This document shows positions 1 through 64,000 of a DNA stretch of 64,000 nt, in pieces (within the stretch, counting starts at the first letter, position 1; every line of letters begins with the position of its first letter). The notes beneath the pieces were generated by a model, which did no database searches, had not been told where the DNA came from, and was given only the letters and a program-made list of their open reading frames with translations. The position numbers and the translations under genes were made by a program. This DNA is from Algoriphagus sp. Y33 (GTDB lineage Bacteria > Bacteroidota > Bacteroidia > Cytophagales > Cyclobacteriaceae): positions 5,632,001-5,696,000 of the forward strand of contig NZ_CP061947.1 in assembly GCF_014838715.1 (NCBI RefSeq), read 5' to 3'.

Positions 1-578
1 TGGATTTCCAGATAGGATACGCAAATGTGATCCGTGTAAGTGAAACAGAGCTAAGAAACTACACGGCAGCGCATTACGACAAGAATATGGGTGTTTTGGA
101 CATTCTTTTCCATATTCATGGAAATGGTGTTGGCAGTGAATACATAGACACCTTAGCGGTAAATGACGAAGTGTATATCAGTCCACCCAGAGGGAAAAGG
201 TTATTCAGTCCAGAGATTAGGCAGCAAGTGTTTTTCGGAGACGAAACTTCTATCGGGCTAGCCTGTTCCGCCCTCCCCATCCTAAAGAAAAGTAAGCATC
301 AATATCATTTCTTCTTTGAGCTGGGGGATGAAAATAGAAACGTCCCACACCTTTTGGGGATAGATAACGTCACTGTTTTTTCAAAAAAGGAAACTTTCAG
401 AAATGAACAATGGGTAAGTGACTTATCAATTTTCAAAACTCTTGATCGGAAGCAGGCAAGCTTTGTTTTGACCGGCAATGTAAAATCCGTCCAAACTTTC
501 AGAAAAGTATTGAAAGAAAAGACCGTCGGAAAAATACGTGCTCAAGGCTATTGGCTTGAAGGTAAGAAAGGATTGTAA
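1..578 (+). CDS. Siderophore-interacting-protein-like FAD-binding reductase, 5' end outside window
   Basis: The frame is open from the first bases of the window, so the N-terminus lies upstream; the GTG at 27 is probably not the real start. The visible 190 or so residues match the siderophore-interacting (ViuB-like) ferredoxin-reductase fold: an R-N-Y-T FAD-binding motif, then an H-G-N-G segment, then P-P-R-G-K. These proteins reduce ferric siderophores in the cytoplasm using a bound flavin and NAD(P)H. The C-terminal half diverges from textbook members, so substrate is unknown. The CDF exporter gene starts 17 bp downstream, suggesting co-transcription and a shared metal theme (inference). 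Confidence 0.72.
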   Translation, partial: DFQIGYANVIRVSETELRNYTAAHYDKNMGVLDILFHIHGNGVGSEYIDTLAVNDEVYISPPRGKRLFSPEIRQQVFFGDETSIGLACSALPILKKSKHQYHFFFELGDENRNVPHLLGIDNVTVFSKKETFRNEQWVSDLSIFKTLDRKQASFVLTGNVKSVQTFRKVLKEKTVGKIRAQGYWLEGKKGL

Positions 579-595
579 ATTAAAAATCAAATAAA

Positions 596-1513
596 ATGTC
601 ACATTCACATAACCACTCGGATAGGAAGGGCCTATCATTAGCCTTTTGGCTTAATGTTTTGTTTTCAATAGTCGAAGTTGTTGGGGGAATCTTGACCAAC
701 TCAACCGCTATTCTTGCGGATGCATTTCACGATTTTGCGGATGCTATAGCTATTGGCCTGGCAGTGCTGTTGGAAAAGCTTTCGGGGAAAAAACGCACGC
801 CTAAATTCTCTTATGGGTACAAAAGATTCTCACTACTGTCGGCCATCGGTATGTCGCTGTTTTTATTGATAGGTGCTGTGTTTATGTGCACCAGTGCTTA
901 TCATTCTTTTATCAATCCTCAAATAGTAGATGGAAAGGGGATGTTATTTCTGGCGGTTTTGGGTATTGCCGTTAATGGCTTTGCCTTTTTGAGAATTAAA
1001 AATTCAAATGGACATTCCCATCATCACGGACACAGCCATTCACACGATGCTGATTTTAACAAAAAAGCAATAATGCTACACTTGTTGGAAGATGTTTTAG
1101 GCTGGGTAGCGGTCTTGATTGGAGCCGTCGTGATTTATTTTACAGGTTGGTATTGGATAGATGGTGTGCTGGCTATCGCAATCGGGATTTTCATAGGATA
1201 CAATGCAACTAAAAACCTGATTTCCACAATGGGAATTTTGATGCAATCCGTTCCCGATAACGTGGATGTAGCCCGGCTTTCCGACGAATTGCTACAGATT
1301 CCCCGTATCGAAAATATCCATGACCTGCATATTTGGACATTGGAAGGTGACTACAATATCGGCTCGCTACATGCTGTTGTTAATGCGATAGACCAAAATG
1401 GAGAAGTAGCTGTTCTTCCGTCTATTTTGCAAGTAATGGCTAAATACAAAGTCCAGCATCCGACTGTACAGATCGAAACAACGATGAACGATTGTAGATT
1501 TGTAAGTTGCTAA
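596..1513 (+). CDS. Cation diffusion facilitator (CzcD/ZitB-like) divalent metal exporter
   Basis: This 305-residue inner-membrane protein has about six membrane segments and the CDF hallmarks. The HxxxD metal site of the second helix is visible as H45 and D49, and a second one (H-L-L-E-D) lies in the fifth helix. A histidine-rich cytosolic loop precedes that helix (around residues 140-152), and the N-terminus is also His-rich (MSHSHNHS). The C-terminal cytoplasmic domain contains the H-D-L-H-I-W motif typical of the family. CDF proteins export Zn2+, and sometimes Co2+ or Cd2+, by proton antiport. Length is normal. It follows the reductase-like gene by 17 bp. Confidence 0.93.
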   Translation: MSHSHNHSDRKGLSLAFWLNVLFSIVEVVGGILTNSTAILADAFHDFADAIAIGLAVLLEKLSGKKRTPKFSYGYKRFSLLSAIGMSLFLLIGAVFMCTSAYHSFINPQIVDGKGMLFLAVLGIAVNGFAFLRIKNSNGHSHHHGHSHSHDADFNKKAIMLHLLEDVLGWVAVLIGAVVIYFTGWYWIDGVLAIAIGIFIGYNATKNLISTMGILMQSVPDNVDVARLSDELLQIPRIENIHDLHIWTLEGDYNIGSLHAVVNAIDQNGEVAVLPSILQVMAKYKVQHPTVQIETTMNDCRFVSC

Positions 1514-1659
1514 ACAAAAGGAAAACAACCGAAGGCGCTAACAATCCGGATGTTATCCTATGTTATCCATCCTCTGGAATTAGTATTCCCTGTGCGGGAT
1601 AATAAGCAGCCAAGGAAGGGAGTATGTTTTCGTAACGAAGCCTAATACATAACCCGAAA

Positions 1660-2502
1660 TTAATTTCTCTTCCTAAACTCAGTAGGAGTGACTCCGCAAT
1701 ATTTTTTGAACTGTCTACAGAAATGGCTTTCATCGGTAAAACTGAACTCATGGGCAATTTCTGATAGGGTAAGCTTGCTATAGGTAAGTCTGGCTTCAAT
1801 CAGTCCGAATTTATAATTTGTAATGTACTGTTTGATGGATTCACCAACTTGTTTCTTGAAAAAAATACTGATGTAATTTGGTGCCATGTTAAATTTCTCT
1901 GCCAACACTTCGATTCTCAGCTTTGAAGGGGAATAGATATTTTTCTTTACATACAATAAGATAGACTCAACAGAATCGGAATAGGACAAAATCTGACCTG
2001 CTTCGTCGGACTGCCTTAGTTTTCTGGCAAGAATAATCAAAATAGTTCGCATCAGGCTGTCACGAACTATTTCATAATAGGGAGATTGCTTATTGTCATA
2101 TTCACTCTCAAGGACCGAAAGCAAATTTAACAGCTTAGCTTTATCCTGTTTTTCTCTTATTAATGAGCCACGGCTTTGCAAAGGAATATGGAGCAAAGTT
2201 TCTATGATGGATTTCCCTTTGGATTCATCGCTTAGAGATAGTATTCTACTAAAGGGCTCATTGAATCGAATAAAACAAAACTCGGTTAATTCCCTGATGT
2301 CAAAGGAATGAAAATCCTCAGGTCCTAAGAGAAACACATCCCCATACCCATAGTCAAAGCGGTTGCCATTGAGGTGATGTACTCCACTTCCTCTAAGTAT
2401 AAAAATAATCTCGAAGTATGTGTGATTGTGGAGTGGGTGCTGCCATTCACCGGCTTCAAAATGGTAAATGTTAAAAGGAGTATGTAATAAATAGCGTTTC
2501 AT
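1660..2502 (-). CDS. AraC-family transcriptional regulator with cupin sensor domain
   Basis: The protein is 280 residues. The N-terminal third is a cupin-like AraC sensor domain (H-N-H-T-Y-F-E near residue 25, then a G-D-V-F-L-L-G-P strand). Residues from about 185 to the end form the double helix-turn-helix of AraC/XylS proteins, ending with the conserved F-x-R-x-F-K-K and P-T-E-F-R-K pattern. It is divergent from the DUF1080 gene at 2610 across a short intergenic region that holds a good promoter, so it probably controls that gene. The ligand cannot be predicted; such architectures commonly sense sugars. Confidence 0.9.
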   Translation of the reverse strand: MKRYLLHTPFNIYHFEAGEWQHPLHNHTYFEIIFILRGSGVHHLNGNRFDYGYGDVFLLGPEDFHSFDIRELTEFCFIRFNEPFSRILSLSDESKGKSIIETLLHIPLQSRGSLIREKQDKAKLLNLLSVLESEYDNKQSPYYEIVRDSLMRTILIILARKLRQSDEAGQILSYSDSVESILLYVKKNIYSPSKLRIEVLAEKFNMAPNYISIFFKKQVGESIKQYITNYKFGLIEARLTYSKLTLSEIAHEFSFTDESHFCRQFKKYCGVTPTEFRKRN

Positions 2503-2552
2503 CGGTGTCGAATTTGCTATGAAATGTACCTATTAATAATGGGTTTATACAA

Positions 2553-2582
2553 TTTGATTCGAATGACGGCGACCTAACTTTG
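2553..2582 (+). promoter_or_regulatory. Bacteroidota-type promoter for the DUF1080 gene
   Basis: TTTG at 2553-2556 and TAACTTTG at 2575-2582 are separated by 18 bp, close to the Bacteroidota sigma-A consensus (TTG, about 19 bp, TAnnTTTG). Transcription would begin about 20 bp before the ATG at 2610. The site lies between the AraC gene and its divergent neighbour. Confidence 0.6.
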
Positions 2583-2609
2583 ACTTTATTAACCTATAAA
2601 GGCGACAGT

Positions 2610-3488
2610 ATGAATTTCTTTGTGATTGTACTAGTATCTATCTTAACGGTTATTTTCCAGCCGTCAAAGGAAACGAATGACGGATGGGAGGTGCTTTTAG
2701 ATAGCCAGTTGACAAATTGGGAAAATTACCTCAGCTATAGACACAAGCCTGGATACAATGGAAAAGTACCACAAGATGTCAATGGTGTGGACATCGAGCC
2801 TATTGGCTACAACAAAGATGAATTTGGTGTTTTTACAATTCTGGATGAGCCGGATGGTCCGATTCTGCGGGTGAGCGGTGAAATATATGGTAGCATTTTT
2901 ACCCGAAAGTCCTATAGGAATTATCACTTAAAACTTCAGGTAAAGTGGGGCATAGACAAATATGAACCGCGAAAAGAGTTACTGAGGGACTCAGGAATTC
3001 TGTACCATTCCATCGGTGAAGCCGGAGTTGAATACTGGAGGTCTTGGATGCTTTCACAGGAATTTCAGGTGATGGAAGGCCACATGGGTGACTTTTGGTG
3101 TCAGGCTACTTCGGGTATTGATATCCGGTCTTTTCCCCCGGAAGGGGACAAAATGAGCCCGGTAGCAGATGTAACCCAACCGTTTCGTCCCTTCCAAAGT
3201 GGCGGAGATGTCTTCTGTCTGAGGTCAGCCAACTTTGAAACTCCCGAGGGAGGATGGACTACACTCGAACTCATTACGTTTGAGGAGAAGAGCCTTCATA
3301 TCGTCAACGGTAAGGTAGCTATGGTATTGGAAAACTCACGCTATAAAAATGAAGATGGCAAGAATGTTCCTCTGGTCGAAGGGAAAATCCAGTTGCAAAG
3401 CGAGGCAGCAGAAGTCTTTTACAAAGATATTCAAATTAGGCCGTTGACAGAGATGCCGAAGAACTACGAGGGGTTATTTGATGAATAA
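2610..3488 (+). CDS. Exported DUF1080 (3-keto-disaccharide hydrolase-like) protein
   Basis: The ATG at 2610 is chosen over an upstream TTG at 2580 because it gives a hydrophobic signal peptide (MNFFVIVLVSILTVIF) and lies downstream of a consensus promoter. The remaining 270 residues match the DUF1080 concanavalin-like beta-sandwich: W-E-V-L-L-D at the start, a central G-I-L-Y-H segment, an E-F-Q-V-M-E-G strand and a W-x-T-L-E-L strand near the end. DUF1080 proteins are common exported carbohydrate-active proteins in Bacteroidota and some hydrolyse 3-keto-glycosides. The divergent AraC gene is the likely regulator. Specific substrate unknown. Confidence 0.82.
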   Translation: MNFFVIVLVSILTVIFQPSKETNDGWEVLLDSQLTNWENYLSYRHKPGYNGKVPQDVNGVDIEPIGYNKDEFGVFTILDEPDGPILRVSGEIYGSIFTRKSYRNYHLKLQVKWGIDKYEPRKELLRDSGILYHSIGEAGVEYWRSWMLSQEFQVMEGHMGDFWCQATSGIDIRSFPPEGDKMSPVADVTQPFRPFQSGGDVFCLRSANFETPEGGWTTLELITFEEKSLHIVNGKVAMVLENSRYKNEDGKNVPLVEGKIQLQSEAAEVFYKDIQIRPLTEMPKNYEGLFDE

Positions 3489-3630
3489 GCAGGGAATGGT
3501 ATATTCAAATTAATCCCAATGAGTTTGTTTACAAACTGAACAGATTTCGATGAAAAGATGTTTGAGAGCTTATTAGAGACGTTTTAATTTTACCTTGGGC
3601 GAACGCTCATTTAAGGAGATAAAATAATAA

Positions 3631-4653
3631 ATGAAAAAAATAGGATTTCTATCCTTTGGTCACTGGGCAAATCACCCTGCTTATGATGCAAATACTGCAA
3701 GCGATACTTTGCTTCAGTCCATTGATCTGGCGGTGGCAGCCGAAGAAATCGGGATTGATGGTGCGTATTTTAGAGTACATCACTTTGCCCAACAATTGGC
3801 GTCACCGTTTCCTTTGTTAGCTGCTATAGGGGCTAAAACCCAAAAAATTGAAATCGGAACCGGTGTCATCGATATGCGTTATGAAAACCCACTGTATATG
3901 ATAGAAGATGCAGGTGTTGCCGATTTGATATCTGAAGGTAGATTACAGCTAGGAGTCAGCAGAGGTTCACCGGAGCAGGTAATTGACGGATGGAAGTATT
4001 TCGGCTACGGTTTGGAAGATGGTGAAACCGATGCCGACATGGGGAGAAGGAAAGCACTGGAATTTTTTAACAAACTAAACGGCGTTGGCTTTGCACAGCC
4101 TAACCCCAACCCAATGTTTCCGAACCCACCTGGATTGTTGAGAGTAGAGCCGCATTCAGAAGGATTGCGTGACCGTATTTGGTGGGGTTCTGCTTCGGAT
4201 GCTACTGCCGTTTGGGCGGCAGAAATAGGCATGAACCTACAAAGTTCAACCTTGAAATACGACGAGAGCGGAAAACCATTTCACATTCAGCAAGCCGAAC
4301 AAATCAGAGCCTACAAAGAAGCCTGGAAAAAAGCGGGACATCAGCGGGAACCGAGAGTTTCGGTGAGCCGATCCATTTTTGCATTGGTCAACGATCAGGA
4401 TAAGTATTATTTTGGACGCGAAGCAAATAGAACCGATAAAGTAGGAATGATAGAAGCCGATAAACGTGCGATTTTCGGTAGAAGTTATGCTGCCGAGCCC
4501 GAGCAATTGATCAAAGAGCTTGCTCAGGATGAAGCGATTCAGGAAGCAGACACGTTATTATTGACCATTCCCAATACACTGGGAGTAGCTTACAATGTGC
4601 ACGTGCTCGAATCCATTTTAAACTTTGTAGCGCCTGAATTGGGTTGGCGCTAA
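3631..4653 (+). CDS. LLM-class (luciferase-like) flavin-dependent oxidoreductase
   Basis: This 340-residue protein has the bacterial-luciferase TIM-barrel signature: an N-terminal G-F-L-S-F-G-H-W strand, the G-A-Y-F-R-V-H-H-F motif around residue 45, G-T-G-V at about 78 and L-G-V-S-R-G-S-P near 110. Members use reduced FMN (or F420) and oxygen to oxidise small organic substrates in the cytoplasm. The start gives normal family length. A truncated FAD monooxygenase begins 12 bp downstream, so the two were probably one operon. Substrate cannot be read from the sequence. Confidence 0.88.
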   Translation: MKKIGFLSFGHWANHPAYDANTASDTLLQSIDLAVAAEEIGIDGAYFRVHHFAQQLASPFPLLAAIGAKTQKIEIGTGVIDMRYENPLYMIEDAGVADLISEGRLQLGVSRGSPEQVIDGWKYFGYGLEDGETDADMGRRKALEFFNKLNGVGFAQPNPNPMFPNPPGLLRVEPHSEGLRDRIWWGSASDATAVWAAEIGMNLQSSTLKYDESGKPFHIQQAEQIRAYKEAWKKAGHQREPRVSVSRSIFALVNDQDKYYFGREANRTDKVGMIEADKRAIFGRSYAAEPEQLIKELAQDEAIQEADTLLLTIPNTLGVAYNVHVLESILNFVAPELGWR

Positions 4654-4665
4654 GAGAGGATGTAA

Positions 4666-4878
4666 ATGGCTGTAAAAATCCGTTATAAAACAAAAATTGC
4701 CATCATAGGAGCTGGGCAAGCCGGACTTTCTGCCGGGTACCACCTCAAAAAAATGGGATGGGAAATCGGTTCGGATTTCATCCTGTTAGACGGAGCACAG
4801 CAGGCAGGTGATGCTTGGCAATCCCTATGGGATTCCTTGAGCACACTGAACCGGATTAATGATTTGCAGGTGAAGTGA
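4666..4878 (+). pseudogene. Truncated flavin-containing monooxygenase / FAD-NAD(P) oxidoreductase, N-terminal remnant
   Basis: Only 70 residues remain. They contain the Rossmann FAD motif G-A-G-Q-A-G-L-S (residues 15-22), a FILLD segment and W-Q-S-L-W-D-S-L, which align with the first 60-70 residues of trimethylamine- or Baeyer-Villiger-type monooxygenases of 350-450 residues. After R-I-N-D-L the reading frame leaves homology and stops. I find no continuation of the family in any frame over the next 650 bp, so the rest of the gene has been deleted or replaced. A functional 70-residue product is unlikely. Confidence 0.75.
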
Positions 4879-5532
4879 GGCTTCACGATCCAGGGTATGG
4901 AGTCTTGCCCTAAGGCCATAAACGAGCCGGTTTTTTCTCTGAGTGTAATGAGCCTGCCAAAAGCTCGCACTCCAGTCTTTTTTTCATAAGCCCGCACTCC
5001 GTTTGTAGGTGGGTATTTTTTTCCACTTCGAGCTGAGCTTCAAGTTCTGCTCTACTTTTAGTTCTTTCCAATGAAAGTTGCTGCTGAGAAGAAGCTTTTA
5101 GTCTAAAATGATAGGGTCGGTACACAATGCACGATTCAACCCGCATTATGCATTAGCATTTCTACGCCACGGCGTACAAGTTATTGCAATTAATGGTCTC
5201 TTAACGAAACCTAATGCAAAATCGGGGTTCAACAATTCAATGTTGCGAAATAGTCATGGCATAATCATCACTTTCAGATTTGACGGTTTTGAATAGGTTT
5301 TGCGAAAAAGCTACCCATCAAATTCCATCACCCTGCCGGCAAAGATGGGACTCAAAAGTATCAGAGAAAAAAACATCTCAACTTTATCGATATGGGTCAA
5401 TAGTGAAATTGACAATAAAATTAAATGATCAGGAGTTTAACCCTGTAGAGCACAATCACCACATAGTTTTGCATCACAGAAGAGGAGCTGTGTTCAAGCA
5501 ATTGCAGTCTCCCTATACATAGGCTCAATTCT
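4879..5532. other. 654-bp stretch without a recognisable gene
   Basis: Short open frames exist on both strands (longest about 80 codons) but none resembles a known family or has convincing coding character. The stretch follows a truncated gene and contains a nested inverted repeat at 5135-5232. It is best read as an insertion or deletion scar. Confidence 0.5.
5135..5232. repeat. Nested imperfect inverted repeat of about 98 bp
   Basis: The outer arms 5135-5156 and 5211-5232 are imperfect reverse complements (shared core TGCATTAG / CTAATGCA, flanked by CAACCC / GGGGTT). Between them is a perfect 6-bp-arm dyad, TACGCCACGGCGTA, at 5163-5176. This could be a miniature transposable element, a REP-like unit or a structured RNA. 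No target-site duplication was identified. Confidence 0.45.
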
Positions 5533-6426
5533 TCAATACAAAAACCGATTCGCTTCAACCCCCTTCGTTCCCGTCTTTACCAAAAAAACATCCCCACTCA
5601 TAGGGAATTCTTTTAATTGACCTGAACTCATATTTTCCTGTGCGGTGGTGATCAAAAGCATGTCCAGGTTCTCTCCTCCAAAAGCACAGGAGGTCACGTG
5701 GGGAACAGGTAAGTCAATTTTCTCGATTAATTCTCCCGTCATTGGGTTCCAGCGATATACACCCGAACCTCCATAATGTGCCACCCAGAGCATTCCTTCT
5801 TGGTCTATGCACATTCCGTCCGGCATTCCCATTCCTTCAGGAATATCGATAGCAATCCTTTCAAACTCAAGAGTTCCTGCATTCAAATCAAAATGATATG
5901 CCTTGATTTGTCGGGTAGGTGTGTCAATAAAATAAAAAGTCTGATTATCCTCAGTCCAGGCCATTCCATTGGAAATGGTCAATTGATCCAGCTGCTTATC
6001 CGGATTTAGATCCTTGCTGACTTTGTAAAGTGAGCCTGAGCCTTCAGTGAATTTTGTGCTGAGCGTTCCTATCCAAAGCCGCCCTTTTGCATCACACTTT
6101 CCGTCATTGAAGCGGTTGAGTGGAAGATCCGTTTCTACTTCTGCCAACCATTTCAGCTGATCCGTATCCAAATCGTAAGATGCGATTTTACGATCGAGCG
6201 CAAGAATCAACTCATCGTCTTTTCCTTCCAAGACTAATGTTAGTCTATGGGAAAATGATTTTATAGTTGTGTTTTCTGTCGGTAGGTGATGTTCATATAA
6301 TTTGCCATTCTCAATATCTACCCAGAAAAAACTTTGGCGCTTTCGGCTCCAAAAGGGGCTTTCTCCGAGATGGCAATGGGATGCAGAAAGCTGTTCGGCA
6401 ACTAATTTATTTTTCAATGGGAGCAA
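5533..6426 (-). CDS. SMP-30/gluconolactonase/LRE-family lactonase
   Basis: The 297-residue protein is a six-bladed beta-propeller of the SMP-30/regucalcin family. The conserved metal-site positions are visible: Glu in G-E-S-P-F-W near residue 22, Asn in R-F-N-D-G-K, Asn in S-N-G-M-A-W and Asp in P-D-G-M-C-I-D. Family members hydrolyse sugar lactones such as gluconolactone in the cytoplasm or periplasm; no signal peptide is seen. It is the second gene after an SDR dehydrogenase (31-bp gap), a pairing common in oxidative sugar pathways where the dehydrogenase makes the lactone that this enzyme opens. Confidence 0.87.
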   Translation of the reverse strand: MLPLKNKLVAEQLSASHCHLGESPFWSRKRQSFFWVDIENGKLYEHHLPTENTTIKSFSHRLTLVLEGKDDELILALDRKIASYDLDTDQLKWLAEVETDLPLNRFNDGKCDAKGRLWIGTLSTKFTEGSGSLYKVSKDLNPDKQLDQLTISNGMAWTEDNQTFYFIDTPTRQIKAYHFDLNAGTLEFERIAIDIPEGMGMPDGMCIDQEGMLWVAHYGGSGVYRWNPMTGELIEKIDLPVPHVTSCAFGGENLDMLLITTAQENMSSGQLKEFPMSGDVFLVKTGTKGVEANRFLY

Positions 6427-6456
6427 ATTTGAGAGGTTTTGTCTACTGTTCTGTAT

Positions 6457-7254
6457 TTACCTGTGAGGGATTGTGTTGGCATCTTTCGGGACATTCCTGC
6501 CTATCATGGGGTATTGTTCCAGATCCACCACCTGACCGCTGATAGGTCCACATTCGTCAGAAAGCCAGTACATCGCAGCCACGGCGATTTCTTCGGGATA
6601 AATAAGCCTGCCAGCCGGTGCATAAACCAGGGGCAGCTTCTCAAACCAATCATCAGAAAGTCCATGAGTCCTCTTTCTAGCCACTTCATTTTCCGTCAAA
6701 ACCCAGCCGGGATTGATCTGATTGACCCGCACCCCTTTTTCGCGGAAAAGTGAATCTCCAAGGTTTCTGGTCATGGTCATCAAAGCTCCTTTGGAAATAC
6801 TGTATGCCAAAAGATTATGTTCTCCGCCCCAGGCATTGATTGATCCTATATTCAATACTGCTCCATGATTTTCGATCAAATGAGGGAGTGCCGCCTGGAT
6901 AAGTAAGCACGGGGCAACGGTATTTACTTCTAAAATCCGATTCAAAAATTCCTTATCTGTATCCAGAATCGTAGATGCTGCTACGATCGCAGCGTTATTT
7001 ACTACACTGTCCAGTCTGCCCCAAGAACGAATTGCCAACTCCACCAGTCTTTGCGGAGCACCCGCATTGGAGATGTCTTCTATATGCAGTTTAGCATTAG
7101 AATCACCCAACTCCGAAACAACTTGGGTTCCCAAGTCTTCCTCCAGTCCATGAATGATTACTTTTGCTCCTTCGGAAACAGCCTTTTCGGCAATTGCTTT
7201 GCCTATGCCCATCGTGCTTCCTGTGACAATTATGACCTTGTTTTTTAGTCGCAT
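6457..7254 (-). CDS. Short-chain dehydrogenase/reductase (SDR)
   Basis: The 265-residue protein has all classical SDR landmarks: the cofactor motif T-G-S-T-M-G-I-G near residue 11, N-N-A-A-I near 85, a catalytic Ser in I-G-S-I-N and the Y-S-I-S-K catalytic Tyr/Lys pair. It is the first gene of a probable operon with the SMP-30-type lactonase. Together they suggest NAD(P)-dependent oxidation of an aldose or related alcohol followed by lactone hydrolysis; the exact sugar is not determinable. Confidence 0.9.
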   Translation of the reverse strand: MRLKNKVIIVTGSTMGIGKAIAEKAVSEGAKVIIHGLEEDLGTQVVSELGDSNAKLHIEDISNAGAPQRLVELAIRSWGRLDSVVNNAAIVAASTILDTDKEFLNRILEVNTVAPCLLIQAALPHLIENHGAVLNIGSINAWGGEHNLLAYSISKGALMTMTRNLGDSLFREKGVRVNQINPGWVLTENEVARKRTHGLSDDWFEKLPLVYAPAGRLIYPEEIAVAAMYWLSDECGPISGQVVDLEQYPMIGRNVPKDANTIPHR

Positions 7255-7330
7255 AGTATAGGTTTTTATTAAAAATCAATTTCTCCTTGCTAGCTCTTTT
7301 TATCCGGATAAAGCCAAGATGGACTGATAG

Positions 7331-7380
7331 CAATTTTCAAACGAACCTGTCCTACAGGGGACAGAATATAAGGAAAATTG
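7331..7380. other. Nested stem-loop upstream of the SDR operon
   Basis: Outer arms CAATTTTC (7331-7338) and GAAAATTG (7373-7380) enclose an inner hairpin, CTGTCC (7347-7352) with GGACAG (7359-7364). It sits in the 238-bp space between the SDR gene and the dipeptidase gene and could be an operator, a 5' leader structure or the dipeptidase operon terminator. No U-tract makes a simple terminator unlikely. Confidence 0.35.
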
Positions 7381-7492
7381 AAAAATGCTATTTCCTGAAT
7401 TGTGAAAAGCTTATGGTGACTTACTTATCTATTAACCGATAGATCAGATAATTTTCTTGATTGAAAGGATTTTTATGAGCCGCACGTAGTCC

Positions 7493-8563
7493 TTATCCCC
7501 ATGCTTTTCTTAGAAATTTCAGCCAGTTCTTTTGCATTACTTTTTCAATATCCACTTCCGAAAAACCTCTTTTGCGCAATAAATCAGGGATAGTATTCAG
7601 ATCAGTAATGGTCTTGAGATCTGCGGGGCATTGCTCCGTGCCAAAAGCACCGTCCAAATCCGAACCGATTCCTATGTGATTGGCATTGCCCGCAATCTGA
7701 CAAATATGATCCATGTGATCCAAAACAGTTTCCAATGTCACGCCTCTTTCTTGCGGAGTGGATTTTCCTCTTTCCCATCCCGGACTAAGCATCCATGCAT
7801 CCATGGCAGCTCCGATCACCGCTCCGCGATCTATCAATGCTTTGATCATTTCGTCCGAAAACTGCCGGTTGTGATCCACCAGTGCCCGGCAGTTATTATG
7901 GCTTGCCCAGACGGGGCCATTGTAGATTTCCAATGCTTCCCAAAAGGCCAAATCACACAAATGGGTTGCATCTAGGATAATCCCCAACTCATCCATCTTA
8001 CGGATAAGTGCTTTTCCTTCTTTGCTCAATGGTGCTGAAGCATCTGTGCCATGTGCGTAGCGACCCGGACCATAGTGGGCCGGGCCAAGAGCGCGAAGCC
8101 CGGATTCATAGGCTTTCTCCAAGTAATCCACGCTTACAATAGAGTCGGCTCCTTCTAATGAAAGTATAAAACCCACAGGTTTTCCGGCATTGTCCTCTCC
8201 ATTTTCCCACAGCGCAAGGTGTGCATCCAACTCGTCAAGATTTCTAATCTGTGCCATTTCGCCTTTTTCTACCATGGCCTGGTACCAAGCGAGCTGACCT
8301 TGGGTCTGGGCCCAAGCCTGCTCCGGTGAATGCCAGCCCGGAAGTGAATTTCCGGGAGCTACATAGCGGGCAATTTGTGTGGCGACGACCAGTCCTATAG
8401 TTCCCTCTCTTAGTGCCGGCAGAGAAACTACTGCATTACTGCGATCCGGTTTGTCGTTCAGTCCCTTTTCCCGGGCATTGATTTCTGAAACGGGAAGCGT
8501 GAGGTCACGATTCCATTCCAGTGCATTCATACTCAGATCTAGGTGGGCATCGATTGTAAACAT
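7493..8563 (-). CDS. Membrane-dipeptidase-family (peptidase M19) metallohydrolase
   Basis: The 356-residue protein has the M19 (renal dipeptidase) pattern: the D-A-H-L-D metal motif at residues 5-9, E-G-A-D-S near 135, a D-A-T-H segment, A-S-H-N-N near 225 and H-I-G-I-G-S-D-L-D-G near 300. These binuclear zinc enzymes hydrolyse dipeptides, often with D-amino acids at the C-terminus. There is no signal peptide, so it is probably cytoplasmic despite the family name. The gene begins 3 bp after the RsmI-like gene stop on the same strand, so both are likely co-transcribed. Confidence 0.9.
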   Translation of the reverse strand: MFTIDAHLDLSMNALEWNRDLTLPVSEINAREKGLNDKPDRSNAVVSLPALREGTIGLVVATQIARYVAPGNSLPGWHSPEQAWAQTQGQLAWYQAMVEKGEMAQIRNLDELDAHLALWENGEDNAGKPVGFILSLEGADSIVSVDYLEKAYESGLRALGPAHYGPGRYAHGTDASAPLSKEGKALIRKMDELGIILDATHLCDLAFWEALEIYNGPVWASHNNCRALVDHNRQFSDEMIKALIDRGAVIGAAMDAWMLSPGWERGKSTPQERGVTLETVLDHMDHICQIAGNANHIGIGSDLDGAFGTEQCPADLKTITDLNTIPDLLRKRGFSEVDIEKVMQKNWLKFLRKAWG

Positions 8564-8566
8564 GGA

Positions 8567-9283
8567 TTAGAAGCTTTGAAGGATGAAAACAGTTGGGATT
8601 TTATGAAGATCAAGCGGGAGTTCTTTCCATTCTTGAGCGGTTTTGGTCAGGATCATTTCATCAGAACCCGTGATGTTTTTAGCGATGCACAATTTGGTCT
8701 GGGGAGCCAAAGTCTTCAGCAAATCCTCCAGTAATTGGTTGTTGCGAAATGGAGTTTCCATAAAGATTTGCGCTCTTTTCTCACGCAGCGATTCGGCTTC
8801 CAGCTTTTTGATAGCGGTAGATTTGTCTTTTTTGTCGATAGGCAGATAGCCATGAAAGGCAAATGACTGACCCGAAAACCCTGAACCCATCAATGCCATA
8901 AACATGGAACTCGGACCGGAAAGCGGCACTACCTGAATGCCTTTTTTATGTGCATGTTCTACTGCAAGTGCTCCGGGATCTGCGATGCCCGGGCAGCCTG
9001 CCTCGGAGATGATTCCTATATCTGCTCCGTTAATTAGGGGCTGCATCAGTCTATTGATAAACTCCGGTGAAGTGCCCTTATCCAAAATCTCCATATGGAT
9101 ATGATCTAGGTTCACGCCTAGTTTCAGACTGCTGATGTAACGACGGGCAGTCCGCATATTTTCCACCAGATAGACTTTGGTGTTTGTGATTACCTCTTTT
9201 ACCTGTGGGGTGATGACAGCATCTTGGGTATTGTCGGCCAATACATTGGGAATAAGGAAGAGTTTTCCTTTAGGTTTGGACAT
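8567..9283 (-). CDS. RsmI-like SAM-dependent methyltransferase (tetrapyrrole methylase fold)
   Basis: The 238-residue protein has the tetrapyrrole (corrin/porphyrin) methylase fold with the G-C-P-G-I-A-D-P-G motif near residue 95 and L-S-G-P-S-S near 120, then an E-T-P-F-R-N segment. It is nearest to RsmI, which 2'-O-methylates C1402 of 16S rRNA, but is about 45 residues shorter than E. coli RsmI and has a changed N-terminus. Bacteroidota often carry such a shorter paralogue beside a canonical RsmI, so the rRNA target is inference. It precedes the dipeptidase gene by 3 bp. Confidence 0.82.
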   Translation of the reverse strand: MSKPKGKLFLIPNVLADNTQDAVITPQVKEVITNTKVYLVENMRTARRYISSLKLGVNLDHIHMEILDKGTSPEFINRLMQPLINGADIGIISEAGCPGIADPGALAVEHAHKKGIQVVPLSGPSSMFMALMGSGFSGQSFAFHGYLPIDKKDKSTAIKKLEAESLREKRAQIFMETPFRNNQLLEDLLKTLAPQTKLCIAKNITGSDEMILTKTAQEWKELPLDLHKIPTVFILQSF

Positions 9284-9375
9284 TTTATAAGGTGATGTTT
9301 GAAAAAGAACGGGAAATTAGACTTTATTAAGTACAGAAACTATGTTCAATTAATATGAAACAGCCGGGATCGTGC

Positions 9376-10134
9376 CTATTTCAAAAACCTTCTGATTTCT
9401 TCTACTACCGCATCCGGTTGCTCGGCATGGAGCCAATGGCCTGCGTCTGCGATGAATTCCACTTCATTATTGGGGAAATATGCATCAATATCATCAAGAT
9501 CCGATTGCTGGATGTAGCTGGAATTGGAACCTGCCAAGAAAAGTGTAGGTCCTTCAAATTTTTGGCTTTCCGGAAGGGCTTTTCCTACTTCATTGATTTT
9601 CTCTGTGACGACAGGAAGGTTGATTTTCCACATAAATCCATCCGAATCCCTTCCCAGACTTTTTAGCAAAAATTGACGGACTCCGATTTCCGGAACGTAT
9701 TTGGCCAACTCATCATCGGCTTCTTTTCGGGATTGTATCTCAGCCAGATCCAGGGAATTTAATCCATCCAGAATGCTTTGGTGATGCACGGCATAATAGC
9801 GGGGTGCAATATCGGCTACGATCAGTTTTTCCACTTTCTCAGGATACTTCAGCGCAAAATTCATCGCTGTTTTGCCGCCCATAGAGTGTCCCATCAGAAA
9901 TGCTTTAGTCAAGCTTTCACTGTCCATGAGTTCTTTCAAGTCCTCCACCATCACCTCATAGTTCCACTCATCTGATTGGGGCGAATCACCGTGGTTTCGC
10001 TGATCTACAAGGTAAAGGGTAAAGTTGTCCTTGAGCTCTTTGGAGATGCTGAACCAATTGTCTGCCGAACCAAAAAGACCGTGAAGGATAATTAATGGCT
10101 TACCTGTGCCTATTTTTTTGAAGTTTAATTTCAT
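9376..10134 (-). CDS. Alpha/beta hydrolase, YbfF-like esterase
   Basis: The 252-residue cytoplasmic protein shows the alpha/beta hydrolase order: oxyanion region H-G-L-F-G-S near residue 19, D-Q-R-N-H-G-D-S near 45, nucleophile elbow G-H-S-M-G-G near 93 and catalytic His in G-H-W-L-H near the end. The HGLFGS and DQRNHG segments are characteristic of the YbfF/ABHD11 esterases, which act on short acyl esters including acyl-CoA. It is on the same strand as the RsmI-like and dipeptidase genes, 92 bp upstream of them. Confidence 0.88.
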   Translation of the reverse strand: MKLNFKKIGTGKPLIILHGLFGSADNWFSISKELKDNFTLYLVDQRNHGDSPQSDEWNYEVMVEDLKELMDSESLTKAFLMGHSMGGKTAMNFALKYPEKVEKLIVADIAPRYYAVHHQSILDGLNSLDLAEIQSRKEADDELAKYVPEIGVRQFLLKSLGRDSDGFMWKINLPVVTEKINEVGKALPESQKFEGPTLFLAGSNSSYIQQSDLDDIDAYFPNNEVEFIADAGHWLHAEQPDAVVEEIRRFLK

Positions 10135-10278
10135 TTTAGAGTTACGATTTGCGAAATACGATTTACGAGGTTCATTTGTATTCCAACCTCTATTAGTCTA
10201 TTCAATCTATTTTTACACAAATGGATATGATAAGCTACATCGGGCATCTGACATCCGACATTTTCAAATCTTCCAATT

Positions 10279-10995
10279 TTATTGCTCAAGCTTCCTCCTA
10301 TACATCTGAATGGTGTTTTCCAAGCCATAGTACAAAGCATCACATACCAATGCATGACCGATGGAAACCTCATCCAAATAAGGAATGCTTTGCTTCAGGA
10401 AGGCTAGATTCTGCAAGTCCAGGTCGTGTCCGGCATTCAGGCCAAGTCCCAATTCCCGCGCCACTTCTGCCACTTCCACATAAGGCTTCACCGCCGAATC
10501 ACGGTTGAGAGGATACCGGGAGGCATAGGGCTCGGTGTAAAGCTCCACACGGTCAGTTCCTGTAAGCTTAGCCGGCTCAAAGTATTTGATCTCCGGATTG
10601 ATGAAAATAGATACACGTACGCCTGATTCGTGAAGTTCTGCTACGATATCTTTCAGCATGCTTTGGTTTGAAATAGTGTCCCAACCGTTATTTGAAGTAA
10701 TCGCTGTAGGCGGATCAGGAACGAGAGTTGCCTGTGCTGGTTTGACCAAGCGTACAAGTTCCATGAAGCGATGGTCCGGATAGCCCTCGATGTTGAATTC
10801 TGTCGTGACTACTTTAGACAGATCGATCACATCCTGATAGCGAATGTGGCGTTCGTCAGGTCTTGGGTGGACGGTAATTCCTTGTGCTCCAAAGCGCTCT
10901 GCGTCCAGGGCAACTTTTACTACATTTGGATTGTCAGCTCCACGGGCATTGCGCAGAGTGGCGATCTTGTTAATATTTACGCTTAGCTTGGTCAT
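10279..10995 (-). CDS. pdxJ: Pyridoxine 5'-phosphate synthase
   Basis: PdxJ condenses 1-deoxyxylulose 5-phosphate with 3-amino-2-oxopropyl phosphate to pyridoxine 5'-phosphate, the last ring-forming step of the DXP-dependent vitamin B6 pathway. The ATG at 10995 gives 238 residues and the standard N-terminus ([16 protein letters not shown]); an upstream ATG would add 17 non-conserved residues. Family motifs are present: H-P-R-P-D-E-R-H-I near residue 43, the Glu in F-N-I-E-G-Y-P and N-A-G-H-D-L near 195. It is divergent from yqeY with only 62 bp between. Confidence 0.95.
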
Positions 10996-11012
10996 ATCCG
11001 AGTCGAAAAAGG

Positions 11013-11051
11013 TATTTTTGTCTGAATTATTAGAAGTGTAACGCAAACTTA
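11013..11051. promoter_or_regulatory. Possible divergent promoters between pdxJ and the YqeY gene
   Basis: TATTTTTG at 11013-11020 on the plus strand and TAAGTTTG at 11051-11044 on the minus strand both fit the TAnnTTTG -7 box of Bacteroidota. Neither has a clear TTG element at the right distance, so confidence is low. Confidence 0.35.
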
Positions 11052-11057
11052 GGACTA

Positions 11058-11510
11058 ATGAGTTTAAAGCAGAAAATAGAAAGTGAAATTAAATCAGCAA
11101 TGATGGCCAAAGACAAAACCCGTTTGGGAGCTTTGAGATCTATCAAGTCGCTGATTCTTTTGGAAGAAACCAAAAGTGGAGCCAAAGCTGAAATCACCGA
11201 AGAAGATGAGTTGAAGTTGCTGACCAAAGCCGCGAAGCAGCGAAAAGATTCAGCTGATATCTACGAGCAGCAGTCCCGAACTGATTTATATGATGTGGAA
11301 ATGGCGGAGTTGAAGGTTCTTCAGGAATTCCTTCCAAAAGCCATGACTGATGAGGAAATCACCGCCGCAATCAAGGAAATAATTGCACAGACAGGTGCTT
11401 CCAGCCCCAAAGACATGGGTAAAGTAATGGGGGTTGCCAGCAAGAAGCTGGCAGGAAAAGCCGATGGCAAAGTGATCTCAGAGAAAGTGAAAGCTATACT
11501 GAACAGCTAA
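11058..11510 (+). CDS. GatB/YqeY domain-containing protein
   Basis: The 150-residue protein is a full-length YqeY: a helical protein with the N-terminal [13 protein letters not shown] motif (residues 15-27) and the C-terminal tRNA-binding-like tail that resembles the end of GatB (D-M-G-K-V-M-G and the lysine/alanine-rich G-K-A-D-G-K). Some homologues are thought to bind tRNA or act in amidotransfer, but the precise role is not established. It is the first gene of a tight block with CvpA (1-bp spacing) and the amidotransferase. Confidence 0.92.
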
Positions 11511-11511
11511 G

Positions 11512-12060
11512 TTGAGCATAATAGATATTATTATAGTTGCCATTCTGGCCATGGGAGCCTTCGAAGGATTCCGTACAGGTTTCCTTCTTGGGGTTCTGGG
11601 TCTTTTTGGGTTTGTGATTGCCATTATCTTAGGGATATATTTTATGTCCCCTATGAATGACTGGTTGGCCGAAAATGTCACAGAATTCAATCTAGGATTT
11701 CCCATTTTCGGTTTTATAGTGATTTTTATTCTTACCCTGATTATCATTAGGATTGTGGGATGGTTACTGAAGCAGATAATGGATATGGTGCTTCTCGGCC
11801 CATTGGATGCCACGATCGGGGCTATTTTTGGTGTGGTGAAAGCCGCTTTTTTCATCAGTTTGTTCTTTTGGTTAGCAAGCCTCTTCAAGCTGGATATGCC
11901 TGAAAAGTGGATCAAGGATTCTGAGATGCTGTACTTTATTGAGCCAATTGCTCCTGCAATAGTGGCAGCGATAGAACCGTTTTTTCCAAGTGTTGAAGGG
12001 AGTTTGAAGCAGTTGGAAGAGATCGTGGAGGAAATCAAAGATGCTACTCTTACTAGATAA
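11512..12060 (+). CDS. CvpA-family membrane protein
   Basis: The 182-residue protein starts with TTG directly after the yqeY stop. It begins with a short acidic stretch followed by G-A-F-E-G-F-R-T-G, the CvpA signature (usually GxxxGFxxG), and has four membrane segments before a polar C-terminal tail. CvpA proteins are linked to colicin V secretion, purine-gene operons, envelope stress tolerance and biofilm, without a defined biochemical activity. The last 20 bp overlap the amidotransferase start at 12041, implying translational coupling. Confidence 0.88.
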   Translation: MSIIDIIIVAILAMGAFEGFRTGFLLGVLGLFGFVIAIILGIYFMSPMNDWLAENVTEFNLGFPIFGFIVIFILTLIIIRIVGWLLKQIMDMVLLGPLDATIGAIFGVVKAAFFISLFFWLASLFKLDMPEKWIKDSEMLYFIEPIAPAIVAAIEPFFPSVEGSLKQLEEIVEEIKDATLTR

Positions 12061-12628
12061 TTTCGATTCCTTCAGCCACATGCTGGCAGATTTGCTAAGG
12101 CAGACAGGCGAGGAATTACTTGTGCTCCGCAATGATGTGTCTTTGAAAGAAATCAAGAAGCTGGTGTTTGATGGGCTGATTTTGTCTCCGGGACCGGGAG
12201 TACCGTCTCAGGCAGGGAATTTGACGGAAATCTTATCCTACTATCATGACAAGATTCCTGTGCTGGGCGTTTGCCTTGGCCATCAGGCGATAGGTGAATT
12301 TTTTGGGGCAAAATTGAAAAAGAATACTGTTCCTACGCATGGGAAAGTCCATCAAATCCGAAAGGTGAATTCACATATCACAACGTCATTATTGCCTGAA
12401 CACTTTTATGTAACCCGATACCATTCGTTACAACTATATAATTTACCAAAGGAGCTGGAAGTGATTTTGGAAACTGAGTCCGGGGAAATCATGGGAATTG
12501 TGCACTGTGACTTGCCGATTCTGGGGATTCAGTATCACCCGGAAGCCTACTTGACGGAGTACGGATTGGATCTGATGAAGGGGTGGGTGGAAAGCATAAA
12601 AGTCGGCAGTCCGAAGGTGATTCTCTGA
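12041..12628 (+). CDS. Class I glutamine amidotransferase, TrpG/PabA type
   Basis: The 195-residue protein has the full amidotransferase triad context: L-S-P-G-P-G-V-P near residue 48, the nucleophilic Cys in G-V-C-L-G-H-Q near 77 and the His/Glu pair in Y-H-P-E-A-Y near 168. TrpG and PabA deliver ammonia to chorismate for anthranilate or 4-amino-4-deoxychorismate. No chorismate-binding partner (TrpE or PabB) is nearby, so the choice between tryptophan and folate synthesis is open. The start overlaps cvpA by 20 bp. Confidence 0.9.
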   Translation: MLLLLDNFDSFSHMLADLLRQTGEELLVLRNDVSLKEIKKLVFDGLILSPGPGVPSQAGNLTEILSYYHDKIPVLGVCLGHQAIGEFFGAKLKKNTVPTHGKVHQIRKVNSHITTSLLPEHFYVTRYHSLQLYNLPKELEVILETESGEIMGIVHCDLPILGIQYHPEAYLTEYGLDLMKGWVESIKVGSPKVIL

Positions 12629-12647
12629 TAGCTGTCTGGTTAGAGCT

Positions 12648-12729
12648 GGATAATTTCCCTAGTGTACTAGTAAAAATATCGGATAATTTCCCTAGTGTAC
12701 TAGTAAAAATATCGGATAATTTTACTAGT
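12648..12729 (+). promoter_or_regulatory. 33-bp tandem repeat with dyads, probable autoregulatory operator array of the ATPase gene
   Basis: Two identical 33-bp units lie at 12648-12680 and 12681-12713, followed by a partial third copy starting at 12714. Each full unit carries the dyad CTAGTGTACTAG (12659-12670 and 12692-12703), and the third has an in-register half site CTAGT at 12725. The last full dyad and the third half site also form a perfect 10-bp inverted repeat (ACTAGTAAAA at 12699-12708, TTTTACTAGT at 12720-12729). The array ends 24 bp before the ATPase ATG. The repeats are also open in frame with the gene (peptide unit DNFPSVLVKIS). Confidence 0.65.
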
Positions 12730-12753
12730 TTGGATTCAAATGGCTATTTTCTT

Positions 12754-13965
12754 ATGCGTCGAAAGCTTTTCAATGACCTATATCAACATCTCCCCAAAAA
12801 AGAGTTTACGATTCTTACAGGGGCGAGACAAACCGGTAAATCCACTTTATTGCGGGACTTAGAAAATGAGTGTAAAAAAGATAAGCTTCCCACCGTTTTC
12901 ATCAACTTGGAAAATAAAGAACTTTTAAGTCTCCTAGATGCTAACCCTCTGAATGTTTTATCATTCATTTCTTCTCAAAATCAACGCACAATCGTATTTA
13001 TTGATGAAATTCAATATTTGAGCGATCCTTCTAATTTTTTGAAGCATTTATTTGATGATCACGTTAGCCGCATCAAAATCGTAGCAAGTGGGAGTAGCGC
13101 GTTTTATCTGGATGATAAATTTAGAGACTCCTTAGCTGGGAGAAAGAGGATTTTTCAATTAAGAACTTGCGATTTCGAGGACTTTTTGACAATTCAGGAT
13201 AAGGTAGAGCTGTGGAATGAAGTACTGAATATTCGAAAATTATCAGGATATAAAAGCCTAATGATTGATCGGCTTAAAGTGGAATGGGAAAGGTTCATGA
13301 TCTATGGAGGTTATCCTTCAGTAGTAACTGAGCCTGACATCAAGGAGAAAAAAGAAATCCTAAGCGAAATACGTAACTCATTTATTAAACGGGATATTTT
13401 GGAAGCAGGAGTTCGTAACGAACTTGTTTTTCATCAATTATTCAAAATACTTGCAGGGCAGACTGGGCAGCTGGTTAATTTTAATGAATTAAGTAATACA
13501 CTTCGGGTGAGGAGTGAAACCATTCATAATTACTTGAGAGTAATGCAAGTGTGTTTTCATGTTGCATTGGTACGACCATTTTATTCGAATCTAAGAAAGG
13601 AACTGGTCAAAATGCCTAAAGTTTACTTTTTGGACAATGGTTTAAGAAACAGTCTAATCAATAACTTCCAGGATATTCCATCTAGAAGTGACCGTGGTGA
13701 ACTGTGGGAACAGACATTATTCAGGATCCTAGCGGATCAGCATGACCTTGATCATATTCGTTTTTGGCGAACAGCGGATGGAAAGGAAGTGGATTTTGTA
13801 TTACCCGATGCAGAAAACCCATTGGCCATTGAAGCAAAAGTGGATAAAAACTTAATCAAAGAGTCAAAATATCGAGTGTTTCAAGAAGCGTACCCGGCTA
13901 TCGAATTCAATTTTGGATATCTATACCCTTGGTCAGAAGATTTCTTTCGCAGAAATTTATTTTAA
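12754..13965 (+). CDS. AAA+ ATPase with DUF4143 C-terminal domain (copy 1)
   Basis: The ATG at 12754 gives 403 residues beginning M-R-R-K-L-F, the usual start of the family; the open frame extends upstream through the repeats but has no good start there. Walker A is G-A-R-Q-T-G-K-S-T (near residue 26) and Walker B is I-V-F-I-D-E-I-Q-Y. A sensor-like A-S-G-S-S-A segment follows, then a winged-helix region and the DUF4143 domain with K-V-Y-F-L-D-N-G-L-R-N and a terminal E-V-D...I-E-A-K motif resembling a PD-(D/E)XK core. These solitary ATPases are frequent in Bacteroidota and have no established function. The gene lies next to an unusual operator array. Confidence 0.88.
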   Translation: MRRKLFNDLYQHLPKKEFTILTGARQTGKSTLLRDLENECKKDKLPTVFINLENKELLSLLDANPLNVLSFISSQNQRTIVFIDEIQYLSDPSNFLKHLFDDHVSRIKIVASGSSAFYLDDKFRDSLAGRKRIFQLRTCDFEDFLTIQDKVELWNEVLNIRKLSGYKSLMIDRLKVEWERFMIYGGYPSVVTEPDIKEKKEILSEIRNSFIKRDILEAGVRNELVFHQLFKILAGQTGQLVNFNELSNTLRVRSETIHNYLRVMQVCFHVALVRPFYSNLRKELVKMPKVYFLDNGLRNSLINNFQDIPSRSDRGELWEQTLFRILADQHDLDHIRFWRTADGKEVDFVLPDAENPLAIEAKVDKNLIKESKYRVFQEAYPAIEFNFGYLYPWSEDFFRRNLF

Positions 13966-14074
13966 GGATTTGCCCAAACAAGATGACGCTATCCTGAGAT
14001 TTTCCCTTATAGAGCTATTGGATCTCCTTTTCAAAGCTCTTAAAAAATCAGGTATTCAACTCCTGCAAAATTCT

Positions 14075-14082
14075 TACCTTTG
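14075..14082 (+). promoter_or_regulatory. Possible -7 element for the RluA-family gene
   Basis: TACCTTTG fits the TAnnTTTG box about 100 bp before the ATG at 14184. No clear TTG element lies 19 bp upstream. The 13966-14183 space otherwise shows nothing recognisable. Confidence 0.35.
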
Positions 14083-14183
14083 TCATTGATTATGAAATCG
14101 AGCATTATTCTGAAAGTTACAAAGAGTAATGATTAAATACGCTGCGAGATTCCATCTGACAATTGAAAAATAGTTAATACCAG

Positions 14184-14918
14184 ATGAAAAAGAAGCCATT
14201 CACAGTTGTCTATGAGGACAACCACCTTTTGATAGTAAATAAAGCTGCCGGCATATTGGTGCAGGGAGATAAGACAGGCGATAAGACGTTGACCGATTAC
14301 CTCAAGGAATATATTGCCAAAAAGTACGACAAACCCGGAGCAGTTTTTTTACATCCTATTCACAGACTGGATAGACCGGTAAGTGGGCTGGTAGCTTTTG
14401 CCCGAACTTCCAAAGGACTGGAGCGCATGATGGAGCTTTTCCGCAAGAGGGAGATACATAAAGTTTATTGGGCCTTGGTAAAGCGAAAGCCCAAAGAAGA
14501 ATCCGGGAAATTGACGCATTACCTAGTCAAAGACGAGCAGAAAAATGTGGTGACGGCACACGACCGTGAAGTGCCGGGGTCGCAAAAAGCTGAGCTGAAT
14601 TACAAGACGTTGGGCTTTATGAATGATCATTGGCTGATCGAAGTACGCCCGGTTTCAGGCCGTCCACATCAGATCCGCGTACAGTTGGCATCAATGGGCA
14701 GTCCGATCCGTGGAGATATCAAGTATGGCTTTGCAAAGCCAAATCCTGATGCAAGCATCAACTTGCATGCATTCAATCTGGTGTTTGTTCACCCGATAAA
14801 AAAAGAGAAGCTTTACCTAAGAGCTGCTGTACCGGAAGAAGAATTCTGGGAGCAATTCCTTGAATTCGAAACCATAAAAACCAAAGATCAGCACTTGGAT
14901 AACTCCTTTAGCGGATAA
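14184..14918 (+). CDS. RluA-family RNA pseudouridine synthase
   Basis: The 244-residue protein is a stand-alone RluA-type catalytic domain without an S4 domain. The catalytic motif H-R-L-D-R-P-V-S-G has the Asp at residue 63, and the later G-R-P-H-Q-I-R-V-Q-L motif is intact. These enzymes isomerise specific uridines of rRNA or tRNA to pseudouridine. Which site it modifies cannot be told from sequence alone. A clear terminator follows at 14925, so the transcript ends here. Confidence 0.93.
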   Translation: MKKKPFTVVYEDNHLLIVNKAAGILVQGDKTGDKTLTDYLKEYIAKKYDKPGAVFLHPIHRLDRPVSGLVAFARTSKGLERMMELFRKREIHKVYWALVKRKPKEESGKLTHYLVKDEQKNVVTAHDREVPGSQKAELNYKTLGFMNDHWLIEVRPVSGRPHQIRVQLASMGSPIRGDIKYGFAKPNPDASINLHAFNLVFVHPIKKEKLYLRAAVPEEEFWEQFLEFETIKTKDQHLDNSFSG

Positions 14919-14924
14919 ATACTT

Positions 14925-14959
14925 AACCTCCGGGATTTCATTAATCTCGGAGGTTTTTT
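14925..14959 (+). terminator. Intrinsic terminator after the RluA-family gene
   Basis: Arms AACCTCCG (14925-14932) and CGGAGGTT (14948-14955) form a perfect 8-bp stem followed by a T-run. It separates the pseudouridine synthase from the SixA-like gene starting at 14967. Confidence 0.85.
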
Positions 14960-14966
14960 ACTTTTA

Positions 14967-15470
14967 ATGATGAAACAAACCCTAATTATCCTGGCTATAG
15001 CACTTTTTTTTGCTGCATGTTCAAGTGAGCAAAATCCAAAAACCATTTACATCGTCCGTCATGCTGAAAAGCAGTTGTCCGAAGATGATCCTGAGCTTTC
15101 TGTAGCGGGAAAAGCCCGAGCTGTGAAACTTTCCCAGATCCTAGCTGACAAGGAGATCAAGCACGTTTTTAGTACAGATTTCCGTCGAACAAGATTAACT
15201 GCGGAGCGGACCGCAAAAGAAGCTGGCGTAAAGATAGAAGTTTATGATCCTAAAGACCATGATCAACTAGTAGACCAGTTGCGGAGTTTAGAAGGAAATA
15301 TTTTAGTTGTTGGGCATAGCAATACGATTGGTCAAGTGGCCAATTATTTTGTAGGTGATGGTGAAAAATATGCTGATCTAAAGGATTTCGAATACAATTT
15401 CATTTACATAGTTAACCTCGAAAAAGACGGGAATTCGTCTGTTGAGAGGAAAACGTATAAGGATTATTGA
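14967..15470 (+). CDS. SixA/phosphoglycerate-mutase-like histidine phosphatase lipoprotein
   Basis: The 167-residue protein begins with a lipoprotein signal (hydrophobic run then F-F-A-A-C-S, Cys at residue 18). The histidine phosphatase motif Y-I-V-R-H-A-E-K follows (R-H-A), a T-D-F-R-R-T-R-L-T-A-E-R segment is conserved and the second catalytic His is in V-V-G-H-S-N-T. Such small members dephosphorylate phosphohistidine or small phosphoesters; being exported, this one probably acts in the periplasm. The substrate is unknown. Confidence 0.88.
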   Translation: MMKQTLIILAIALFFAACSSEQNPKTIYIVRHAEKQLSEDDPELSVAGKARAVKLSQILADKEIKHVFSTDFRRTRLTAERTAKEAGVKIEVYDPKDHDQLVDQLRSLEGNILVVGHSNTIGQVANYFVGDGEKYADLKDFEYNFIYIVNLEKDGNSSVERKTYKDY

Positions 15471-15556
15471 TCTGAGATAGTCTATGTCATTGTATCCACG
15501 ATTCAGACTTTCCTTTCCTGAATTTTTCCTTATCTTAAATCGGAATTTTAATTTCT

Positions 15557-17122
15557 ATGAATCGCCCAGAAAACCTCAGACAACTACAGGACAAAGCTAA
15601 AATTTGGGATATAGCCGTCATCGGCGGAGGATCCTCAGGACTCGGAGTGGCATTGGATGCTATATCCAGGGGACTTTCGGTTGTTCTTTTCGAAAAAGCC
15701 GATTTTGCCAAAGGCACATCCAGCCGCAGCACCAAACTTGTCCATGGAGGAGTAAGGTACCTTGCCCAAGGTGATGTGGGGTTAGTCTTTGAAGCACTAA
15801 AAGAGCGGGGCAAGTTGTTGAAAAATGCTCCTCATTTAGCCCATAACCAACCGTTTATTATTCCGGTCTTCACTGCCAAAGACCGGTTTATGTATAGTGT
15901 CGGCCTGAAAGTGTACGACTGGATGTCGGGACGGTTGAGTCTGGGGAAATCTCAGTTTATCTCGAAAGAAGAAACGCTCAAGCGACTTCCGGGGCTAAAA
16001 CCTGATGGCCTTTACGGAGGGGTAGTTTACCATGACGGGCAGTTTGACGATGCGCGGCTTGCGTTGAATCTCGCCCAGTCCGCAGATGAGGCAGGAACCT
16101 GTGTACTTAATTATGTCAGCGTAAATAGCCTAGTGAAGAATGCAGATGGGAAGATCACAGGGCTTCATGTCTCGGATAAACTGACACGGAAAAAATACGA
16201 AGTGAATGCAAAAATGGTGGTGAATGCAACGGGGGTTTTTGCGGATAAAATCCTAAAAATGGACAACCCTGAAGCATCAAAAATGATCCAGCCAAGTCAG
16301 GGGATCCATTTAGTCTTGGATCTTGACTTTTTGGGAGGTAAAGATGCACTGATGATCCCAAAAACCAGAGATGGGAGAGTGCTGTTTGCAGTTCCATGGC
16401 ATGGAAAGCTTGTGATAGGCACTACTGATACTCTGCGTGAAAAGCCGAAGCTGGAACCTGAAGCACTACAAAAGGAAATTGATTTTGTGCTGGAAACCGC
16501 TGCGGGCTATTTGGCTAAGAAGCCGACCAGAGCAGATGTGAAGTCCGTGTTTGCAGGTCTCAGACCTCTCGCAAGACCAAAAGAAGGCAGCACCAAAACC
16601 AAAGAGATCTCACGTTCCCACAAAGTGATTTTATCTGAAAGCGGTTTGGTCACATTGACCGGAGGCAAGTGGACGACTTTTAGAAAAATGGGAGAAGATA
16701 CGGTAGAATATTTCACCCAAGTGACAGGAGAAAAGCTCAAGAAAAGTAAGTCTTTGGATATGAAAATCCATGGTGCCACTAATCGGGTTCCTGCCGGGCA
16801 TTGGGGCATTTATGGTTTTGATGCCCAGCCTATCCAAGACTTACTAAATGAGAATAAGGCTTGGGAAGCAAAATTACATCCTGATTTTCCCAATATAGAA
16901 GCAGAGGTAATCTGGGCTGTAAGGGAAGAGATGGCCGTGAAGGTGGAAGATGTATTGGCGAGGAGGATCCGCATGCTTTTTTTGGATGCTCAGGCTGCCA
17001 TAGATACAGCTCTCAAAGTGGCCAAGTTGATGGCTGAAGAAATGGGGAAAGATGAACAATGGATAGAGTCGGAATTGGCTGACTTTCACAAGACAGCTTC
17101 GAAGTATTTGATAAAAAAATAA
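15557..17122 (+). CDS. glpD: Glycerol-3-phosphate dehydrogenase (FAD, aerobic)
   Basis: GlpD oxidises sn-glycerol 3-phosphate to dihydroxyacetone phosphate and passes electrons to quinone at the inner membrane. The 521-residue protein has the FAD motif I-G-G-G-S-S-G-L-G near residue 22, the family segment S-S-R-S-T-K-L-V-H-G-G-V-R-Y-L near 55 and the C-terminal DAO_C helical domain. Length is normal. It is the first gene of the glpD-glpK-glpF cluster, with 6 bp to glpK. The order supports a dedicated glycerol-use operon; no repressor gene is adjacent. Confidence 0.95.
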   Translation: MNRPENLRQLQDKAKIWDIAVIGGGSSGLGVALDAISRGLSVVLFEKADFAKGTSSRSTKLVHGGVRYLAQGDVGLVFEALKERGKLLKNAPHLAHNQPFIIPVFTAKDRFMYSVGLKVYDWMSGRLSLGKSQFISKEETLKRLPGLKPDGLYGGVVYHDGQFDDARLALNLAQSADEAGTCVLNYVSVNSLVKNADGKITGLHVSDKLTRKKYEVNAKMVVNATGVFADKILKMDNPEASKMIQPSQGIHLVLDLDFLGGKDALMIPKTRDGRVLFAVPWHGKLVIGTTDTLREKPKLEPEALQKEIDFVLETAAGYLAKKPTRADVKSVFAGLRPLARPKEGSTKTKEISRSHKVILSESGLVTLTGGKWTTFRKMGEDTVEYFTQVTGEKLKKSKSLDMKIHGATNRVPAGHWGIYGFDAQPIQDLLNENKAWEAKLHPDFPNIEAEVIWAVREEMAVKVEDVLARRIRMLFLDAQAAIDTALKVAKLMAEEMGKDEQWIESELADFHKTASKYLIKK

Positions 17123-17128
17123 CCCAAA

Positions 17129-18631
17129 ATGAGCCAAAATAAACCCTATTTAATGGCTTTGGATCAAGGCACGACCAGCTCCAGAGCTATTCTTTTTGAT
17201 AAAAAGGGCAAGATTGTATCGCTTGCACAAAAAGATTTTAAACAGCATTTCCCAAAGGCAGGTTGGGTGGAGCATGATCCCAATGAAATTTGGACTTCAC
17301 AGTCTTCTGTGATGATCGAATCACTGGTGAATAAAAGTATCCGGGCAAACCAGATAGCGGGGATCGGAATCACCAACCAGCGGGAGACGACCATCGTCTG
17401 GGATAGGAAAACAGGGGAAGCCATCTATAACGCAATTGTCTGGCAAGACCGGAGAACAGCCGAATACTGCAACGAACTCAAGAGCCAAGGACATGCCGAA
17501 ATGGTGGCTTCGAAGACAGGATTGATTATCGATGCTTATTTCTCTGCGACCAAAATCCGATGGATTCTGGAGAATGTAGAAGGAGCCAGGGAACGGGCTG
17601 AGGCAGGGCAACTTGCTTTTGGGACAGTGGACTCTTGGTTGGTCTGGAAGCTTACTGCGGGTAAAACCCATGTCACTGACATTACCAATGCGAGTCGTAC
17701 CATGCTTTTCAATATCCATTCGCAGGAATGGGACAGAGAATTATTGAATCTATTTGAGATTCCTGACTCGCTTTTGCCGGAGGTGAAGTCATGCAGTGAG
17801 GTTTACTGCGAAACAGCCGGGGATGTACTCAGTGTGAAAATTCCAATCGCAGGCATTGCCGGAGATCAGCAGGCGGCACTTTTCGGTCAGCTGTGTACTG
17901 AGCCTGGGATGGCTAAAACAACTTATGGTACGGGTTGCTTTTTGGTCATGAATACCGGTAAAGAAGCAGTGAAATCCAAAAATCAATTGCTAACCACAGT
18001 TGCCTGGAAGATTGGTGATGAAATCAATTATGCATTGGAGGGATCGGTATTCATTGGAGGAGCGGCAATTCAATGGTTACGGGATAGTCTTGAGCTTTTC
18101 AGGCATGCGCGTGAAAGTGAGCGATTGGCTGATAGTATAGAAAGTAATGACGGGGTATATTTTGTCCCTGCACTCTCCGGATTGGGAGCTCCCCATTGGG
18201 ATCAGGATGCAAGAGGAGCTTTTTTCGGTATCACAAGAGGCACCACCAAAGCCCACATGGCAAGGGCAGCGTTGGAAGCCATTGCTTATCAGGTTTATGA
18301 TGTACTCAAAGCCATGGAAAAAGACAGCGGAAAACCAACACAGGAGCTTCGGGTGGATGGTGGAGCTACCGCCAACAGCTTTTTGATGCAGTTTCAGGCG
18401 GATTTGCTGGATTGTGAAATCAAACGTCCTGAAATCATAGAAACCACGGCAATCGGTGCGGCATTTCTGGCCGGTTTGGCAGTTGGGTTTTGGAAGGATC
18501 AGAAAGAGATTAATTCGTTGTGGAATGCAGATAAAAGCTTTACTCCTAGAATGGAAAATGGAGAACGGGAAAAATTGATTCATTTTTGGCATAAAGCGGT
18601 TGAACGCTCAAAAAACTGGGTAGAACTATGA
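17129..18631 (+). CDS. glpK: Glycerol kinase
   Basis: GlpK phosphorylates glycerol with ATP to glycerol 3-phosphate, trapping it in the cytoplasm. The 500-residue protein has the FGGY-family start [12 protein letters not shown], the N-Q-R-E-T-T segment near residue 83, W-Q-D-R-R-T-A near 103 and the later G-A-P-H-W-D and D-G-G-A-T-A-N-S-F motifs. Length matches the family. It sits between glpD (6-bp gap) and glpF (4-bp ATGA overlap). Confidence 0.97.
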
Positions 18632-19362
18632 ATGTTTATCTGGCAGAATTAATTGGAACAGGACTTTTAATGTTATTGGGCTCAGGGGTGGTCGCTAACA
18701 TGCTGTTGCCAAAAACCAAAGGAAATGGAGGAGGCATCATGCCTATCGCTACGGCTTGGGCATTGGCGGTTTTCGTTGGAGTAGTCGTGGCTGGACCGTA
18801 TAGTGGGGCGCATCTGAATCCTGCAGTTACCATAGGTTTAGCTTTGACTGGCCAATTTGAATGGGCATTGGCTCCGGGGTATATCATGGCTCAGGTGTTG
18901 GGAGCAATGATCGGCGTAGGGATTGCTTGGCTATTTTATAAGGATCACTACGAAGCTTCCGATGATGCGGGGCTGAAAGCTGCTCCATTTGCAACTTCAC
19001 CTGCAATTAGAAATCTTCCCTTGAACTTCTTTTCAGAAGTGGTAGGTACGTTTGTTTTGATTTTAGTCATTCTGTACAACGATGGAGTAGAAATAGGTGA
19101 CGGCAGCAAAACACCTATTGGCATGGGGTCTTTGGGGGCAATTCCGGTGGCATTTCTGGTTTGGGTGATAGGATTGTCGCTGGGTGGGACCACAGGCTAT
19201 GCGATCAATCCTGCCCGTGATTTTGGCCCAAGACTGATGCACTGGATTTTGCCTATAAAAGGCAAGGGAAGTTCAGATTGGGGATATGGTTGGGTTCCCA
19301 TAATGGGTCCCTGTGTAGGAGCAGCTTTGGCGGCGGGACTGTATTTGGTGGCGGGGTCTTAA
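18628..19362 (+). CDS. glpF: Glycerol uptake facilitator (MIP/aquaglyceroporin)
   Basis: The 244-residue protein has six membrane segments and both half-helix motifs, N-P-A-V-T near residue 68 and N-P-A-R-D near 193. The Asp after the second NPAR motif is the usual mark of glycerol-conducting channels, in contrast to water-selective aquaporins. The start overlaps the glpK stop by 4 bp, so the two are translationally coupled. It would let glycerol diffuse into the cell for the kinase. Confidence 0.95.
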
Positions 19363-19437
19363 GGAACTTTGTCAGAATCCTGAAAAATCTCTTCAAGAAG
19401 CTGACTTCAATATGAGATCCTTATTTTGGTAAGTTTG

Positions 19438-19483
19438 GTGATCGTAATCACTAAAAATACGTATATTTGGTGATTACGATCAC
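19438..19483 (+). promoter_or_regulatory. Promoter flanked by two mirror-image operators before ATPase copy 2
   Basis: GTGATCGTAATCAC at 19438-19451 and its exact reverse complement GTGATTACGATCAC at 19470-19483 lie with centres 32 bp apart. Each is itself a partial dyad (GTGAT-N4-ATCAC). Between them is TATATTTG at 19462-19469, a perfect -7 box. The first site covers the expected -33 region and the second covers the transcription start and ends 5 bp before the ATG at 19489. This is the layout of a self-repressed promoter. Confidence 0.7.
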
Positions 19484-19488
19484 TGAAT

Positions 19489-20637
19489 ATGCATGTATCT
19501 CGTACTTTATTTAACACGCTTCAAGCAAAAATAGACTTCAATAAGTCTATTTTGCTACTTGGGCCAAGACAAGTAGGGAAAACTACTCTTGTAAAAAAAT
19601 TGGCTGAAAATATCTCGTCAAACTTCCTCTATCTCAATGGGGATGAAGGCAGAGTTCAAAATTCCCTAACTGAACCTAGTATTTCTTTTCTCAGGTCTTA
19701 TTTAGGACAAAGCAAAGTCGTAGTGCTGGATGAAGCACAACGTATTCCCACCATAGGTCTTACCTTAAAGTTGATCGTTGATAACTTTACGGATTTACAA
19801 TTGATTGTAACAGGATCATCTGCCTTGGAACTTTCCAGCACAATTAATGAGCCGCTTACGGGAAGAAAATGGGAGTATAAAATGTACCCATTAAGCTGGA
19901 TGGAAATTAGTCGTTCTTTAGGGATGCCTGAAGCGTTAAGCAGTTTGGAGACTTATTTGGTTTATGGAACTTATCCAGAGGTTGTGACCCAAAAAGGCAA
20001 TGAAATTCCAGTGTTGACCAACCTAGCAACAAGTTATTTGTATAAGGATTTACTGAATTTCCAAGGGATCAGAAAACCTGAACTTTTAAATAAAATATTA
20101 CAAGCATTGGCTTGGCAAGTAGGCTCTGAAGTAAGCTATAATGAATTAAGTAGGACTGTCCAAGCGGATAAAGTGACTGTGTCAAATTATATTGATCTAT
20201 TGGAAAAAGCATTTATAATTGAAAAGCTTAATCCATTTTCAAGGAATCTTCGATCCGAAATCAGTTCCAGTAGGAAGATATATTTCCTTGATAATGGTAT
20301 TAGAAATGCAATCATCGGTAATTATGCTCCAATTCCAGCGAGAAATGATATTGGAGCATTGTGGGAAAATTATCTAATCTCGGAGCGGCGAAAGATGCTA
20401 GCCTATCATGGCTTCTATGGACAAACGTATTTTTGGCGCACAGTTCGGGGTCAAGAAATCAATTACCTCGAGGAAATTGACGGGAAACTTTACCCATTTG
20501 AATTTAAGTGGAACCCAAACGCAAAGCTTAAAATCCCCAAAACATTTCAAGAGACTTATACTTCTGAAAAACCAAGGGTGATACATCGTGATAATTTTTG
20601 GGAATGGCTTACTGTATATCCTTATAAAAAAGCCTGA
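19489..20637 (+). CDS. AAA+ ATPase with DUF4143 C-terminal domain (copy 2)
   Basis: The 382-residue protein has the same architecture as the gene at 12754 but is clearly diverged. Walker A is G-P-R-Q-V-G-K-T-T near residue 26 and Walker B is V-V-V-L-D-E-A-Q-R near 80; V-T-G-S-S-A-L-E-L follows. The DUF4143 part shows I-Y-F-L-D-N-G-I-R-N and ends with E-I-N-Y...F-E-F-K-W, where the Asp expected in a PD-(D/E)XK core is Asn. No partner gene is adjacent. The promoter region carries two mirror-image operators. Function of the family is not established. Confidence 0.88.
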   Translation: MHVSRTLFNTLQAKIDFNKSILLLGPRQVGKTTLVKKLAENISSNFLYLNGDEGRVQNSLTEPSISFLRSYLGQSKVVVLDEAQRIPTIGLTLKLIVDNFTDLQLIVTGSSALELSSTINEPLTGRKWEYKMYPLSWMEISRSLGMPEALSSLETYLVYGTYPEVVTQKGNEIPVLTNLATSYLYKDLLNFQGIRKPELLNKILQALAWQVGSEVSYNELSRTVQADKVTVSNYIDLLEKAFIIEKLNPFSRNLRSEISSSRKIYFLDNGIRNAIIGNYAPIPARNDIGALWENYLISERRKMLAYHGFYGQTYFWRTVRGQEINYLEEIDGKLYPFEFKWNPNAKLKIPKTFQETYTSEKPRVIHRDNFWEWLTVYPYKKA

Positions 20638-20661
20638 AATCTCTACAGATCTCAGGCTTTT
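20627..20661 (+). terminator. Terminator overlapping the end of ATPase copy 2
   Basis: AAAAGCCTGA (20627-20636) pairs with TCAGGCTTTT (20652-20661), a 10-bp stem whose A and T flanks allow termination in both directions. It includes the stop codon of the ATPase gene. Confidence 0.75.
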
Positions 20662-20704
20662 GTCATTTTTTAGTATGTGAAATTTATCTATGTCTGCTAT
20701 TTTA

Positions 20705-20800
20705 CCTGTAAACCGACCAAAGCATTATATGATTTGGTCAAAAATAGCATAGAGGCTACTTCGGTCCCGTCTTCGGTCTTCCAGCCAGTAAACCAAAGGA
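20705..20800. repeat. Dispersed intergenic repeat, copy A
   Basis: This segment resembles 32571-32654: both contain AAAGCA, GATTTGG, then ATAGCAT and ACTTCGGTC in the same order and spacing, after a GTAAA block. It lies between two genes and has no coding character. It is probably a family of intergenic repeats in this genome. Confidence 0.45.
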
Positions 20801-20840
20801 AATAGACTAACTGAGATCGTTACGGCTAATCTTTTGGAAT

Positions 20841-21980
20841 TTATTTCAAAATCTCTCTCGCAATTACCATCTTTTGTATCTCTGATGTTCCTTCGCCTAT
20901 GGTACATAGTTTGGAGTCCCGATAGAATTTTTCCACCGGATAATCCTTGGTAAAACCATAGCCGCCAAAAATCTGCACAGCCTCATTGGAGACGGACACA
21001 GCGACTTCAGATGAAAAATATTTAGCCTGAGCGCCGGCCAAGGTTACTTTTTCTCCCCGGTTTTTGAGATCTGCCGCCTTGAATATGAGTAATCTTGAAG
21101 CTTCCACCTGGGTGGCCATATCTGCCAATTTGAATGAAATCCCCTGAAATGAACTGATAGGTTTGTTGAACTGATGCCGTTCTTTGGAATATTGAATGGA
21201 TGCTTCCAAAGCTCCCTCAGCTATTCCCTGGCCAAGTGCCGCGATAGAAATTCTGCCGCCATCCAGCACCTTCATAGATTGGATAAAACCATTGCCAACC
21301 TCGCCTATTACCTGACTTTCGTGAATTTTGCAGTCGGTAAAAATCATCTCTGCGGTTTCGGAAGCGCGCATTCCTAGTTTGTCTTCTTTTCTTCCTCCTT
21401 CAAAACCGGGCGTGCCGCGCTCCACTATAAATGCAGTCATTCCATGTGAATCGCCAATTTCTCCGGTTCTTGCAATGACAACAGCAACATCCCCCGATAC
21501 ACCGTGGGTGATGAAATTCTTTGCCCCGTTGATGATCCAATACTCACCTTCTTTTTTTGCGACGGTACGCATGTTTCCGGAATCTGAACCTGTGTTTGGC
21601 TCGGTTAGTCCCCAGGCACCCAGCCATTCGCAGGTAGCCAGTTTGGGAAGGTATTTTTGCTTTTGCTCCTCAGAGCCAAAAGCCATTATATGGCCTGAGC
21701 AAAGGGAGTTGTGGGCTGCCATAGAAAGTCCGACTGAAGGGTCAAGCTTGGAAAGCTCCACGATAGCAGTCACGTATTCTAAGTATCCGAAGCCAGAGCC
21801 TCCGTATTGGGTGGGGATCAAAACGCCCATCAATCCCAGCTCGCCAAGTTTCTTGAATAATTCCACGGGGAAAAATTGCCGATCATCCCAGTCCTTGCGG
21901 AATGGCGTGATCTCCTTGGCTCCGAAATCACGGATCATCTGGGCGATCATCCGTTGATTTTCATTTTGATTAAAGTCCAT
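20841..21980 (-). CDS. Acyl-CoA dehydrogenase
   Basis: The 379-residue protein is a standard acyl-CoA dehydrogenase with the FAD/substrate motif G-L-T-E-P-N-T-G-S-D-S near residue 130 and the C-terminal segment containing I-G-E-G-T-S-E-I-Q, whose Glu matches the catalytic base position of the short/medium-chain group. It oxidises acyl-CoA to enoyl-CoA and passes electrons to ETF. No other beta-oxidation genes are adjacent. The family subtype (short-chain or branched-chain) cannot be fixed here. Confidence 0.95.
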   Translation of the reverse strand: MDFNQNENQRMIAQMIRDFGAKEITPFRKDWDDRQFFPVELFKKLGELGLMGVLIPTQYGGSGFGYLEYVTAIVELSKLDPSVGLSMAAHNSLCSGHIMAFGSEEQKQKYLPKLATCEWLGAWGLTEPNTGSDSGNMRTVAKKEGEYWIINGAKNFITHGVSGDVAVVIARTGEIGDSHGMTAFIVERGTPGFEGGRKEDKLGMRASETAEMIFTDCKIHESQVIGEVGNGFIQSMKVLDGGRISIAALGQGIAEGALEASIQYSKERHQFNKPISSFQGISFKLADMATQVEASRLLIFKAADLKNRGEKVTLAGAQAKYFSSEVAVSVSNEAVQIFGGYGFTKDYPVEKFYRDSKLCTIGEGTSEIQKMVIAREILK

Positions 21981-22408
21981 TGTGTCTGAATTTGGGTTTA
22001 TCTCTTTATAAATCTAACTCCAAGATTCAGAATTAGTTTGGCATCAGCAAATCTCCACGCCGTTACTGAATGGTACCCATTGAGCTTGAGCAAACTATTC
22101 TTCTCCGCTTAAGAATCTCCGAGCGGCTTAAATTTTACCGTTGCCTATTTATCCAATTTTAATTTGTATTTCCCTGTCCCGGGCATTTTGAGTTAATTCT
22201 TGTCAAATCAACAGTTTAAGTCATTCTTTCTGCCGTTTCTCACTCCCTCTCTGTCTACGAAAATAGTTTTCTCCTAAACAGCTTTAAAACTGATCAATAA
22301 TCTTTGCCTTGAATTGTTCAAATCAAAGAGATTGAAATGTTGTCATTAATTGATTGGGATAAGGGAACCTTTAAGACTGATTTTTTTATTATTGAAGAAA
22401 TATTTTTT
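21981..22408. other. 428-bp divergent intergenic region
   Basis: It separates the acyl-CoA dehydrogenase gene from the divergent cyclase-family gene and must hold both promoters. I see no perfect TAnnTTTG box, no RNA gene and no repeat. An in-frame upstream extension of the cyclase gene (from 22337) reads poorly and is not considered coding. Confidence 0.4.
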
Positions 22409-23101
22409 ATGGCGGAAATCATTGACCTATCACAGGAAATATACGAGGGGATGCCTATGCACCATAGCATGGCTCCTGTCAACATCCGTGTTCACGCCAC
22501 GCATGAGCAATGGGCAAAGGAAATAAATCCCCAAACCCATACCCCAAGTGCACTCAGGCTCGAGATGAGTGAGCATACAGGTACCCATGTCGATGGGCTC
22601 AATCACATGGGGAAAGAATTTGCTGCGCAGACGATAGATCAAATGCCGCTTTCCATGTTTTATACAGAGGGTATTTGTCTGGATTTAACCCATAAGGGAT
22701 TGCAGGAATTAATTTCCGTGGAGGATATTGAGCAGGCAGTTCAAATAGCCGGATTGTCTATTCTCCAAGGCGATACTGTTTTACTTTGCACGGATCATTA
22801 TCGGAAATATTTCGGCACAGATAACTGGGACAAAGGTCCCGGACTCACTGTCGAAGCTACCCGCTGGCTTGGCAAACAAGGGATTTCCGCCTTTGGAGTA
22901 GAGACAATGTCTCCGGGAATCCCCAAGCTTACCAACCAAGAAGTGCATCAAATCTGCGGAGAGATGGGATTTACCCATTACGAAAATTTAATCAACCTCC
23001 ACCTTTTGATTGATAGAGGTAGATTTAGGTTTATAGGGCTTCCTCTGAAGATCAGAGGCGGAACCGGCTCTCCGGTACGTGCAGTGGCTGTGTTTGAATA
23101 A
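22409..23101 (+). CDS. Cyclase-family metal-dependent hydrolase (kynurenine formamidase-like)
   Basis: The ATG at 22409 starts a 230-residue protein with the family N-terminus (I-I-D-L-S-Q-E-I-Y-E-G-M-P); the upstream extension is not conserved in character. The metal motif H-T-G-T-H-V-D-G-L-N-H lies near residue 55. This family includes kynurenine formamidase and other amide or lactone hydrolases using Zn or Mn. No kynurenine pathway gene is nearby, so the substrate is open. The gene converges on the inositol oxygenase gene. Confidence 0.87.
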   Translation: MAEIIDLSQEIYEGMPMHHSMAPVNIRVHATHEQWAKEINPQTHTPSALRLEMSEHTGTHVDGLNHMGKEFAAQTIDQMPLSMFYTEGICLDLTHKGLQELISVEDIEQAVQIAGLSILQGDTVLLCTDHYRKYFGTDNWDKGPGLTVEATRWLGKQGISAFGVETMSPGIPKLTNQEVHQICGEMGFTHYENLINLHLLIDRGRFRFIGLPLKIRGGTGSPVRAVAVFE

Positions 23102-23125
23102 TACTTAGAAAACTTAAATCCAGGA

Positions 23126-23944
23126 TTACCAGTTAATCGGGCCTTTTCCCAGATATTTCTCGGCAATCGGCAGGTAATAGTCTTTCACGTCATCCAAATC
23201 ATAGATTTTTGGAGATTTGGTATATAGATCGTATCGATTGAAGTCGAGAATCCATTCTTTGTATTGTGCATCCTGCGGAGCTTCAAACTGGGAGTAACTT
23301 CCGCCATTGTGCCAAGGATAAAAAGAATGATAGCGCACCATCACCATTCCTGCTTCAGGGATTGTGTTTTCTTTGTGGTTTCTCAGTACTTGGTAGAAAT
23401 ACTCATCATGTCCCCAGGCCAGTTGTAGATTGTCCAAACCGCAGCCCTTCTCGTAAATCCCCAATTCTGTATTGTAGCGGGGATCTTTCATGTCCGGATT
23501 TAGCTCATTGAACTCAGGATAGACGCAGGTGTCAGGCAATTTTGCACCAACTACGAATACATCTCCTACGAGTCCCCATTGCTCATCCTGACTCGTGCCG
23601 TCTTCATCACTTCCAAATAAATACATGACCTTGCCGAGGTCATGGATCAAACCTACGAGCTGCATCCAATCAGGACGGTTGTCATGCCTCAAAGCCTCCG
23701 CAGACTGGATCAAATGCTGCACATTTGGCAAATCAAGATCCGGATCGCTGACATCGATCAGTGCATTGAGTTTTTCCATAGCATCCCAAAGACTCATCGG
23801 CTTGTCAAATTTGAGATACTTGGATTTCATCCGCTGCACATAATCATAAGTCTGATACATGCGCATTTTACGATAGTGCTCCTTTACGGCAGCTTTCACG
23901 TCCACGTGATCGTAATTCCTGAATTCCTTTTCTGTAGTTTCCAT
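23126..23944 (-). CDS. Myo-inositol oxygenase (MIOX family)
   Basis: MIOX is a di-iron HD-domain enzyme that cleaves myo-inositol with oxygen to D-glucuronate. The 272-residue protein matches the eukaryotic-type enzyme across its length: F-R-N-Y near the N-terminus, the R-Q/M-Y-Q-T-Y-D-Y-V segment, R-H-D-N-R-P-D-W-M-Q-L-V-G-L-I-H-D-L-G-K with the HD iron ligands, W-G-H-D-E-Y and Y-H-S-F-Y-P-W-H, and the usual G-P-I-x-W C-terminus. The gene follows the symporter gene by 4 bp on the same strand, so transport and oxidation are likely coupled. Confidence 0.95.
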   Translation of the reverse strand: METTEKEFRNYDHVDVKAAVKEHYRKMRMYQTYDYVQRMKSKYLKFDKPMSLWDAMEKLNALIDVSDPDLDLPNVQHLIQSAEALRHDNRPDWMQLVGLIHDLGKVMYLFGSDEDGTSQDEQWGLVGDVFVVGAKLPDTCVYPEFNELNPDMKDPRYNTELGIYEKGCGLDNLQLAWGHDEYFYQVLRNHKENTIPEAGMVMVRYHSFYPWHNGGSYSQFEAPQDAQYKEWILDFNRYDLYTKSPKIYDLDDVKDYYLPIAEKYLGKGPINW

Positions 23945-23948
23945 AGTA

Positions 23949-25553
23949 TTAAGCGATTGTACCTAAAATTACATAAATAATAACTGTGATTGCAATCAAA
24001 ATCCAGCCCAAAGTTTTGGCATGTTTCCAGGGGATGATGCTCAACTTACCTGAATCTGCCATTACAAATGGGACGGTAACTGGGTATTTTGCCGACACCA
24101 GATGCATGACGATCAGATTGAGGATAAATTCTATGCCCCAGATGTGGACGAAATGAATATTGACTTGAAGTATCAGATCCATCAGAATGTAGAATCCCAA
24201 CCCAAAGATCAGCCCGGCTTTAGCTCCTGCTGCCGAAACTCTTGGGAAAAAGAATCCGGCAATAATTACCGTGGCCATAGGGATAAAGAAAATTCCGTTG
24301 AGTTGCTGCAAGAGTTGATAAAGACCGGCCGGAGCATTTGCCACAAAGGGGGCTACAAGAATAGATACCACAGCCAGAATAGCCGAAACCCACTTGCCAA
24401 TCCGAACAAGCTGACCTTCTTTAGCAGCTTTGTTGATATAGACCTTGAAAATATCCAAGCTGAAGATGGTCGCTGCGCTGTTCAAAGCACTGTTGAAAGT
24501 GCTCAAAATCGCTCCCATAATCACTGCGACAAAAAAGCCTGTCATCCAAGGAGGGAGTACCCGCTTGACTAGCTCCGGATAGACGCTGTCTTGAGCATTG
24601 AATAGTGTGTCTCCGAAATAATAGAAACCAATGATGCCCGGCAATACAATCACCAGGGGGATCAGGATCTTTAAAATCCCTGTGAATAACAAGCCTTTTT
24701 GGGCTTCTTTCAGACTCACCGCTCCCAAAGCCCGCTGCACAATGGATTGATGCATGGTCCAGAAATACAGCTGATTGATGATCAAGCCCGTGAATAACAC
24801 TTCAAAAGGCAGAATAGAATCTCTGGATCCTGGGCCAATTGAGGGCTCCTTACTGATCACATTAAATTTTTCAGGCGCATTGTTGAACACTTTCGCCAGA
24901 CCATCAAGAATATTTCCATCTCCTATATCCCAAAGCGCAAAAACAGGAACCAACAATCCGGCAATAAGCAACCCAAAACCATTAATCGTATCTGTGTAAG
25001 CCACCATTTTCAATCCTCCAAAAATCGCATAAACTGCACCGATCACTCCCACCACGACAACAGTGAGCCAAATTCCCTCTGTCTGGGTAATTCCCAGCGT
25101 TTCCGAAATGTCGAATATAGATTCAATATTAATCGCTCCAGTGTAGAGTACGATTGGCAGCAGTGTCACCACAAAGGAGATAATCAGCAGCAGGGATATC
25201 AACGCCTGTGTCATTTTATCAAACCTTTTCTCCAAAAACTCGGGAATGGTAGTCAGTCCCATTCTCAGGTATTTTGGGATAAAATACAGCGCGCCGATCA
25301 CCAATGCGATCGCCGAAGTAACTTCCCAAGCGATAATAATTGCTCCATTTTTGTAAGCCGAACCGTTCATCCCCACGAGATGCTCGGTGGAAATATTGGT
25401 AAGCAGCATAGAGCCGGCAATGACCACGCCCGTTAGGCTGCGGCCGCCTAGGAAATAACCGTCTTGGGTCTGAAGATTTTGTTTGCGTAGCATCCACGTG
25501 GAGTAGATGGCTACAAAGCCTGTAAAAGCTAAGAAACTGAAAAGTGTAAGCAC
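23949..25553 (-). CDS. Sodium/solute symporter (SSS family), probable inositol or sugar importer
   Basis: The 534-residue membrane protein has about 14 hydrophobic segments and the SSS (SGLT-like) pattern, including an early D-G-Y-F-L-G-G-R-S-L motif near residue 32 and A-I-L-S-T-F-N-S-A-L-N-S-A near residue 355. SSS proteins use the sodium gradient to bring in sugars, polyols, amino acids or carboxylates. Its first position in a two-gene operon with inositol oxygenase (4-bp gap) makes myo-inositol the likely cargo; that is inference from context. Confidence 0.9.
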   Translation of the reverse strand: MLTLFSFLAFTGFVAIYSTWMLRKQNLQTQDGYFLGGRSLTGVVIAGSMLLTNISTEHLVGMNGSAYKNGAIIIAWEVTSAIALVIGALYFIPKYLRMGLTTIPEFLEKRFDKMTQALISLLLIISFVVTLLPIVLYTGAINIESIFDISETLGITQTEGIWLTVVVVGVIGAVYAIFGGLKMVAYTDTINGFGLLIAGLLVPVFALWDIGDGNILDGLAKVFNNAPEKFNVISKEPSIGPGSRDSILPFEVLFTGLIINQLYFWTMHQSIVQRALGAVSLKEAQKGLLFTGILKILIPLVIVLPGIIGFYYFGDTLFNAQDSVYPELVKRVLPPWMTGFFVAVIMGAILSTFNSALNSAATIFSLDIFKVYINKAAKEGQLVRIGKWVSAILAVVSILVAPFVANAPAGLYQLLQQLNGIFFIPMATVIIAGFFFPRVSAAGAKAGLIFGLGFYILMDLILQVNIHFVHIWGIEFILNLIVMHLVSAKYPVTVPFVMADSGKLSIIPWKHAKTLGWILIAITVIIYVILGTIA

Positions 25554-25724
25554 TTATTTTGGGTTGAGTGGATTTATCGAAATTGTATTCTGGAAAATAG
25601 AAAAATAGAATGGCTGCGCCAATAAAAAAGTAGCCTTCTTGTTAGAGAGATGGATTTATGATGTTTCGACGAGAAAAAGACCTTTCAAAGTACCTCGATT
25701 TCGGTATATTTATAATAATTAGAT

Positions 25725-26561
25725 ATGTCAAAAAAGAAAATAATAGAAGTACAAGGCAATGCCATTACCATACTGAATGAGCTTGGGGGAGACTACATTT
25801 CCCTAACGGATATGCTAAAATCGAAGGATGGAGATTTCTTTATTTCAGATTGGTTAAGAAATAGAAACACCGTTGAGTTTTTGGGTATATGGGAATCTGT
25901 TTATAATCCGGATTTTAATTATGGCGAATTCGCCATAATTAAAAGTCAAGCAGGATTAAATAGTTATAAGTTGAGCGTAAAGGAGGGGGTTTCTAAAACA
26001 AATGCTATAGGATTGCAAGCAAAAGCAGGACGATATGGAGGCACTTATGCGCATTCGGATATCGCTTTTGAATTTGGTATGTGGATTAGTGCGGAGTTTA
26101 AAATCTATTTGATCAAAGAGTTCAAAAGGCTAAAAGAAGAGGAGAGTAATTGATTAAATCTTGAATGGAATCTTCAAAGAACTCTTTCGAAGATTAATTA
26201 TAGGATCCATACAGACGCGATCAAGCAGAATATTGTACCGAAACTCATTTCTAGTTCCCAGATCAATTTCACCTATGCCAATGAAGCAGATTTGCTGAAT
26301 GTGGCTCTTTTTGGAAAAACTGCAAAGCAATGGAAAGAGGAAGCCTCGAAAAACTCAGTTACAGAAAAGAAAGGCAACATGAGGGATGAAGCATCTATTG
26401 AGCAATTAGTCGTTTTGAGCAATATGGAAAGCATCAATGCTTTGTTAATAGAGCAAGGTCTGCCCCAAAAAGACAGGTTAGTCCAATTGAATCAAGTAGC
26501 CATTATGCAGATGAAGTCACTTTTGGCTAATGGAGCTCTAAGAAAACTGGGCGATGGATGA
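25725..26561 (+). pseudogene. KilA-N domain protein interrupted by one in-frame TGA
   Basis: The first 142 codons encode a KilA-N DNA-binding domain (D-Y-I-S-L-T-D-M-L, then W-L-R-N-R-N-T-V-E-F-L-G, ending E-F-K-R-L-K-E-E-E). A TGA at 26151-26153 stops translation. The same frame continues without a break to 26561 and encodes the normal rest of this protein family (N-Y-R-I-H-T-D-A-I-K, then Y-A-N-E-A-D-L-L-N-V-A-L-F-G-K-T-A and L-I-E-Q-G-L-P-Q-K-D-R-L). Only one codon separates it from a 278-residue intact gene. KilA-N proteins are common in phages and mobile DNA. It could be a recent nonsense mutation or a sequencing error. Confidence 0.85.
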
Positions 26562-26677
26562 ATGCAGTTTTCCGGGGGAAGTGTCGTCTAAAAATGAGTT
26601 GGGGAGTGCTACCTTTTGGCAATCAGTTTTTTTAGTTTTATTTATCTATTGTTAAAGTTTCAGTTGATCCATTTTAT

Positions 26678-28087
26678 ATGAAAGTTCTCTCACTAGTTCT
26701 CATTACTTGCATTTTTGTAGTTTCATCTTTCGCTCAAGACATCACGGGACAATGGCATGGAGCCCTGAAAGTTCAGGGTATCCAACTGCGACTGGTATTC
26801 AATGTGGAGCAAACTGAAAGCGGCTACAGCTCGACGATGGACAGTCCGGATCAAGGCGCATTTGGGATACCGGTGACCTCAACCCGCTTCCAAGACGGTA
26901 CTTTGAAAATCGCCATTACCAATGCGAATATCATCTATGAGGGAACTTTAGGTGATGACAATAGGATCGTAGGTGTTTTTACTCAAGCAGGTCAGTCTTT
27001 TCCTATGAATCTGTCCAGAGACGAAATCGAGAAACTGGGTTCTAATAGACCTCAAGAGCCTAAAAAACCTTTTCCTTACCGTTCGGAAGAGGTGATTTTT
27101 GAAAATAAGCAAGCTGAAATACTGCTGGCTGGTACGCTCACGATGCCAGAAGAAGATGGAAAGTATCCAGCGGTAGTGTTGATTTCTGGATCTGGTCCTC
27201 AAAATCGTGATGAGGAACTGATGGGGCACAAGCCTTTTTTGGTTTTGTCGGACTACCTGACTAGAAATGGCATTGCTGTATTGCGCTTTGATGATCGTGG
27301 GACAGCGGCTTCCACAGGGGATTTTGCAAGTGCGACTTCAGTGGATTTTGCTACGGACGTAGCTTCAGCTGTGCAGTATTTGCAGTCAAGACCTGAGATA
27401 GACAAAAGTAAAATCGGGCTGATCGGACATAGCGAAGGCGGAATTATAGCACCAATGGTTGCTGCAGATTCAGACGATATTGACTTTATCGTTTTGCTTG
27501 CGGGAACCGGAATTCGGGGAGATAAGCTACTTCTTGCCCAGCAGGAATTGATTGGAAAAGCATCAGGAATAAGCCCTACTCAGTTGGAAGAAAGTGCAAT
27601 GCTTAATAGAGGCATCTTCGATATAGTCCTTAAAGATCAGGGGACAGAAGAGATGAAGGGAGAGATGAGAAATTACATGGCTCAAGCATTCCGCAATATT
27701 CCTCCTGTCAATCTGCCTAGTGGCTTGACTGAAGATAAATTTGTCAACGATCAGATGGCGAGGATGAAAGAATTGAGCAGCCCCTGGATGCAGAATTTCA
27801 TCAGGTACGATCCTGCTCCGGCTTTAGAAAAAGTAAGCTGTCCCGTATTGGCACTCAATGGAGAAAAAGACCTGCAAGTCCCGCCGAAAGAGAACCTGGA
27901 AGCGATCAAGGCTGGTTTGGCAAAAGGAGGAAACACAAACGTGACCACGATGGAATTGCCGGGGCTGAACCACCTATTCCAAGAAGCAGAAACAGGTGCG
28001 CCAAGTGAATACGGAACAATTGAACAGACTTTTTCTCCAGTCGCAATGGAAGTGGTGCTGGGGTGGATTAAGGAGCAGGTGGAGTGA
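26678..28087 (+). CDS. Exported alpha/beta hydrolase
   Basis: The 469-residue protein has a signal peptide (hydrophobic run ending S-S-F-A-Q, residues 1-20), an N-terminal beta-rich domain of about 110 residues and a C-terminal alpha/beta hydrolase domain. Nucleophile elbow G-H-S-E-G-G lies near residue 252, the Asp region N-G-E-K-D near 400 and the catalytic His in G-L-N-H-L-F near 433. This two-domain form is common among exported Bacteroidota esterases and peptidases. It probably acts in the periplasm; the substrate is not known. Confidence 0.88.
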   Translation: MKVLSLVLITCIFVVSSFAQDITGQWHGALKVQGIQLRLVFNVEQTESGYSSTMDSPDQGAFGIPVTSTRFQDGTLKIAITNANIIYEGTLGDDNRIVGVFTQAGQSFPMNLSRDEIEKLGSNRPQEPKKPFPYRSEEVIFENKQAEILLAGTLTMPEEDGKYPAVVLISGSGPQNRDEELMGHKPFLVLSDYLTRNGIAVLRFDDRGTAASTGDFASATSVDFATDVASAVQYLQSRPEIDKSKIGLIGHSEGGIIAPMVAADSDDIDFIVLLAGTGIRGDKLLLAQQELIGKASGISPTQLEESAMLNRGIFDIVLKDQGTEEMKGEMRNYMAQAFRNIPPVNLPSGLTEDKFVNDQMARMKELSSPWMQNFIRYDPAPALEKVSCPVLALNGEKDLQVPPKENLEAIKAGLAKGGNTNVTTMELPGLNHLFQEAETGAPSEYGTIEQTFSPVAMEVVLGWIKEQVE

Positions 28088-28269
28088 GTGGCAGCTATTT
28101 AATCAAAAGTTGACAGTTTATGCCTGTATAGATTGCTTCGAAATAGTAATTCAGAGCTAGTTAGTATAAATTTGAATATTATTTCTAGATTCTATCTTAG
28201 TCGATCTAGTTTCTCCCGCGAAGAAATTTGGCTTCGCAATTGACGTGAAAGAAGTAGATATTTTTAATT

Positions 28270-31254
28270 ATGGAAACCCAAATCCTTGATTTTACAGAAA
28301 AAAATGGACTTGTTCTGTGCAGCAAAGTTTCTGCTGCTCAAAACAGCTATGAACGTCTGTATATTACAGAGGTAATTAAACTTGGAGCTTATGCAGTCTT
28401 TTTCAGGAGATTTTTTAAGTGGGAGGACGATACAAAAGCTTATAAGTCCGAACCTGTAGTTTGTATTTTCAAGGAAGAGCATCTTCCTATCAATAGTTCA
28501 AAACACAAAGAGATTCACGCAGCACTCTGGAGTGAAGGGAAGATTGATGTTTATATTATAACAGGGAAGACGAGATTAGATATTTACAATGTTAGAAAGC
28601 CTGCCGAAAAAGTTGGGGATAATGAGCTTTCAGTAGAAAAGTTGAAATTTCCACTAGAAGCCGTTCAAGTACTTGATAAGGAGCGTAACGCAGCACATTT
28701 ATTTGGGACTGGCACATTTTGGGAACAAGATAGGAATCAAAACCAAATAAATATCGATAAGAGTCCATATAAACATTTGATTGATTATCTGATGAAAGTC
28801 AGAAGGGATTTCAATGAAAGAGGCGGACAACTGGAATCCGAAACCATTGACAAAATATTGGTTCTAAGCATCTTAGTAAAGTTTTTGGAAGAGAAAAAGG
28901 ATTCAGGAACTGATCGATCAACTCTTGATGAGATATTTTTTAAATATCAAATACACAGCTTTGTTGAAGCGGTAGAAAAGGGAAAGTTTTTGACTGTTCT
29001 TGATGAACTTTCCACTGAATTCAACGGGAGAATCTTTGATCAATTTTGGCCTCAGGAAAGGGAAAAGATTGAAAATACTGATTTGAGCTTATTAGCACAG
29101 TTTCTAAGAGCAGACAATGATATTGACACGAAGCAACTTTTTTTGTGGAACCAATATAGTTTTCAACATCTTCCTGCTGAGGTGATTAGTGCTATTTATG
29201 AAAATTTCATTCAGGAAGAAGCCCAAAGAGATGGAAATGGCCGTGAGAAAGGTGTGGTTTACACTCCTATTCATTTGGTTAATTTCATGGTGGATGAAGC
29301 CATGCCTTTAGAAAATCCTCCCTCATCTTTTATTGAAAGCGGTATTTACAAAATCCTCGATCCTACCTGTGGATCTGGCGTTTTTCTTGTTGCTGCCTAC
29401 AAAAGACTGCTTCAATGGTGGGCGATCTCTGAGAGCGAAAAAACCGGAGAAATTCGATACCCGGATGCACGGACAGCACAGAGAATAATGGAGGAAAATA
29501 TTTTCGGTGTGGATGTAAAAAGAACTGCTGTGCGTGTGACCATCTTTGGTCTGACCACTGCCTTATTGGATTATCTTACCCCTAAGGAAGTCTGGGGAGA
29601 GTTAAAATTTCAAGATCTTAGTACAAAAAATATAGTTGAAGCTTTACCACCTACGGGTTTTTTTCAATGGGCTTTAAATGCTAAAAATGAGAACCAGCAT
29701 TTTTCGCTGGTTATTGGTAATCCTCCATTTAATCCTGAGAAAGATAGTTCTAAGCAAAAGGTGTTAGACAAAGATGTTCTTAATTCTTTGGACTTGAAGC
29801 ATCCAACTATCCCGAGAAAGAACTTTGCGCTACATTTCTTTGAGGCTTCCATGTTGCTGACTGATCAAATTTGTATGATCATTCCGTCCAATGTGCTTTT
29901 ATACGATAAATCTAAGGAGGCTAAAGATTATAGGGAGAGTCTTTTTACAGATTATGCGGTCTCAGATATTTATGATTTTACTCATTTAAGAGAATCCCTT
30001 TTTGTGAAAAAGGGAGGAGGAAAGAAGACAGGAAGAACACCTGTAGTTGCTCTCTTTGCTGAGAGCAGACCCTCTGAATTCAAACCAATAAACCATACGG
30101 TAGTAAAACGCACTATTTCTGTAGAACAGAAAGTTCGTTTTGAAATTGATGACTACGACCGACATCCTGTAAAATGGGATTGGGCTGTTGATCCTGATAA
30201 GCAGTTTGTGTGGAAGACAAATCTTCTGGGAGGGGGAAGGTTGTTTCATTTGATTTATAGGCTGAGCTTACTACCCTCATTGAAAGACTTAATTGATTCA
30301 AATCGATGGCTTAATTTGAGAGGATTTGAAGGAGGAAAGGGATATGAAATAATAAACTGCGATCAGATTTTAAGTATTGCAAATGATCATGTCCCTTATG
30401 TATCATTGGATACAAGAATTGAAACAGGCAATTTAAAAGACATAAAGCTATATCGCCCCCCTTTTCTTGTTTTTGAGCAGAGATTAGGGACTGATGGTCT
30501 AGTATATGCTTTAGTTTTAAAGAAAAGTGGCTACACTCAAAAGGAACAATTATATTATAGTCGCGATTTTGTCGGGATAAGCGTGCCTCTTGAAGATGAA
30601 CGAGAGCTTGAAACGGTTTACTTATCGTTATCAAACACAAATTTCAATCCCCAATTTTTTGTTATTTCCACAAGTAGCAACTGTTTAGTCCATCATGAGA
30701 CGGCAATAAGGATAAGCGATATACTTTCACTCCCAATTTCCTTTGGAAAATTGAATGAAAAATTAAATCGATCAGAGAAAGTGATTCAGGATGACGTACT
30801 TTTTTATTATAGACATCTAGGCAAGCAAATCACTAAAAAATCTGGCGGTGCAATCCTCCATTATCCTGTAAAACCAAAGCAATTTGAAGACTATGGCGAA
30901 GTACTCTGCTCAGAGTTAAATGGTATCTATGCCAAGAGCGGTAATAGCTGGCAATCAGGCAAGATTTATAGCATGCCTTCCTATACAGTTTATCAAATTG
31001 GATTTGGAGCTGATGGAGAGTTGAAGCAAGAATTTGTGAAAGATCAATTAGATGATTCGGTTCAGAGACTAATCAATAATGACACTGCCAACCGAGGGGC
31101 TGCCTATAAAAGAATCGTTCGCTTATATGATCATGTAGATGGATTTGATTGTGTTTACTTTATCAAGCCCAATGCCCTGCGCTATTGGCTAAAGTCAATA
31201 GCCTTGAGAGATGCCGACGAAACATTTTTGGATTTTAAAGGCAAGGGATATTAA
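28270..31254 (+). CDS. N6-adenine DNA methyltransferase of a restriction-modification module
   Basis: The 994-residue protein has an N-terminal region of about 330 residues (including a helical segment rich in charged residues), a class-gamma N6 methyltransferase domain and a C-terminal target-recognition-like region. SAM motif I is L-D-P-T-C-G-S-G-V-F-L near residue 363 and catalytic motif IV is N-P-P-F near 484. The layout resembles Eco57I/type IIG methylases and PglX-like enzymes, but I see no clear nuclease motif in the N-terminal part. The next gene, 2 bp away, encodes a small protein with a PD-(D/E)XK signature. Local base composition is AT-richer than the neighbouring core genes, which fits horizontal acquisition. 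Confidence 0.88.
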   Translation: METQILDFTEKNGLVLCSKVSAAQNSYERLYITEVIKLGAYAVFFRRFFKWEDDTKAYKSEPVVCIFKEEHLPINSSKHKEIHAALWSEGKIDVYIITGKTRLDIYNVRKPAEKVGDNELSVEKLKFPLEAVQVLDKERNAAHLFGTGTFWEQDRNQNQINIDKSPYKHLIDYLMKVRRDFNERGGQLESETIDKILVLSILVKFLEEKKDSGTDRSTLDEIFFKYQIHSFVEAVEKGKFLTVLDELSTEFNGRIFDQFWPQEREKIENTDLSLLAQFLRADNDIDTKQLFLWNQYSFQHLPAEVISAIYENFIQEEAQRDGNGREKGVVYTPIHLVNFMVDEAMPLENPPSSFIESGIYKILDPTCGSGVFLVAAYKRLLQWWAISESEKTGEIRYPDARTAQRIMEENIFGVDVKRTAVRVTIFGLTTALLDYLTPKEVWGELKFQDLSTKNIVEALPPTGFFQWALNAKNENQHFSLVIGNPPFNPEKDSSKQKVLDKDVLNSLDLKHPTIPRKNFALHFFEASMLLTDQICMIIPSNVLLYDKSKEAKDYRESLFTDYAVSDIYDFTHLRESLFVKKGGGKKTGRTPVVALFAESRPSEFKPINHTVVKRTISVEQKVRFEIDDYDRHPVKWDWAVDPDKQFVWKTNLLGGGRLFHLIYRLSLLPSLKDLIDSNRWLNLRGFEGGKGYEIINCDQILSIANDHVPYVSLDTRIETGNLKDIKLYRPPFLVFEQRLGTDGLVYALVLKKSGYTQKEQLYYSRDFVGISVPLEDERELETVYLSLSNTNFNPQFFVISTSSNCLVHHETAIRISDILSLPISFGKLNEKLNRSEKVIQDDVLFYYRHLGKQITKKSGGAILHYPVKPKQFEDYGEVLCSELNGIYAKSGNSWQSGKIYSMPSYTVYQIGFGADGELKQEFVKDQLDDSVQRLINNDTANRGAAYKRIVRLYDHVDGFDCVYFIKPNALRYWLKSIALRDADETFLDFKGKGY

Positions 31255-31256
31255 TT

Positions 31257-31874
31257 ATGTCAGACGCTTTACCTTTTAAGATACTTCAGCCCTCATCGTT
31301 AGTAGAAGAACTAATTGAATACATGGTAAAGCAGCTGCCCTATTTTACTATTTCTGAGGAGTTTGTTGAAATTCTCGCAGTTAAGAAAAATGAAAATCAG
31401 CATTCATCAGCTTTTTGTGTTTATATGACTAATGAATGTCCATCTAATTTTTATTTTTTACCGGAAAATTCACAAAAAGGCAGCAGCAAAATAGATATAG
31501 GGATATATAAAGGAGCGAATTTATTTTTTACTATAGAAGCCAAAGTTCTTCCTACGCCCAAAGACTCAAAAAGGAAAGAGCATGAATATGTCTTTGGCAA
31601 AGGCGGAGGAATTGAACGATTTAGGGAAGAAGATCACGGAGTGGATAATAGGAATAACTTGTTGTCTGAATGTGGCATGATTGCCTATGTTAAAAGCCAA
31701 GACTTCAACCACTGGTTTTCAACTATTAATCAATGGGTATTGGATGCATCCTGGCCTGAGAATGAAAAGCTGCAGATAGTTTCTTTTGATAAGATTGCCC
31801 GATTGAAATCAAATCATTTAAGAAAAGGAGGCTCGCAAGTTATATTGCACCATTTTTGGGTTGATGTAAGTTAA
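31257..31874 (+). CDS. Putative PD-(D/E)XK nuclease partner of the methyltransferase
   Basis: I do not recognise a named family. The 205-residue protein shows D80 in S-K-I-D-I-G and E94-A-K96 in F-T-I-E-A-K, with hydrophobic strands around both, which is the spacing of the PD-(D/E)XK nuclease core; an upstream acidic helix (E17-E18) could complete it. It follows the methyltransferase by 2 bp, so the pair is almost certainly one transcript and may form a split restriction enzyme. An alternative is a regulatory or specificity subunit. The nuclease assignment is inference. Confidence 0.6.
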   Translation: MSDALPFKILQPSSLVEELIEYMVKQLPYFTISEEFVEILAVKKNENQHSSAFCVYMTNECPSNFYFLPENSQKGSSKIDIGIYKGANLFFTIEAKVLPTPKDSKRKEHEYVFGKGGGIERFREEDHGVDNRNNLLSECGMIAYVKSQDFNHWFSTINQWVLDASWPENEKLQIVSFDKIARLKSNHLRKGGSQVILHHFWVDVS

Positions 31875-31955
31875 GTGTCTTACCTCACATATAAAAGGAG
31901 GTTCTCCAATGATTTTAAGTGACTTAGCCAAAAAATTGAAGTCTCTATTCCGCTC

Positions 31956-32543
31956 TCAAAATCCAAGCTCCAACTGTTCGACATGCGGTCGTTTTCCTTC
32001 AAAAGGGAAACTCCCAATCCTATTAAACTTGCTGTATCCTTCCTTACGGAATGGTCTCCGAAGTAAGATCATTCCATTGATCTCACAAGAATCTTTAAAC
32101 TCTTCGTTTTTATAATCACTCCAAGCTTGTTCAAACTGCTCAGGCTCCATGGATCTGGCGATTGTGAGATGTGCAGTGCTTGGGAAAGCCACATGTTTTT
32201 TTAGCAGAGAGCTAGATGAGTGCCTTAGTCCTCTCGATATATCTGCAAAGGATTCCTTGTTAAGGACATCGACAAATATGGTTTTGGGTTCAAATTTTCC
32301 AATACCATCAAATTGAGCCAAGAAGGGATTGACAGTTTCTGCAAAACGCTTGATGTTGGCAATGATTCTAGCTTCGCGGTAGCTGCTTTGTAGCCAATTC
32401 CCCATGGTAATGTGAGGTGTTAAGCCTGCTGCCTTTTTACATCCATAGCGATTTGCAAATTCCTTTTTTAGGGACATTACATCACGATTAATCTCCTCAT
32501 TGGGTGAGATGATCAACAGGTATTCGAAAATGTTCATTAGCAC
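31956..32543 (-). CDS. 2H phosphoesterase, 2'-5' RNA ligase-like
   Basis: The 195-residue protein has two H-x-T/S-x motifs, H-I-T-M near residue 44 and H-L-T-I near 132, the mark of the 2H (LigT/2'-5' RNA ligase) superfamily. Members open or cleave 2',3'-cyclic phosphates or join RNA ends. The start may be at 32543 or 2 codons later. It lies 149 bp after the second DnaE gene on the same strand and could be part of a longer transcript, but its link to the polymerases is not clear. It converges on the nuclease-like gene. Confidence 0.82.
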   Translation of the reverse strand: MLMNIFEYLLIISPNEEINRDVMSLKKEFANRYGCKKAAGLTPHITMGNWLQSSYREARIIANIKRFAETVNPFLAQFDGIGKFEPKTIFVDVLNKESFADISRGLRHSSSSLLKKHVAFPSTAHLTIARSMEPEQFEQAWSDYKNEEFKDSCEINGMILLRRPFRKEGYSKFNRIGSFPFEGKRPHVEQLELGF

Positions 32544-32570
32544 AATTTTTTAATATGTATATCCGCTTTT

Positions 32571-32654
32571 CTGCCAGTAAAGCGGATAAAGCAATGTAGG
32601 ATTTGGCCAACGATAGCATGGCCACTTCGGTCATCCGACCGGGTGAGCAAAGAA
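32571..32654. repeat. Dispersed intergenic repeat, copy B
   Basis: Same element as 20705-20800, with the shared blocks GTAAA, AAAGCA, GATTTGG, ATAGCAT and ACTTCGGTC in the same order. It occupies most of the space between the 2H phosphoesterase and DnaE genes. Confidence 0.45.
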
Positions 32655-32692
32655 ATTAGGGCTACCGGCATCATTGCGTATAATCATGTTTT

Positions 32693-35656
32693 TTATACAG
32701 CTACAGCAAGTTCCTGAGCTGATGGTACTTCTTTTTTATCCTTTAAACCCACTTTCCACATGCCGTGCACGTCCACTGCAAACGTCCCAAAATCTTCAAC
32801 GACCTTGCCACGGATTTTATAAAACCCCTTGCCTTGAAAAGGAAACCGCTTCAGGGAATTGGGGAAATGAACCGTATCCAGCCAGTCACCCTTGGCATCG
32901 AGAAAGGTACCAAAGGCCATGTGGTTCTGATTGACCGTACGCACGTCTTTGGTGGTGACAAGCTGACCGAGCATTTCCACATTTTTGCCCAGTAAGTCGG
33001 GCAGCTGATGTGCCAGAGCCATTCCCTTGCCATCATGGGCACAGAGTCTAAACATATCCGTGAGCGCAAAGCCGAGTACATTGATCTCATCCAGTGCGTC
33101 TTCCAGCGGATAATCAGGAAAATCAGGAAGCGTAAAATCCATGGGCGGTTCTTTGAACAGCGCAGGGGAATCAGGAATGGCGGTCAAGTGCTTTTGGGCG
33201 AAGTTGGCTTTCCAAAGCAGTGTTTTCTTGCCCAAGCCCGTAAAGCCAAAGGCTCCCACACTGATTAGGATGTTCAACTGCTCCGGCCCGGCATATGTTC
33301 GCTCAATAAAGTCCTCCAAGCTCAGGTAATTTCCGTTTCTTTTCCTTTCCTCCAGAATCAGGTCACAGAGTTTCTTTTCCAGCTGCTGTACATGGATCAT
33401 CCCCACGAATACCTCTTCCCCCCTGATGTTGGTCAGGTATTCACTGCGGTTTACGCAAGGCGGATTTACCTTTGCTCCGGTACGCTTCAGCTCATGGAAA
33501 TAGAATTCCGTGGCATAAAAACCCCCGAAATTATTGATCACTGCCACCATAAATTCCATGGGGAAATAGGTCTTCAGGTAAAGGCTTTGATAGCTTTCTA
33601 CCGCAAAAGAAGCCGAATGTGCCTTGGAAAATGAATAGCCACCGAAGGATTCCATCTGCCGCCATACTTCCGCACTGACCGTTTCTTCATGGCCTAACTC
33701 TTTGCAGTTTTTGAAGAAATTTTCCCTGATCTCATTAAAGCGATTGTGTGATCTATACTTACCCGACATCGCCCGGCGCAGGATATCCGCTTCGCCCATG
33801 TCCAACCCGGCGAAGTGATGGGCAACTTTGATCACATCTTCCTGATAGACCATCACACCGAAAGTTTCCTCTAGCAGTTCTTTCATTTTGGGGTGGAGGT
33901 ACACGATCTTCCCAGGGTCATGAAAACGCTCAATATACTGCTTCATCATACCCGACTGTGCCACACCCGGACGGATGATGGAGCTTGCTGCCACCAGCGT
34001 GAGGTAATCGTCACATTTCAGCTTGGTGAGCAGCTGCCGCATCGCCGGACTTTCGATGTAAAAGCAGCCGATGGTATCAGCGGTTCGGATTTGCTCTGCC
34101 ACTTTGGGGTCGCTCATGAACTGTTCCACCCGATGAATGTCAATGTCAATTCCACGGTTTTGCTTGACGAGCCGGATCGTGTCTTTGATATGCCCAAGTC
34201 CACGTTGGCTGAGGATGTCGAGCTTGAAGAGCCCGATTTTCTCTGCCAGGAACATGTCTATTTGAGCGGTGCAAAAGCCTTTTGGAGGCAATTCATTCAC
34301 TGTGTACTGATAGATAGGCTTTTCAGAAATCAGCATGCCACCCGGATGAATGGAAAGATGGTTGGGGAAATTCTCCAGTAATCCACCGTATTTCAGAATG
34401 GTACGTTGGATTTTATCCTCATTCATCGGCTGATCCTTACCTCTCACGAGTTGGTCGATTTCTTCTTTTGGCAGTCCAAAAACTTTTCCCAACTCGCGGA
34501 TCACAGCTCTCCGCTGGAAGGTACTGTACATGCCCAGCAGTGAAACATGCTCTTTGCCGTAACGCTTGAAAATGTAGTCGATCACCTCGTCCCGGTCTTT
34601 CCAGGAGAAATCAATATCAAAATCCGGAGGGGAAGTCCGATGGGGATTGAGAAAGCGCTCGAAATACAAGTCGAGTTTGATGGGATCCACATCAGTGATT
34701 TTTAGGCAATAAGCCACAATGGAATTGGCACCACTTCCCCTGCCGACGTAGTAGAAGCCACGGTTCTGCGCATAGCGAATCACATCCCATACGATAAGAA
34801 AATAAGCGTTGAAATTCAGGTCATTGATGATTTGTAGCTCCTTGATCAGACGGGTTTTGGCTACGGGATCGGTACCGTACCGATAATGGAAACCTTCCAT
34901 GGCAAGTTTTGCCAATAAAACCCGATCATCCTCCGCGCTGACACTATAGTGCTTTTTGTTTTTGTCGGTGAGGAGTTCGGTCTTGAGTTCACAGGCATCG
35001 ATCAGCTGTAGCGTGTTGCTGATCATTCCGGGAAAATTCCGAAAAGAACTCATCAGGGTAGCTTCCGAAACGAACATTTCATCCGGGGAAGCAAAGTCCT
35101 TTTCTCCCAGTTTACTGATGAGCGTATTTTTGGCTATGGCACGGAGCAGGCGATGTACGTTGAAGAAGGTTTTGTTCTGGAAAGTCACCGGATGCCGGAT
35201 GATCCATTTCTTCGGTGCAGCTTCTACTTCCTGCTTTTTTACACGATTCAGTTCGCTTGCCAGTATACCGATAAATTCATGTTCTTTTAGATCCTGAGCA
35301 GAAAAGCTTCCAAAGGGATAGCTGATCAGCACCTCTGAAAAGCAATCAGGGCGCTCAGGGAAGGGGCGCTCCTCCTGTAAATGCAGCGAGAGAAAGCGGT
35401 TGATTTCGAGTATGCCTGCATCGTTTTTTGCCAGTAAGGTATAGCAGAACCTATCTTCGTTTCGGATCTCGGTTCCCACGATGGGCTTGATTTTCTTTTC
35501 TCTGCAGAAGTCCACGAAATCCCACATATCGGCAGTGCTGTTGATATTGGTGAGGCCAAGGGAAGCTAGACCAAGCTCGGCCGCTGCGTCCACGAGGTCT
35601 TCGGTGCTGTAGGTACCGTAGCGGTAGCTGAACCAGGTTTTACAATTGATAAACAT
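32693..35656 (-). CDS. DNA polymerase III alpha subunit-like, second DnaE of a mutagenesis cassette
   Basis: The 987-residue protein has an N-terminal PHP domain, the C-family palm and finger regions, and a shortened C-terminus. Catalytic acids are present: P-D-F-D-I-D-F near residue 340 and the K-L-D-I-L segment near 475. The PHP metal site is not: where typical DnaE has an H-x-H pair near the N-terminus, this has C-K-T-W-F-S, and the L-A-I-T-D-type Asp is Asn (L-G-L-T-N). It is shorter than replicative DnaE (about 1,160 residues), in the range of DnaE2/ImuC. Its gene starts 1 bp after the Y-family polymerase gene, so both belong to one translesion operon. The main replicative DnaE is expected elsewhere. 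Confidence 0.9.
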   Translation of the reverse strand: MFINCKTWFSYRYGTYSTEDLVDAAAELGLASLGLTNINSTADMWDFVDFCREKKIKPIVGTEIRNEDRFCYTLLAKNDAGILEINRFLSLHLQEERPFPERPDCFSEVLISYPFGSFSAQDLKEHEFIGILASELNRVKKQEVEAAPKKWIIRHPVTFQNKTFFNVHRLLRAIAKNTLISKLGEKDFASPDEMFVSEATLMSSFRNFPGMISNTLQLIDACELKTELLTDKNKKHYSVSAEDDRVLLAKLAMEGFHYRYGTDPVAKTRLIKELQIINDLNFNAYFLIVWDVIRYAQNRGFYYVGRGSGANSIVAYCLKITDVDPIKLDLYFERFLNPHRTSPPDFDIDFSWKDRDEVIDYIFKRYGKEHVSLLGMYSTFQRRAVIRELGKVFGLPKEEIDQLVRGKDQPMNEDKIQRTILKYGGLLENFPNHLSIHPGGMLISEKPIYQYTVNELPPKGFCTAQIDMFLAEKIGLFKLDILSQRGLGHIKDTIRLVKQNRGIDIDIHRVEQFMSDPKVAEQIRTADTIGCFYIESPAMRQLLTKLKCDDYLTLVAASSIIRPGVAQSGMMKQYIERFHDPGKIVYLHPKMKELLEETFGVMVYQEDVIKVAHHFAGLDMGEADILRRAMSGKYRSHNRFNEIRENFFKNCKELGHEETVSAEVWRQMESFGGYSFSKAHSASFAVESYQSLYLKTYFPMEFMVAVINNFGGFYATEFYFHELKRTGAKVNPPCVNRSEYLTNIRGEEVFVGMIHVQQLEKKLCDLILEERKRNGNYLSLEDFIERTYAGPEQLNILISVGAFGFTGLGKKTLLWKANFAQKHLTAIPDSPALFKEPPMDFTLPDFPDYPLEDALDEINVLGFALTDMFRLCAHDGKGMALAHQLPDLLGKNVEMLGQLVTTKDVRTVNQNHMAFGTFLDAKGDWLDTVHFPNSLKRFPFQGKGFYKIRGKVVEDFGTFAVDVHGMWKVGLKDKKEVPSAQELAVAV

Positions 35657-35657
35657 C

Positions 35658-36806
35658 TTAGGTGCGGGTTAGGGTGATGGCCCGGGTCAGGCTTTTTTCG
35701 CCATAGCGGTTTTTGATCCAGTCGATGGCTTGGTATAGACTCACGCCCTCTTCGGTATCTTGGAAAAGATCGATCTGCTGATGTCCCTGAACGAGATGAC
35801 TGACCTTCACGCCGATCAAACGCACGAGCATTCTCTTTTCATAGAGCTTCGCAAACAGTTCCTTGGCCCGCTGGAGCAAGACCTCGTCCGAGCTGGTGTA
35901 GGAGATAATACACTGACGGCTGACCGTGTCGAAATTTGCATAGCGAAGCTTCACCGTGATACAGCCGCAGAGCTTGTGTTTTTGACGAAGTTCAAAGCCT
36001 ACTTTCTCTGTCATCCGTACCAATTGACTATGGAGAAAAGCCATGTCGATGGTGTCTGATTCAAAGGTGTTTTCGGTTCCGATGCTCTTTTGTTCGGAGT
36101 AGGGAATGACCGGAGACTCATCGATGCCGTTGGCTTTTCGTGAGAGGTCAATACCTGATTTCCCCAAGAGGTTTTGCATCATCCGTGGAGGGATCTCACT
36201 GAGTAGCCTGATGTTTTCTACTCCCATCCGCTCTAGCAATGCGGAAGTTTTTTCGCCTACGCCAGGCATTCTTCGGATAGGGAGTGGGGCGAGATAGGGT
36301 TTTTCTGTGCCAAAAGGAATGGTGGTCTGGCCATTCGGTTTGGCATCATGGGTGGCAACTTTGGATACCAGTTTGTTCACTGCCAGTGCGCAGGAAATCG
36401 GCAGACCCGATTGCCTATAGATCTTTTCCCGTAATTCTTTGGTGAATTTTTCGCAGCCAAAAAACCGATCCATCCCAGTCATATCGATGTAAAACTCATC
36501 AATGGATGCTTTCTCCACTACCGGTACCTGCTCTTGGAGCGCCTCAGTGATCAGGCGCGAATGCCGGCTGTAGCTATCATGGTCTCCTTTGATGTAAAAT
36601 GCCGAAGGGCAGAGCCTTCGTGCCAACTTCATGGGCATGGCGGAATGCACACCGAATGTCCGGGCTTCATAACTGCACGAGGCCACCACTCCCCGGTCGG
36701 AGCTGCCGCCGATGATGACAGGTTTGTCTTTGAGGGCACTGTTTTTCAACCGCTCCACGGACACAAAAAATGTGTCCAGATCCAAATGCACGATATGCCT
36801 TTCCAT
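35658..36806 (-). CDS. dinB: Y-family DNA polymerase (DinB/Pol IV-like)
   Basis: The 382-residue protein has the palm motif H-L-D-L-D-T-F-F near residue 7 and S-I-D-E-F-Y-I-D near 103, so the catalytic acids are intact, unlike the inactive ImuB of proteobacterial cassettes. A clamp-binding pentapeptide Q-I-D-L-F lies at residues 344-348. It makes short error-prone or lesion-bypass patches. It is the first gene of a two-gene operon with the second DnaE and is divergent from the LexA-like repressor; the operator at 36830-36867 probably controls it. Confidence 0.93.
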   Translation of the reverse strand: MERHIVHLDLDTFFVSVERLKNSALKDKPVIIGGSSDRGVVASCSYEARTFGVHSAMPMKLARRLCPSAFYIKGDHDSYSRHSRLITEALQEQVPVVEKASIDEFYIDMTGMDRFFGCEKFTKELREKIYRQSGLPISCALAVNKLVSKVATHDAKPNGQTTIPFGTEKPYLAPLPIRRMPGVGEKTSALLERMGVENIRLLSEIPPRMMQNLLGKSGIDLSRKANGIDESPVIPYSEQKSIGTENTFESDTIDMAFLHSQLVRMTEKVGFELRQKHKLCGCITVKLRYANFDTVSRQCIISYTSSDEVLLQRAKELFAKLYEKRMLVRLIGVKVSHLVQGHQQIDLFQDTEEGVSLYQAIDWIKNRYGEKSLTRAITLTRT

Positions 36807-36822
36807 TTCTCAGATTATTCTC

Positions 36823-36867
36823 TATATTTGATAGTATTAATATCATTTTATTGTCATTAATTCTATC
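36823..36867. promoter_or_regulatory. Inverted operator pair between the repressor and polymerase genes
   Basis: GATAGTATTAATATCA (36830-36845) and the reverse complement of 36852-36867 (GATAGAATTAATGACA) match at 13 of 16 positions, so two sites face each other with 6 bp between. TATATTTG at 36823-36830 fits a plus-strand -7 box for the repressor gene and abuts the first site. Binding of the repressor would block both divergent promoters. Confidence 0.6.
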
Positions 36868-36875
36868 GAATAAAA

Positions 36876-37688
36876 ATGAGAAGTCAAAGCTTTTTCTGGG
36901 CTGCCAATCTGAAATTTCTCAGAAAGCGACGCAAATTGAGTCAGGATATGCTGGCCGAAAATCTTGGCATGAGCCGGGCCAAGCTGAATTCGCATGAAAA
37001 TGGGCATAGCAAGTCGCCGGCGATTGAGGATTTGCTGCTTTGTGCGGATTACTTCAGGATGAGCGTGGACACGCTGCTGCGGGTGGATCTGTCGAAACTC
37101 AGTGAACTGAAAATCCGTGATCTGGAGGCCGGAAATGATGTGTTTCTGAGCGGCTCGAAAGTCAGAATTCTGGCCACCACCGTGAGTTCAAGCAATGAGG
37201 ATAATATCGAGCTCGTACCGATCAAAGCCAAGGCTGGATATTTGGGAGGCTTTGGGGATCCGGAGTATTTGAGTACGCTGCCTGTTTTTAATCTGCCAAA
37301 CCTGCCCAAAGACAAAAAATACCGCATGTTTCAAACCGAAGGAGACAGCATGCTGCCCATTGCGGATGGGGCTTATGTGATTGGCTCGTATGTGTCCGAG
37401 TGGAGGCTTGCCAAAGAGACTCCCTGCGTGGTAGTGACGGCAAGTGAAGGAGTTAGTTTTAAAATGTTGAGTTTTCAGGCGAAGGAAAGAGACTTTTTGT
37501 TACGCTCTCTAAATCCTGCTTATACACCTTACACGGTTCCTGCGGAAGAGATTCGGGAGATCTGGAAGTTCGAATATTACATGAGTGATGAATTTCCACA
37601 GGAGCCATTGACGTTACAGCAAGTGGGAATTGAAATCTCGGAGATCAACAGGAAGTTGGAATTGTTGCAAGAACGGGGTGATATGTAG
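36876..37688 (+). CDS. XRE-type repressor with LexA-like S24 peptidase domain
   Basis: The 270-residue protein has an N-terminal XRE helix-turn-helix (residues about 8-65, L-S-Q-D-M-L-A-E-N-L-G-M-S-R-A) and a C-terminal S24 domain with the catalytic Ser in E-G-D-S-M-L near residue 160 and a candidate Lys in V-S-F-K-M-L near 193. This is the CI/LexA logic: RecA-stimulated self-cleavage relieves repression after DNA damage. It is divergent from the Y-family/DnaE operon across 69 bp holding paired operator-like sites, so control of that operon and of itself is likely. Confidence 0.9.
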   Translation: MRSQSFFWAANLKFLRKRRKLSQDMLAENLGMSRAKLNSHENGHSKSPAIEDLLLCADYFRMSVDTLLRVDLSKLSELKIRDLEAGNDVFLSGSKVRILATTVSSSNEDNIELVPIKAKAGYLGGFGDPEYLSTLPVFNLPNLPKDKKYRMFQTEGDSMLPIADGAYVIGSYVSEWRLAKETPCVVVTASEGVSFKMLSFQAKERDFLLRSLNPAYTPYTVPAEEIREIWKFEYYMSDEFPQEPLTLQQVGIEISEINRKLELLQERGDM

Positions 37689-37699
37689 CGGTTTTATTT

Positions 37700-37865
37700 C
37701 TCGCGGCGGCGCAACGGCGCGGGGAAGGTTTTAGGAAAAAATATCCCGCAAAGACGCAGAGGCGCAAATTCTATTAAAATAGTAAGGAACTGTTGTTTAG
37801 TAAAGAGCTCTTATTCGCACGTCATTGCGATGAGTGAGGTACGAACGAGGAAGCAATCTCACTTT
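37700..37865. repeat. Composite intergenic repeats in a 340-bp gene-free region
   Basis: The space 37689-38028 holds a GC-rich CGGCGGCGCAACGGCGCGG segment, a CGCAAAGACGCAGAGGCGCAA segment and a CGTCATTGCGATGAGTG...GAAGCAATCTC segment. All three are repeat types seen in many Bacteroidota intergenic regions. Related CGCAAAG-type blocks recur at 47736, 57062 and 62373 in this window. No gene is seen here. Confidence 0.6.
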
Positions 37866-38028
37866 TAGCAGGCTGCATTGAAAGAGGTACAAGTCACGAG
37901 AACCAAAGTGGGAATTAATATTCTTGACCTATCGTGAGAGATAATTCCCCTTAAATTTTTCTAGTTTTGTCGGGCTTAATCAGCACTGAATAGTACCCCC
38001 TAGCATTTCTAATTTTTATATCGCTGTT

Positions 38029-39195
38029 TTGAATAAATCATTTTCCTCCCAATCACTTCTTATTACTGGAATTATCCTGGTTTCGATCAATTTGCGGACT
38101 TCGATAGCGTCGGTTGGGCCATTGATTCCGTTTATCCGTGAGGATTTGGGTTTGTCCAATGGCCTGGCGGGATTTCTCACCACGCTTCCTTTGCTGACAT
38201 TTGCTACCTTTTCGCTTTTTGCTCCCGGGATAGGAAAGCGGTTGGGAATGGGGAGGGCAGTGTTCTTAGCTATTGCTATTTTGACTTTAGGAGTTGTTGT
38301 TAGGGTTTTGGATGGGGTGGTTCTGCTGTTTTTGGGCACAGCACTTACAGGTATAGGCATCGTGATTGCCAATGTTTTGCTGATTCCGCTTATTAAGGTG
38401 AGGCTGCCTGAGAAACTTGGAATAATGACTGCACTGCTGGCTACGATGATGTCTCTTTTTGCGGCTATAGCCATAGCGGTAAGCGTACCATTGGCAGTTG
38501 ACTTGAACCTAGGATGGAGAGGGTCACTGGCCTTTTGGGCTATTTTTATGATTATAGCTTTAATCATCTGGATCCCTCAGCTCCAACGCCCAAAGGCGAG
38601 TTTGCACCAAGTAACTGAACCTGCCAAAAATGTTTGGAAATCCAAGCTCGCCTGGCATGTGACGATCTTTATGGGGGCCCAGTCTATTATGTACTTTACT
38701 GTGATTACATGGCTGCCTGATATGCTGATTTCCAGGGGCTGGACTCCTTCCCAAGCAGGCATAGTTGCTTCTCTTATGCAAATGGTTTCCTTGATAGGCT
38801 CTTATTTTGCGCCGAATCTATTGATTAAGCTTAGGGAGCAAACCGGGGTGGTGAAGGCGGTCGGTGCCGGATATTTGATTGGATACCTTGCACTTTTTAT
38901 AGAAAATGAATTGCTTACTTATGTGGCCTTAGCGATAATAGGTTTGTGTATGGGGGCAAGTTTGAGTATCGCTTATACGTTGATTTCTCTAAGAACAGCA
39001 GAAGATCAGACTACAGCAAAACTCTCAGCCATGGTTCAGTCTTCCGGCTATTATCTTGCAGCTTTGGGACCTTTGCTCTTTGGGGTTTCTCTTGATTTAT
39101 TTAATAACTGGAATGCTCTTATTTACTTTTTACTGCTTTTCGCAGCGGTGTTTACTTATTTCGGCATGTTGGCAGGGAGGGATCGTAAAATCTAA
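38029..39195 (+). CDS. MFS transporter, CynX/NimT-like
   Basis: The 388-residue protein has twelve membrane segments. The first helix carries S-I-N-L-R-T-S-I-A-S-V-G-P, close to the CynX/NimT cyanate-transporter subgroup signature (usually NLRxxxxxxGPLL). It starts with TTG at 38029; no better start is visible upstream. Substrates of this subgroup include cyanate, nitroimidazoles and other small organics, so the cargo is unknown. No cyanase gene is adjacent. Confidence 0.87.
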   Translation: MNKSFSSQSLLITGIILVSINLRTSIASVGPLIPFIREDLGLSNGLAGFLTTLPLLTFATFSLFAPGIGKRLGMGRAVFLAIAILTLGVVVRVLDGVVLLFLGTALTGIGIVIANVLLIPLIKVRLPEKLGIMTALLATMMSLFAAIAIAVSVPLAVDLNLGWRGSLAFWAIFMIIALIIWIPQLQRPKASLHQVTEPAKNVWKSKLAWHVTIFMGAQSIMYFTVITWLPDMLISRGWTPSQAGIVASLMQMVSLIGSYFAPNLLIKLREQTGVVKAVGAGYLIGYLALFIENELLTYVALAIIGLCMGASLSIAYTLISLRTAEDQTTAKLSAMVQSSGYYLAALGPLLFGVSLDLFNNWNALIYFLLLFAAVFTYFGMLAGRDRKI

Positions 39196-39264
39196 TTCCC
39201 AAATATTATTTCGTCCTTGATGGAATAGGATGTAGTTTTGTAACCAAATTAAGCCCTGTCTGTT

Positions 39265-39867
39265 ATGCAAGAATTCCTTCAATCCCTAGGTATTTCTGAA
39301 CAATTATTCGACTACCTGATCATGCCCCTACTCATCTTCTGTGCTAGAGTAGGCGATGTATCTATCAATACCCTGAGAATCATGTTTATGATGAATGGGA
39401 AAAAGAACATTGCGCCGTTTTTAGGCTTTTTTGAGGCATTGATTTGGTTGCTTGCCATTGGACAGATTTTTCAAAACATCGATAATCCTCTTTCTTATGT
39501 GGCCTATGCAGGGGGATTTGGTACGGGAACTTATGTGGGAATGTATTTTGAGGAGAAGTTGGCATTGGGCAGAGTGCTTGTACGGGTGATTACGCCGAAA
39601 CCTCTTCCTGAATTGATCGAGTACATGAAGTCCCGTGATTTCCGCTTCACCAATGTAGGTGGGGAAGGTAGATTTGGCAAAGTGAATCTGCTTTTCACCG
39701 TGATGAAGAGGGACAGCCTCACAGAGTTTGTGGCTACAGTCAAAAGCATAGATGAGAAAGCATTCTATACCATTGAGAGTGTGAAGCGGGTGTCTGAGGA
39801 TGATCTGAATGTGATGGATGACAAGCCACGATTCAATATGAGCTTCTTTAGTAAAGCCCGCACCTAA
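39265..39867 (+). CDS. UPF0316 (DUF5698/DUF2179) membrane protein
   Basis: The 200-residue protein has three N-terminal membrane segments, including R-V-G-D-V-S-I-N-T-L-R and G-T-Y-V-G-M-Y-F-E-E, which are the UPF0316 marks, followed by a DUF2179-type cytosolic domain. The family is conserved but functionally undefined. Its stop overlaps the next ATG by one base (TAATG), so it is coupled to the methyltransferase gene. Confidence 0.87.
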   Translation: MQEFLQSLGISEQLFDYLIMPLLIFCARVGDVSINTLRIMFMMNGKKNIAPFLGFFEALIWLLAIGQIFQNIDNPLSYVAYAGGFGTGTYVGMYFEEKLALGRVLVRVITPKPLPELIEYMKSRDFRFTNVGGEGRFGKVNLLFTVMKRDSLTEFVATVKSIDEKAFYTIESVKRVSEDDLNVMDDKPRFNMSFFSKART

Positions 39868-40574
39868 TGGCCAATTCCTGGTTCCAGTTTCAGCAGTTTC
39901 GGGTCAATCAGGACAATTGTGCGATGAAAATCAGTACGGATGCTGTCCTACTCGGAGCTTTGGCGGATGCTGCTTCACCACGGGAGATTTTAGATGTAGG
40001 CACGGGAACAGGAGTTATCGCATTGATGCTTGCCCAGCGTTTTCCCGAAGCAAAAATCCAGGCAGTGGAGATAGATCCTCCTGCTGCTTCCCAGGCTTTG
40101 GACAATTTCAGGTCAAATGCATTTTCGGAGCGTATGCAGCTTTGGGAGGGTAGGTTTCAAAACTTCGAAATTCAGAAGAAATATGACCTGATCGTAAGCA
40201 ATCCGCCTTATTTTCCAGATCATTTGAAATCATCTGACCTGCAGCGCAACATGGCTTTGCATACAGACGAACTCTCCTTTCATGATTTATTGGGGAAAGC
40301 AGTACAGATTTTAAAAGAGGATGGGCAGTTTTGGCTTATACTTCCTCCGAGACAAATGCAGGATTTTCACCAAGAAGCAGCGCGGTATGGACTGTTTCTT
40401 GGAGTCAAATTCACACTGCGGGATAAGCCCGGAAGACGGATATTGCGGGAGATTTGTGCATTCGTCAGAAACCACACTGAAGTCAAAGCCAAGGATATTT
40501 TTATCAAAAACGAAGACGGGACGCCTCATGAAAGTTATGCGGGGTTGGTTCGTGGGTTTTTGTTAGATTTTTAA
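39867..40574 (+). CDS. TrmN6-like tRNA (adenine-N6)-methyltransferase
   Basis: The 235-residue protein has SAM motif I in D-V-G-T-G-T-G-V-I-A near residue 35 and the catalytic N-P-P-Y-F motif near residue 114, with the TrmN6/YfiC N-terminus F-R-V-N-Q-D-N-C-A-M-K-I-S-T-D-A. The E. coli homologue methylates A37 of tRNA1(Val). The start overlaps the previous stop by one base. The specific tRNA target in this organism is inferred. Confidence 0.88.
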   Translation: MANSWFQFQQFRVNQDNCAMKISTDAVLLGALADAASPREILDVGTGTGVIALMLAQRFPEAKIQAVEIDPPAASQALDNFRSNAFSERMQLWEGRFQNFEIQKKYDLIVSNPPYFPDHLKSSDLQRNMALHTDELSFHDLLGKAVQILKEDGQFWLILPPRQMQDFHQEAARYGLFLGVKFTLRDKPGRRILREICAFVRNHTEVKAKDIFIKNEDGTPHESYAGLVRGFLLDF

Positions 40575-40685
40575 ATTTAGGGTGTATAAAATATAGATTT
40601 TGACATATATTTTAATTTTTATTTAAAATATGGTTGAGAAAAATATCAATTTTTTCCGTTTTTCAGTAAAGTGATGATATGATGG

Positions 40686-40715
40686 TTGTGTCTGTGTGAT
40701 ATTTTTATATTTTTG
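40686..40715 (+). promoter_or_regulatory. Consensus Bacteroidota promoter for the TonB receptor/DUF4249 operon
   Basis: TTG at 40686-40688 and TATTTTTG at 40708-40715 are separated by 19 bp, an exact fit to the TTG-N19-TAnnTTTG consensus. Transcription would start around 40722, about 20 bp before the small ORF at 40744. Confidence 0.65.
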
Positions 40716-40743
40716 ATCCTGCACACTATGACTAATCAGCTTC

Positions 40744-41061
40744 ATGCAAAAATTACTGACTCTGAGTATTTTGACAATGCTGCTTTTTGGGAGGGGCTGT
40801 ACGGCAGATGAAGGAGAACCCATCGTTATCCTCATTGAAGAAGGACTGTGTATCAGCTTAGGTTTTTTTATTTTTTTAGCAGGACAGGTAGTAGTTCAGT
40901 CTATTGATGTCGGTGATCAAGAAGGGCGCAATGCTATTTCTACCAGGCTCCGGAGATGGGACGATTTATCATTTGACCACATAGAGCCGGAGGCTTTCAA
41001 GTCGAATGCAGGAGGGAGTTATCCGATGGGGTGTTACAAATTAGCTCCAGATGGAATCTAA
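40744..41061 (+). CDS. Small putative lipoprotein leading the TonB receptor operon
   Basis: I do not recognise a family. The 105-residue ORF begins with a hydrophobic signal (MQKLLTLSILTMLLFGRGC) whose Cys at residue 19 could be lipidated, although Arg at -2 makes the lipobox weak. The remainder is partly hydrophobic in the middle (residues 33-52) and polar later. A consensus promoter lies just upstream and the receptor gene starts 10 bp downstream, so it is likely translated as part of the operon. It could instead be a leader ORF. Confidence 0.55.
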   Translation: MQKLLTLSILTMLLFGRGCTADEGEPIVILIEEGLCISLGFFIFLAGQVVVQSIDVGDQEGRNAISTRLRRWDDLSFDHIEPEAFKSNAGGSYPMGCYKLAPDGI

Positions 41062-41071
41062 TCCTGCGTAT

Positions 41072-43471
41072 ATGAAGAAATGTATACTTTTGCTTTTTCT
41101 TATTATTTCCCATTTTGGTTTCCCGCAGACTATTTCTGTGAAAAGAGAGGTGGTTGGACATGATATCGGACAGCTGAAAGGAATCAAAATTTCGGGAAGA
41201 ATCATCGATGAAATTACCGGAGAGGCACTGGTCGGAGTGACGGTTACAGTGCCGGAGATCAGTGTAAATGGCTTGACAGACACAAGAGGTTCCTTTGAGT
41301 TGATTATGGATAGAGCCGAATACAACCTTCAATTTCGCTATGTAGGTTATGAGACGGTGGATTATCCTATTGTAGCGGTAGGTGATGGAAGGATTTCAAT
41401 CAAAATGATTCCCGAAGGTTTCCAACTGGAAGATGTGGTGATTTTCGGAATAAATCCCGAGAGAAATATCCGCTCCACGGATATGGGAGCCGTGACCCTG
41501 AATATGAACACCATCAAAGAGCTTCCTCCATTTCTGGGGGAGGTGGATATTATCCGTTCTATGGCGGCTTTACCCGGCGTGAGTCAGGTGGGAGAGGCTT
41601 CGGCAGGGTTGAACGTGCGCGGAGGTGGGGCAGACCAGAATTTGATACTGTTTGCAGGTGCCCCGATTTATAATTCCTCACACCTTTTTGGCTTGTATAC
41701 TTCCTTCAATGCGGATCTTGTAAAAGACGCCACTCTCTATAAATCAGTGATCCCATCGCGTTATGGAGGAAGAGGGTCGTCTATTTTGGATATCATCCCA
41801 AAATCCGGGAGTGTTGCCAAGTGGGGAGCAGGTGTGATGGTGAGTAATGTGTCGGGTAAAGTGTCATTTCATGGGTCCTTAATCAAGGACAAGGTGTCTG
41901 TGCTTGGAGGTATTAGAGGATCGTATATTAATTGGTTTTTAAACTCGCTAAGAAATCCGGACCTAAAAAACTCAAGGGCTGATTTTTATGATGGAAATCT
42001 GATTATTTCAGCGCCGATTTCAGATAAAACTGAATTCGGCTACAGCTTTTATCGAAGTTATGATGACTTTGCTTTAGCCTCAGACACGACAATTTCTTGG
42101 GCCAATACCAGTCATTCCTTACAATGGAAAAGTGTGTTGTCACAGAGCCTTAGTCTTGAAGTGTTGGGGTACTATACCCAATATGACTATAGTATTTTCA
42201 ACCGCTCAGGGATCAATGATTTTGACCTAAACTCCGGAATCCAAGACTATGGTGCAAAACTCTTTATGAGTTATTCATTGTCTGAATCCAATAAAATCGG
42301 CTTTGGAGCTGACTACAAGCAATTGAAAATCCAGCCCGGGGAATTAATTCCAAACGGACTTGATGGGGGGATTTTGCCGCAGAAAGTCCAGGATGAATTT
42401 GGCAGGGAATCAGCCATTCATTTCCAGCATGAATTTGAGATTGGAGAAAAATTGGGAATATCCTACGGGATACGCTATGATTTGTATCAATACTTGGGGG
42501 CAAGAACGGTGAGAGAATATGCAGGAAATCAGCCTATTTCGGATGAAACTGTTACCGGAGAGACTACCTACGGAGACGGTGAAAAGATTAGGGGCTACGA
42601 TGGCATAGGCCCCAGAGGGTTGTTGCGTTATTCTTTTTCAAAAAGCAGCTCCGTCAAAGCCGGATACAATAAAATGTATCAGTTTATTCACTTGATTTCC
42701 AATACCGCAACTATTGCTCCGACGGATATTTGGAAGCTGAGTGATACGTTCATGCAACCGCAGGTAGTAGATCAGTATTCCCTGGGTTTTTACAATAATT
42801 TCAAGGGAAATATTTTCGAAACATCCATCGAAGTCTATTATAAAGACATTCAGAATGTGATGGACTATAAGGATGGTGCAAATCTGATCTTGCAAAATAA
42901 CCCCGAGACAGAGCTGGTGCCTGCACAAGGAAGGGCTTATGGGATCGAATTGTATGTGAAAAAGAATCTAGGCCGATTGATGGGGTGGGTATCCTATACT
43001 TACTCCAGAAGTTTGAGACGAGTGCTCTCACGTTACGAGGAGGAGAAAATCAATGATGGCGAATGGTATGCTTCCAATTACGACAAGCCTTACGATGTCA
43101 CGGTAATTGGGAATTATAAGCTAAGTGCCAATACTTCTGTTTCAGGTACTTTTGGTTATAGTACCGGTCGTCCAATTACTTACCCGGGAGCAAAGTTTTC
43201 CTATTCAGGCAATTCATTGGCTTATTTCAATCGAAGAAATGAGCGGCGTCTTCCGGACTTCCATCGACTTGATTTGGCCATTAACTTCAAATTTATTGGT
43301 GAAGGGAAGTTCTTTGACGGAGAGTGGACATTCTCCGTGATGAATGTTTACGGCAGGAAAAATCCTTTCTCATTATTCTTTGTGGATAAATTGGGAGCTC
43401 CCCCTCAGGCTATGAAACTTGCCATTTTAGGTGTCCCGCTTCCAAGTATCAGTTACTCGATTAAGTTTTGA
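41072..43471 (+). CDS. TonB-dependent outer-membrane receptor with carboxypeptidase-like domain
   Basis: The ATG at 41072 gives a signal peptide (M-K-K-C-I-L-L-L-F-L-I-I-S-H-F-G-F-P-Q); the upstream ATG at 41051 is not favoured. A CarboxypepD_reg-like domain follows (I-S-G-R-I-I-D-E-I-T-G-E-A-L, residues about 30-105), then the plug (L-N-V-R-G-G-G-A-D-Q-N near residue 185) and a beta-barrel ending in aromatic/charged strands and a terminal Phe. These receptors import ligands with TonB energy. The partner 3 bp downstream is a DUF4249 lipoprotein, a recurring pair; the ligand is unknown. Confidence 0.93.
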   Translation: MKKCILLLFLIISHFGFPQTISVKREVVGHDIGQLKGIKISGRIIDEITGEALVGVTVTVPEISVNGLTDTRGSFELIMDRAEYNLQFRYVGYETVDYPIVAVGDGRISIKMIPEGFQLEDVVIFGINPERNIRSTDMGAVTLNMNTIKELPPFLGEVDIIRSMAALPGVSQVGEASAGLNVRGGGADQNLILFAGAPIYNSSHLFGLYTSFNADLVKDATLYKSVIPSRYGGRGSSILDIIPKSGSVAKWGAGVMVSNVSGKVSFHGSLIKDKVSVLGGIRGSYINWFLNSLRNPDLKNSRADFYDGNLIISAPISDKTEFGYSFYRSYDDFALASDTTISWANTSHSLQWKSVLSQSLSLEVLGYYTQYDYSIFNRSGINDFDLNSGIQDYGAKLFMSYSLSESNKIGFGADYKQLKIQPGELIPNGLDGGILPQKVQDEFGRESAIHFQHEFEIGEKLGISYGIRYDLYQYLGARTVREYAGNQPISDETVTGETTYGDGEKIRGYDGIGPRGLLRYSFSKSSSVKAGYNKMYQFIHLISNTATIAPTDIWKLSDTFMQPQVVDQYSLGFYNNFKGNIFETSIEVYYKDIQNVMDYKDGANLILQNNPETELVPAQGRAYGIELYVKKNLGRLMGWVSYTYSRSLRRVLSRYEEEKINDGEWYASNYDKPYDVTVIGNYKLSANTSVSGTFGYSTGRPITYPGAKFSYSGNSLAYFNRRNERRLPDFHRLDLAINFKFIGEGKFFDGEWTFSVMNVYGRKNPFSLFFVDKLGAPPQAMKLAILGVPLPSISYSIKF

Positions 43472-43474
43472 CCC

Positions 43475-44527
43475 ATGTATAAAAAGCTCATTTATATTGC
43501 CTTGCTTGCGGCAGCTTCTTGTATCGATCCTTACGAGACAAGAGTGGATAAAGGTCTTCAGCTTTTGACAGTGGAGGGGACAATTACCAGCAAGGTAGGG
43601 ACGCATACCGTCCGGTTGACGAGAAGTGATACCTATGGGAGTATATTTGAAGGAGTAATAGAACCGGTCACGGGGGCTACGGTGATTGTGAAGGATGATT
43701 TGGGGAATGTCACTTTTCTCGGGGAGAATGTAGGAAGCCGGGGCAATTACTATACGCCGGCGGATTTTGCGGCTATAGTGGGAAGGTCTTATACATTACA
43801 GATTCAATTGCTCGACGGCAAGGTATATACTTCGCTTCCTGAGCTGGTAAAAGATGTTCCACCTATCGGAAACCTTACTTATCAAAGTGAACGAATTCCT
43901 GTGGAAGGAGAAATAAATGATGCTTCCGGGGTGGGTTTTATAGTGGAAGTAGATGATCCTGCAGAGGAAAGCAACTTCTATTACTGGAGAAACAGTAGGG
44001 CAACTTACGTGCTGGAAACCAGGCCTGAGCTATACATTGACCCGCTGACTAAGGCTCCGGCTCCCAAAGGCTGTTGCGCTGTCTGCTACAAATCAGAAAT
44101 TACAGGCAATAATTCATTTTTTATTGCAAGTGATGAAAATTTCAATGGCTTAAGGACAAGAGTAAAAGCGGGGTTTATTCTCGATGATGGATTACGGTTT
44201 GTGAATACATTCCGTGTGGATTTAAGGCAACTCAGCATTACTGCCGAGGCGTACCGTTTTCTCCGCTTGGTAAAGCAGCAATCCGAGACCAGTGGTTCTG
44301 TATTTGATCCACCTCCGGCAAGTATCCGGGGAAACATGGTTAGCTTGGATGATCCTGACGAGGTGGTTCTGGGTTATTTTATTGCTGCCGGGGAGACTTC
44401 CCAGCGTGTGTATATCAAGGGTACGGAACTTGATTTTAGACAGAATGTAGGGGGTGTCCCGGACGACTGCAGAGAGGTGGATGATTCAGTAGTTAATCCT
44501 CCTGCGGATTGGAATCCCGAAGAGTAG
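43475..44527 (+). CDS. DUF4249 family lipoprotein
   Basis: The 350-residue protein has a lipoprotein signal (hydrophobic run then L-L-A-A-A-S-C-I-D-P-Y, Cys at residue 16) and the DUF4249 N-terminal beta domain (L-T-V-E-G-T-I-T, then G-A-T-V-I-V-K-D-D). Cys pair C199-C200 and others may form disulfides. DUF4249 lipoproteins are found next to TonB-dependent receptors and are thought to help capture the ligand at the outer membrane. The gene starts 3 bp after the receptor stop. Confidence 0.9.
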   Translation: MYKKLIYIALLAAASCIDPYETRVDKGLQLLTVEGTITSKVGTHTVRLTRSDTYGSIFEGVIEPVTGATVIVKDDLGNVTFLGENVGSRGNYYTPADFAAIVGRSYTLQIQLLDGKVYTSLPELVKDVPPIGNLTYQSERIPVEGEINDASGVGFIVEVDDPAEESNFYYWRNSRATYVLETRPELYIDPLTKAPAPKGCCAVCYKSEITGNNSFFIASDENFNGLRTRVKAGFILDDGLRFVNTFRVDLRQLSITAEAYRFLRLVKQQSETSGSVFDPPPASIRGNMVSLDDPDEVVLGYFIAAGETSQRVYIKGTELDFRQNVGGVPDDCREVDDSVVNPPADWNPEE

Positions 44528-44572
44528 TGGAAGGGCGAAATAAGTTAGCGTGGATAGGATTACCTCAAAAAC

Positions 44573-45913
44573 TCAGGTAGGATCATATAGCTTCTCCTGC
44601 TCTTGAAAGCTGATTCCGTGATTTTTCAACGCTGTCAAAACCGGATTATAAATCTCAGGAAACACGGGGACGTGGAGACCTTTCAGTTTAATGTTTCCAT
44701 CCAGAAATAGGTCAACAGCAATTGCCAGCGGAAGCCCCACCGTTTTTGCCATGGCTGTGTAAGTGGCATCTTCACCAAAGCATACCAGACTTGATCGGAT
44801 TTCTTTGATGCCTTCGGCAGATTTGATTTGGAAGAGGTGCTGCATTACGATCATGTCTTTGTCTTCTGGGTAAAGCTTCCAGTTTTTCTCAAGAATTGCC
44901 TGAAGAATAACAGCCGGAGAGCCCTTTGTCAGTGGCAGCAGGTCATTTCCGAAAAATCCCAACCATTGGATTTTCTCCCATGTTGGGAAATCAAAATCAG
45001 GGATCAGATTCCCGAGTTTTTCTTCTACGGAAAGCGTTGGATCATAAGGCAGGAATGCATTCAAAAATTGTCTCAAAGTTGTTCCCTCGGGCAGATTCAT
45101 CTGAAAACCATCGTCACACATCCCCAGTTGTACGAAGATGTTCCAAGCTTTGCAGAAGCCTGATCTTCTTAAAGTCCCGCGGATCATGGTTCCGATTTTC
45201 TCCAGTCCATACACCCGTCTATAGCTGAGCGAATCCCGATTGGGGTAGCCGTCAAAATCTCCCAGTCCGGGAAATTGAATAGTTTCTAGCTGGTTGAAAA
45301 GCTGATGATAAGGGACAAATTTCAAATCGCCATTTTCTATGTAGCGGGAAGTTCCCTGACCTGCCAGCACGACGTTTCTTGGGTTCCAGGTGAACTTGTA
45401 TTTCCAGGGATTATCCTCTGATTCCGGTGCCAGAAGTCCGCCGCAGTAGGATTTGAAAGAGATGATTTCCTCTCCCTTTGATTTTGCGGAATGGATGATT
45501 TGCATGGCAGACATGTGGTCGATTCCCGGATCCAACCCACATTCATTCAGAAAAAACAAGCCTTTTGCTTCGATTTCCGATTTCATTTCGCGCATTTCTT
45601 CAGATTCGTAAGAAGCCGAGAAAAAGTGGGTTCCAAAGTGCAGACAATCCTTTGCTACCAATGGATGCATAGAAGCAGGCAGCATGGAAATCACCACATC
45701 GGCTTCTTGGATAAGTGCTTGTCGGGACTCCACATTCTCAATATCCAGTTGGTGGGCTTGGGTATTTGGCTGATTTTTAAGTTTTTTGGTTGCTGCATCA
45801 GGATCAATATCCGCCAAGATTAATTGTCGGTCTTTTGATTGGCAGCTTTTTGCCAGGAAATCGATCAGGAAAATGGCGGATTTTCCACCGCCTAAAATCA
45901 GAATTGTATGCAT
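44573..45913 (-). CDS. Saccharopine dehydrogenase family oxidoreductase
   Basis: The 446-residue protein has an N-terminal Rossmann motif (I-L-G-G-G-K-S-A) and the saccharopine dehydrogenase C-terminal domain (N-E-C-G-L-D-P-G-I-D-H-M near residue 125). It resembles the LYS9 domain that forms or splits saccharopine in lysine metabolism, but many bacterial members act on other amines such as carboxynorspermidine. No lysine or polyamine gene is adjacent, so the substrate is not decided. Length is normal for the LYS9-type domain. Confidence 0.85.
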   Translation of the reverse strand: MHTILILGGGKSAIFLIDFLAKSCQSKDRQLILADIDPDAATKKLKNQPNTQAHQLDIENVESRQALIQEADVVISMLPASMHPLVAKDCLHFGTHFFSASYESEEMREMKSEIEAKGLFFLNECGLDPGIDHMSAMQIIHSAKSKGEEIISFKSYCGGLLAPESEDNPWKYKFTWNPRNVVLAGQGTSRYIENGDLKFVPYHQLFNQLETIQFPGLGDFDGYPNRDSLSYRRVYGLEKIGTMIRGTLRRSGFCKAWNIFVQLGMCDDGFQMNLPEGTTLRQFLNAFLPYDPTLSVEEKLGNLIPDFDFPTWEKIQWLGFFGNDLLPLTKGSPAVILQAILEKNWKLYPEDKDMIVMQHLFQIKSAEGIKEIRSSLVCFGEDATYTAMAKTVGLPLAIAVDLFLDGNIKLKGLHVPVFPEIYNPVLTALKNHGISFQEQEKLYDPT

Positions 45914-46033
45914 CGTATGTAAAGTTACTCGGTCTAAAATCGAGAATATATTTTAGGGTAAAAAATTGTGGGGAGAATATTAGAGGGAACAATTTCCTAC
46001 CTTAATCGTTAGGAAAACTCCAATTAGAGAAAG

Positions 46034-46516
46034 ATGAGTAAGAAAATAAAGATAGAAGCTGAGTTTGAAGAACTGGCATGGGAGGAACTGACTATTGAAG
46101 AGCAGCAGCTGATGATGAGGGCGAGAAAAGTGTCAGAAAAAGCCTATGCGCCTTATTCCGACTTTCATGTGGGAGCAGCTGTCCGGCTAGAATCCGGTGA
46201 AATTCTACAGTCCAGTAATCAGGAAAATGTAAGTTTCCCCGTGGGAGTTTGTGCTGAGCGGCTGGTGCTTGGCTATGCGGGGGCAAACTTCCCGGATCTT
46301 GCAGTGAAGGAAATCGCAATAGTGGCGCGCAGAAAAGGAGATAAGATCTGGGCGGGAGTTTCGCCTTGCGGACTTTGTCGGCAGACAATCAACGAAGTGG
46401 AAATGAGATTTAATCAACCAATCACGATTCTTATTCAAAATCCCGATGGCTCCGTATTCCGATTCCAGGGAATCCAGACGCTTTTACCTTTCAAATTTGA
46501 CGATCTGAACGCATAG
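46034..46516 (+). CDS. cdd: Cytidine deaminase
   Basis: The 160-residue protein deaminates cytidine and deoxycytidine to uridine forms. The zinc motif is visible as V-C-A-E-R near residue 72 (Cys ligand and catalytic Glu) and P-C-G-L-C-R-Q near 112 (two Cys ligands), giving the three-Cys site of the small tetrameric enzymes; N-V-S-F-P near 63 is the substrate-binding region. The start leaves a somewhat long acidic N-terminus (about 25 residues). An esterase gene follows 4 bp downstream. Confidence 0.92.
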   Translation: MSKKIKIEAEFEELAWEELTIEEQQLMMRARKVSEKAYAPYSDFHVGAAVRLESGEILQSSNQENVSFPVGVCAERLVLGYAGANFPDLAVKEIAIVARRKGDKIWAGVSPCGLCRQTINEVEMRFNQPITILIQNPDGSVFRFQGIQTLLPFKFDDLNA

Positions 46517-46520
46517 AGTT

Positions 46521-47168
46521 TTGAAGAAAAGTATCAGGTTTCAGTATCAGGCGCACTATTCAGTTTCACATGAACCTACTTTCCAAGAGAAGGAGATCTG
46601 GCTGGTGTTGCATGGATATGGGCAATTGGCCGGGTTTTTCATCAGAAAGTTCCAGAATTTTGAATCCTCTGATCGGCTCTTTGTAGCTCCTGAAGCGACC
46701 AATTACAATTATCTCAATGGATTTTCGGGGAGAGTGGGCGCGAATTGGATGACAAAGCATGAACGGGAAGTAGCCATCCAAAACAATCACACTTACCTGG
46801 ATCTTTTGATGGATAAGCTACTTTCGCTGTATAGTGAGATGCCATCAATCAATGTGCTGGGATTCTCACAGGGAGCGGCTACCGCCACACGTTGGGCAAG
46901 TAGATGGACAGGTGAAGTGAGTCGGCTGGTGCTTTGGGCCGGAGGTTTTGCCCAAGACATGATTTTGGATGATGCACGGGGGAAATTTTCACAAACCGAA
47001 ATTATGTTGGTCCTAGGAGATCGGGACGAATTTGTCACGCCGGAAAGCCTTGAAATACAGGAAGAATTGATCAGAAATCTGGGTAAAAAGGTAAAAAGGA
47101 CAACTTTTTCCGGAGGGCACGAAATTGATGCTGAATTGCTTTCAAGAATTCTTGATTCAAGTGGGTAA
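46521..47168 (+). CDS. Alpha/beta hydrolase, carboxylesterase/phospholipase-like
   Basis: The 215-residue protein begins with TTG at 46521, 4 bp after cdd, and has the compact phospholipase/carboxylesterase fold: oxyanion region L-H-G-Y-G-Q near residue 30, nucleophile elbow G-F-S-Q-G-A near 114, Asp in G-D-R-D-E-F near 171 and His in G-G-H-E-I-D near 199. No signal peptide. It probably hydrolyses small carboxylic esters or thioesters. The operon link with cdd is by spacing only. Confidence 0.83.
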   Translation: MKKSIRFQYQAHYSVSHEPTFQEKEIWLVLHGYGQLAGFFIRKFQNFESSDRLFVAPEATNYNYLNGFSGRVGANWMTKHEREVAIQNNHTYLDLLMDKLLSLYSEMPSINVLGFSQGAATATRWASRWTGEVSRLVLWAGGFAQDMILDDARGKFSQTEIMLVLGDRDEFVTPESLEIQEELIRNLGKKVKRTTFSGGHEIDAELLSRILDSSG

Positions 47169-47263
47169 ATCCAACTATATTGGCACTTCAATCGCTTAAT
47201 TAACAATAGAGTTTGATCAGAATTCGACATTCACTATTTTTCTGAAAATTTTGTAAACCATCA

Positions 47264-47701
47264 ATGCTTTCCCTTACCGAAAAGGAGATAGACCTTATCT
47301 CAACACAATTACTCAAAGGAATGATCTGTTTCTATCAGATCGATAAGAAAAGAATTCATCAGATGCCGGATGATGAGGATTATTACAATTATGATCTGAC
47401 TGAGGCGGAAGAAGATGTACTGGATGAAATTGAGGAAAACCCGGACAATTATGCCGAGTTTACCCAGATGGAGCCGGCCCAAGAGCATCAGATGATGCAG
47501 GACTTTATAGATCGGCGGGTCAAAGAAAGAAATCTTGCGGAAGATTTGGTTAGTTCCCTGACCAAGCCAAAGGCAAATACTGCATTTAAGTTTTTGATAG
47601 AGGATTCCAAGTACAAAGCCGAGTGGACAGAATTCCGCAGGGAAAAGTACCATGACTGGATCAGGGAGCAGGTTGATAGCTTTAATTTCACCGAAGATTA
47701 A
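47264..47701 (+). CDS. UPF0158 family protein
   Basis: The 145-residue acidic protein matches the UPF0158 family (an early F-Y-Q-I-D, the D-E-I-E-E-N-P-D-N-Y segment, the M-x-D-F-I-D motif and the terminal R-E-K-Y-H-D-W-I). The family has no known function. It follows the hydrolase by 95 bp and ends at a weak terminator. Confidence 0.8.
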   Translation: MLSLTEKEIDLISTQLLKGMICFYQIDKKRIHQMPDDEDYYNYDLTEAEEDVLDEIEENPDNYAEFTQMEPAQEHQMMQDFIDRRVKERNLAEDLVSSLTKPKANTAFKFLIEDSKYKAEWTEFRREKYHDWIREQVDSFNFTED

Positions 47702-47710
47702 AGGATAGCC

Positions 47711-47733
47711 GGCCGATTTGGTCGGTTTTTTTG
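47711..47733 (+). terminator. Short terminator after the UPF0158 gene
   Basis: CCGA and TCGG pair (extended by flanking G-T pairs) around a short loop, followed by a run of T. Weak but well placed right after the stop codon. Confidence 0.5.
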
Positions 47734-47735
47734 TT

Positions 47736-47770
47736 TAACCGCTAAGAGCGCGAAGAAAGCGCAAAGAAAA
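47736..47770. repeat. CGCAAAG-type intergenic repeat
   Basis: An ACCGCTAAGAGCGCGAAG segment followed by AAGCGCAAAGAAAA belongs to the same repeat type as 37740, 57062 and 62373. It is non-coding. Confidence 0.45.
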
Positions 47771-47786
47771 TAATTGAAAGTTTGCC

Positions 47787-47926
47787 GCCGTGGGTGTCCA
47801 CTCACGGCATTTCTTTAGTTTGACATTCCCTTTGCAGTCGTGAGTGAAGACACTCAGGACATCTCCCTCATATTTTCTTACTTCCATTGCTAAGTCATTT
47901 TGATCCTGTGAGTGGAGACACTCACA
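47787..47926. repeat. Three related palindromes of the GTGAGTG...CACTCAC type
   Basis: Dyads centred in 47787-47808, 47838-47859 and 47907-47926 share the core GTGAGTG-NN-GACACTCAC (the first as GTGGGTGTCCACTCAC). Spacing is about 50 and 70 bp. They resemble REP-type palindromes; no REP-associated transposase gene lies in the window. Confidence 0.55.
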
Positions 47927-48185
47927 TAGGCGGTGTGACATTTGGCGTGCGTGAGGTGATGATACTGTTATTAATCACAAGAGGAGGCGGAGGTTTACGC
48001 AGAGGGCGCAGTTTAGATATAATTGTCTAATGAAGTCGAAGTTGTCTGGATGAGCGCAGTCGAAATCTTATTTTTGTGTTATCCTGCTTCTCCGGAAGCT
48101 GGATTTAATTTGCACTTTCATCCCTCTGTCGGAAGTTTTCTTAATAAATGTTTTGATAAGGCAGTTCTGTCATTAACCGCAGTTG
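47927..48185. other. Gene-free stretch before the duplicated segment
   Basis: It contains a CGCAGAGGGCGCAG repeat block at about 47999-48012 and, at 48079-48102, a 24-bp copy of the beginning of the direct repeats at 48186 and 50321. No gene is evident. Confidence 0.45.
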
Positions 48186-48314
48186 TCCTGCTTCTCCGGA
48201 AGCTGGTCGTTGAAGTCAGGATGGTTACGGCTATATCTGCAATAGAGCCCTATGGTTTTACCGATCAATCCAATTACATGAAATATTTACCTTCTGCAAA
48301 AAAAAACACCGGCT
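48186..48314 (+). repeat. Long direct repeat, left copy (5' gene fragment with frameshift)
   Basis: These 129 bp match 50321-50448 with three substitutions and one extra A in a poly-A run (9 against 8). The right copy is the beginning of the TolB_like gene at 50356; the left copy has the same start region but the extra A shifts the frame and the homology then stops. It is a gene 5' fragment left by a duplication or insertion event. Confidence 0.85.
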
Positions 48315-48383
48315 ATGTATCTAAAATCGCAAGCAATCATAATATTTTTTAGTTTAAACTATTCTTTTAACCAAAATAATCTT

Positions 48384-48599
48384 ATGAAAAACAAAATGAA
48401 AGTATTCGGTCTCAGCTTGGGAATGATGGCAATGTCCTTCACATTCTTTGTAGGCAATCCTTCGAGCGCTAAGGCTAATGACCCAGGCCCTTGCTATATG
48501 CATATGGCTAGATGTAATGGTGGTACTATGTCCTTGGATAACTGCAGGTCGGAGCATACCGCAGAAAGTTGCCGAGGAGCTTCTTGCTCAACTTGTTAA
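48384..48599 (+). CDS. Small exported cysteine-rich peptide
   Basis: I do not recognise the family. The ATG at 48384 gives 71 residues: a signal peptide (M-K-N-K-M-K-V-F-G-L-S-L-G-M-M-A-M-S) with a likely cleavage after A-K-A, leaving a mature peptide of about 41 residues with six cysteines (P-C-Y, R-C-N, N-C-R, S-C-R, S-C-S, T-C). The layout (small exported Cys-rich peptide followed by a beta-propeller lipoprotein) resembles NVEALA-type peptide loci of Bacteroidota, though the NVEALA motif itself is absent. A strong terminator follows at 48613. Confidence 0.75.
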   Translation: MKNKMKVFGLSLGMMAMSFTFFVGNPSSAKANDPGPCYMHMARCNGGTMSLDNCRSEHTAESCRGASCSTC

Positions 48600-48612
48600 T
48601 AATAAATCAGTG

Positions 48613-48648
48613 AACGCCAATCAAGAGTGTATGATTGGCGTTTCTTTT
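48613..48648 (+). terminator. Terminator after the Cys-rich peptide gene
   Basis: AACGCCAATCA (48613-48623) and TGATTGGCGTT (48632-48642) form a perfect 11-bp stem with an 8-base loop and a T-rich tail. It may reduce read-through into the propeller gene so the peptide is made in excess. Confidence 0.85.
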
Positions 48649-48680
48649 AAATTAAAATGTATCGTTTCTATTAAATTAAA

Positions 48681-49784
48681 ATGTACAAAGCACTTACAAT
48701 CTGTTTTTGCATATTTCTTTCCTGCAACAGAAAGCAAGATGTGACTGGGGTTTTGAACCTAACTGAGATTGATCCAATTTCAGATACGCTATTAATTACA
48801 AAGTTAATACCCCTTGCTTCAACTCAGTCAAATCTCCTAGGTTCATATCTCAATGTAAAGTATAACAATGATTGTATTTGGATCTTGGGCAAAGACAATT
48901 CTGATGCAATCCATGGTTTCAATTGGAAAGGTGAGTCAATCGGATATGTTGCAGAAAGAGGAGAAGCCCCAGGACAGCTGTTTAATTTATTGGACTTTTC
49001 ACTTGAAGGGGATGAAATAATAGCCCTTTCTAACCTTGGTGATGAAATAAAAATTTCCAATTATTCAAGTGATAATAGTTTGTTGGCACAAACTCAATAT
49101 CCTTTCAATTGCTTTACTTTCTGGAAAAACGAAGAGGGTGGGTACTTATTATATTCTGGTTATAATAAGGTGGCTGGAGAATACCGGTTATTATCAATCG
49201 ATTCCAGCGGTACTGTTCTCAATAAGCATCTCAAGAATAATTTTAACGAGAATATGATACCTCTAAGTGAACCCTCATTTTTTAAAGGGGATGGAGAAAT
49301 TTTATTTAGGGAGTCATTCAAGCCAGCAGTATATACAATGACTGCTGATGGGCCTGATCTAAAATATGAACTTAACTTTGGAGAATTGAGAGTCCCAGAC
49401 TCGTATTGGGAAATGGATGCTATATCTGGGTTTGAAATGATTGACCAAAATGGTTTTGCAAATATTGAATTCGTAGCTGAAAACAGTCACTATGCTATTT
49501 TTGATGTCTTTATTCAAAAAGAAGGTGAGATTTGGAAAGAAATTGTTATCCTATATAAGGATTCAAAAAAAGTTAGAAAAATTAAAGTAGCCACAGAAAT
49601 TAATGGGCATCTATTGACGCCAATAGGATTAGAAAATGATACGATACTATTCATTAGCTATGCACCATACCTAGTTCAAAATAGACGAAATTTGAATCTT
49701 TCTCAGGAAGCCTTAACTATTATTGACACTATTAATGAAGAAGATAACCCAGCTATCATTTATGCTCAAATCCCTAGTCTATAA
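48681..49784 (+). CDS. 6-bladed beta-propeller lipoprotein
   Basis: The 367-residue protein starts with a lipoprotein signal (M-Y-K-A-L-T-I-C-F-C-I-F-L-S-C-N, Cys at 15). The body has repeated beta strands with the family phrases I-P-L-A-S-T, G-K-D-N-S-D-A-I-H-G-F-N-W-K-G and E-R-G-E-A-P-G-Q-L, which mark the Bacteroidota 6-bladed beta-propeller lipoproteins. The start region ttaaattaaaATG is duplicated 24 bp upstream (48647-48661 and 48671-48685). Role unknown; its neighbours are a Cys-rich peptide and a thioredoxin-like lipoprotein. Confidence 0.82.
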   Translation: MYKALTICFCIFLSCNRKQDVTGVLNLTEIDPISDTLLITKLIPLASTQSNLLGSYLNVKYNNDCIWILGKDNSDAIHGFNWKGESIGYVAERGEAPGQLFNLLDFSLEGDEIIALSNLGDEIKISNYSSDNSLLAQTQYPFNCFTFWKNEEGGYLLYSGYNKVAGEYRLLSIDSSGTVLNKHLKNNFNENMIPLSEPSFFKGDGEILFRESFKPAVYTMTADGPDLKYELNFGELRVPDSYWEMDAISGFEMIDQNGFANIEFVAENSHYAIFDVFIQKEGEIWKEIVILYKDSKKVRKIKVATEINGHLLTPIGLENDTILFISYAPYLVQNRRNLNLSQEALTIIDTINEEDNPAIIYAQIPSL

Positions 49785-50265
49785 CACTTCATTTCTGATA
49801 ATTTTTATTTTTCCTTGTAGTTGCACCAGTTCTGAGAACTCGAAAAACGAATTCATCTAAATTTATCATACGCAGAATGTAAAGCTTTTATCTGTGCCAG
49901 AAACAAAATACCATTTAGGTTCGACTGAAGGTATTTATCAGGTAGTTACCTATACAACCTCTTTTAGCAAATGGTCTTTCTTAAATTATGCATGGGAGGA
50001 AAGTCATGATGACCATCCAGAATTTGACTTAATTTTTTACTATTCAGGAAGTGACACTACTGGATTAAAGGAGTGGATGTCGTCAAACGATTTTCCATAC
50101 CCTATCCTATTTGATATTGAAGGAGAGTTCAGAAAAGGAAATATTCGAGATAACAATTTAACAAATATATCTTTTGTAGTTAGAGATGGTGAGATTATTG
50201 ACTTTTCAAATCCATCTCTCAAAAATTTTGATGAAACGCTTACAGCCTTGTCTGCCGAAAACTAA
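49762..50265 (+). pseudogene. Thioredoxin-like lipoprotein broken by one in-frame TAA
   Basis: An ATG at 49762, inside the end of the propeller gene, opens a frame with a lipoprotein signal (L-I-I-F-I-F-P-C-S-C, Cys at 19 or 21). A TAA at 49858-49860 stops it after 32 codons, yet the same frame continues to 50265 and encodes a TlpA/thioredoxin-like domain (Y-Q-V-V-T-Y, then F-P-Y-P-I-L-F-D, then I-S-F-V-V-R-D-G). The redox CxxC expected after the first strand is replaced by S-F-S-K-W. A GTG at 49894 could restart translation without the signal. It is probably a pseudogene, or a redox-dead variant if read through. Confidence 0.7.
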
Positions 50266-50320
50266 CATACTTCAGTAATTAGCATGAAAGTACATTTTCT
50301 CATCTAGTGCTGCGCAATTA

Positions 50321-50448
50321 TCCTGCTTCTCCGGAAGCTGGCCGTTGAAGTCAGGATGGTTACGGCTATATCTGCAATAGAGTCCTATGGTTTAACCGAT
50401 CAATCCAATTACATGAAATATTTACCTTCTGCAAAAAAAACACCGGCT
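50321..50448 (+). repeat. Long direct repeat, right copy
   Basis: Partner of 48186-48314 (three substitutions, one indel). It covers 35 bp before the ATG at 50356 and the first 31 codons of the TolB_like gene. The two copies bracket the peptide, propeller and thioredoxin-like genes. Confidence 0.85.
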
Positions 50449-51234
50449 TTGGTGGAATCTGGGCCTAATGACTCAACGTTTACAGTTTATAGTAGTATGA
50501 GCAAGACGCTCACCGATTTTTCACTCACTGATACATCTTTGTTGGGCATTCATCAATACAAGCAGCCAGAAGGGTTGTATGAAGTGTATAGAATGTTTCA
50601 TGCAACGGATAGTACTGTGTTGGGACTAAAGTCCATTGACCCAAACCGGCTGGTGGAAATTTCTTTAAAGGATGGGAAAAGGGTAGCGGGCTACGGGACA
50701 TGGGAGAAAATCCCTGATGCGGATCACTTGATTGATTACAGCGATCCTATAATAAATTATCATCTGGGGCAAATTAATAAAGGATGGTTCAAAGCAAATA
50801 GAAAACTAGGACTGTTTGTCACCGCAGGTGTGTATCGGGATAAGATAGAAATATTTGACTATAATGATAAAAAATTTACGATAGTTGAGGGGCCAAGGGT
50901 AGAACTGCCAAAATTTGAAATTGTACAAGGTGGGGCAAATTCATCTGTGATTTTTGATATAGAAAACAAATACGGTCATCGGGATATTTATATAGATGAA
51001 AAATACATATATAATCTATACGGTGGGTTTAACGAACAGGAAATTTTTGAGACAAATGAAGTTGCCAAAACCATCTATATTCTAACTCATTCCGGTGATG
51101 TAGTGGGAAAGTTAAATCTAGATATATCCATAAGAGGATTGGTCGTAGACTCAAATCTTAAGAAAATCTATGGGATTACTACGGATGAAGATCCCGGGAT
51201 AGCTGTTTTTGAGCTTCCTGAAGAGTTTTTGTAA
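50356..51234 (+). CDS. TolB_like (BF3164-type) propeller protein, N-terminus uncertain
   Basis: The 292-residue product matches the BF3164/TolB_like family: short strands such as Y-R-M-F-H-A-T-D, K-I-E-I-F-D-Y-N-D-K and a C-terminal G-D-V-V-G-K-L-N-L-D, then K-K-I-Y-G-I-T-T-D-E-D-P-G-I. Family members are lipoproteins, but the ATG at 50356 gives no signal peptide and a TAG at 50305 blocks the upstream frame. An L-S-C-F-S-G-S lipobox-like phrase is present just upstream in another frame, so a frameshift may have cut off the signal. It may be non-functional. Confidence 0.68.
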   Translation: MVTAISAIESYGLTDQSNYMKYLPSAKKTPALVESGPNDSTFTVYSSMSKTLTDFSLTDTSLLGIHQYKQPEGLYEVYRMFHATDSTVLGLKSIDPNRLVEISLKDGKRVAGYGTWEKIPDADHLIDYSDPIINYHLGQINKGWFKANRKLGLFVTAGVYRDKIEIFDYNDKKFTIVEGPRVELPKFEIVQGGANSSVIFDIENKYGHRDIYIDEKYIYNLYGGFNEQEIFETNEVAKTIYILTHSGDVVGKLNLDISIRGLVVDSNLKKIYGITTDEDPGIAVFELPEEFL

Positions 51235-51257
51235 TGATATGTACTTAACCCTCATTA

Positions 51258-51287
51258 CAAAGGAACACAGCGATGGGTTCCTTTTTT
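51258..51287 (+). terminator. Terminator after the TolB_like gene
   Basis: AAGGAAC (51260-51266) pairs with GTTCCTT (51277-51283), followed by T-rich sequence. Confidence 0.75.
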
Positions 51288-51334
51288 ATTTAGGTACAGA
51301 GATTTTTTTCATCATTTTTTTATATTTTGATAGC

Positions 51335-51841
51335 ATGCAAGAGCCTGTCAATTACATGATCAGAAATACACTCCAGCCCGGTGATCTAGGGCAGGTGGCT
51401 GCCTTGCATGGTAAAGTCTATTCCGAAGAACATGACTTTGGATTGGGTTTTGAAGCCTATGTCATGGAAAGCTTGCTGGAGTTCTATTGGGCGTACAATT
51501 TGAAAAAGGATCGCGTATGGGTGGTGGAGAGTGAAGGAAAAATGATAGGTTTTGTATTACTTATGCATCGCCCGGCAAATAGCGCTCAGTTGCGGTATTT
51601 TATTTTGGCAAAGGAGTTTCGTGGACTGGGAATAGGAAGCAGGCTGATGAAAGAGTGGATGGAGTTCTACAAGGAAGCTAACTACGAAGCTGCTTATTTG
51701 TACACTACATCAGGGCTGGATGCCGCAGTCAGTTTGTATGAAAGAATGGGTTTTCGTAAGATCAGCGAAATGAAATCGATGAATTTTGGAGTGCCAATGC
51801 TGGAACAGTATTATGAGTTAATCACCCATCCGAAAAAATAA
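51335..51841 (+). CDS. GNAT family N-acetyltransferase
   Basis: The ATG at 51335 gives 168 residues; the longer open frame from 51209 overlaps the terminator and reads as non-coding. The acetyl-CoA motif A is visible as E-F-R-G-L-G-I-G-S-R-L-M near residue 96, and the C-terminal A-V-S-L-Y-E-R-M-G-F-R motif is typical. Resembles MarR-linked GNATs that act on small amines. The substrate is unknown. Confidence 0.85.
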   Translation: MQEPVNYMIRNTLQPGDLGQVAALHGKVYSEEHDFGLGFEAYVMESLLEFYWAYNLKKDRVWVVESEGKMIGFVLLMHRPANSAQLRYFILAKEFRGLGIGSRLMKEWMEFYKEANYEAAYLYTTSGLDAAVSLYERMGFRKISEMKSMNFGVPMLEQYYELITHPKK

Positions 51842-51850
51842 AAGTGTTGT

Positions 51851-51888
51851 GTAAGTGGTAAGTAGTCTGAATTCGGCTTACCACTTAC
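51851..51888. terminator. Bidirectional terminator between GNAT and KDPG aldolase genes
   Basis: GTAAGTGGTAAG (51851-51862) and CTTACCACTTAC (51877-51888) form a perfect 12-bp stem between convergent genes. Flanking sequence is only moderately T-rich. Confidence 0.7.
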
Positions 51889-51893
51889 ATTGT

Positions 51894-52553
51894 TTACTTG
51901 ATTTTTTTTATCACTTGAAGTGTATCCGCAATTTTATTCTCCAGCAAATCAAATTGCTGATTTTTGATCCAGTCTTTCTTGAAAAGTTGTGAACCCATCC
52001 CCACGCAATACACTCCTGCATCAAACCATTCCTTGAGGTTTTCCTCGGTAGGCTCTACACCACCTGTGGGCATGACATGAAGCTCAGGATAGACAGACTT
52101 GGCGGCTGCCACAAATGCTGAGCCCACGACGTTTCCGGGAAAAGCTTTGACCAAGGTTGCTCCTAATTTTTTTGCCTGAAATATCTCGGACATGGTAGCA
52201 CATCCGGGAATCCAAAAAACTTCCTTTGAATTGCAAAACACAGCCAGTTCCGGGATCAAAGCCGGAGAAACGATAAAATCTGCTCCTGCATCTATAAAGA
52301 CATTTGCATCTTCGGTGGTGAAGATGGTGCCGATACCCATGACCATATCGGGATACCTGGATGCGTATGTGCAAAGCTCTCTGAACACCTCTAGGGAGTT
52401 TGTCGCCCGGTTGGTGAATTCAAACACGCGAATTCCAGCCTTATAGGATGCATTAAGAACTCCTTTTGCCACTTCTATATCTGCATGATTGAACACAGGG
52501 ATCATTCCTGTGTCACTCATGGCTTGTAACATGTCACTTTGTGAAAATTTCAT
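51894..52553 (-). CDS. eda: 2-keto-3-deoxy-6-phosphogluconate/4-hydroxy-2-oxoglutarate aldolase
   Basis: The 219-residue aldolase splits KDPG to pyruvate and glyceraldehyde 3-phosphate. The Glu base is in V-F-E-F-T-N-R near residue 41, and the Schiff-base Lys is in L-V-K-A-F-P-G-N near 134, with P-T-G-G-V near 159. It is the second gene after KDG kinase (98-bp gap) on the same strand; together they finish the 2-keto-3-deoxygluconate route from uronates. Confidence 0.93.
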   Translation of the reverse strand: MKFSQSDMLQAMSDTGMIPVFNHADIEVAKGVLNASYKAGIRVFEFTNRATNSLEVFRELCTYASRYPDMVMGIGTIFTTEDANVFIDAGADFIVSPALIPELAVFCNSKEVFWIPGCATMSEIFQAKKLGATLVKAFPGNVVGSAFVAAAKSVYPELHVMPTGGVEPTEENLKEWFDAGVYCVGMGSQLFKKDWIKNQQFDLLENKIADTLQVIKKIK

Positions 52554-52651
52554 GCGTTTATATTTGATTTTTTATGGTCACATGGAATCTCGCATGGTTG
52601 ATAATCATACTAGTGTGTGCCTCTTGAGTCATGCTCGATTTCATATTTTTT

Positions 52652-53647
52652 TTAACGTAAAAGTTTACCGACATTTTTTCCTTCCACAAGCTGATTGACC
52701 TCATCGATAGAGACGAAGTTTGCATCTCCCGGAATAGAGTGCTTCAATACCGAGGCGGCAACCGCAAAATCCAATGCGCCCTGATCATCTAGGTTAAGTA
52801 AGCCATAAATCAGCCCTGCCATGAAGGCATCGCCGCCCCCAATTCTATCCACGATGTGGGTCATCTCGTAGGTTTTGGATTCCAGCAAAGATTCTCTATT
52901 CCAAAGAACTCCGCCTAGGTTGTTTTCAGAAGCACTGATTGAATCACGATGTGTGGTTGAAACATATTTTAGGGAAGGACACATTCTTTTTGCTTTTTCA
53001 CAGGCTTGCAGGTAGTCTGTCTCTTTGATTCCCATGCAGTTTTCGAAGTCTGTCAGCCCGGCAATAATCAGGTGAGAAGGGGCTATCAATTCCGGCATAA
53101 TGTCCATAGGACCTTTGCCATATTGCCATAGATTTCTGCGGTAATTGATGTCTGCGCTTATTTTCACACCAAGTTTAGAAGCGGCGAGTACTGCAGCTTT
53201 GCAAAGATCTGCGGCGGATTGGGAAATAGCCGGAGTAATTCCTGTCCAATGAAACCAGTCCGCACCTTCAAATATTGTTTCCCAATCAAAATCTTCCACA
53301 TTGACTTGGGCAAATGCCGAATCAAAGCGATCATAGATGATTTTTGAGGAGCGCTGCATGGCTCCGTTTTCGACAAAGTAGACCCCCATTCTTCCCTCGT
53401 TATAGCGAATAAATGAAGTGTCTACTCCGGCAAATCTAAGCCCGCTTACCGCCGCTTTGGCGATTTCGTGATCTGGGAATGAAGTCACGTGGGCGGCAGA
53501 TAATCCCCAATAGGCGAGGGAAACAGCCACATTTGCTTCTGCACCCCCGTAGTTTACTTCGTAGGATTGTGTGTTTACAAAGCGTTCATGCCCCGGAGTG
53601 GATAGGCGGAGCATGATTTCACCAAGCGTGATTATTCTTTTATTCAT
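52652..53647 (-). CDS. kdgK: 2-keto-3-deoxygluconate kinase (PfkB family)
   Basis: The 331-residue PfkB kinase phosphorylates KDG to KDPG. The N-terminal G-G-A-E-A-N-V-A-V motif and the catalytic region D-R-I-G-G-G-D-A-F-M-A-G near residue 272 are intact; the usual G-A-G-D is G-G-G-D here. Its adjacency to the KDPG aldolase gene supports the KDG assignment over other PfkB sugars. No uronate isomerase or dehydratase gene is in the window. Confidence 0.9.
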   Translation of the reverse strand: MNKRIITLGEIMLRLSTPGHERFVNTQSYEVNYGGAEANVAVSLAYWGLSAAHVTSFPDHEIAKAAVSGLRFAGVDTSFIRYNEGRMGVYFVENGAMQRSSKIIYDRFDSAFAQVNVEDFDWETIFEGADWFHWTGITPAISQSAADLCKAAVLAASKLGVKISADINYRRNLWQYGKGPMDIMPELIAPSHLIIAGLTDFENCMGIKETDYLQACEKAKRMCPSLKYVSTTHRDSISASENNLGGVLWNRESLLESKTYEMTHIVDRIGGGDAFMAGLIYGLLNLDDQGALDFAVAASVLKHSIPGDANFVSIDEVNQLVEGKNVGKLLR

Positions 53648-53875
53648 CTATAGACTGTTTTACTATTTTGGATTTATCGGAAAAATAGGAATGATAAATT
53701 AAAATCCTCTTGATCTTAATGATTAGACAATAATAAACGCCATTTATTGGTTTACCAAGTAAAACCAGCTCAATTCTTTGCCAAAAATTGAATAGTTCCA
53801 AATGAAAATTGCAACGTATTTAAATGGGGGTTTGGATTTCTTTAGGGTTTTACCGTGCCTCTTCAGAATATTTTT

Positions 53876-53883
53876 CTAATTTT
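53876..53883 (+). promoter_or_regulatory. Possible -7 element for carB
   Basis: TAATTTTG fits TAnnTTTG and lies 48 bp before the carB ATG. No clear TTG element at 19 bp spacing. Confidence 0.35.
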
Positions 53884-53931
53884 GCCCCAATTTGGACTTA
53901 AGCAAAACTTTCTCTTCAATCTCCCTCTCTA

Positions 53932-56751
53932 ATGCCTAAAGATAGCAGTATAAAGCACGTTCTCATCATTGGTTCAGGTCCCATTGTCATTGGTCAAGCT
54001 TGCGAATTTGATTACGCAGGCTCACAGGCAGCCAGATCACTTCGCGAAGAAGGGATCACTGTCACGCTGATCAATTCGAATCCGGCGACTATTATGACTG
54101 ATCCTGTCACGGCCGACAATGTCTATTTGCTTCCTTTGGAAAAAAAATCCATCGTTAAAATTCTTAAAGATCATCCGGATATCGATGCAGTTCTTCCTAC
54201 CATGGGTGGGCAGACAGCCTTGAACCTAGCCATTGATTGCGAAAAAGGCGGTGTTTGGGCTAAGTACGATGTGAAAATGATCGGTGTAGATATAGACGCC
54301 ATCGATACAGCCGAAAATCGTGAGAAATTCAAAGCCCTGATGGAAAAAATTGGTGTGGGAGTATGTAAAGGAGCTACTGCCACCTCTTTTCTTCAAGGCA
54401 AAGAGATCGCCCAAGAAATAGGCTTCCCGCTTATCATCAGAGCTTCATATACTTTAGGAGGTGCCGGTGGAGCTTTTGTGGAAACTGCTGAAGATTTTGA
54501 AAAGGCACTTTCAGCAGGTCTTCAGGCCTCCCCGGTTCATGAAGTGTTGATAGAGCAAAGTATCCTTGGCTGGAAAGAATACGAGCTGGAGGTAATGCGT
54601 GACAATATCGGCAACATGATCGTGATCTGTTCTATCGAGAACTTTGATCCGATGGGTGTGCACACAGGTGATTCTATCACGGTGGCTCCTGCGATGACCT
54701 TGCCTGACACCACATATCAGCGCATGAGAAATTATGCCATCACGATGATGAACAGCATCGGGAATTTTGCAGGAGGATGTAACGTACAATTCTCGGTTAG
54801 CCCGGATAACTCAGAAATCATCGGTATCGAGATCAATCCACGGGTTTCCCGATCTTCAGCTTTGGCTTCTAAAGCAACCGGATATCCTATCGCAAAAGTA
54901 GCGGCTAAGTTAGCTATAGGTTACAACCTGGATGAATTGAAAAACTCAATTACCGGAACAACTTCGGCATTTTTTGAGCCTTCTATAGATTATGTGATCG
55001 TGAAAGTGCCACGCTGGAACTTTGATAAGTTCAAGGGGGCTGACAGGAGATTAGGACTGTCGATGAAGTCAGTAGGAGAGGTGATGGGAATTGGAAGAAA
55101 CTTCCAGGAAGCACTTCAGAAAGCTTGCCAGTCTCTTGAGATCAAGAGAAATGGTCTTGGGGCAGATGGCAAAGAACTACGTAATCAGGATGAGATTTTG
55201 TATTCCTTGGCCAATCCCAGCTGGAACAGACTTTTCCATATCTATGATGCATTCAAGCTTGGGATTTCCTTCCGTACTATCCAGGATCTGACCAAGATCG
55301 ACAAGTGGTTCTTGAAGCAGATTGAGGAATTGATCCACTTGGAAAAGGAAATAGGGAAATATAAGTTAGATACAATTCCTGTGGAATTGATGGACCTGGC
55401 TAAACGTAAAGGCTATGCTGACCGCCAGATTGCGCACCTGTTTGATTGCTTGGAAAGCGAAGTTTTCGACAAGCGATACAAGGAAATGGGCATCAAGCGT
55501 GTGTATAAATTGGTGGATACCTGCGCAGCAGAATTCGAAGCTAAGACTCCGTATTATTACTCTTCTTTTGGATCTGAAAATGAATCTGTAAAATCAGACC
55601 GTAAAAAAGTAGTAGTACTAGGCTCTGGTCCGAACCGCGTAGGTCAGGGAATTGAATTCGATTACTCTTGTGTACATGGAGTTTTGGCGGCTAAGGAGTG
55701 TGGCTATGAGACGATCATGATCAATTGTAATCCGGAGACGGTTTCAACGGACTTTGATATTGCGGATAAACTTTACTTTGAGCCGGTATTCTGGGAGCAT
55801 ATCTACGAGATCATCCTTCACGAGCAGCCTGAGGGTGTGATCGTGCAGCTGGGAGGGCAGACTGCCTTGAAGCTTGCTGAGAAGCTGGAGAAATACGGTA
55901 TCAAGATTATCGGTACAAGCTTCGAGGCTTTGGATTTGGCTGAAGACAGAGGTAGATTTTCGTCTCTTTTGAAAGATCTGGATGTTCCTTATCCTGAGTT
56001 TGGAACGATTCACAATACTGACGAAGCGCTAGAGCTTTGTAAGACGATAGGATTTCCTCTTTTAGTACGTCCCAGCTACGTGTTGGGTGGTCAAGGGATG
56101 AAGATCGTGATCAATGAGAAGGAACTGGAGCAGCATGTGGTGGATGTGCTGAGAGATATTCCCAATAACGAGATTCTGCTCGATCACTTTCTGGAAGGGG
56201 CTATTGAAGCGGAAGCTGATGCGATTTGTGATGGGGAGAATGTATATATCATCGGAATCATGCAGCATATTGAGCCTGCGGGAATCCACTCAGGTGATTC
56301 TTACGCCGTACTTCCTCCATATAACTTGGGAGATTTGGTGATTCGCCAGATCGAAACATACACGGAGAAAATTGCCCTTGCCCTGAGAACTGTCGGATTG
56401 ATCAATATTCAGTTTGCAATCAAAAACGATAAGGTCTATATCATCGAGGCAAACCCGAGAGCTTCCCGTACAGTGCCGTTTATTTGCAAGGCTTATAGAG
56501 AACCTTATGTGAATTACGCCGTAAAGGTGATGTTGGGAGAGAAAAAAGTTACCGATTTTGAATTCAAACCTTACAAGAAAGGTTATGCTATCAAAGAGCC
56601 TGTTTTCTCTTTCCATAAATTCCCGAAAGTAAATAAAGAATTGGGTCCTGAAATGAAATCCACCGGTGAAGCGATTTACTTTATCGATGATCTGATGGAT
56701 GATTATTTCTTGAAAATCTACGCAGAGAGAAATCTGTATCTGAGTAGATAA
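53932..56751 (+). CDS. carB: Carbamoyl-phosphate synthase large subunit, short form
   Basis: CarB makes carbamoyl phosphate from bicarbonate, ammonia and two ATP for arginine and pyrimidine synthesis. Both ATP-grasp halves are present: the first begins I-G-S-G-P-I-V-I-G-Q-A-C-E-F-D-Y-A-G-S and the second V-L-G-S-G-P-N-R-V-G-Q-G-I-E-F-D-Y near residue 563. The protein is 939 residues and ends soon after the second synthase domain, without the C-terminal MGS-like allosteric domain of the 1,073-residue E. coli enzyme, as is usual in Bacteroidota. The small subunit CarA gene is not adjacent. A DUF4834 gene follows 23 bp downstream. Confidence 0.96.
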   Translation: MPKDSSIKHVLIIGSGPIVIGQACEFDYAGSQAARSLREEGITVTLINSNPATIMTDPVTADNVYLLPLEKKSIVKILKDHPDIDAVLPTMGGQTALNLAIDCEKGGVWAKYDVKMIGVDIDAIDTAENREKFKALMEKIGVGVCKGATATSFLQGKEIAQEIGFPLIIRASYTLGGAGGAFVETAEDFEKALSAGLQASPVHEVLIEQSILGWKEYELEVMRDNIGNMIVICSIENFDPMGVHTGDSITVAPAMTLPDTTYQRMRNYAITMMNSIGNFAGGCNVQFSVSPDNSEIIGIEINPRVSRSSALASKATGYPIAKVAAKLAIGYNLDELKNSITGTTSAFFEPSIDYVIVKVPRWNFDKFKGADRRLGLSMKSVGEVMGIGRNFQEALQKACQSLEIKRNGLGADGKELRNQDEILYSLANPSWNRLFHIYDAFKLGISFRTIQDLTKIDKWFLKQIEELIHLEKEIGKYKLDTIPVELMDLAKRKGYADRQIAHLFDCLESEVFDKRYKEMGIKRVYKLVDTCAAEFEAKTPYYYSSFGSENESVKSDRKKVVVLGSGPNRVGQGIEFDYSCVHGVLAAKECGYETIMINCNPETVSTDFDIADKLYFEPVFWEHIYEIILHEQPEGVIVQLGGQTALKLAEKLEKYGIKIIGTSFEALDLAEDRGRFSSLLKDLDVPYPEFGTIHNTDEALELCKTIGFPLLVRPSYVLGGQGMKIVINEKELEQHVVDVLRDIPNNEILLDHFLEGAIEAEADAICDGENVYIIGIMQHIEPAGIHSGDSYAVLPPYNLGDLVIRQIETYTEKIALALRTVGLINIQFAIKNDKVYIIEANPRASRTVPFICKAYREPYVNYAVKVMLGEKKVTDFEFKPYKKGYAIKEPVFSFHKFPKVNKELGPEMKSTGEAIYFIDDLMDDYFLKIYAERNLYLSR

Positions 56752-56774
56752 TTTCGAACCAAAAAAAAGAGCCG

Positions 56775-57041
56775 ATGGGCGGATTATTAAAATTTGTAGT
56801 TATTCTTTTAGGGATTGGCTGGCTTCTGGGCCAGCTAATCCGATATTTCCTTCGAAGCAAATTGGCTAAGTTTGCCCAGCAGGTGAATGAAGTGGCCAGG
56901 GAGGAGCAACGTGCCCAGCGGCATGCTTCTACCCCGAAGGATGAGGTAGTCGTGGATTATGTCCCAAAACGGCAACAAGAAAAGATTCACAAGGATATTA
57001 AAGGCGGTGAGTACGTCGATTATGAAGAAGTGAAGGAGTGA
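56775..57041 (+). CDS. DUF4834 family small membrane protein
   Basis: The 88-residue protein has one N-terminal membrane segment (V-V-I-L-L-G-I-G-W-L-L-G-Q-L-I) followed by a charged cytoplasmic tail with V-D-Y-V-P-K and the terminal E-Y-V-D-Y-E-E-V-K. It matches DUF4834, a Bacteroidota-restricted family of unknown function. It is 23 bp after carB and ends in a strong terminator that overlaps its last codons. Confidence 0.85.
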   Translation: MGGLLKFVVILLGIGWLLGQLIRYFLRSKLAKFAQQVNEVAREEQRAQRHASTPKDEVVVDYVPKRQQEKIHKDIKGGEYVDYEEVKE

Positions 57042-57060
57042 TCCTTCACTTTTTTCTTTT
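57029..57060 (+). terminator. Terminator of the carB-DUF4834 unit
   Basis: AGTGAAGGA (57029-57037) and TCCTTCACT (57042-57050) form a 9-bp stem with a GTGA loop, followed by a long T tract. The stem overlaps the final codons of the DUF4834 gene. Confidence 0.9.
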
Positions 57061-57061
57061 T

Positions 57062-57093
57062 AGCCGCAAAGTGCGCTAAGTTTTCGCAAAGTC
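57062..57093. repeat. CGCAAAG-type intergenic repeat
   Basis: Blocks GCCGCAAAGTGCGC and TTTTCGCAAAG belong to the repeat type also seen near 37740, 47736 and 62373. Non-coding. Confidence 0.45.
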
Positions 57094-57236
57094 AGCAGAT
57101 TCAATGTGTTGTCCTTCTTCCCCACATGCCGGACTAGTGAAGCTTTTTTTATTTACTTCATTTGGATTGTTATGGCAATTGAGTGCTATGAGCTATCCTG
57201 GCTGGGATTAGAAACTTAAAGCCTATCCGAAGTTCT

Positions 57237-58430
57237 TTATTCTAGCTTAGCCAAGCTACACCAAAAAACCTTGAATCCGCTTTGGGTTTTTGTGCCGATC
57301 AAAAAATCTTCCCCACCGTCTTTTACTCCTAGTTTTTTCTTCAAAATTTCAGAACCTGTGGCGTAATTTCGGGTAATTACATTCACTTTTCCTGAAGGAA
57401 ATAACTTTTTAATCTCAGTTTTCTTGGGCTGTACTTCCTGAATCACTTGGAATATTCTAGCGGGGATTTCTTTCGGAACTTCAGATGAAGTGTACAAGTG
57501 GCTATTTGGGTCTAGTTTTCTCAAGCCAAATCGTTCTCCAAATGTCTTAAATGCCCCAGCCTTTAATACTGCTGAAAATGGCTCAATCAAATACTTGTCT
57601 ACTTTCCCGAACTTTGAAGTAATTTCTTCTTCCTCGCTTGGCTCAAATGAAAAACAAGTTTCCCTGCCACTCAGATCAATAGCTTCTACTGCCAAAGGAA
57701 ATTCCGAAGAGCTTTTGCTCCAGTGTAAGAGCAACTCTTTCACTTCATTTTTTACGGAAATCACTTGCACCTTCCTGATATCAGGAAGCTCACTGAGTGC
57801 CTGAGAAATATCCAGCATAGGCGATACTTTCAACAAAATCGAGTCGGCTTTGCTTTTCATCATTTCCCATGAGCTGACCACATCAGGCTCGCAATCCGCC
57901 AGTTTGTAAAGCTTTTGGTTGCCTTTTCCTCTACGTGCAGGGTCAGCATAGATCAGGTCAAAATGGTGTTCAGTCTGAACCAAAAAGGTCAGTCCGTTAC
58001 CTGTTGCGATAGTGAATTTAGACGGGGCAAGAATATCTAAATTATGCTTTGCAATCTCCGCCAGTTCCTCCTGCTGCTCGCAGTAAATGGCTTTTTCAAA
58101 ATGCTTGCTTAAGAAATAACTATCCACTCCAAATCCTCCAGTGAGATCTATCATCAGCTGACCTTTTCTCTTCCTGGCCTTAAATTCAGCAGTTTGCTCG
58201 GATGAGCTTTGCTCCAAAGAAATAGAAGGGGGGAAGATCAGTTCAGGTTTGGATGTCCAAGTAGGAAGTTTCTTGGCTGCTTTTTGTCTTGCTGAGATCT
58301 GTTGTACGGCTGCCTTTAGGTCAAAATCAGTTTTGCCCTGATGCCTAAAAAGCAAAAGTGCAGGATCTTCGGTAAGATGATCCTGCACAAATTGTTGGAA
58401 GTCGGCCCGATGATATTGGGTCAAATCCAT
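57237..58430 (-). CDS. THUMP-like/PG_1098-type class I SAM methyltransferase
   Basis: The 397-residue protein has a central class I methyltransferase domain with motif I D-L-T-G-G-F-G-V-D near residue 95 and a Y-A-D-P-A-R-R-G-K-G-N motif near 157, flanked by an N-terminal helical region and a C-terminal ferredoxin-like THUMP-like domain of the PG_1098 type. Members probably methylate RNA, but the target is not established. The start overlaps the asd stop by one base, so it is translated after asd. Confidence 0.85.
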   Translation of the reverse strand: MDLTQYHRADFQQFVQDHLTEDPALLLFRHQGKTDFDLKAAVQQISARQKAAKKLPTWTSKPELIFPPSISLEQSSSEQTAEFKARKRKGQLMIDLTGGFGVDSYFLSKHFEKAIYCEQQEELAEIAKHNLDILAPSKFTIATGNGLTFLVQTEHHFDLIYADPARRGKGNQKLYKLADCEPDVVSSWEMMKSKADSILLKVSPMLDISQALSELPDIRKVQVISVKNEVKELLLHWSKSSSEFPLAVEAIDLSGRETCFSFEPSEEEEITSKFGKVDKYLIEPFSAVLKAGAFKTFGERFGLRKLDPNSHLYTSSEVPKEIPARIFQVIQEVQPKKTEIKKLFPSGKVNVITRNYATGSEILKKKLGVKDGGEDFLIGTKTQSGFKVFWCSLAKLE

Positions 58431-59419
58431 TAAATCAAGCCGTTTGCGAGTGCGTATTCAGCGATTTGTACTGCATTGGTTGCTGCGCCTTTTCTAAGGT
58501 TGTCAGCTACAATCCACATATTCAGCGTATTCGCCTGAGATTCATCTCTTCTCAAGCGGCCTACGAATACCTCGTCTTTCTTATGCGCAGTGATCGGCAT
58601 AGGGTAGATGAAGTTGGCCGGGTCATCCTGTACGATTACTCCCGGAGCTGCAGCCAGCAATTCACGAACCTCAGCCAAATCAAAGTCTTCTTTGAACTCC
58701 ACGTTTACTGCCTCCGAGTGGCCACCCATAGTTGGGATTCTCACTGTAGTTGCAGTTACTTGGATTGTATCATCACTGAAGATTTTCTTGGTCTCCTTGA
58801 TCATCTTCATTTCCTCTTTTGTATAGCCGTTGTCCTGGAACACATCTATATGGGGAAGTACGTTCATGTCGATTTTGTGCGGATAGACCATTTCTGGGGT
58901 TTCGCCTGCACGCTCAGCCATCATCTGATCCACTGCCGCTTTGCCCGTACCTGTCACCGACTGGTAAGTGGATACCACTACTCTTTTGATGCCGTAGCGC
59001 TGGCGCAAAGGCTCCAGAGCCAATACCATTTGGATGGTAGAGCAATTTGGATTTGCGATAATCTTATCTTCTTTGGTCAGTTCTTTTGCGTTGATTTCCG
59101 GAACGATCAGTTTTTTGGTCGGATCCATTCTCCAGGCTGAAGAATTATCGATGACAATAGTACCTACTTCAGCAAACTTAGGAGCCCATTCTGTGGAAGT
59201 GCTCCCGCCAGCTGAAAAAATAGCCACCTCAGGTTTCAATGAAACAGCCTCAGCAAGACCGATAACAGTGTAGGGTTTACCCTTGTATTCGATCTGTTTA
59301 CCTACTGATCGCTCGCTGGCGACTAATAGAAGTTCGTCAAAAGGGAAATTGTGCTCTGCGAGCACCTCTAGGATTTCTGAGCCTACCAAGCCGGTAGCTC
59401 CTACCACTGCTAATTTCAT
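58430..59419 (-). CDS. asd: Aspartate-semialdehyde dehydrogenase
   Basis: Asd reduces aspartyl-4-phosphate to aspartate semialdehyde, feeding lysine/diaminopimelate, methionine and threonine synthesis. The 329-residue protein has the NADP motif G-A-T-G-L-V-G-S near residue 7, the catalytic Cys in N-P-N-C-S-T near 128 and the conserved His in G-G-H-S-E near 240. It overlaps the THUMP-like methyltransferase gene by one base. It is divergent from the large lamin-tail protein. Confidence 0.95.
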   Translation of the reverse strand: MKLAVVGATGLVGSEILEVLAEHNFPFDELLLVASERSVGKQIEYKGKPYTVIGLAEAVSLKPEVAIFSAGGSTSTEWAPKFAEVGTIVIDNSSAWRMDPTKKLIVPEINAKELTKEDKIIANPNCSTIQMVLALEPLRQRYGIKRVVVSTYQSVTGTGKAAVDQMMAERAGETPEMVYPHKIDMNVLPHIDVFQDNGYTKEEMKMIKETKKIFSDDTIQVTATTVRIPTMGGHSEAVNVEFKEDFDLAEVRELLAAAPGVIVQDDPANFIYPMPITAHKKDEVFVGRLRRDESQANTLNMWIVADNLRKGAATNAVQIAEYALANGLI

Positions 59420-59546
59420 CAGATTTTAAGTAGTTGTTGAAAATTTTTGAAGCACAAAAGTAAGTGCTACGGATTCATTTTCAGGCCTGTCCCCCAAAAA
59501 TTTTAATCAAAACCCCATAAAAATCAACATAAAGCATAGTTTGAGA

Positions 59547-59554
59547 TAATTTTG
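59547..59554 (+). promoter_or_regulatory. Possible -7 element for the lamin-tail protein gene
   Basis: TAATTTTG fits TAnnTTTG and ends 39 bp before the ATG at 59594. The upstream TTG element is not evident. Confidence 0.35.
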
Positions 59555-59593
59555 ATTAGTATATTTAGGTTACACTTTTTATCTGACAAGGAT

Positions 59594-62116
59594 ATGGCAG
59601 GCTTATTTTTTATTTGGCAATTGATCTATTTCTCTGTTTTCGTGCAGAGTGATTCAGAGGAAGCTCAGGTTAACAATCTGAGCCAGGATTTTGAAAGTGA
59701 ATTTGTCGTCCAGAATTATCCCAATGAATTTTTGCCCGACTGGTATGCGAATGAGCTCAGGGGTAGTTCTTCCCGTATTTATCAGGCAAATGGACTAGGT
59801 AGAAATGGAAGCAAAGCTTTGGCAGTGCAGCCTATTTCTTCTTTCAATGGTGAAATTACAATTAGACTTTCGCCACAAAACCTCAATGCCCCAAAAGTGC
59901 GGTTCTGGGCCAGGTCAGTCAAAAATGGCTCTGGCAACAGAGCTGCGGAGGTTTATTATAGCTTGGGAAGGGAATTGGATGGAGATTATTATGAGCGGGA
60001 AATCTTAGGAGGAGCAATGGAGTTTGGTAATGAAGATCAGGATTTTAGGTTGTTTGAGTTGGTCTTGCCGGATGATTTTTCTGAAGATGTGGAAGTTTTT
60101 CTCCGTCTGGAAATCCGCTACGGACCAGGTACAGGGACTTGTGCAAAATGGCTGATGGATGATTTTGACTTTGGGGAAATTGTAGAGGATAAAACTCCCC
60201 CAAAGGTCAAGCATGTCCGTGGTTATGATGAAAAACAAGTTGAGATTCAATTTGATGAAGCATTGGATCCCGTCTTTTCTGAATTTCTTATCAACTATAG
60301 GCTGGCTGGACAGGAGCCCGTAAGTGCTAAACTCAATTCTGATTCTTTAGTGTATTTGACTTTTCAAGAAAAGCTGGAAATGGGAGAGACGTATGATGTA
60401 GGGATTTCACAAATTCCTGATTTGGATGGAAATTTCCTTCGCGATACGCTGATTTCCTTTCAGTTTTGGGATCCTACTTTTATTCCTTCCAAAATGCTTG
60501 TGATCAACGAACTCATGCCTGCTCCCAAACCTGACCTCGATCTTCCGAATGTAGAATATGTGGAGGTTTATCATGCAGGAGAATACGAGATCAGGCTTGA
60601 CGGAATATCTTGGTCTAATTCCAGATCCACCGTGAATTTACAAGAAGAATGGATTCGACCGGGAGAATTCCTGCTTCTGGCTGCTGAAAATCAAGCTGCA
60701 TTTTTGGAGGATTATGGAAAAGTAATTCCTATAAGAAGTTGGCCTACTCTGTTGAATTCAGGTGATCAGCTAAGTTTAAAAGACGATCGGGGAAATCTGA
60801 TTGACATCATTTCCTATTCTACAAATAGCTGGGGAGGAAGTGAGTTTGCGGGTGGAGGTTACAGTTTGGAAGTTACCAATCCGTTTTATGCCTGTGAGCA
60901 AAGTGAATTTCTAGTTCCATCTGTTGATCCAATAAGGGGAACACCAGGAAGACAAAATTCAGTCTTTGACTTGTCGCCTGATGAAAGTCCTCCTGCTCTA
61001 GCTTCCTATGAATTCACTTCTGCAGGAAGCCTGCAATTGAATTTTTCAAAACCACTACTACCGGGTTTTGGCAAGTCTAATTTTTTATTTGAACCAAGTT
61101 TGGAGATAGATACTACGATCCTGTCAGGCTCCGGGCAAGTCCATGTTGTTTTCTCTCAGGAAGTTTTCCCCAATACGGTGTATGAGTTGAGCATAAGCGG
61201 CTTGATGGATTGCTCAGGAAATAAGTTTGTCCAAGTAGAGCCTGTGCAGCTTGTGCTGCCTGTGCAGGCTGAAATTGGGGATGTTTTGATAAATGAGCTT
61301 TTATTCAATCCGAAAACAGGCTCTCCGAAATTTGTAGAATTGATTAATGTGACTGATAATTACCTTGAAGTTAAAAGCTGGAAGCTTGCGCGTCTTGATA
61401 ATTCGGGAGAAATAGAGCATGTTAGGCAACTCAGTGCAAGTTCATTAATCCTTTACCCACGGGGTTTCTTGGCAATCACTACCGACCCTGATATGCTAAA
61501 ACTTGATTTTCCTAAGTCAGCATCTGGATCGTATGTCAAAATTGCAGCACTCCCAAGTTACCCGATCGCCGGTGGTACAGTTGTGTTATTGGATTCTGCG
61601 GGAAAGGTTGCAGAGTCATTTGCGTATTCAGAAAACCTTCACCATCCTCTGTTGAGAGATTCGAAGGGTGTTTCACTAGAGCGTCTTTCTGTTGACTCTC
61701 CAGCTTCTTTGCCTGTGAACTGGCATTCCGCCTCTGCGATGGAAGAGTATGCGACGCCGGGGCGAAAGAACTCTCAGGTGATTGTCGGAGAATTTGAAGG
61801 AGATTTGATTCAAATCTATCCTGAGGTGTTTGACCCGGAAGGAAGTAATGGAAACACATTTACTACTATCCGATATGAACTTGACCAGACTGGTTGGATA
61901 GGGAGTTTTAGAGTTTATTCCACTGCTGGCCAGTTGATTCAGGTATTGGCACAAAATGAATTATTGGGGGCATCAGGGTTGTTCTCTTGGACAGGAACAG
62001 ATAGTGGTGGAAGAATTGTACGGCCTGGCTATTATGTCTTATTAGTGGAGTTGTATGACTTGTCGGGGCGGATAAGGGTGATCAGAAAAACCATCGTGAT
62101 TGCGACAAAATTTTAA
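59594..62116 (+). CDS. Large exported protein with lamin-tail domains and FlgD-like C-terminus
   Basis: The ATG at 59594 yields 840 residues and a signal peptide (A-G-L-F-F-I-W-Q-L-I-Y-F-S-V-F-V); the longer start at 59552 is less likely. Two lamin-tail domains are visible from their openings, V-I-N-E-L-M-P near residue 306 and I-N-E-L-L-F-N-P near 563, separated by Ig-like beta domains (D-K-T-P-P-K-V and D-E-S-P-P-A-L). The C-terminal 90 residues read like an FlgD/Por-type beta domain (S-F-R-V-Y-S-T-A-G-Q, then G-Y-Y-V-L-L-V-E). Such proteins are exported and may be cell-surface or type IX-secreted; no separate function is known. Confidence 0.85.
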   Translation: MAGLFFIWQLIYFSVFVQSDSEEAQVNNLSQDFESEFVVQNYPNEFLPDWYANELRGSSSRIYQANGLGRNGSKALAVQPISSFNGEITIRLSPQNLNAPKVRFWARSVKNGSGNRAAEVYYSLGRELDGDYYEREILGGAMEFGNEDQDFRLFELVLPDDFSEDVEVFLRLEIRYGPGTGTCAKWLMDDFDFGEIVEDKTPPKVKHVRGYDEKQVEIQFDEALDPVFSEFLINYRLAGQEPVSAKLNSDSLVYLTFQEKLEMGETYDVGISQIPDLDGNFLRDTLISFQFWDPTFIPSKMLVINELMPAPKPDLDLPNVEYVEVYHAGEYEIRLDGISWSNSRSTVNLQEEWIRPGEFLLLAAENQAAFLEDYGKVIPIRSWPTLLNSGDQLSLKDDRGNLIDIISYSTNSWGGSEFAGGGYSLEVTNPFYACEQSEFLVPSVDPIRGTPGRQNSVFDLSPDESPPALASYEFTSAGSLQLNFSKPLLPGFGKSNFLFEPSLEIDTTILSGSGQVHVVFSQEVFPNTVYELSISGLMDCSGNKFVQVEPVQLVLPVQAEIGDVLINELLFNPKTGSPKFVELINVTDNYLEVKSWKLARLDNSGEIEHVRQLSASSLILYPRGFLAITTDPDMLKLDFPKSASGSYVKIAALPSYPIAGGTVVLLDSAGKVAESFAYSENLHHPLLRDSKGVSLERLSVDSPASLPVNWHSASAMEEYATPGRKNSQVIVGEFEGDLIQIYPEVFDPEGSNGNTFTTIRYELDQTGWIGSFRVYSTAGQLIQVLAQNELLGASGLFSWTGTDSGGRIVRPGYYVLLVELYDLSGRIRVIRKTIVIATKF

Positions 62117-62175
62117 TTTTTTTCTATTTTAAAAAGTAGAAAACAGTATCTTAAAAAGCGTAACACCCCTAGACC

Positions 62176-62346
62176 ATGGAAAAAGACCTTATTGGCCAAG
62201 CTCTGCAGCTGATTCACCTGCAGAATGGCAAAGACCTCAAGGAGGTTGCTCAGTACTTGAATATGAAGTATCGGATAGATGCTGATGCATTGGTTCTCCA
62301 GAGTAGATTAAAAAAAATCATATTAGAAGAGAAAGCCGTGGCATGA
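62176..62346 (+). CDS. Short hypothetical ORF, 56 residues
   Basis: ATG at 62176 to TGA at 62344 encodes a charged helical protein (M-E-K-D-L-I-G-Q-A-L, then K-D-L-K-E-V-A-Q-Y-L-N-M-K-Y-R-I-D, ending E-E-K-A-V-A). Codon use looks natural and a terminator overlaps the 3' end, so it is likely a real small gene. I do not recognise a family. Confidence 0.6.
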   Translation: MEKDLIGQALQLIHLQNGKDLKEVAQYLNMKYRIDADALVLQSRLKKIILEEKAVA

Positions 62347-62357
62347 TGGCTTTTTTT
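62332..62357 (+). terminator. Terminator at the end of the small ORF
   Basis: AAAGCC (62332-62337) and GGCTTT (62348-62353) form a stem followed by a T tract. It includes the stop codon region of the 56-residue ORF. Confidence 0.65.
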
Positions 62358-62372
62358 GTGAAAGTTTAGTTT

Positions 62373-62410
62373 TTCCACTGAGGACACTAAGGTTTTCGCA
62401 GAGGTCACAG
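62373..62410. repeat. Degenerate CGCAGAGG-type intergenic repeat
   Basis: TTTTCGCAGAGG preceded by CACTGAGGACACTAAGG is a weak member of the intergenic repeat type listed at 37700, 47736 and 57062. Confidence 0.35.
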
Positions 62411-62509
62411 TTAGAAATAATTTTCTTGGAAATCCAACGTGTCCATGTATTTTAGAGAACTAATTCTAAAAAGATCCGTCCCAATACTATTATCTAATTT
62501 TAGCAGGCT

Positions 62510-62893
62510 ATGAGCAAGGAAGAAAAGACCGCATATTCTCAGGAAGAATTGAAAGAATTCGAAGTAATTATTCAGAAAAAACTTGAAAGCGCAAAGGAGG
62601 AATTACTTTCACTGAAGGAGTCATTAAGTAAAAAGAATGATAGTGGAACAGATTTTACCGCTTCTACATCGAAATTGCTTGAAGACGGTGCAGATACGCT
62701 GGAGCGTGAGAGCCAAAATCAACTGGCTGCAAGACAGCAGAAGTTCATCTACAACCTAGAGAATGCTTTGATTCGTATTAAGAACGGTACCTATGGTGTA
62801 TGTGTAGATACAGGCAAGCTGATATCTAAAGAGCGATTGATGGCGGTACCGCATACAATGCATTCCATAGAAGCAAAACTTGCTAAAAAATAA
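62510..62893 (+). CDS. DksA/TraR-family protein without the zinc cysteines
   Basis: The 127-residue protein has the DksA coiled-coil (residues about 8-75, with the tip region T-D-F-T-A-S-T-S-K) and a C-terminal part resembling the zinc-finger region (G-T-Y-G-V-C-V-D-T-G-K-L-I-S-K-E-R-L). Only one of the four usual Cys is present. DksA modulates RNA polymerase at rRNA and stringent-response promoters. Cys-poor variants are typical of Bacteroidota. It precedes scpB by 3 bp. Confidence 0.87.
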   Translation: MSKEEKTAYSQEELKEFEVIIQKKLESAKEELLSLKESLSKKNDSGTDFTASTSKLLEDGADTLERESQNQLAARQQKFIYNLENALIRIKNGTYGVCVDTGKLISKERLMAVPHTMHSIEAKLAKK

Positions 62894-62896
62894 GTT

Positions 62897-63457
62897 TTGG
62901 ACTTTCTCCATAGACATATTGAAGCATTGATTTTTTGTGCTCCGACACCTTTACCCAAGGCAGAGATAATAAAGTGTTTGAGTGAGATGTTTGAAGCTGA
63001 GATTCCGGGCGATCATGTGGATCAAGCGATCAATGGCTTGAGCGAAAAATACCAATCAGAGGAATTTTCTTTTCAGCTGGAGCATTTGGGAGGTGGGTAT
63101 CAGTTTTTGACCAAACCTGCTTATCAAACGTCGATTGGTATTCTTCTCCGGCAGCAATCGCAGAAGAGACTGTCAACTGCGCAATTGGAGACCTTGTCGA
63201 TTATAGCTTATAAGCAACCCGTAACCAAAGGTGATATTGAGCAAATCCGGGGGGTAAATAGTGACTATTCGGTACAGAAGCTTCTGGAGAAAGAGCTGGT
63301 TGATATCAAAGGCAAATCAGATGGACTAGGCAGACCTTTGCTCTATGGCACATCGGACAAGTTTATGGAGTACTTTGGTATTAATTCTCTGAAAGATCTG
63401 CCTCAACCAAAAGATTTTTCGCAACCGGAAAACCAGATAGGAGAGGAGCGGGATTAA
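62897..63457 (+). CDS. scpB: SMC-associated segregation protein ScpB
   Basis: The 186-residue protein is a normal-length ScpB with two winged-helix domains; the typical L-S-T-A-Q-L-E-T-L-S-I-I-A-Y-K-Q-P-V-T-K segment and the I-R-G-V-N-S-D-Y-S-V-Q-K-L-L motif are intact. It starts with TTG at 62897. With ScpA and SMC it condenses chromosomes; scpA is not in this window. It follows the DksA-like gene by 3 bp. Confidence 0.93.
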   Translation: MDFLHRHIEALIFCAPTPLPKAEIIKCLSEMFEAEIPGDHVDQAINGLSEKYQSEEFSFQLEHLGGGYQFLTKPAYQTSIGILLRQQSQKRLSTAQLETLSIIAYKQPVTKGDIEQIRGVNSDYSVQKLLEKELVDIKGKSDGLGRPLLYGTSDKFMEYFGINSLKDLPQPKDFSQPENQIGEERD

Positions 63458-63516
63458 TGAGTTTGCAGAGATCAGTGACAGTAAGCAGAAGGTTTGGGAG
63501 GAAACCTGAAAATCCT

Positions 63517-64000
63517 TTAGTCTAACGATTTTACTTTGGCCAGTTGGGCGATCAAGTACTTTTTGCCGGATTTTACTTCATGGCATAGTACTCTTGTCCT
63601 TCTTGTTTCTCCTTTTTCAAATTCCCTTCCGGAAAGTAAAAATCGGCTTCCGGGTTTTATGTCGGATAGGAAAACAATATCTGGGCTGGCACTTCTGTCA
63701 TCGTATTTGCTCATTTCCTTCATTAGAAAAAGATCCGCAGCCGAACTGGCTTTCGGGTTTTTCATATACTTGCGTAGAGGAATCAATAAGTCTATAGGAA
63801 AAAAATCGGTTGAGAGAATGGGAAAAATTAATTTCTGAAAAGTCGATTTCCACTCTCTCCCATGTGGAGGAATTTCCATTCCGAATCTTACGAAGGCATG
63901 AAGATGTGCTACTTCGTGGATATAAGTAAGCAGAAATTGGAAGGGGTTAAGATCTGCATTGATCGTGATGGTCTGGATTTGACGATCTCTTCTATACCTG
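63517..64000 (-). CDS. SprT-like zinc metalloprotease domain protein, cut by window edge
   Basis: The frame is open to the last base of the window. The visible part contains Y-I-H-E-V-A-H-L-H-A-F, an HExxH zinc motif typical of SprT/Spartan-like proteins, followed by P-P-H-G-R-E-W and a C-terminal beta domain ending V-K-S-L-D. The ATG internal at 63879 would remove the active site, so the real start is outside. Bacterial SprT-like proteins are conserved but little studied; protein degradation is likely. Confidence 0.8.
   Translation of the reverse strand, partial: RYRRDRQIQTITINADLNPFQFLLTYIHEVAHLHAFVRFGMEIPPHGREWKSTFQKLIFPILSTDFFPIDLLIPLRKYMKNPKASSAADLFLMKEMSKYDDRSASPDIVFLSDIKPGSRFLLSGREFEKGETRRTRVLCHEVKSGKKYLIAQLAKVKSLD

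Follow-up and report, generated by a model that had tools for sequence, protein, structure and literature searches.

Two genes in the stretch of DNA analyzed here (64,000 nucleotides of Algoriphagus sp. Y33, hereafter the window) encode ATPases with an AAA_14 and a DUF4143 domain, and one of them, at the glpF locus, is preceded by a short site and its reverse complement placed across the predicted promoter. The question raised by this locus is what reads the two sites. We conclude with good confidence that they are operators of the ATPase gene itself, which the winged helix of the encoded protein would read, most likely repressing its own promoter.

The site pair and its predicted promoter

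A preliminary description of this DNA had reported a 14-bp site and its exact reverse complement 32 bp apart, and the sequence bears this out: the site, GTGATCGTAATCAC, occupies 19438-19451, and its exact reverse complement, starting 32 bp later, occupies 19470-19483. The perfect TAnnTTTG box said to lie between them was also found, as TATATTTG, directly abutting the second site. We take this sequence to be the Bacteroidota -7 promoter box, the TAnnTTTG consensus being that of the preliminary description. The positions of the sites over the -33 region and the start of transcription are predictions, since both are derived from the -7 box.

The 14-mer of each site is a near palindrome (GTGA-N6-TCAC), so the "mirror-image" relation is due to the central 4 bp only (CGTA/TACG). 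The two sites form a direct repeat as well (TTTGGTGATnnnnATCACT), and so do the 22-bp units TTTGGTGATCG.TAATCACTAAA and TTTGGTGATTA.CGATCACTGAA. The term mirror-image operators therefore holds for the cores, which are exact reverse complements, but the mirror symmetry of the pair is secondary to a 32-bp array. No further exact copy of the 14-bp site was found within the 64-kb window, where up to three mismatches gave 8 matches against 4.0 in shuffles. With up to one mismatch, the whole 6.38-Mb genome contained 5 matches, two of which are this pair, against 2 for a reversed control pattern, and an extended site pattern with up to two mismatches matched only this pair in the whole genome.

Upstream of the other ATPase gene the site was said to differ in sequence while its spacing agreed within 1 bp. 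This is accurate: the repeat units there (12648-12680, 12681-12713 and a partial unit at 12714-12729) are unlike the window pair in sequence and recur every 33 bp as against 32 bp. The mechanically called open reading frame of that gene begins at a GTG at 12583, and the array then becomes part of the protein in the form of 11-residue repeats (DNFPSVLVKIS). Since that frame translates the array, the GTG is probably a false start, and the likely start is the ATG at 12754. Annotated starts can thus be wrong where an array reads as 11-residue repeats, and similar false N-termini may sit in databases. Feature coordinates are collected in Table 1.

Table 1. Features of the two ATPase genes and their upstream sites, in window coordinates
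Feature	Position	Strand	Remarks
Other AAA_14-DUF4143 ATPase gene	12754..13965	+	
33-bp-period array of the other ATPase	12648..12729	+	CTAGTGTACTAG cores at 12659-12670 and 12692-12703, half site at 12724-12729
Putative operator site 1 (TTTGGTGATCG.TAATCACTAAA)	19434..19455	+	Near-palindromic, over the expected -33 region
TATATTTG, predicted -7 box	19462..19469	+	Between the two site cores
Putative operator site 2 (TTTGGTGATTA.CGATCACTGAA)	19466..19487	+	Follows site 1 by 32 bp; the 14-bp cores of the two sites are exact reverse complements of each other
AAA_14-wHTH-DUF4143 ATPase gene, 382 aa, PADLOC PDC-S01	19489..20637	+	
Predicted winged helix, codons 197-266	20077..20286	+	H197-209, H217-224, H228-240, strands 244-249 and 262-266
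Codons D227-K228-V229, candidate specificity residues at the N-terminal end of the predicted recognition helix	20167..20175	+	Match h5=G, h7=G, h6=T (site GTGA)
Codon 325, N	20461..20463	+	D in 173/175 aligned relatives (expected PD-(D/E)XK metal ligand)
Terminator-like hairpin	20627..20661	+	3' end of the ATPase ORF; by eye

Two further genes of the window were noted. A large protein of the Eco57I-type/N6 DNA methylase kind (28270-31254, 994 aa), which is probably a restriction-modification enzyme, is encoded in a stretch of lower GC content (0.373). About 2 kb before it lies a gene for a short KilA-N domain protein (25725-26153); the KilA-N domain is often found in phages.

Domains and predicted fold of the ATPase

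The window protein exceeded the Pfam cut-offs for both AAA_14 (108.9 bits, cut-off 27) and DUF4143 (132.5 bits, cut-off 28.1). It matched PADLOC profile PDLC04789 over residues 1-374 (528.8 bits, E 1.8e-159), and both ATPase proteins of the window were assigned by PADLOC to PDC-S01, a phage-defense candidate composed of AAA_14 and DUF4143. It had been suggested that the family may be "selfish or immunity-type"; the second of these terms fits the PADLOC assignment, while the first was not borne out. In total, this genome has 20 matches to DUF4143, 17 of them over the curated cut-off.

An AlphaFold2 model built from a 100-row alignment (pLDDT 94.6, pTM 0.92) placed a winged helix at approximately residues 197-266. 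Since the predicted recognition helix spans residues 228-240, residues 227-229 would form its N-cap and first turn. Over approximately residues 1-287, the folds with the highest Z scores were the archaeal ATPases 2qen (16.7) and 2fna (16.5), followed by STAND ATPases. Cdc6/Orc1 bound to origin DNA (2qby, 2v1u) was among the Foldseek matches of the model.

The D...ExK metal-binding set of a catalytic PD-(D/E)XK domain is incomplete in the window protein, in which E338 and K340 are present and residue 325 is asparagine. Among 175 aligned proteins N325 occurs in the window protein alone, A. aquimarinus having D at that position, and 7 of the 175 rows, two of them through gaps, are non-canonical at D325/E338/K340. 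N325 suggests that the window copy may be without nuclease activity, though its operators stay conserved.

Repeats upstream of related genes

To see how general such repeats are, 164 distinct genes were assembled from this genome, from 60 genomes of the same family (39 with a match), from 395 genomes of the phylum (of which 74 matched at E 1e-30 or better), and from 50 named loci and 40 further stretches, only best-match loci being fetched; four loci (L012, L016, L018 and L019) had no usable gene. Visual inspection of the 16 genes of this genome that have a usable start showed repeats just 5' of the start codon in nearly all of them, mostly differing in sequence from gene to gene, with L003 and L008 alike. 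In most of the collected genes, Walker A follows the start codon by 23-27 codons.

Windows from -110 to -1 were scored for direct or inverted repeats that beat all 19 dinucleotide shuffles. Significant repeats were present upstream of the DUF4143 ATPase genes in 125 of 163 windows, compared with 15/153 far upstream, 30/162 downstream and 10/164 within the gene at the same loci. Ordinary promoters of this genome gave 22/142, where about 10% would be expected by chance from the two tests. A strong direct repeat was found in 95 of the 164 genes, and in 71 of these 95 the strongest was offset by exactly 32 bp; the far-upstream controls showed a strong direct repeat in 5 of 155 windows, none of them at 32.

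Similar arrays occur in loci labeled Treponema, Termititenax, Margulisiibacteriota and Saccharibacteria. Homologues were found in 573 of 72,556 plasmid records and matches in 26 of 50,697 records of a phage collection; eight plasmid and phage loci were fetched, and clear arrays were seen by eye in one Treponema plasmid and one phage record. A scan of viral contigs with the window protein returned 9 pattern matches and no relative.

Architecture of the sites

Proteins related to the window protein at a bit score >250 made up a clade of 134, from whose genes the half site was derived by expectation maximisation. Read from the outside to the dyad, it consists of TTT, any base, the three positions h7 h6 h5, A (95%), T or A (mostly T), and any base. 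Within this frame, which varies rather little between genes, the triplet h7h6h5 is hypervariable (GTG, TGG, CGG, AGG, GGG, TAG, GCG, GTC and others).

A TAnnTTnG box within 90 bp of the start was present in 73 of the 93 genes with a site score of at least 13, against 18 of 93 in one mononucleotide shuffle, at a median of 26 bp before the start codon. In 40 of these 73 genes the box lies 17-21 bp downstream of the nearest site center, and in 18 more it is one period off. Not every gene has a clean array, since 41 of the 134 clade genes score below 13 and 26 of 82 held-out genes, described below, score below 12. A scan for frame and period over 464 kb of this genome found the window array as the sole match over a threshold that recovers 49% of the training and 44% of the held-out arrays, so that weaker arrays and single sites would escape it.

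The 30 genes outside the clade were inspected by eye only. In one other subfamily (L001, L026, L029, L030, L031 and L034) six D-x-K helices go with GGAAT..ATTCC-like sites at odd spacing, and the residue-base relation described below may therefore reach beyond the clade; one DIN helix goes with GGTTATAACC. Two further subfamilies fall outside the site frame of the clade. One (L002, L027, L028 and L032, helix TQP or SQP) has an array of approximately 22-bp period (TTATTTCAAA-like), not 32 bp. In the other (L003, L008, L036 and L038) a long hairpin (CCTTGCAA...TTGCAAGG-like), near-perfect in most cases, ends exactly at the start codon, as does an inverted repeat on a Granulicella plasmid (L326).

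Relation between recognition-helix residues and bases

The preliminary description had proposed that each ATPase recognizes its own promoter, and that the winged helices and sites should then co-vary across homologues. Mutual information was calculated for 373 of the 382 protein columns, with 60 permutations, after the 41 clade genes scoring below 13 had been excluded. Columns 227, 229 and 228 ranked first for h5, h6 and h7, respectively, the three variable bases of the site. In the training genes, D at residue 227 was accompanied by G in 78/78 cases and S by C in 11/11; at residue 229, N went with T in 26/26 and K with G in 44/45; and at residue 228, K went with G in 34/34.

These relations were then applied to 82 genes that had not been used before, whose median best identity to any earlier protein was 58%. 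The site caller was blind at h5-h8 for this set, in contrast to the training caller, which had base preferences. The correct base was predicted in 62/76 (h5), 55/71 (h6) and 35/49 (h7) genes, with no prediction for 6, 11 and 33 genes. The best of 2000 permutations gave 47, 34 and 35, so that h5 and h6 exceed the permutations and h7, which equals its maximum, is not beyond them overall. Among the 56 held-out genes with a site score of at least 12, the counts were 48/51, 43/49 and 27/37, compared with permuted maxima of 39, 29 and 26. Lysine accounts for what residue 228 predicts: h7 was G in 31 of 39 held-out genes with K228 and in 7 of 43 without it. Other residues at this position predict h7 poorly, and the rule pairing P with C was wrong for each of the five held-out P228 genes.

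Disjoint pairs of proteins with at least 42% identity were compared among 149 genes (93 training and 56 held-out, the 26 held-out genes scoring below 12 having been dropped). Where the residue differed, the base differed in 30/31 (227/h5), 54/63 (229/h6) and 41/56 (228/h7) pairs; where it was the same, the base differed in 4/72, 10/70 and 23/69, although the differing pairs are also the more distant ones (mean identity 0.48 for 227 and 0.55 for 229, against 0.64 and 0.62). When 318 columns were treated alike, 227, 229 and 228 again each came first for h5, h6 and h7. One pair with 94% identity, L117 and L124, carries DSK with CGG and DTK with TGG.

The expected co-variation is therefore present, and residues 227 and 229 predict the sites of unseen genes. 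These comparisons suggest that the ATPases very probably read their own operators. That the address at a promoter is largely predicted by residues encoded in the neighboring gene points to a protein that reads and controls its own gene. The data did not support selection for paralogues of one genome to have distinct addresses, as 2 of 71 paralogue pairs were identical where 3.2 were expected (P 0.36); in this genome two paralogues share the triplet DKV.

Proposed regulation

We propose that the protein, which combines an AAA+ ATPase with a winged helix and a PD-(D/E)XK-like domain, uses the winged helix to bind each of the near-palindromic sites, probably as a dimer, and that residues 227, 229 and 228 would read h5, h6 and h7. 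With a unit bound every 32 bp, or about three helical turns, the -33/-7 region would be covered, and by occluding it the protein would most likely repress its own promoter and keep its level low. Some signal, such as the ATP state, invading DNA or damage, could then bring about release, and the protein may have a role in defense. Judging from the arrangement of the sites, autorepression is the likeliest role of the operators, and activation in its place is possible. Since paralogues mostly carry different triplets, such control would be largely gene-specific.

The array might instead be an assembly platform or sensor, on which ATPases held at 32-bp spacing form an AAA+/STAND-like oligomer awaiting a trigger, with control of transcription as a by-product. 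We consider this unlikely, if the most serious of the alternatives. The 58 of 73 recognizable -7 boxes that stand in one phase with the sites are as in an ordinary operator, and 38 of the 93 genes have a single clear site.

The glpF locus in related genomes

Autoregulation by the ATPase also has to be considered against the history of the locus. In Algoriphagus aquimarinus (87% protein identity) the gene and sites are at the same place, and both 14-bp cores are unchanged, in contrast to the diverged intergenic DNA on their upstream side. We fetched the glpF loci of 14 relatives of the same genus and inspected the eight most similar. The ATPase gene was absent at glpF in all eight, and operator-like sites were kept in four: an intact pair in G803, one site in G795, and altered sites in G800 and G802 (these loci are L266, L267, L270 and L273). 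Sites are therefore commoner than the gene at this locus, and because they occur without the gene in four genomes, pure autoregulation leaves them unexplained. The four other ATPases of G803 (E 1e-60 or better) carry DVK, DKE, DPK and SKN, none of which is expected to read GTG. By eye, a hairpin similar to that at the end of the window ATPase gene also lies 3' of glpF in G803 and G795, whose loci lack the gene.

Such empty sites would be accounted for by a targeted mobile, homing-like unit, in which the protein recognizes a pre-existing address, the gene settles beside it, and the address becomes its promoter. GlpF of A. aquimarinus and of G803 are each 91.4% identical to that of the window, and that of G795 is 89.8% identical, values that do not establish the gene as ancestral at this locus. 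A tree of nine glpF sequences, based on this one gene and rooted by eye on distant members, put G803, which has an intact pair and no gene, outside A. aquimarinus, the window and G795 (0.967) and paired G795 with the window (0.796). The 69%-identical homologue of G790, with a DKA helix, has no window synteny in 4.1 kb, and the plasmid-borne homologues would likewise suit a mobile unit. Against this, the empty sites include the -7 box, which suggests the former presence of a gene beside them; loss of the gene from G803 and G795 would give the same pattern at the cost of one more event; an unsystematic look found no junction signature or target duplication; and four of the eight gene-less loci have no site. 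Homing of this kind is accordingly improbable in our judgment, and for the locus itself either repeated gene loss leaving operators behind or arrival of the gene at a pre-existing address is possible.

There is very little to recommend a separate CRP/FNR-type regulator that binds the pair and for which the ATPase gene is just one target, perhaps together with the glp operon. The E. coli CRP consensus is TGTGA-N6-TCACA, and the window site GGTGA-N6-TCACT shares its half-site spacing and GTGA core, but this likeness concerns one site only. The triplet changes gene by gene along with the ATPase's own recognition-helix residues, and the extended site, confined in this genome to the pair, does not describe a regulon. 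It is scarcely credible that the repeats are RNA elements (a 5' UTR hairpin, an attenuator or a glpF terminator), for although the pair forms a 46-bp inverted repeat that is 91% complementary, the array begins upstream of the -7 box and is followed by no T run, near-palindromic sites recur at 32 bp in relatives, and RNA pairing cannot account for the coupling to recognition-helix residues. A CRP/FNR regulon, an RNA hairpin or terminator, and mobile-element ends were each rejected or demoted as explanations of the pair.

Comparison with known systems

PDC-S01 is described as the fourth most common defense across prokaryotes, with 9986 archaeal and 29,494 bacterial systems and an ATPase domain fused to the PD-(D/E)-X-K superfamily, validation being pending for most such candidates, in the portions of the source available (PMC12988326). 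Among individual loci in rumen genomes it is reported to be the most frequent (PMC13356809, available in part). Within the available portions of these two papers, operators, DNA sequence specificity and a residue code are unmentioned for PDC-S01, and the literature searched, from which subscription papers and preprints fell outside, contained no mechanism for it in the text available. A DUF4143 gene of Thermus, TT_P0211, showed a 6.6-fold change when a plasmid was present, according to the accessible part of PMC4406477.

If correct, the code gives many PDC-S01 members a predictable DNA ligand, so that binding, regulation and triggers can be tested gene by gene. It would also provide a natural winged-helix recognition code with many natural variants, and would join a STAND-like ATPase fold to sequence-specific reading of DNA. 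It is tempting, if speculative and on balance doubtful, to regard PDC-S01 proteins, which are among the commonest unvalidated defense candidates of prokaryotes, as DNA-anchored STAND-like switches, each tied by its residue-base code to a 32-bp-spaced array at its own promoter. There the AAA+ unit would assemble, respond to a trigger and guide the nuclease domain, and the address, which the operators seen in genomes without the gene show to be capable of standing alone as a DNA element, might even be a homing target.

The nearest functional parallel that we found is Orc1-2 of S. islandicus, which binds a motif on its own promoter; in the available text of that paper the motif is present on several promoters (PMC9738581), in contrast to the window family, where the address differs from gene to gene. 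The possible likeness to Orc1/Cdc6 and Orc1-2 would be that of an AAA+ protein with a DNA-binding winged helix. Orc proteins are not known to have a nuclease domain. PABY2304 (2qen), SSO1545 (2fna) and the STAND ATPases (NLRs, CED-4, Apaf-1, AVAST5) have the highest Z scores among fold matches over approximately residues 1-287, and a likeness of fold is possible there; the window protein differs from them in that its modeled winged helix would read DNA, and in the PD-(D/E)XK-like domain that follows the winged helix, which those matches hardly cover. Phage repressors, toxin-antitoxin operons and the C proteins of restriction-modification systems bind palindromic operators at their own promoters, and their specificities diverge. 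Compared with such autoregulators, the window family appears to join an ATPase, the reading of an operator and a nuclease-like domain in one polypeptide, and its residue-base code holds across many genera.
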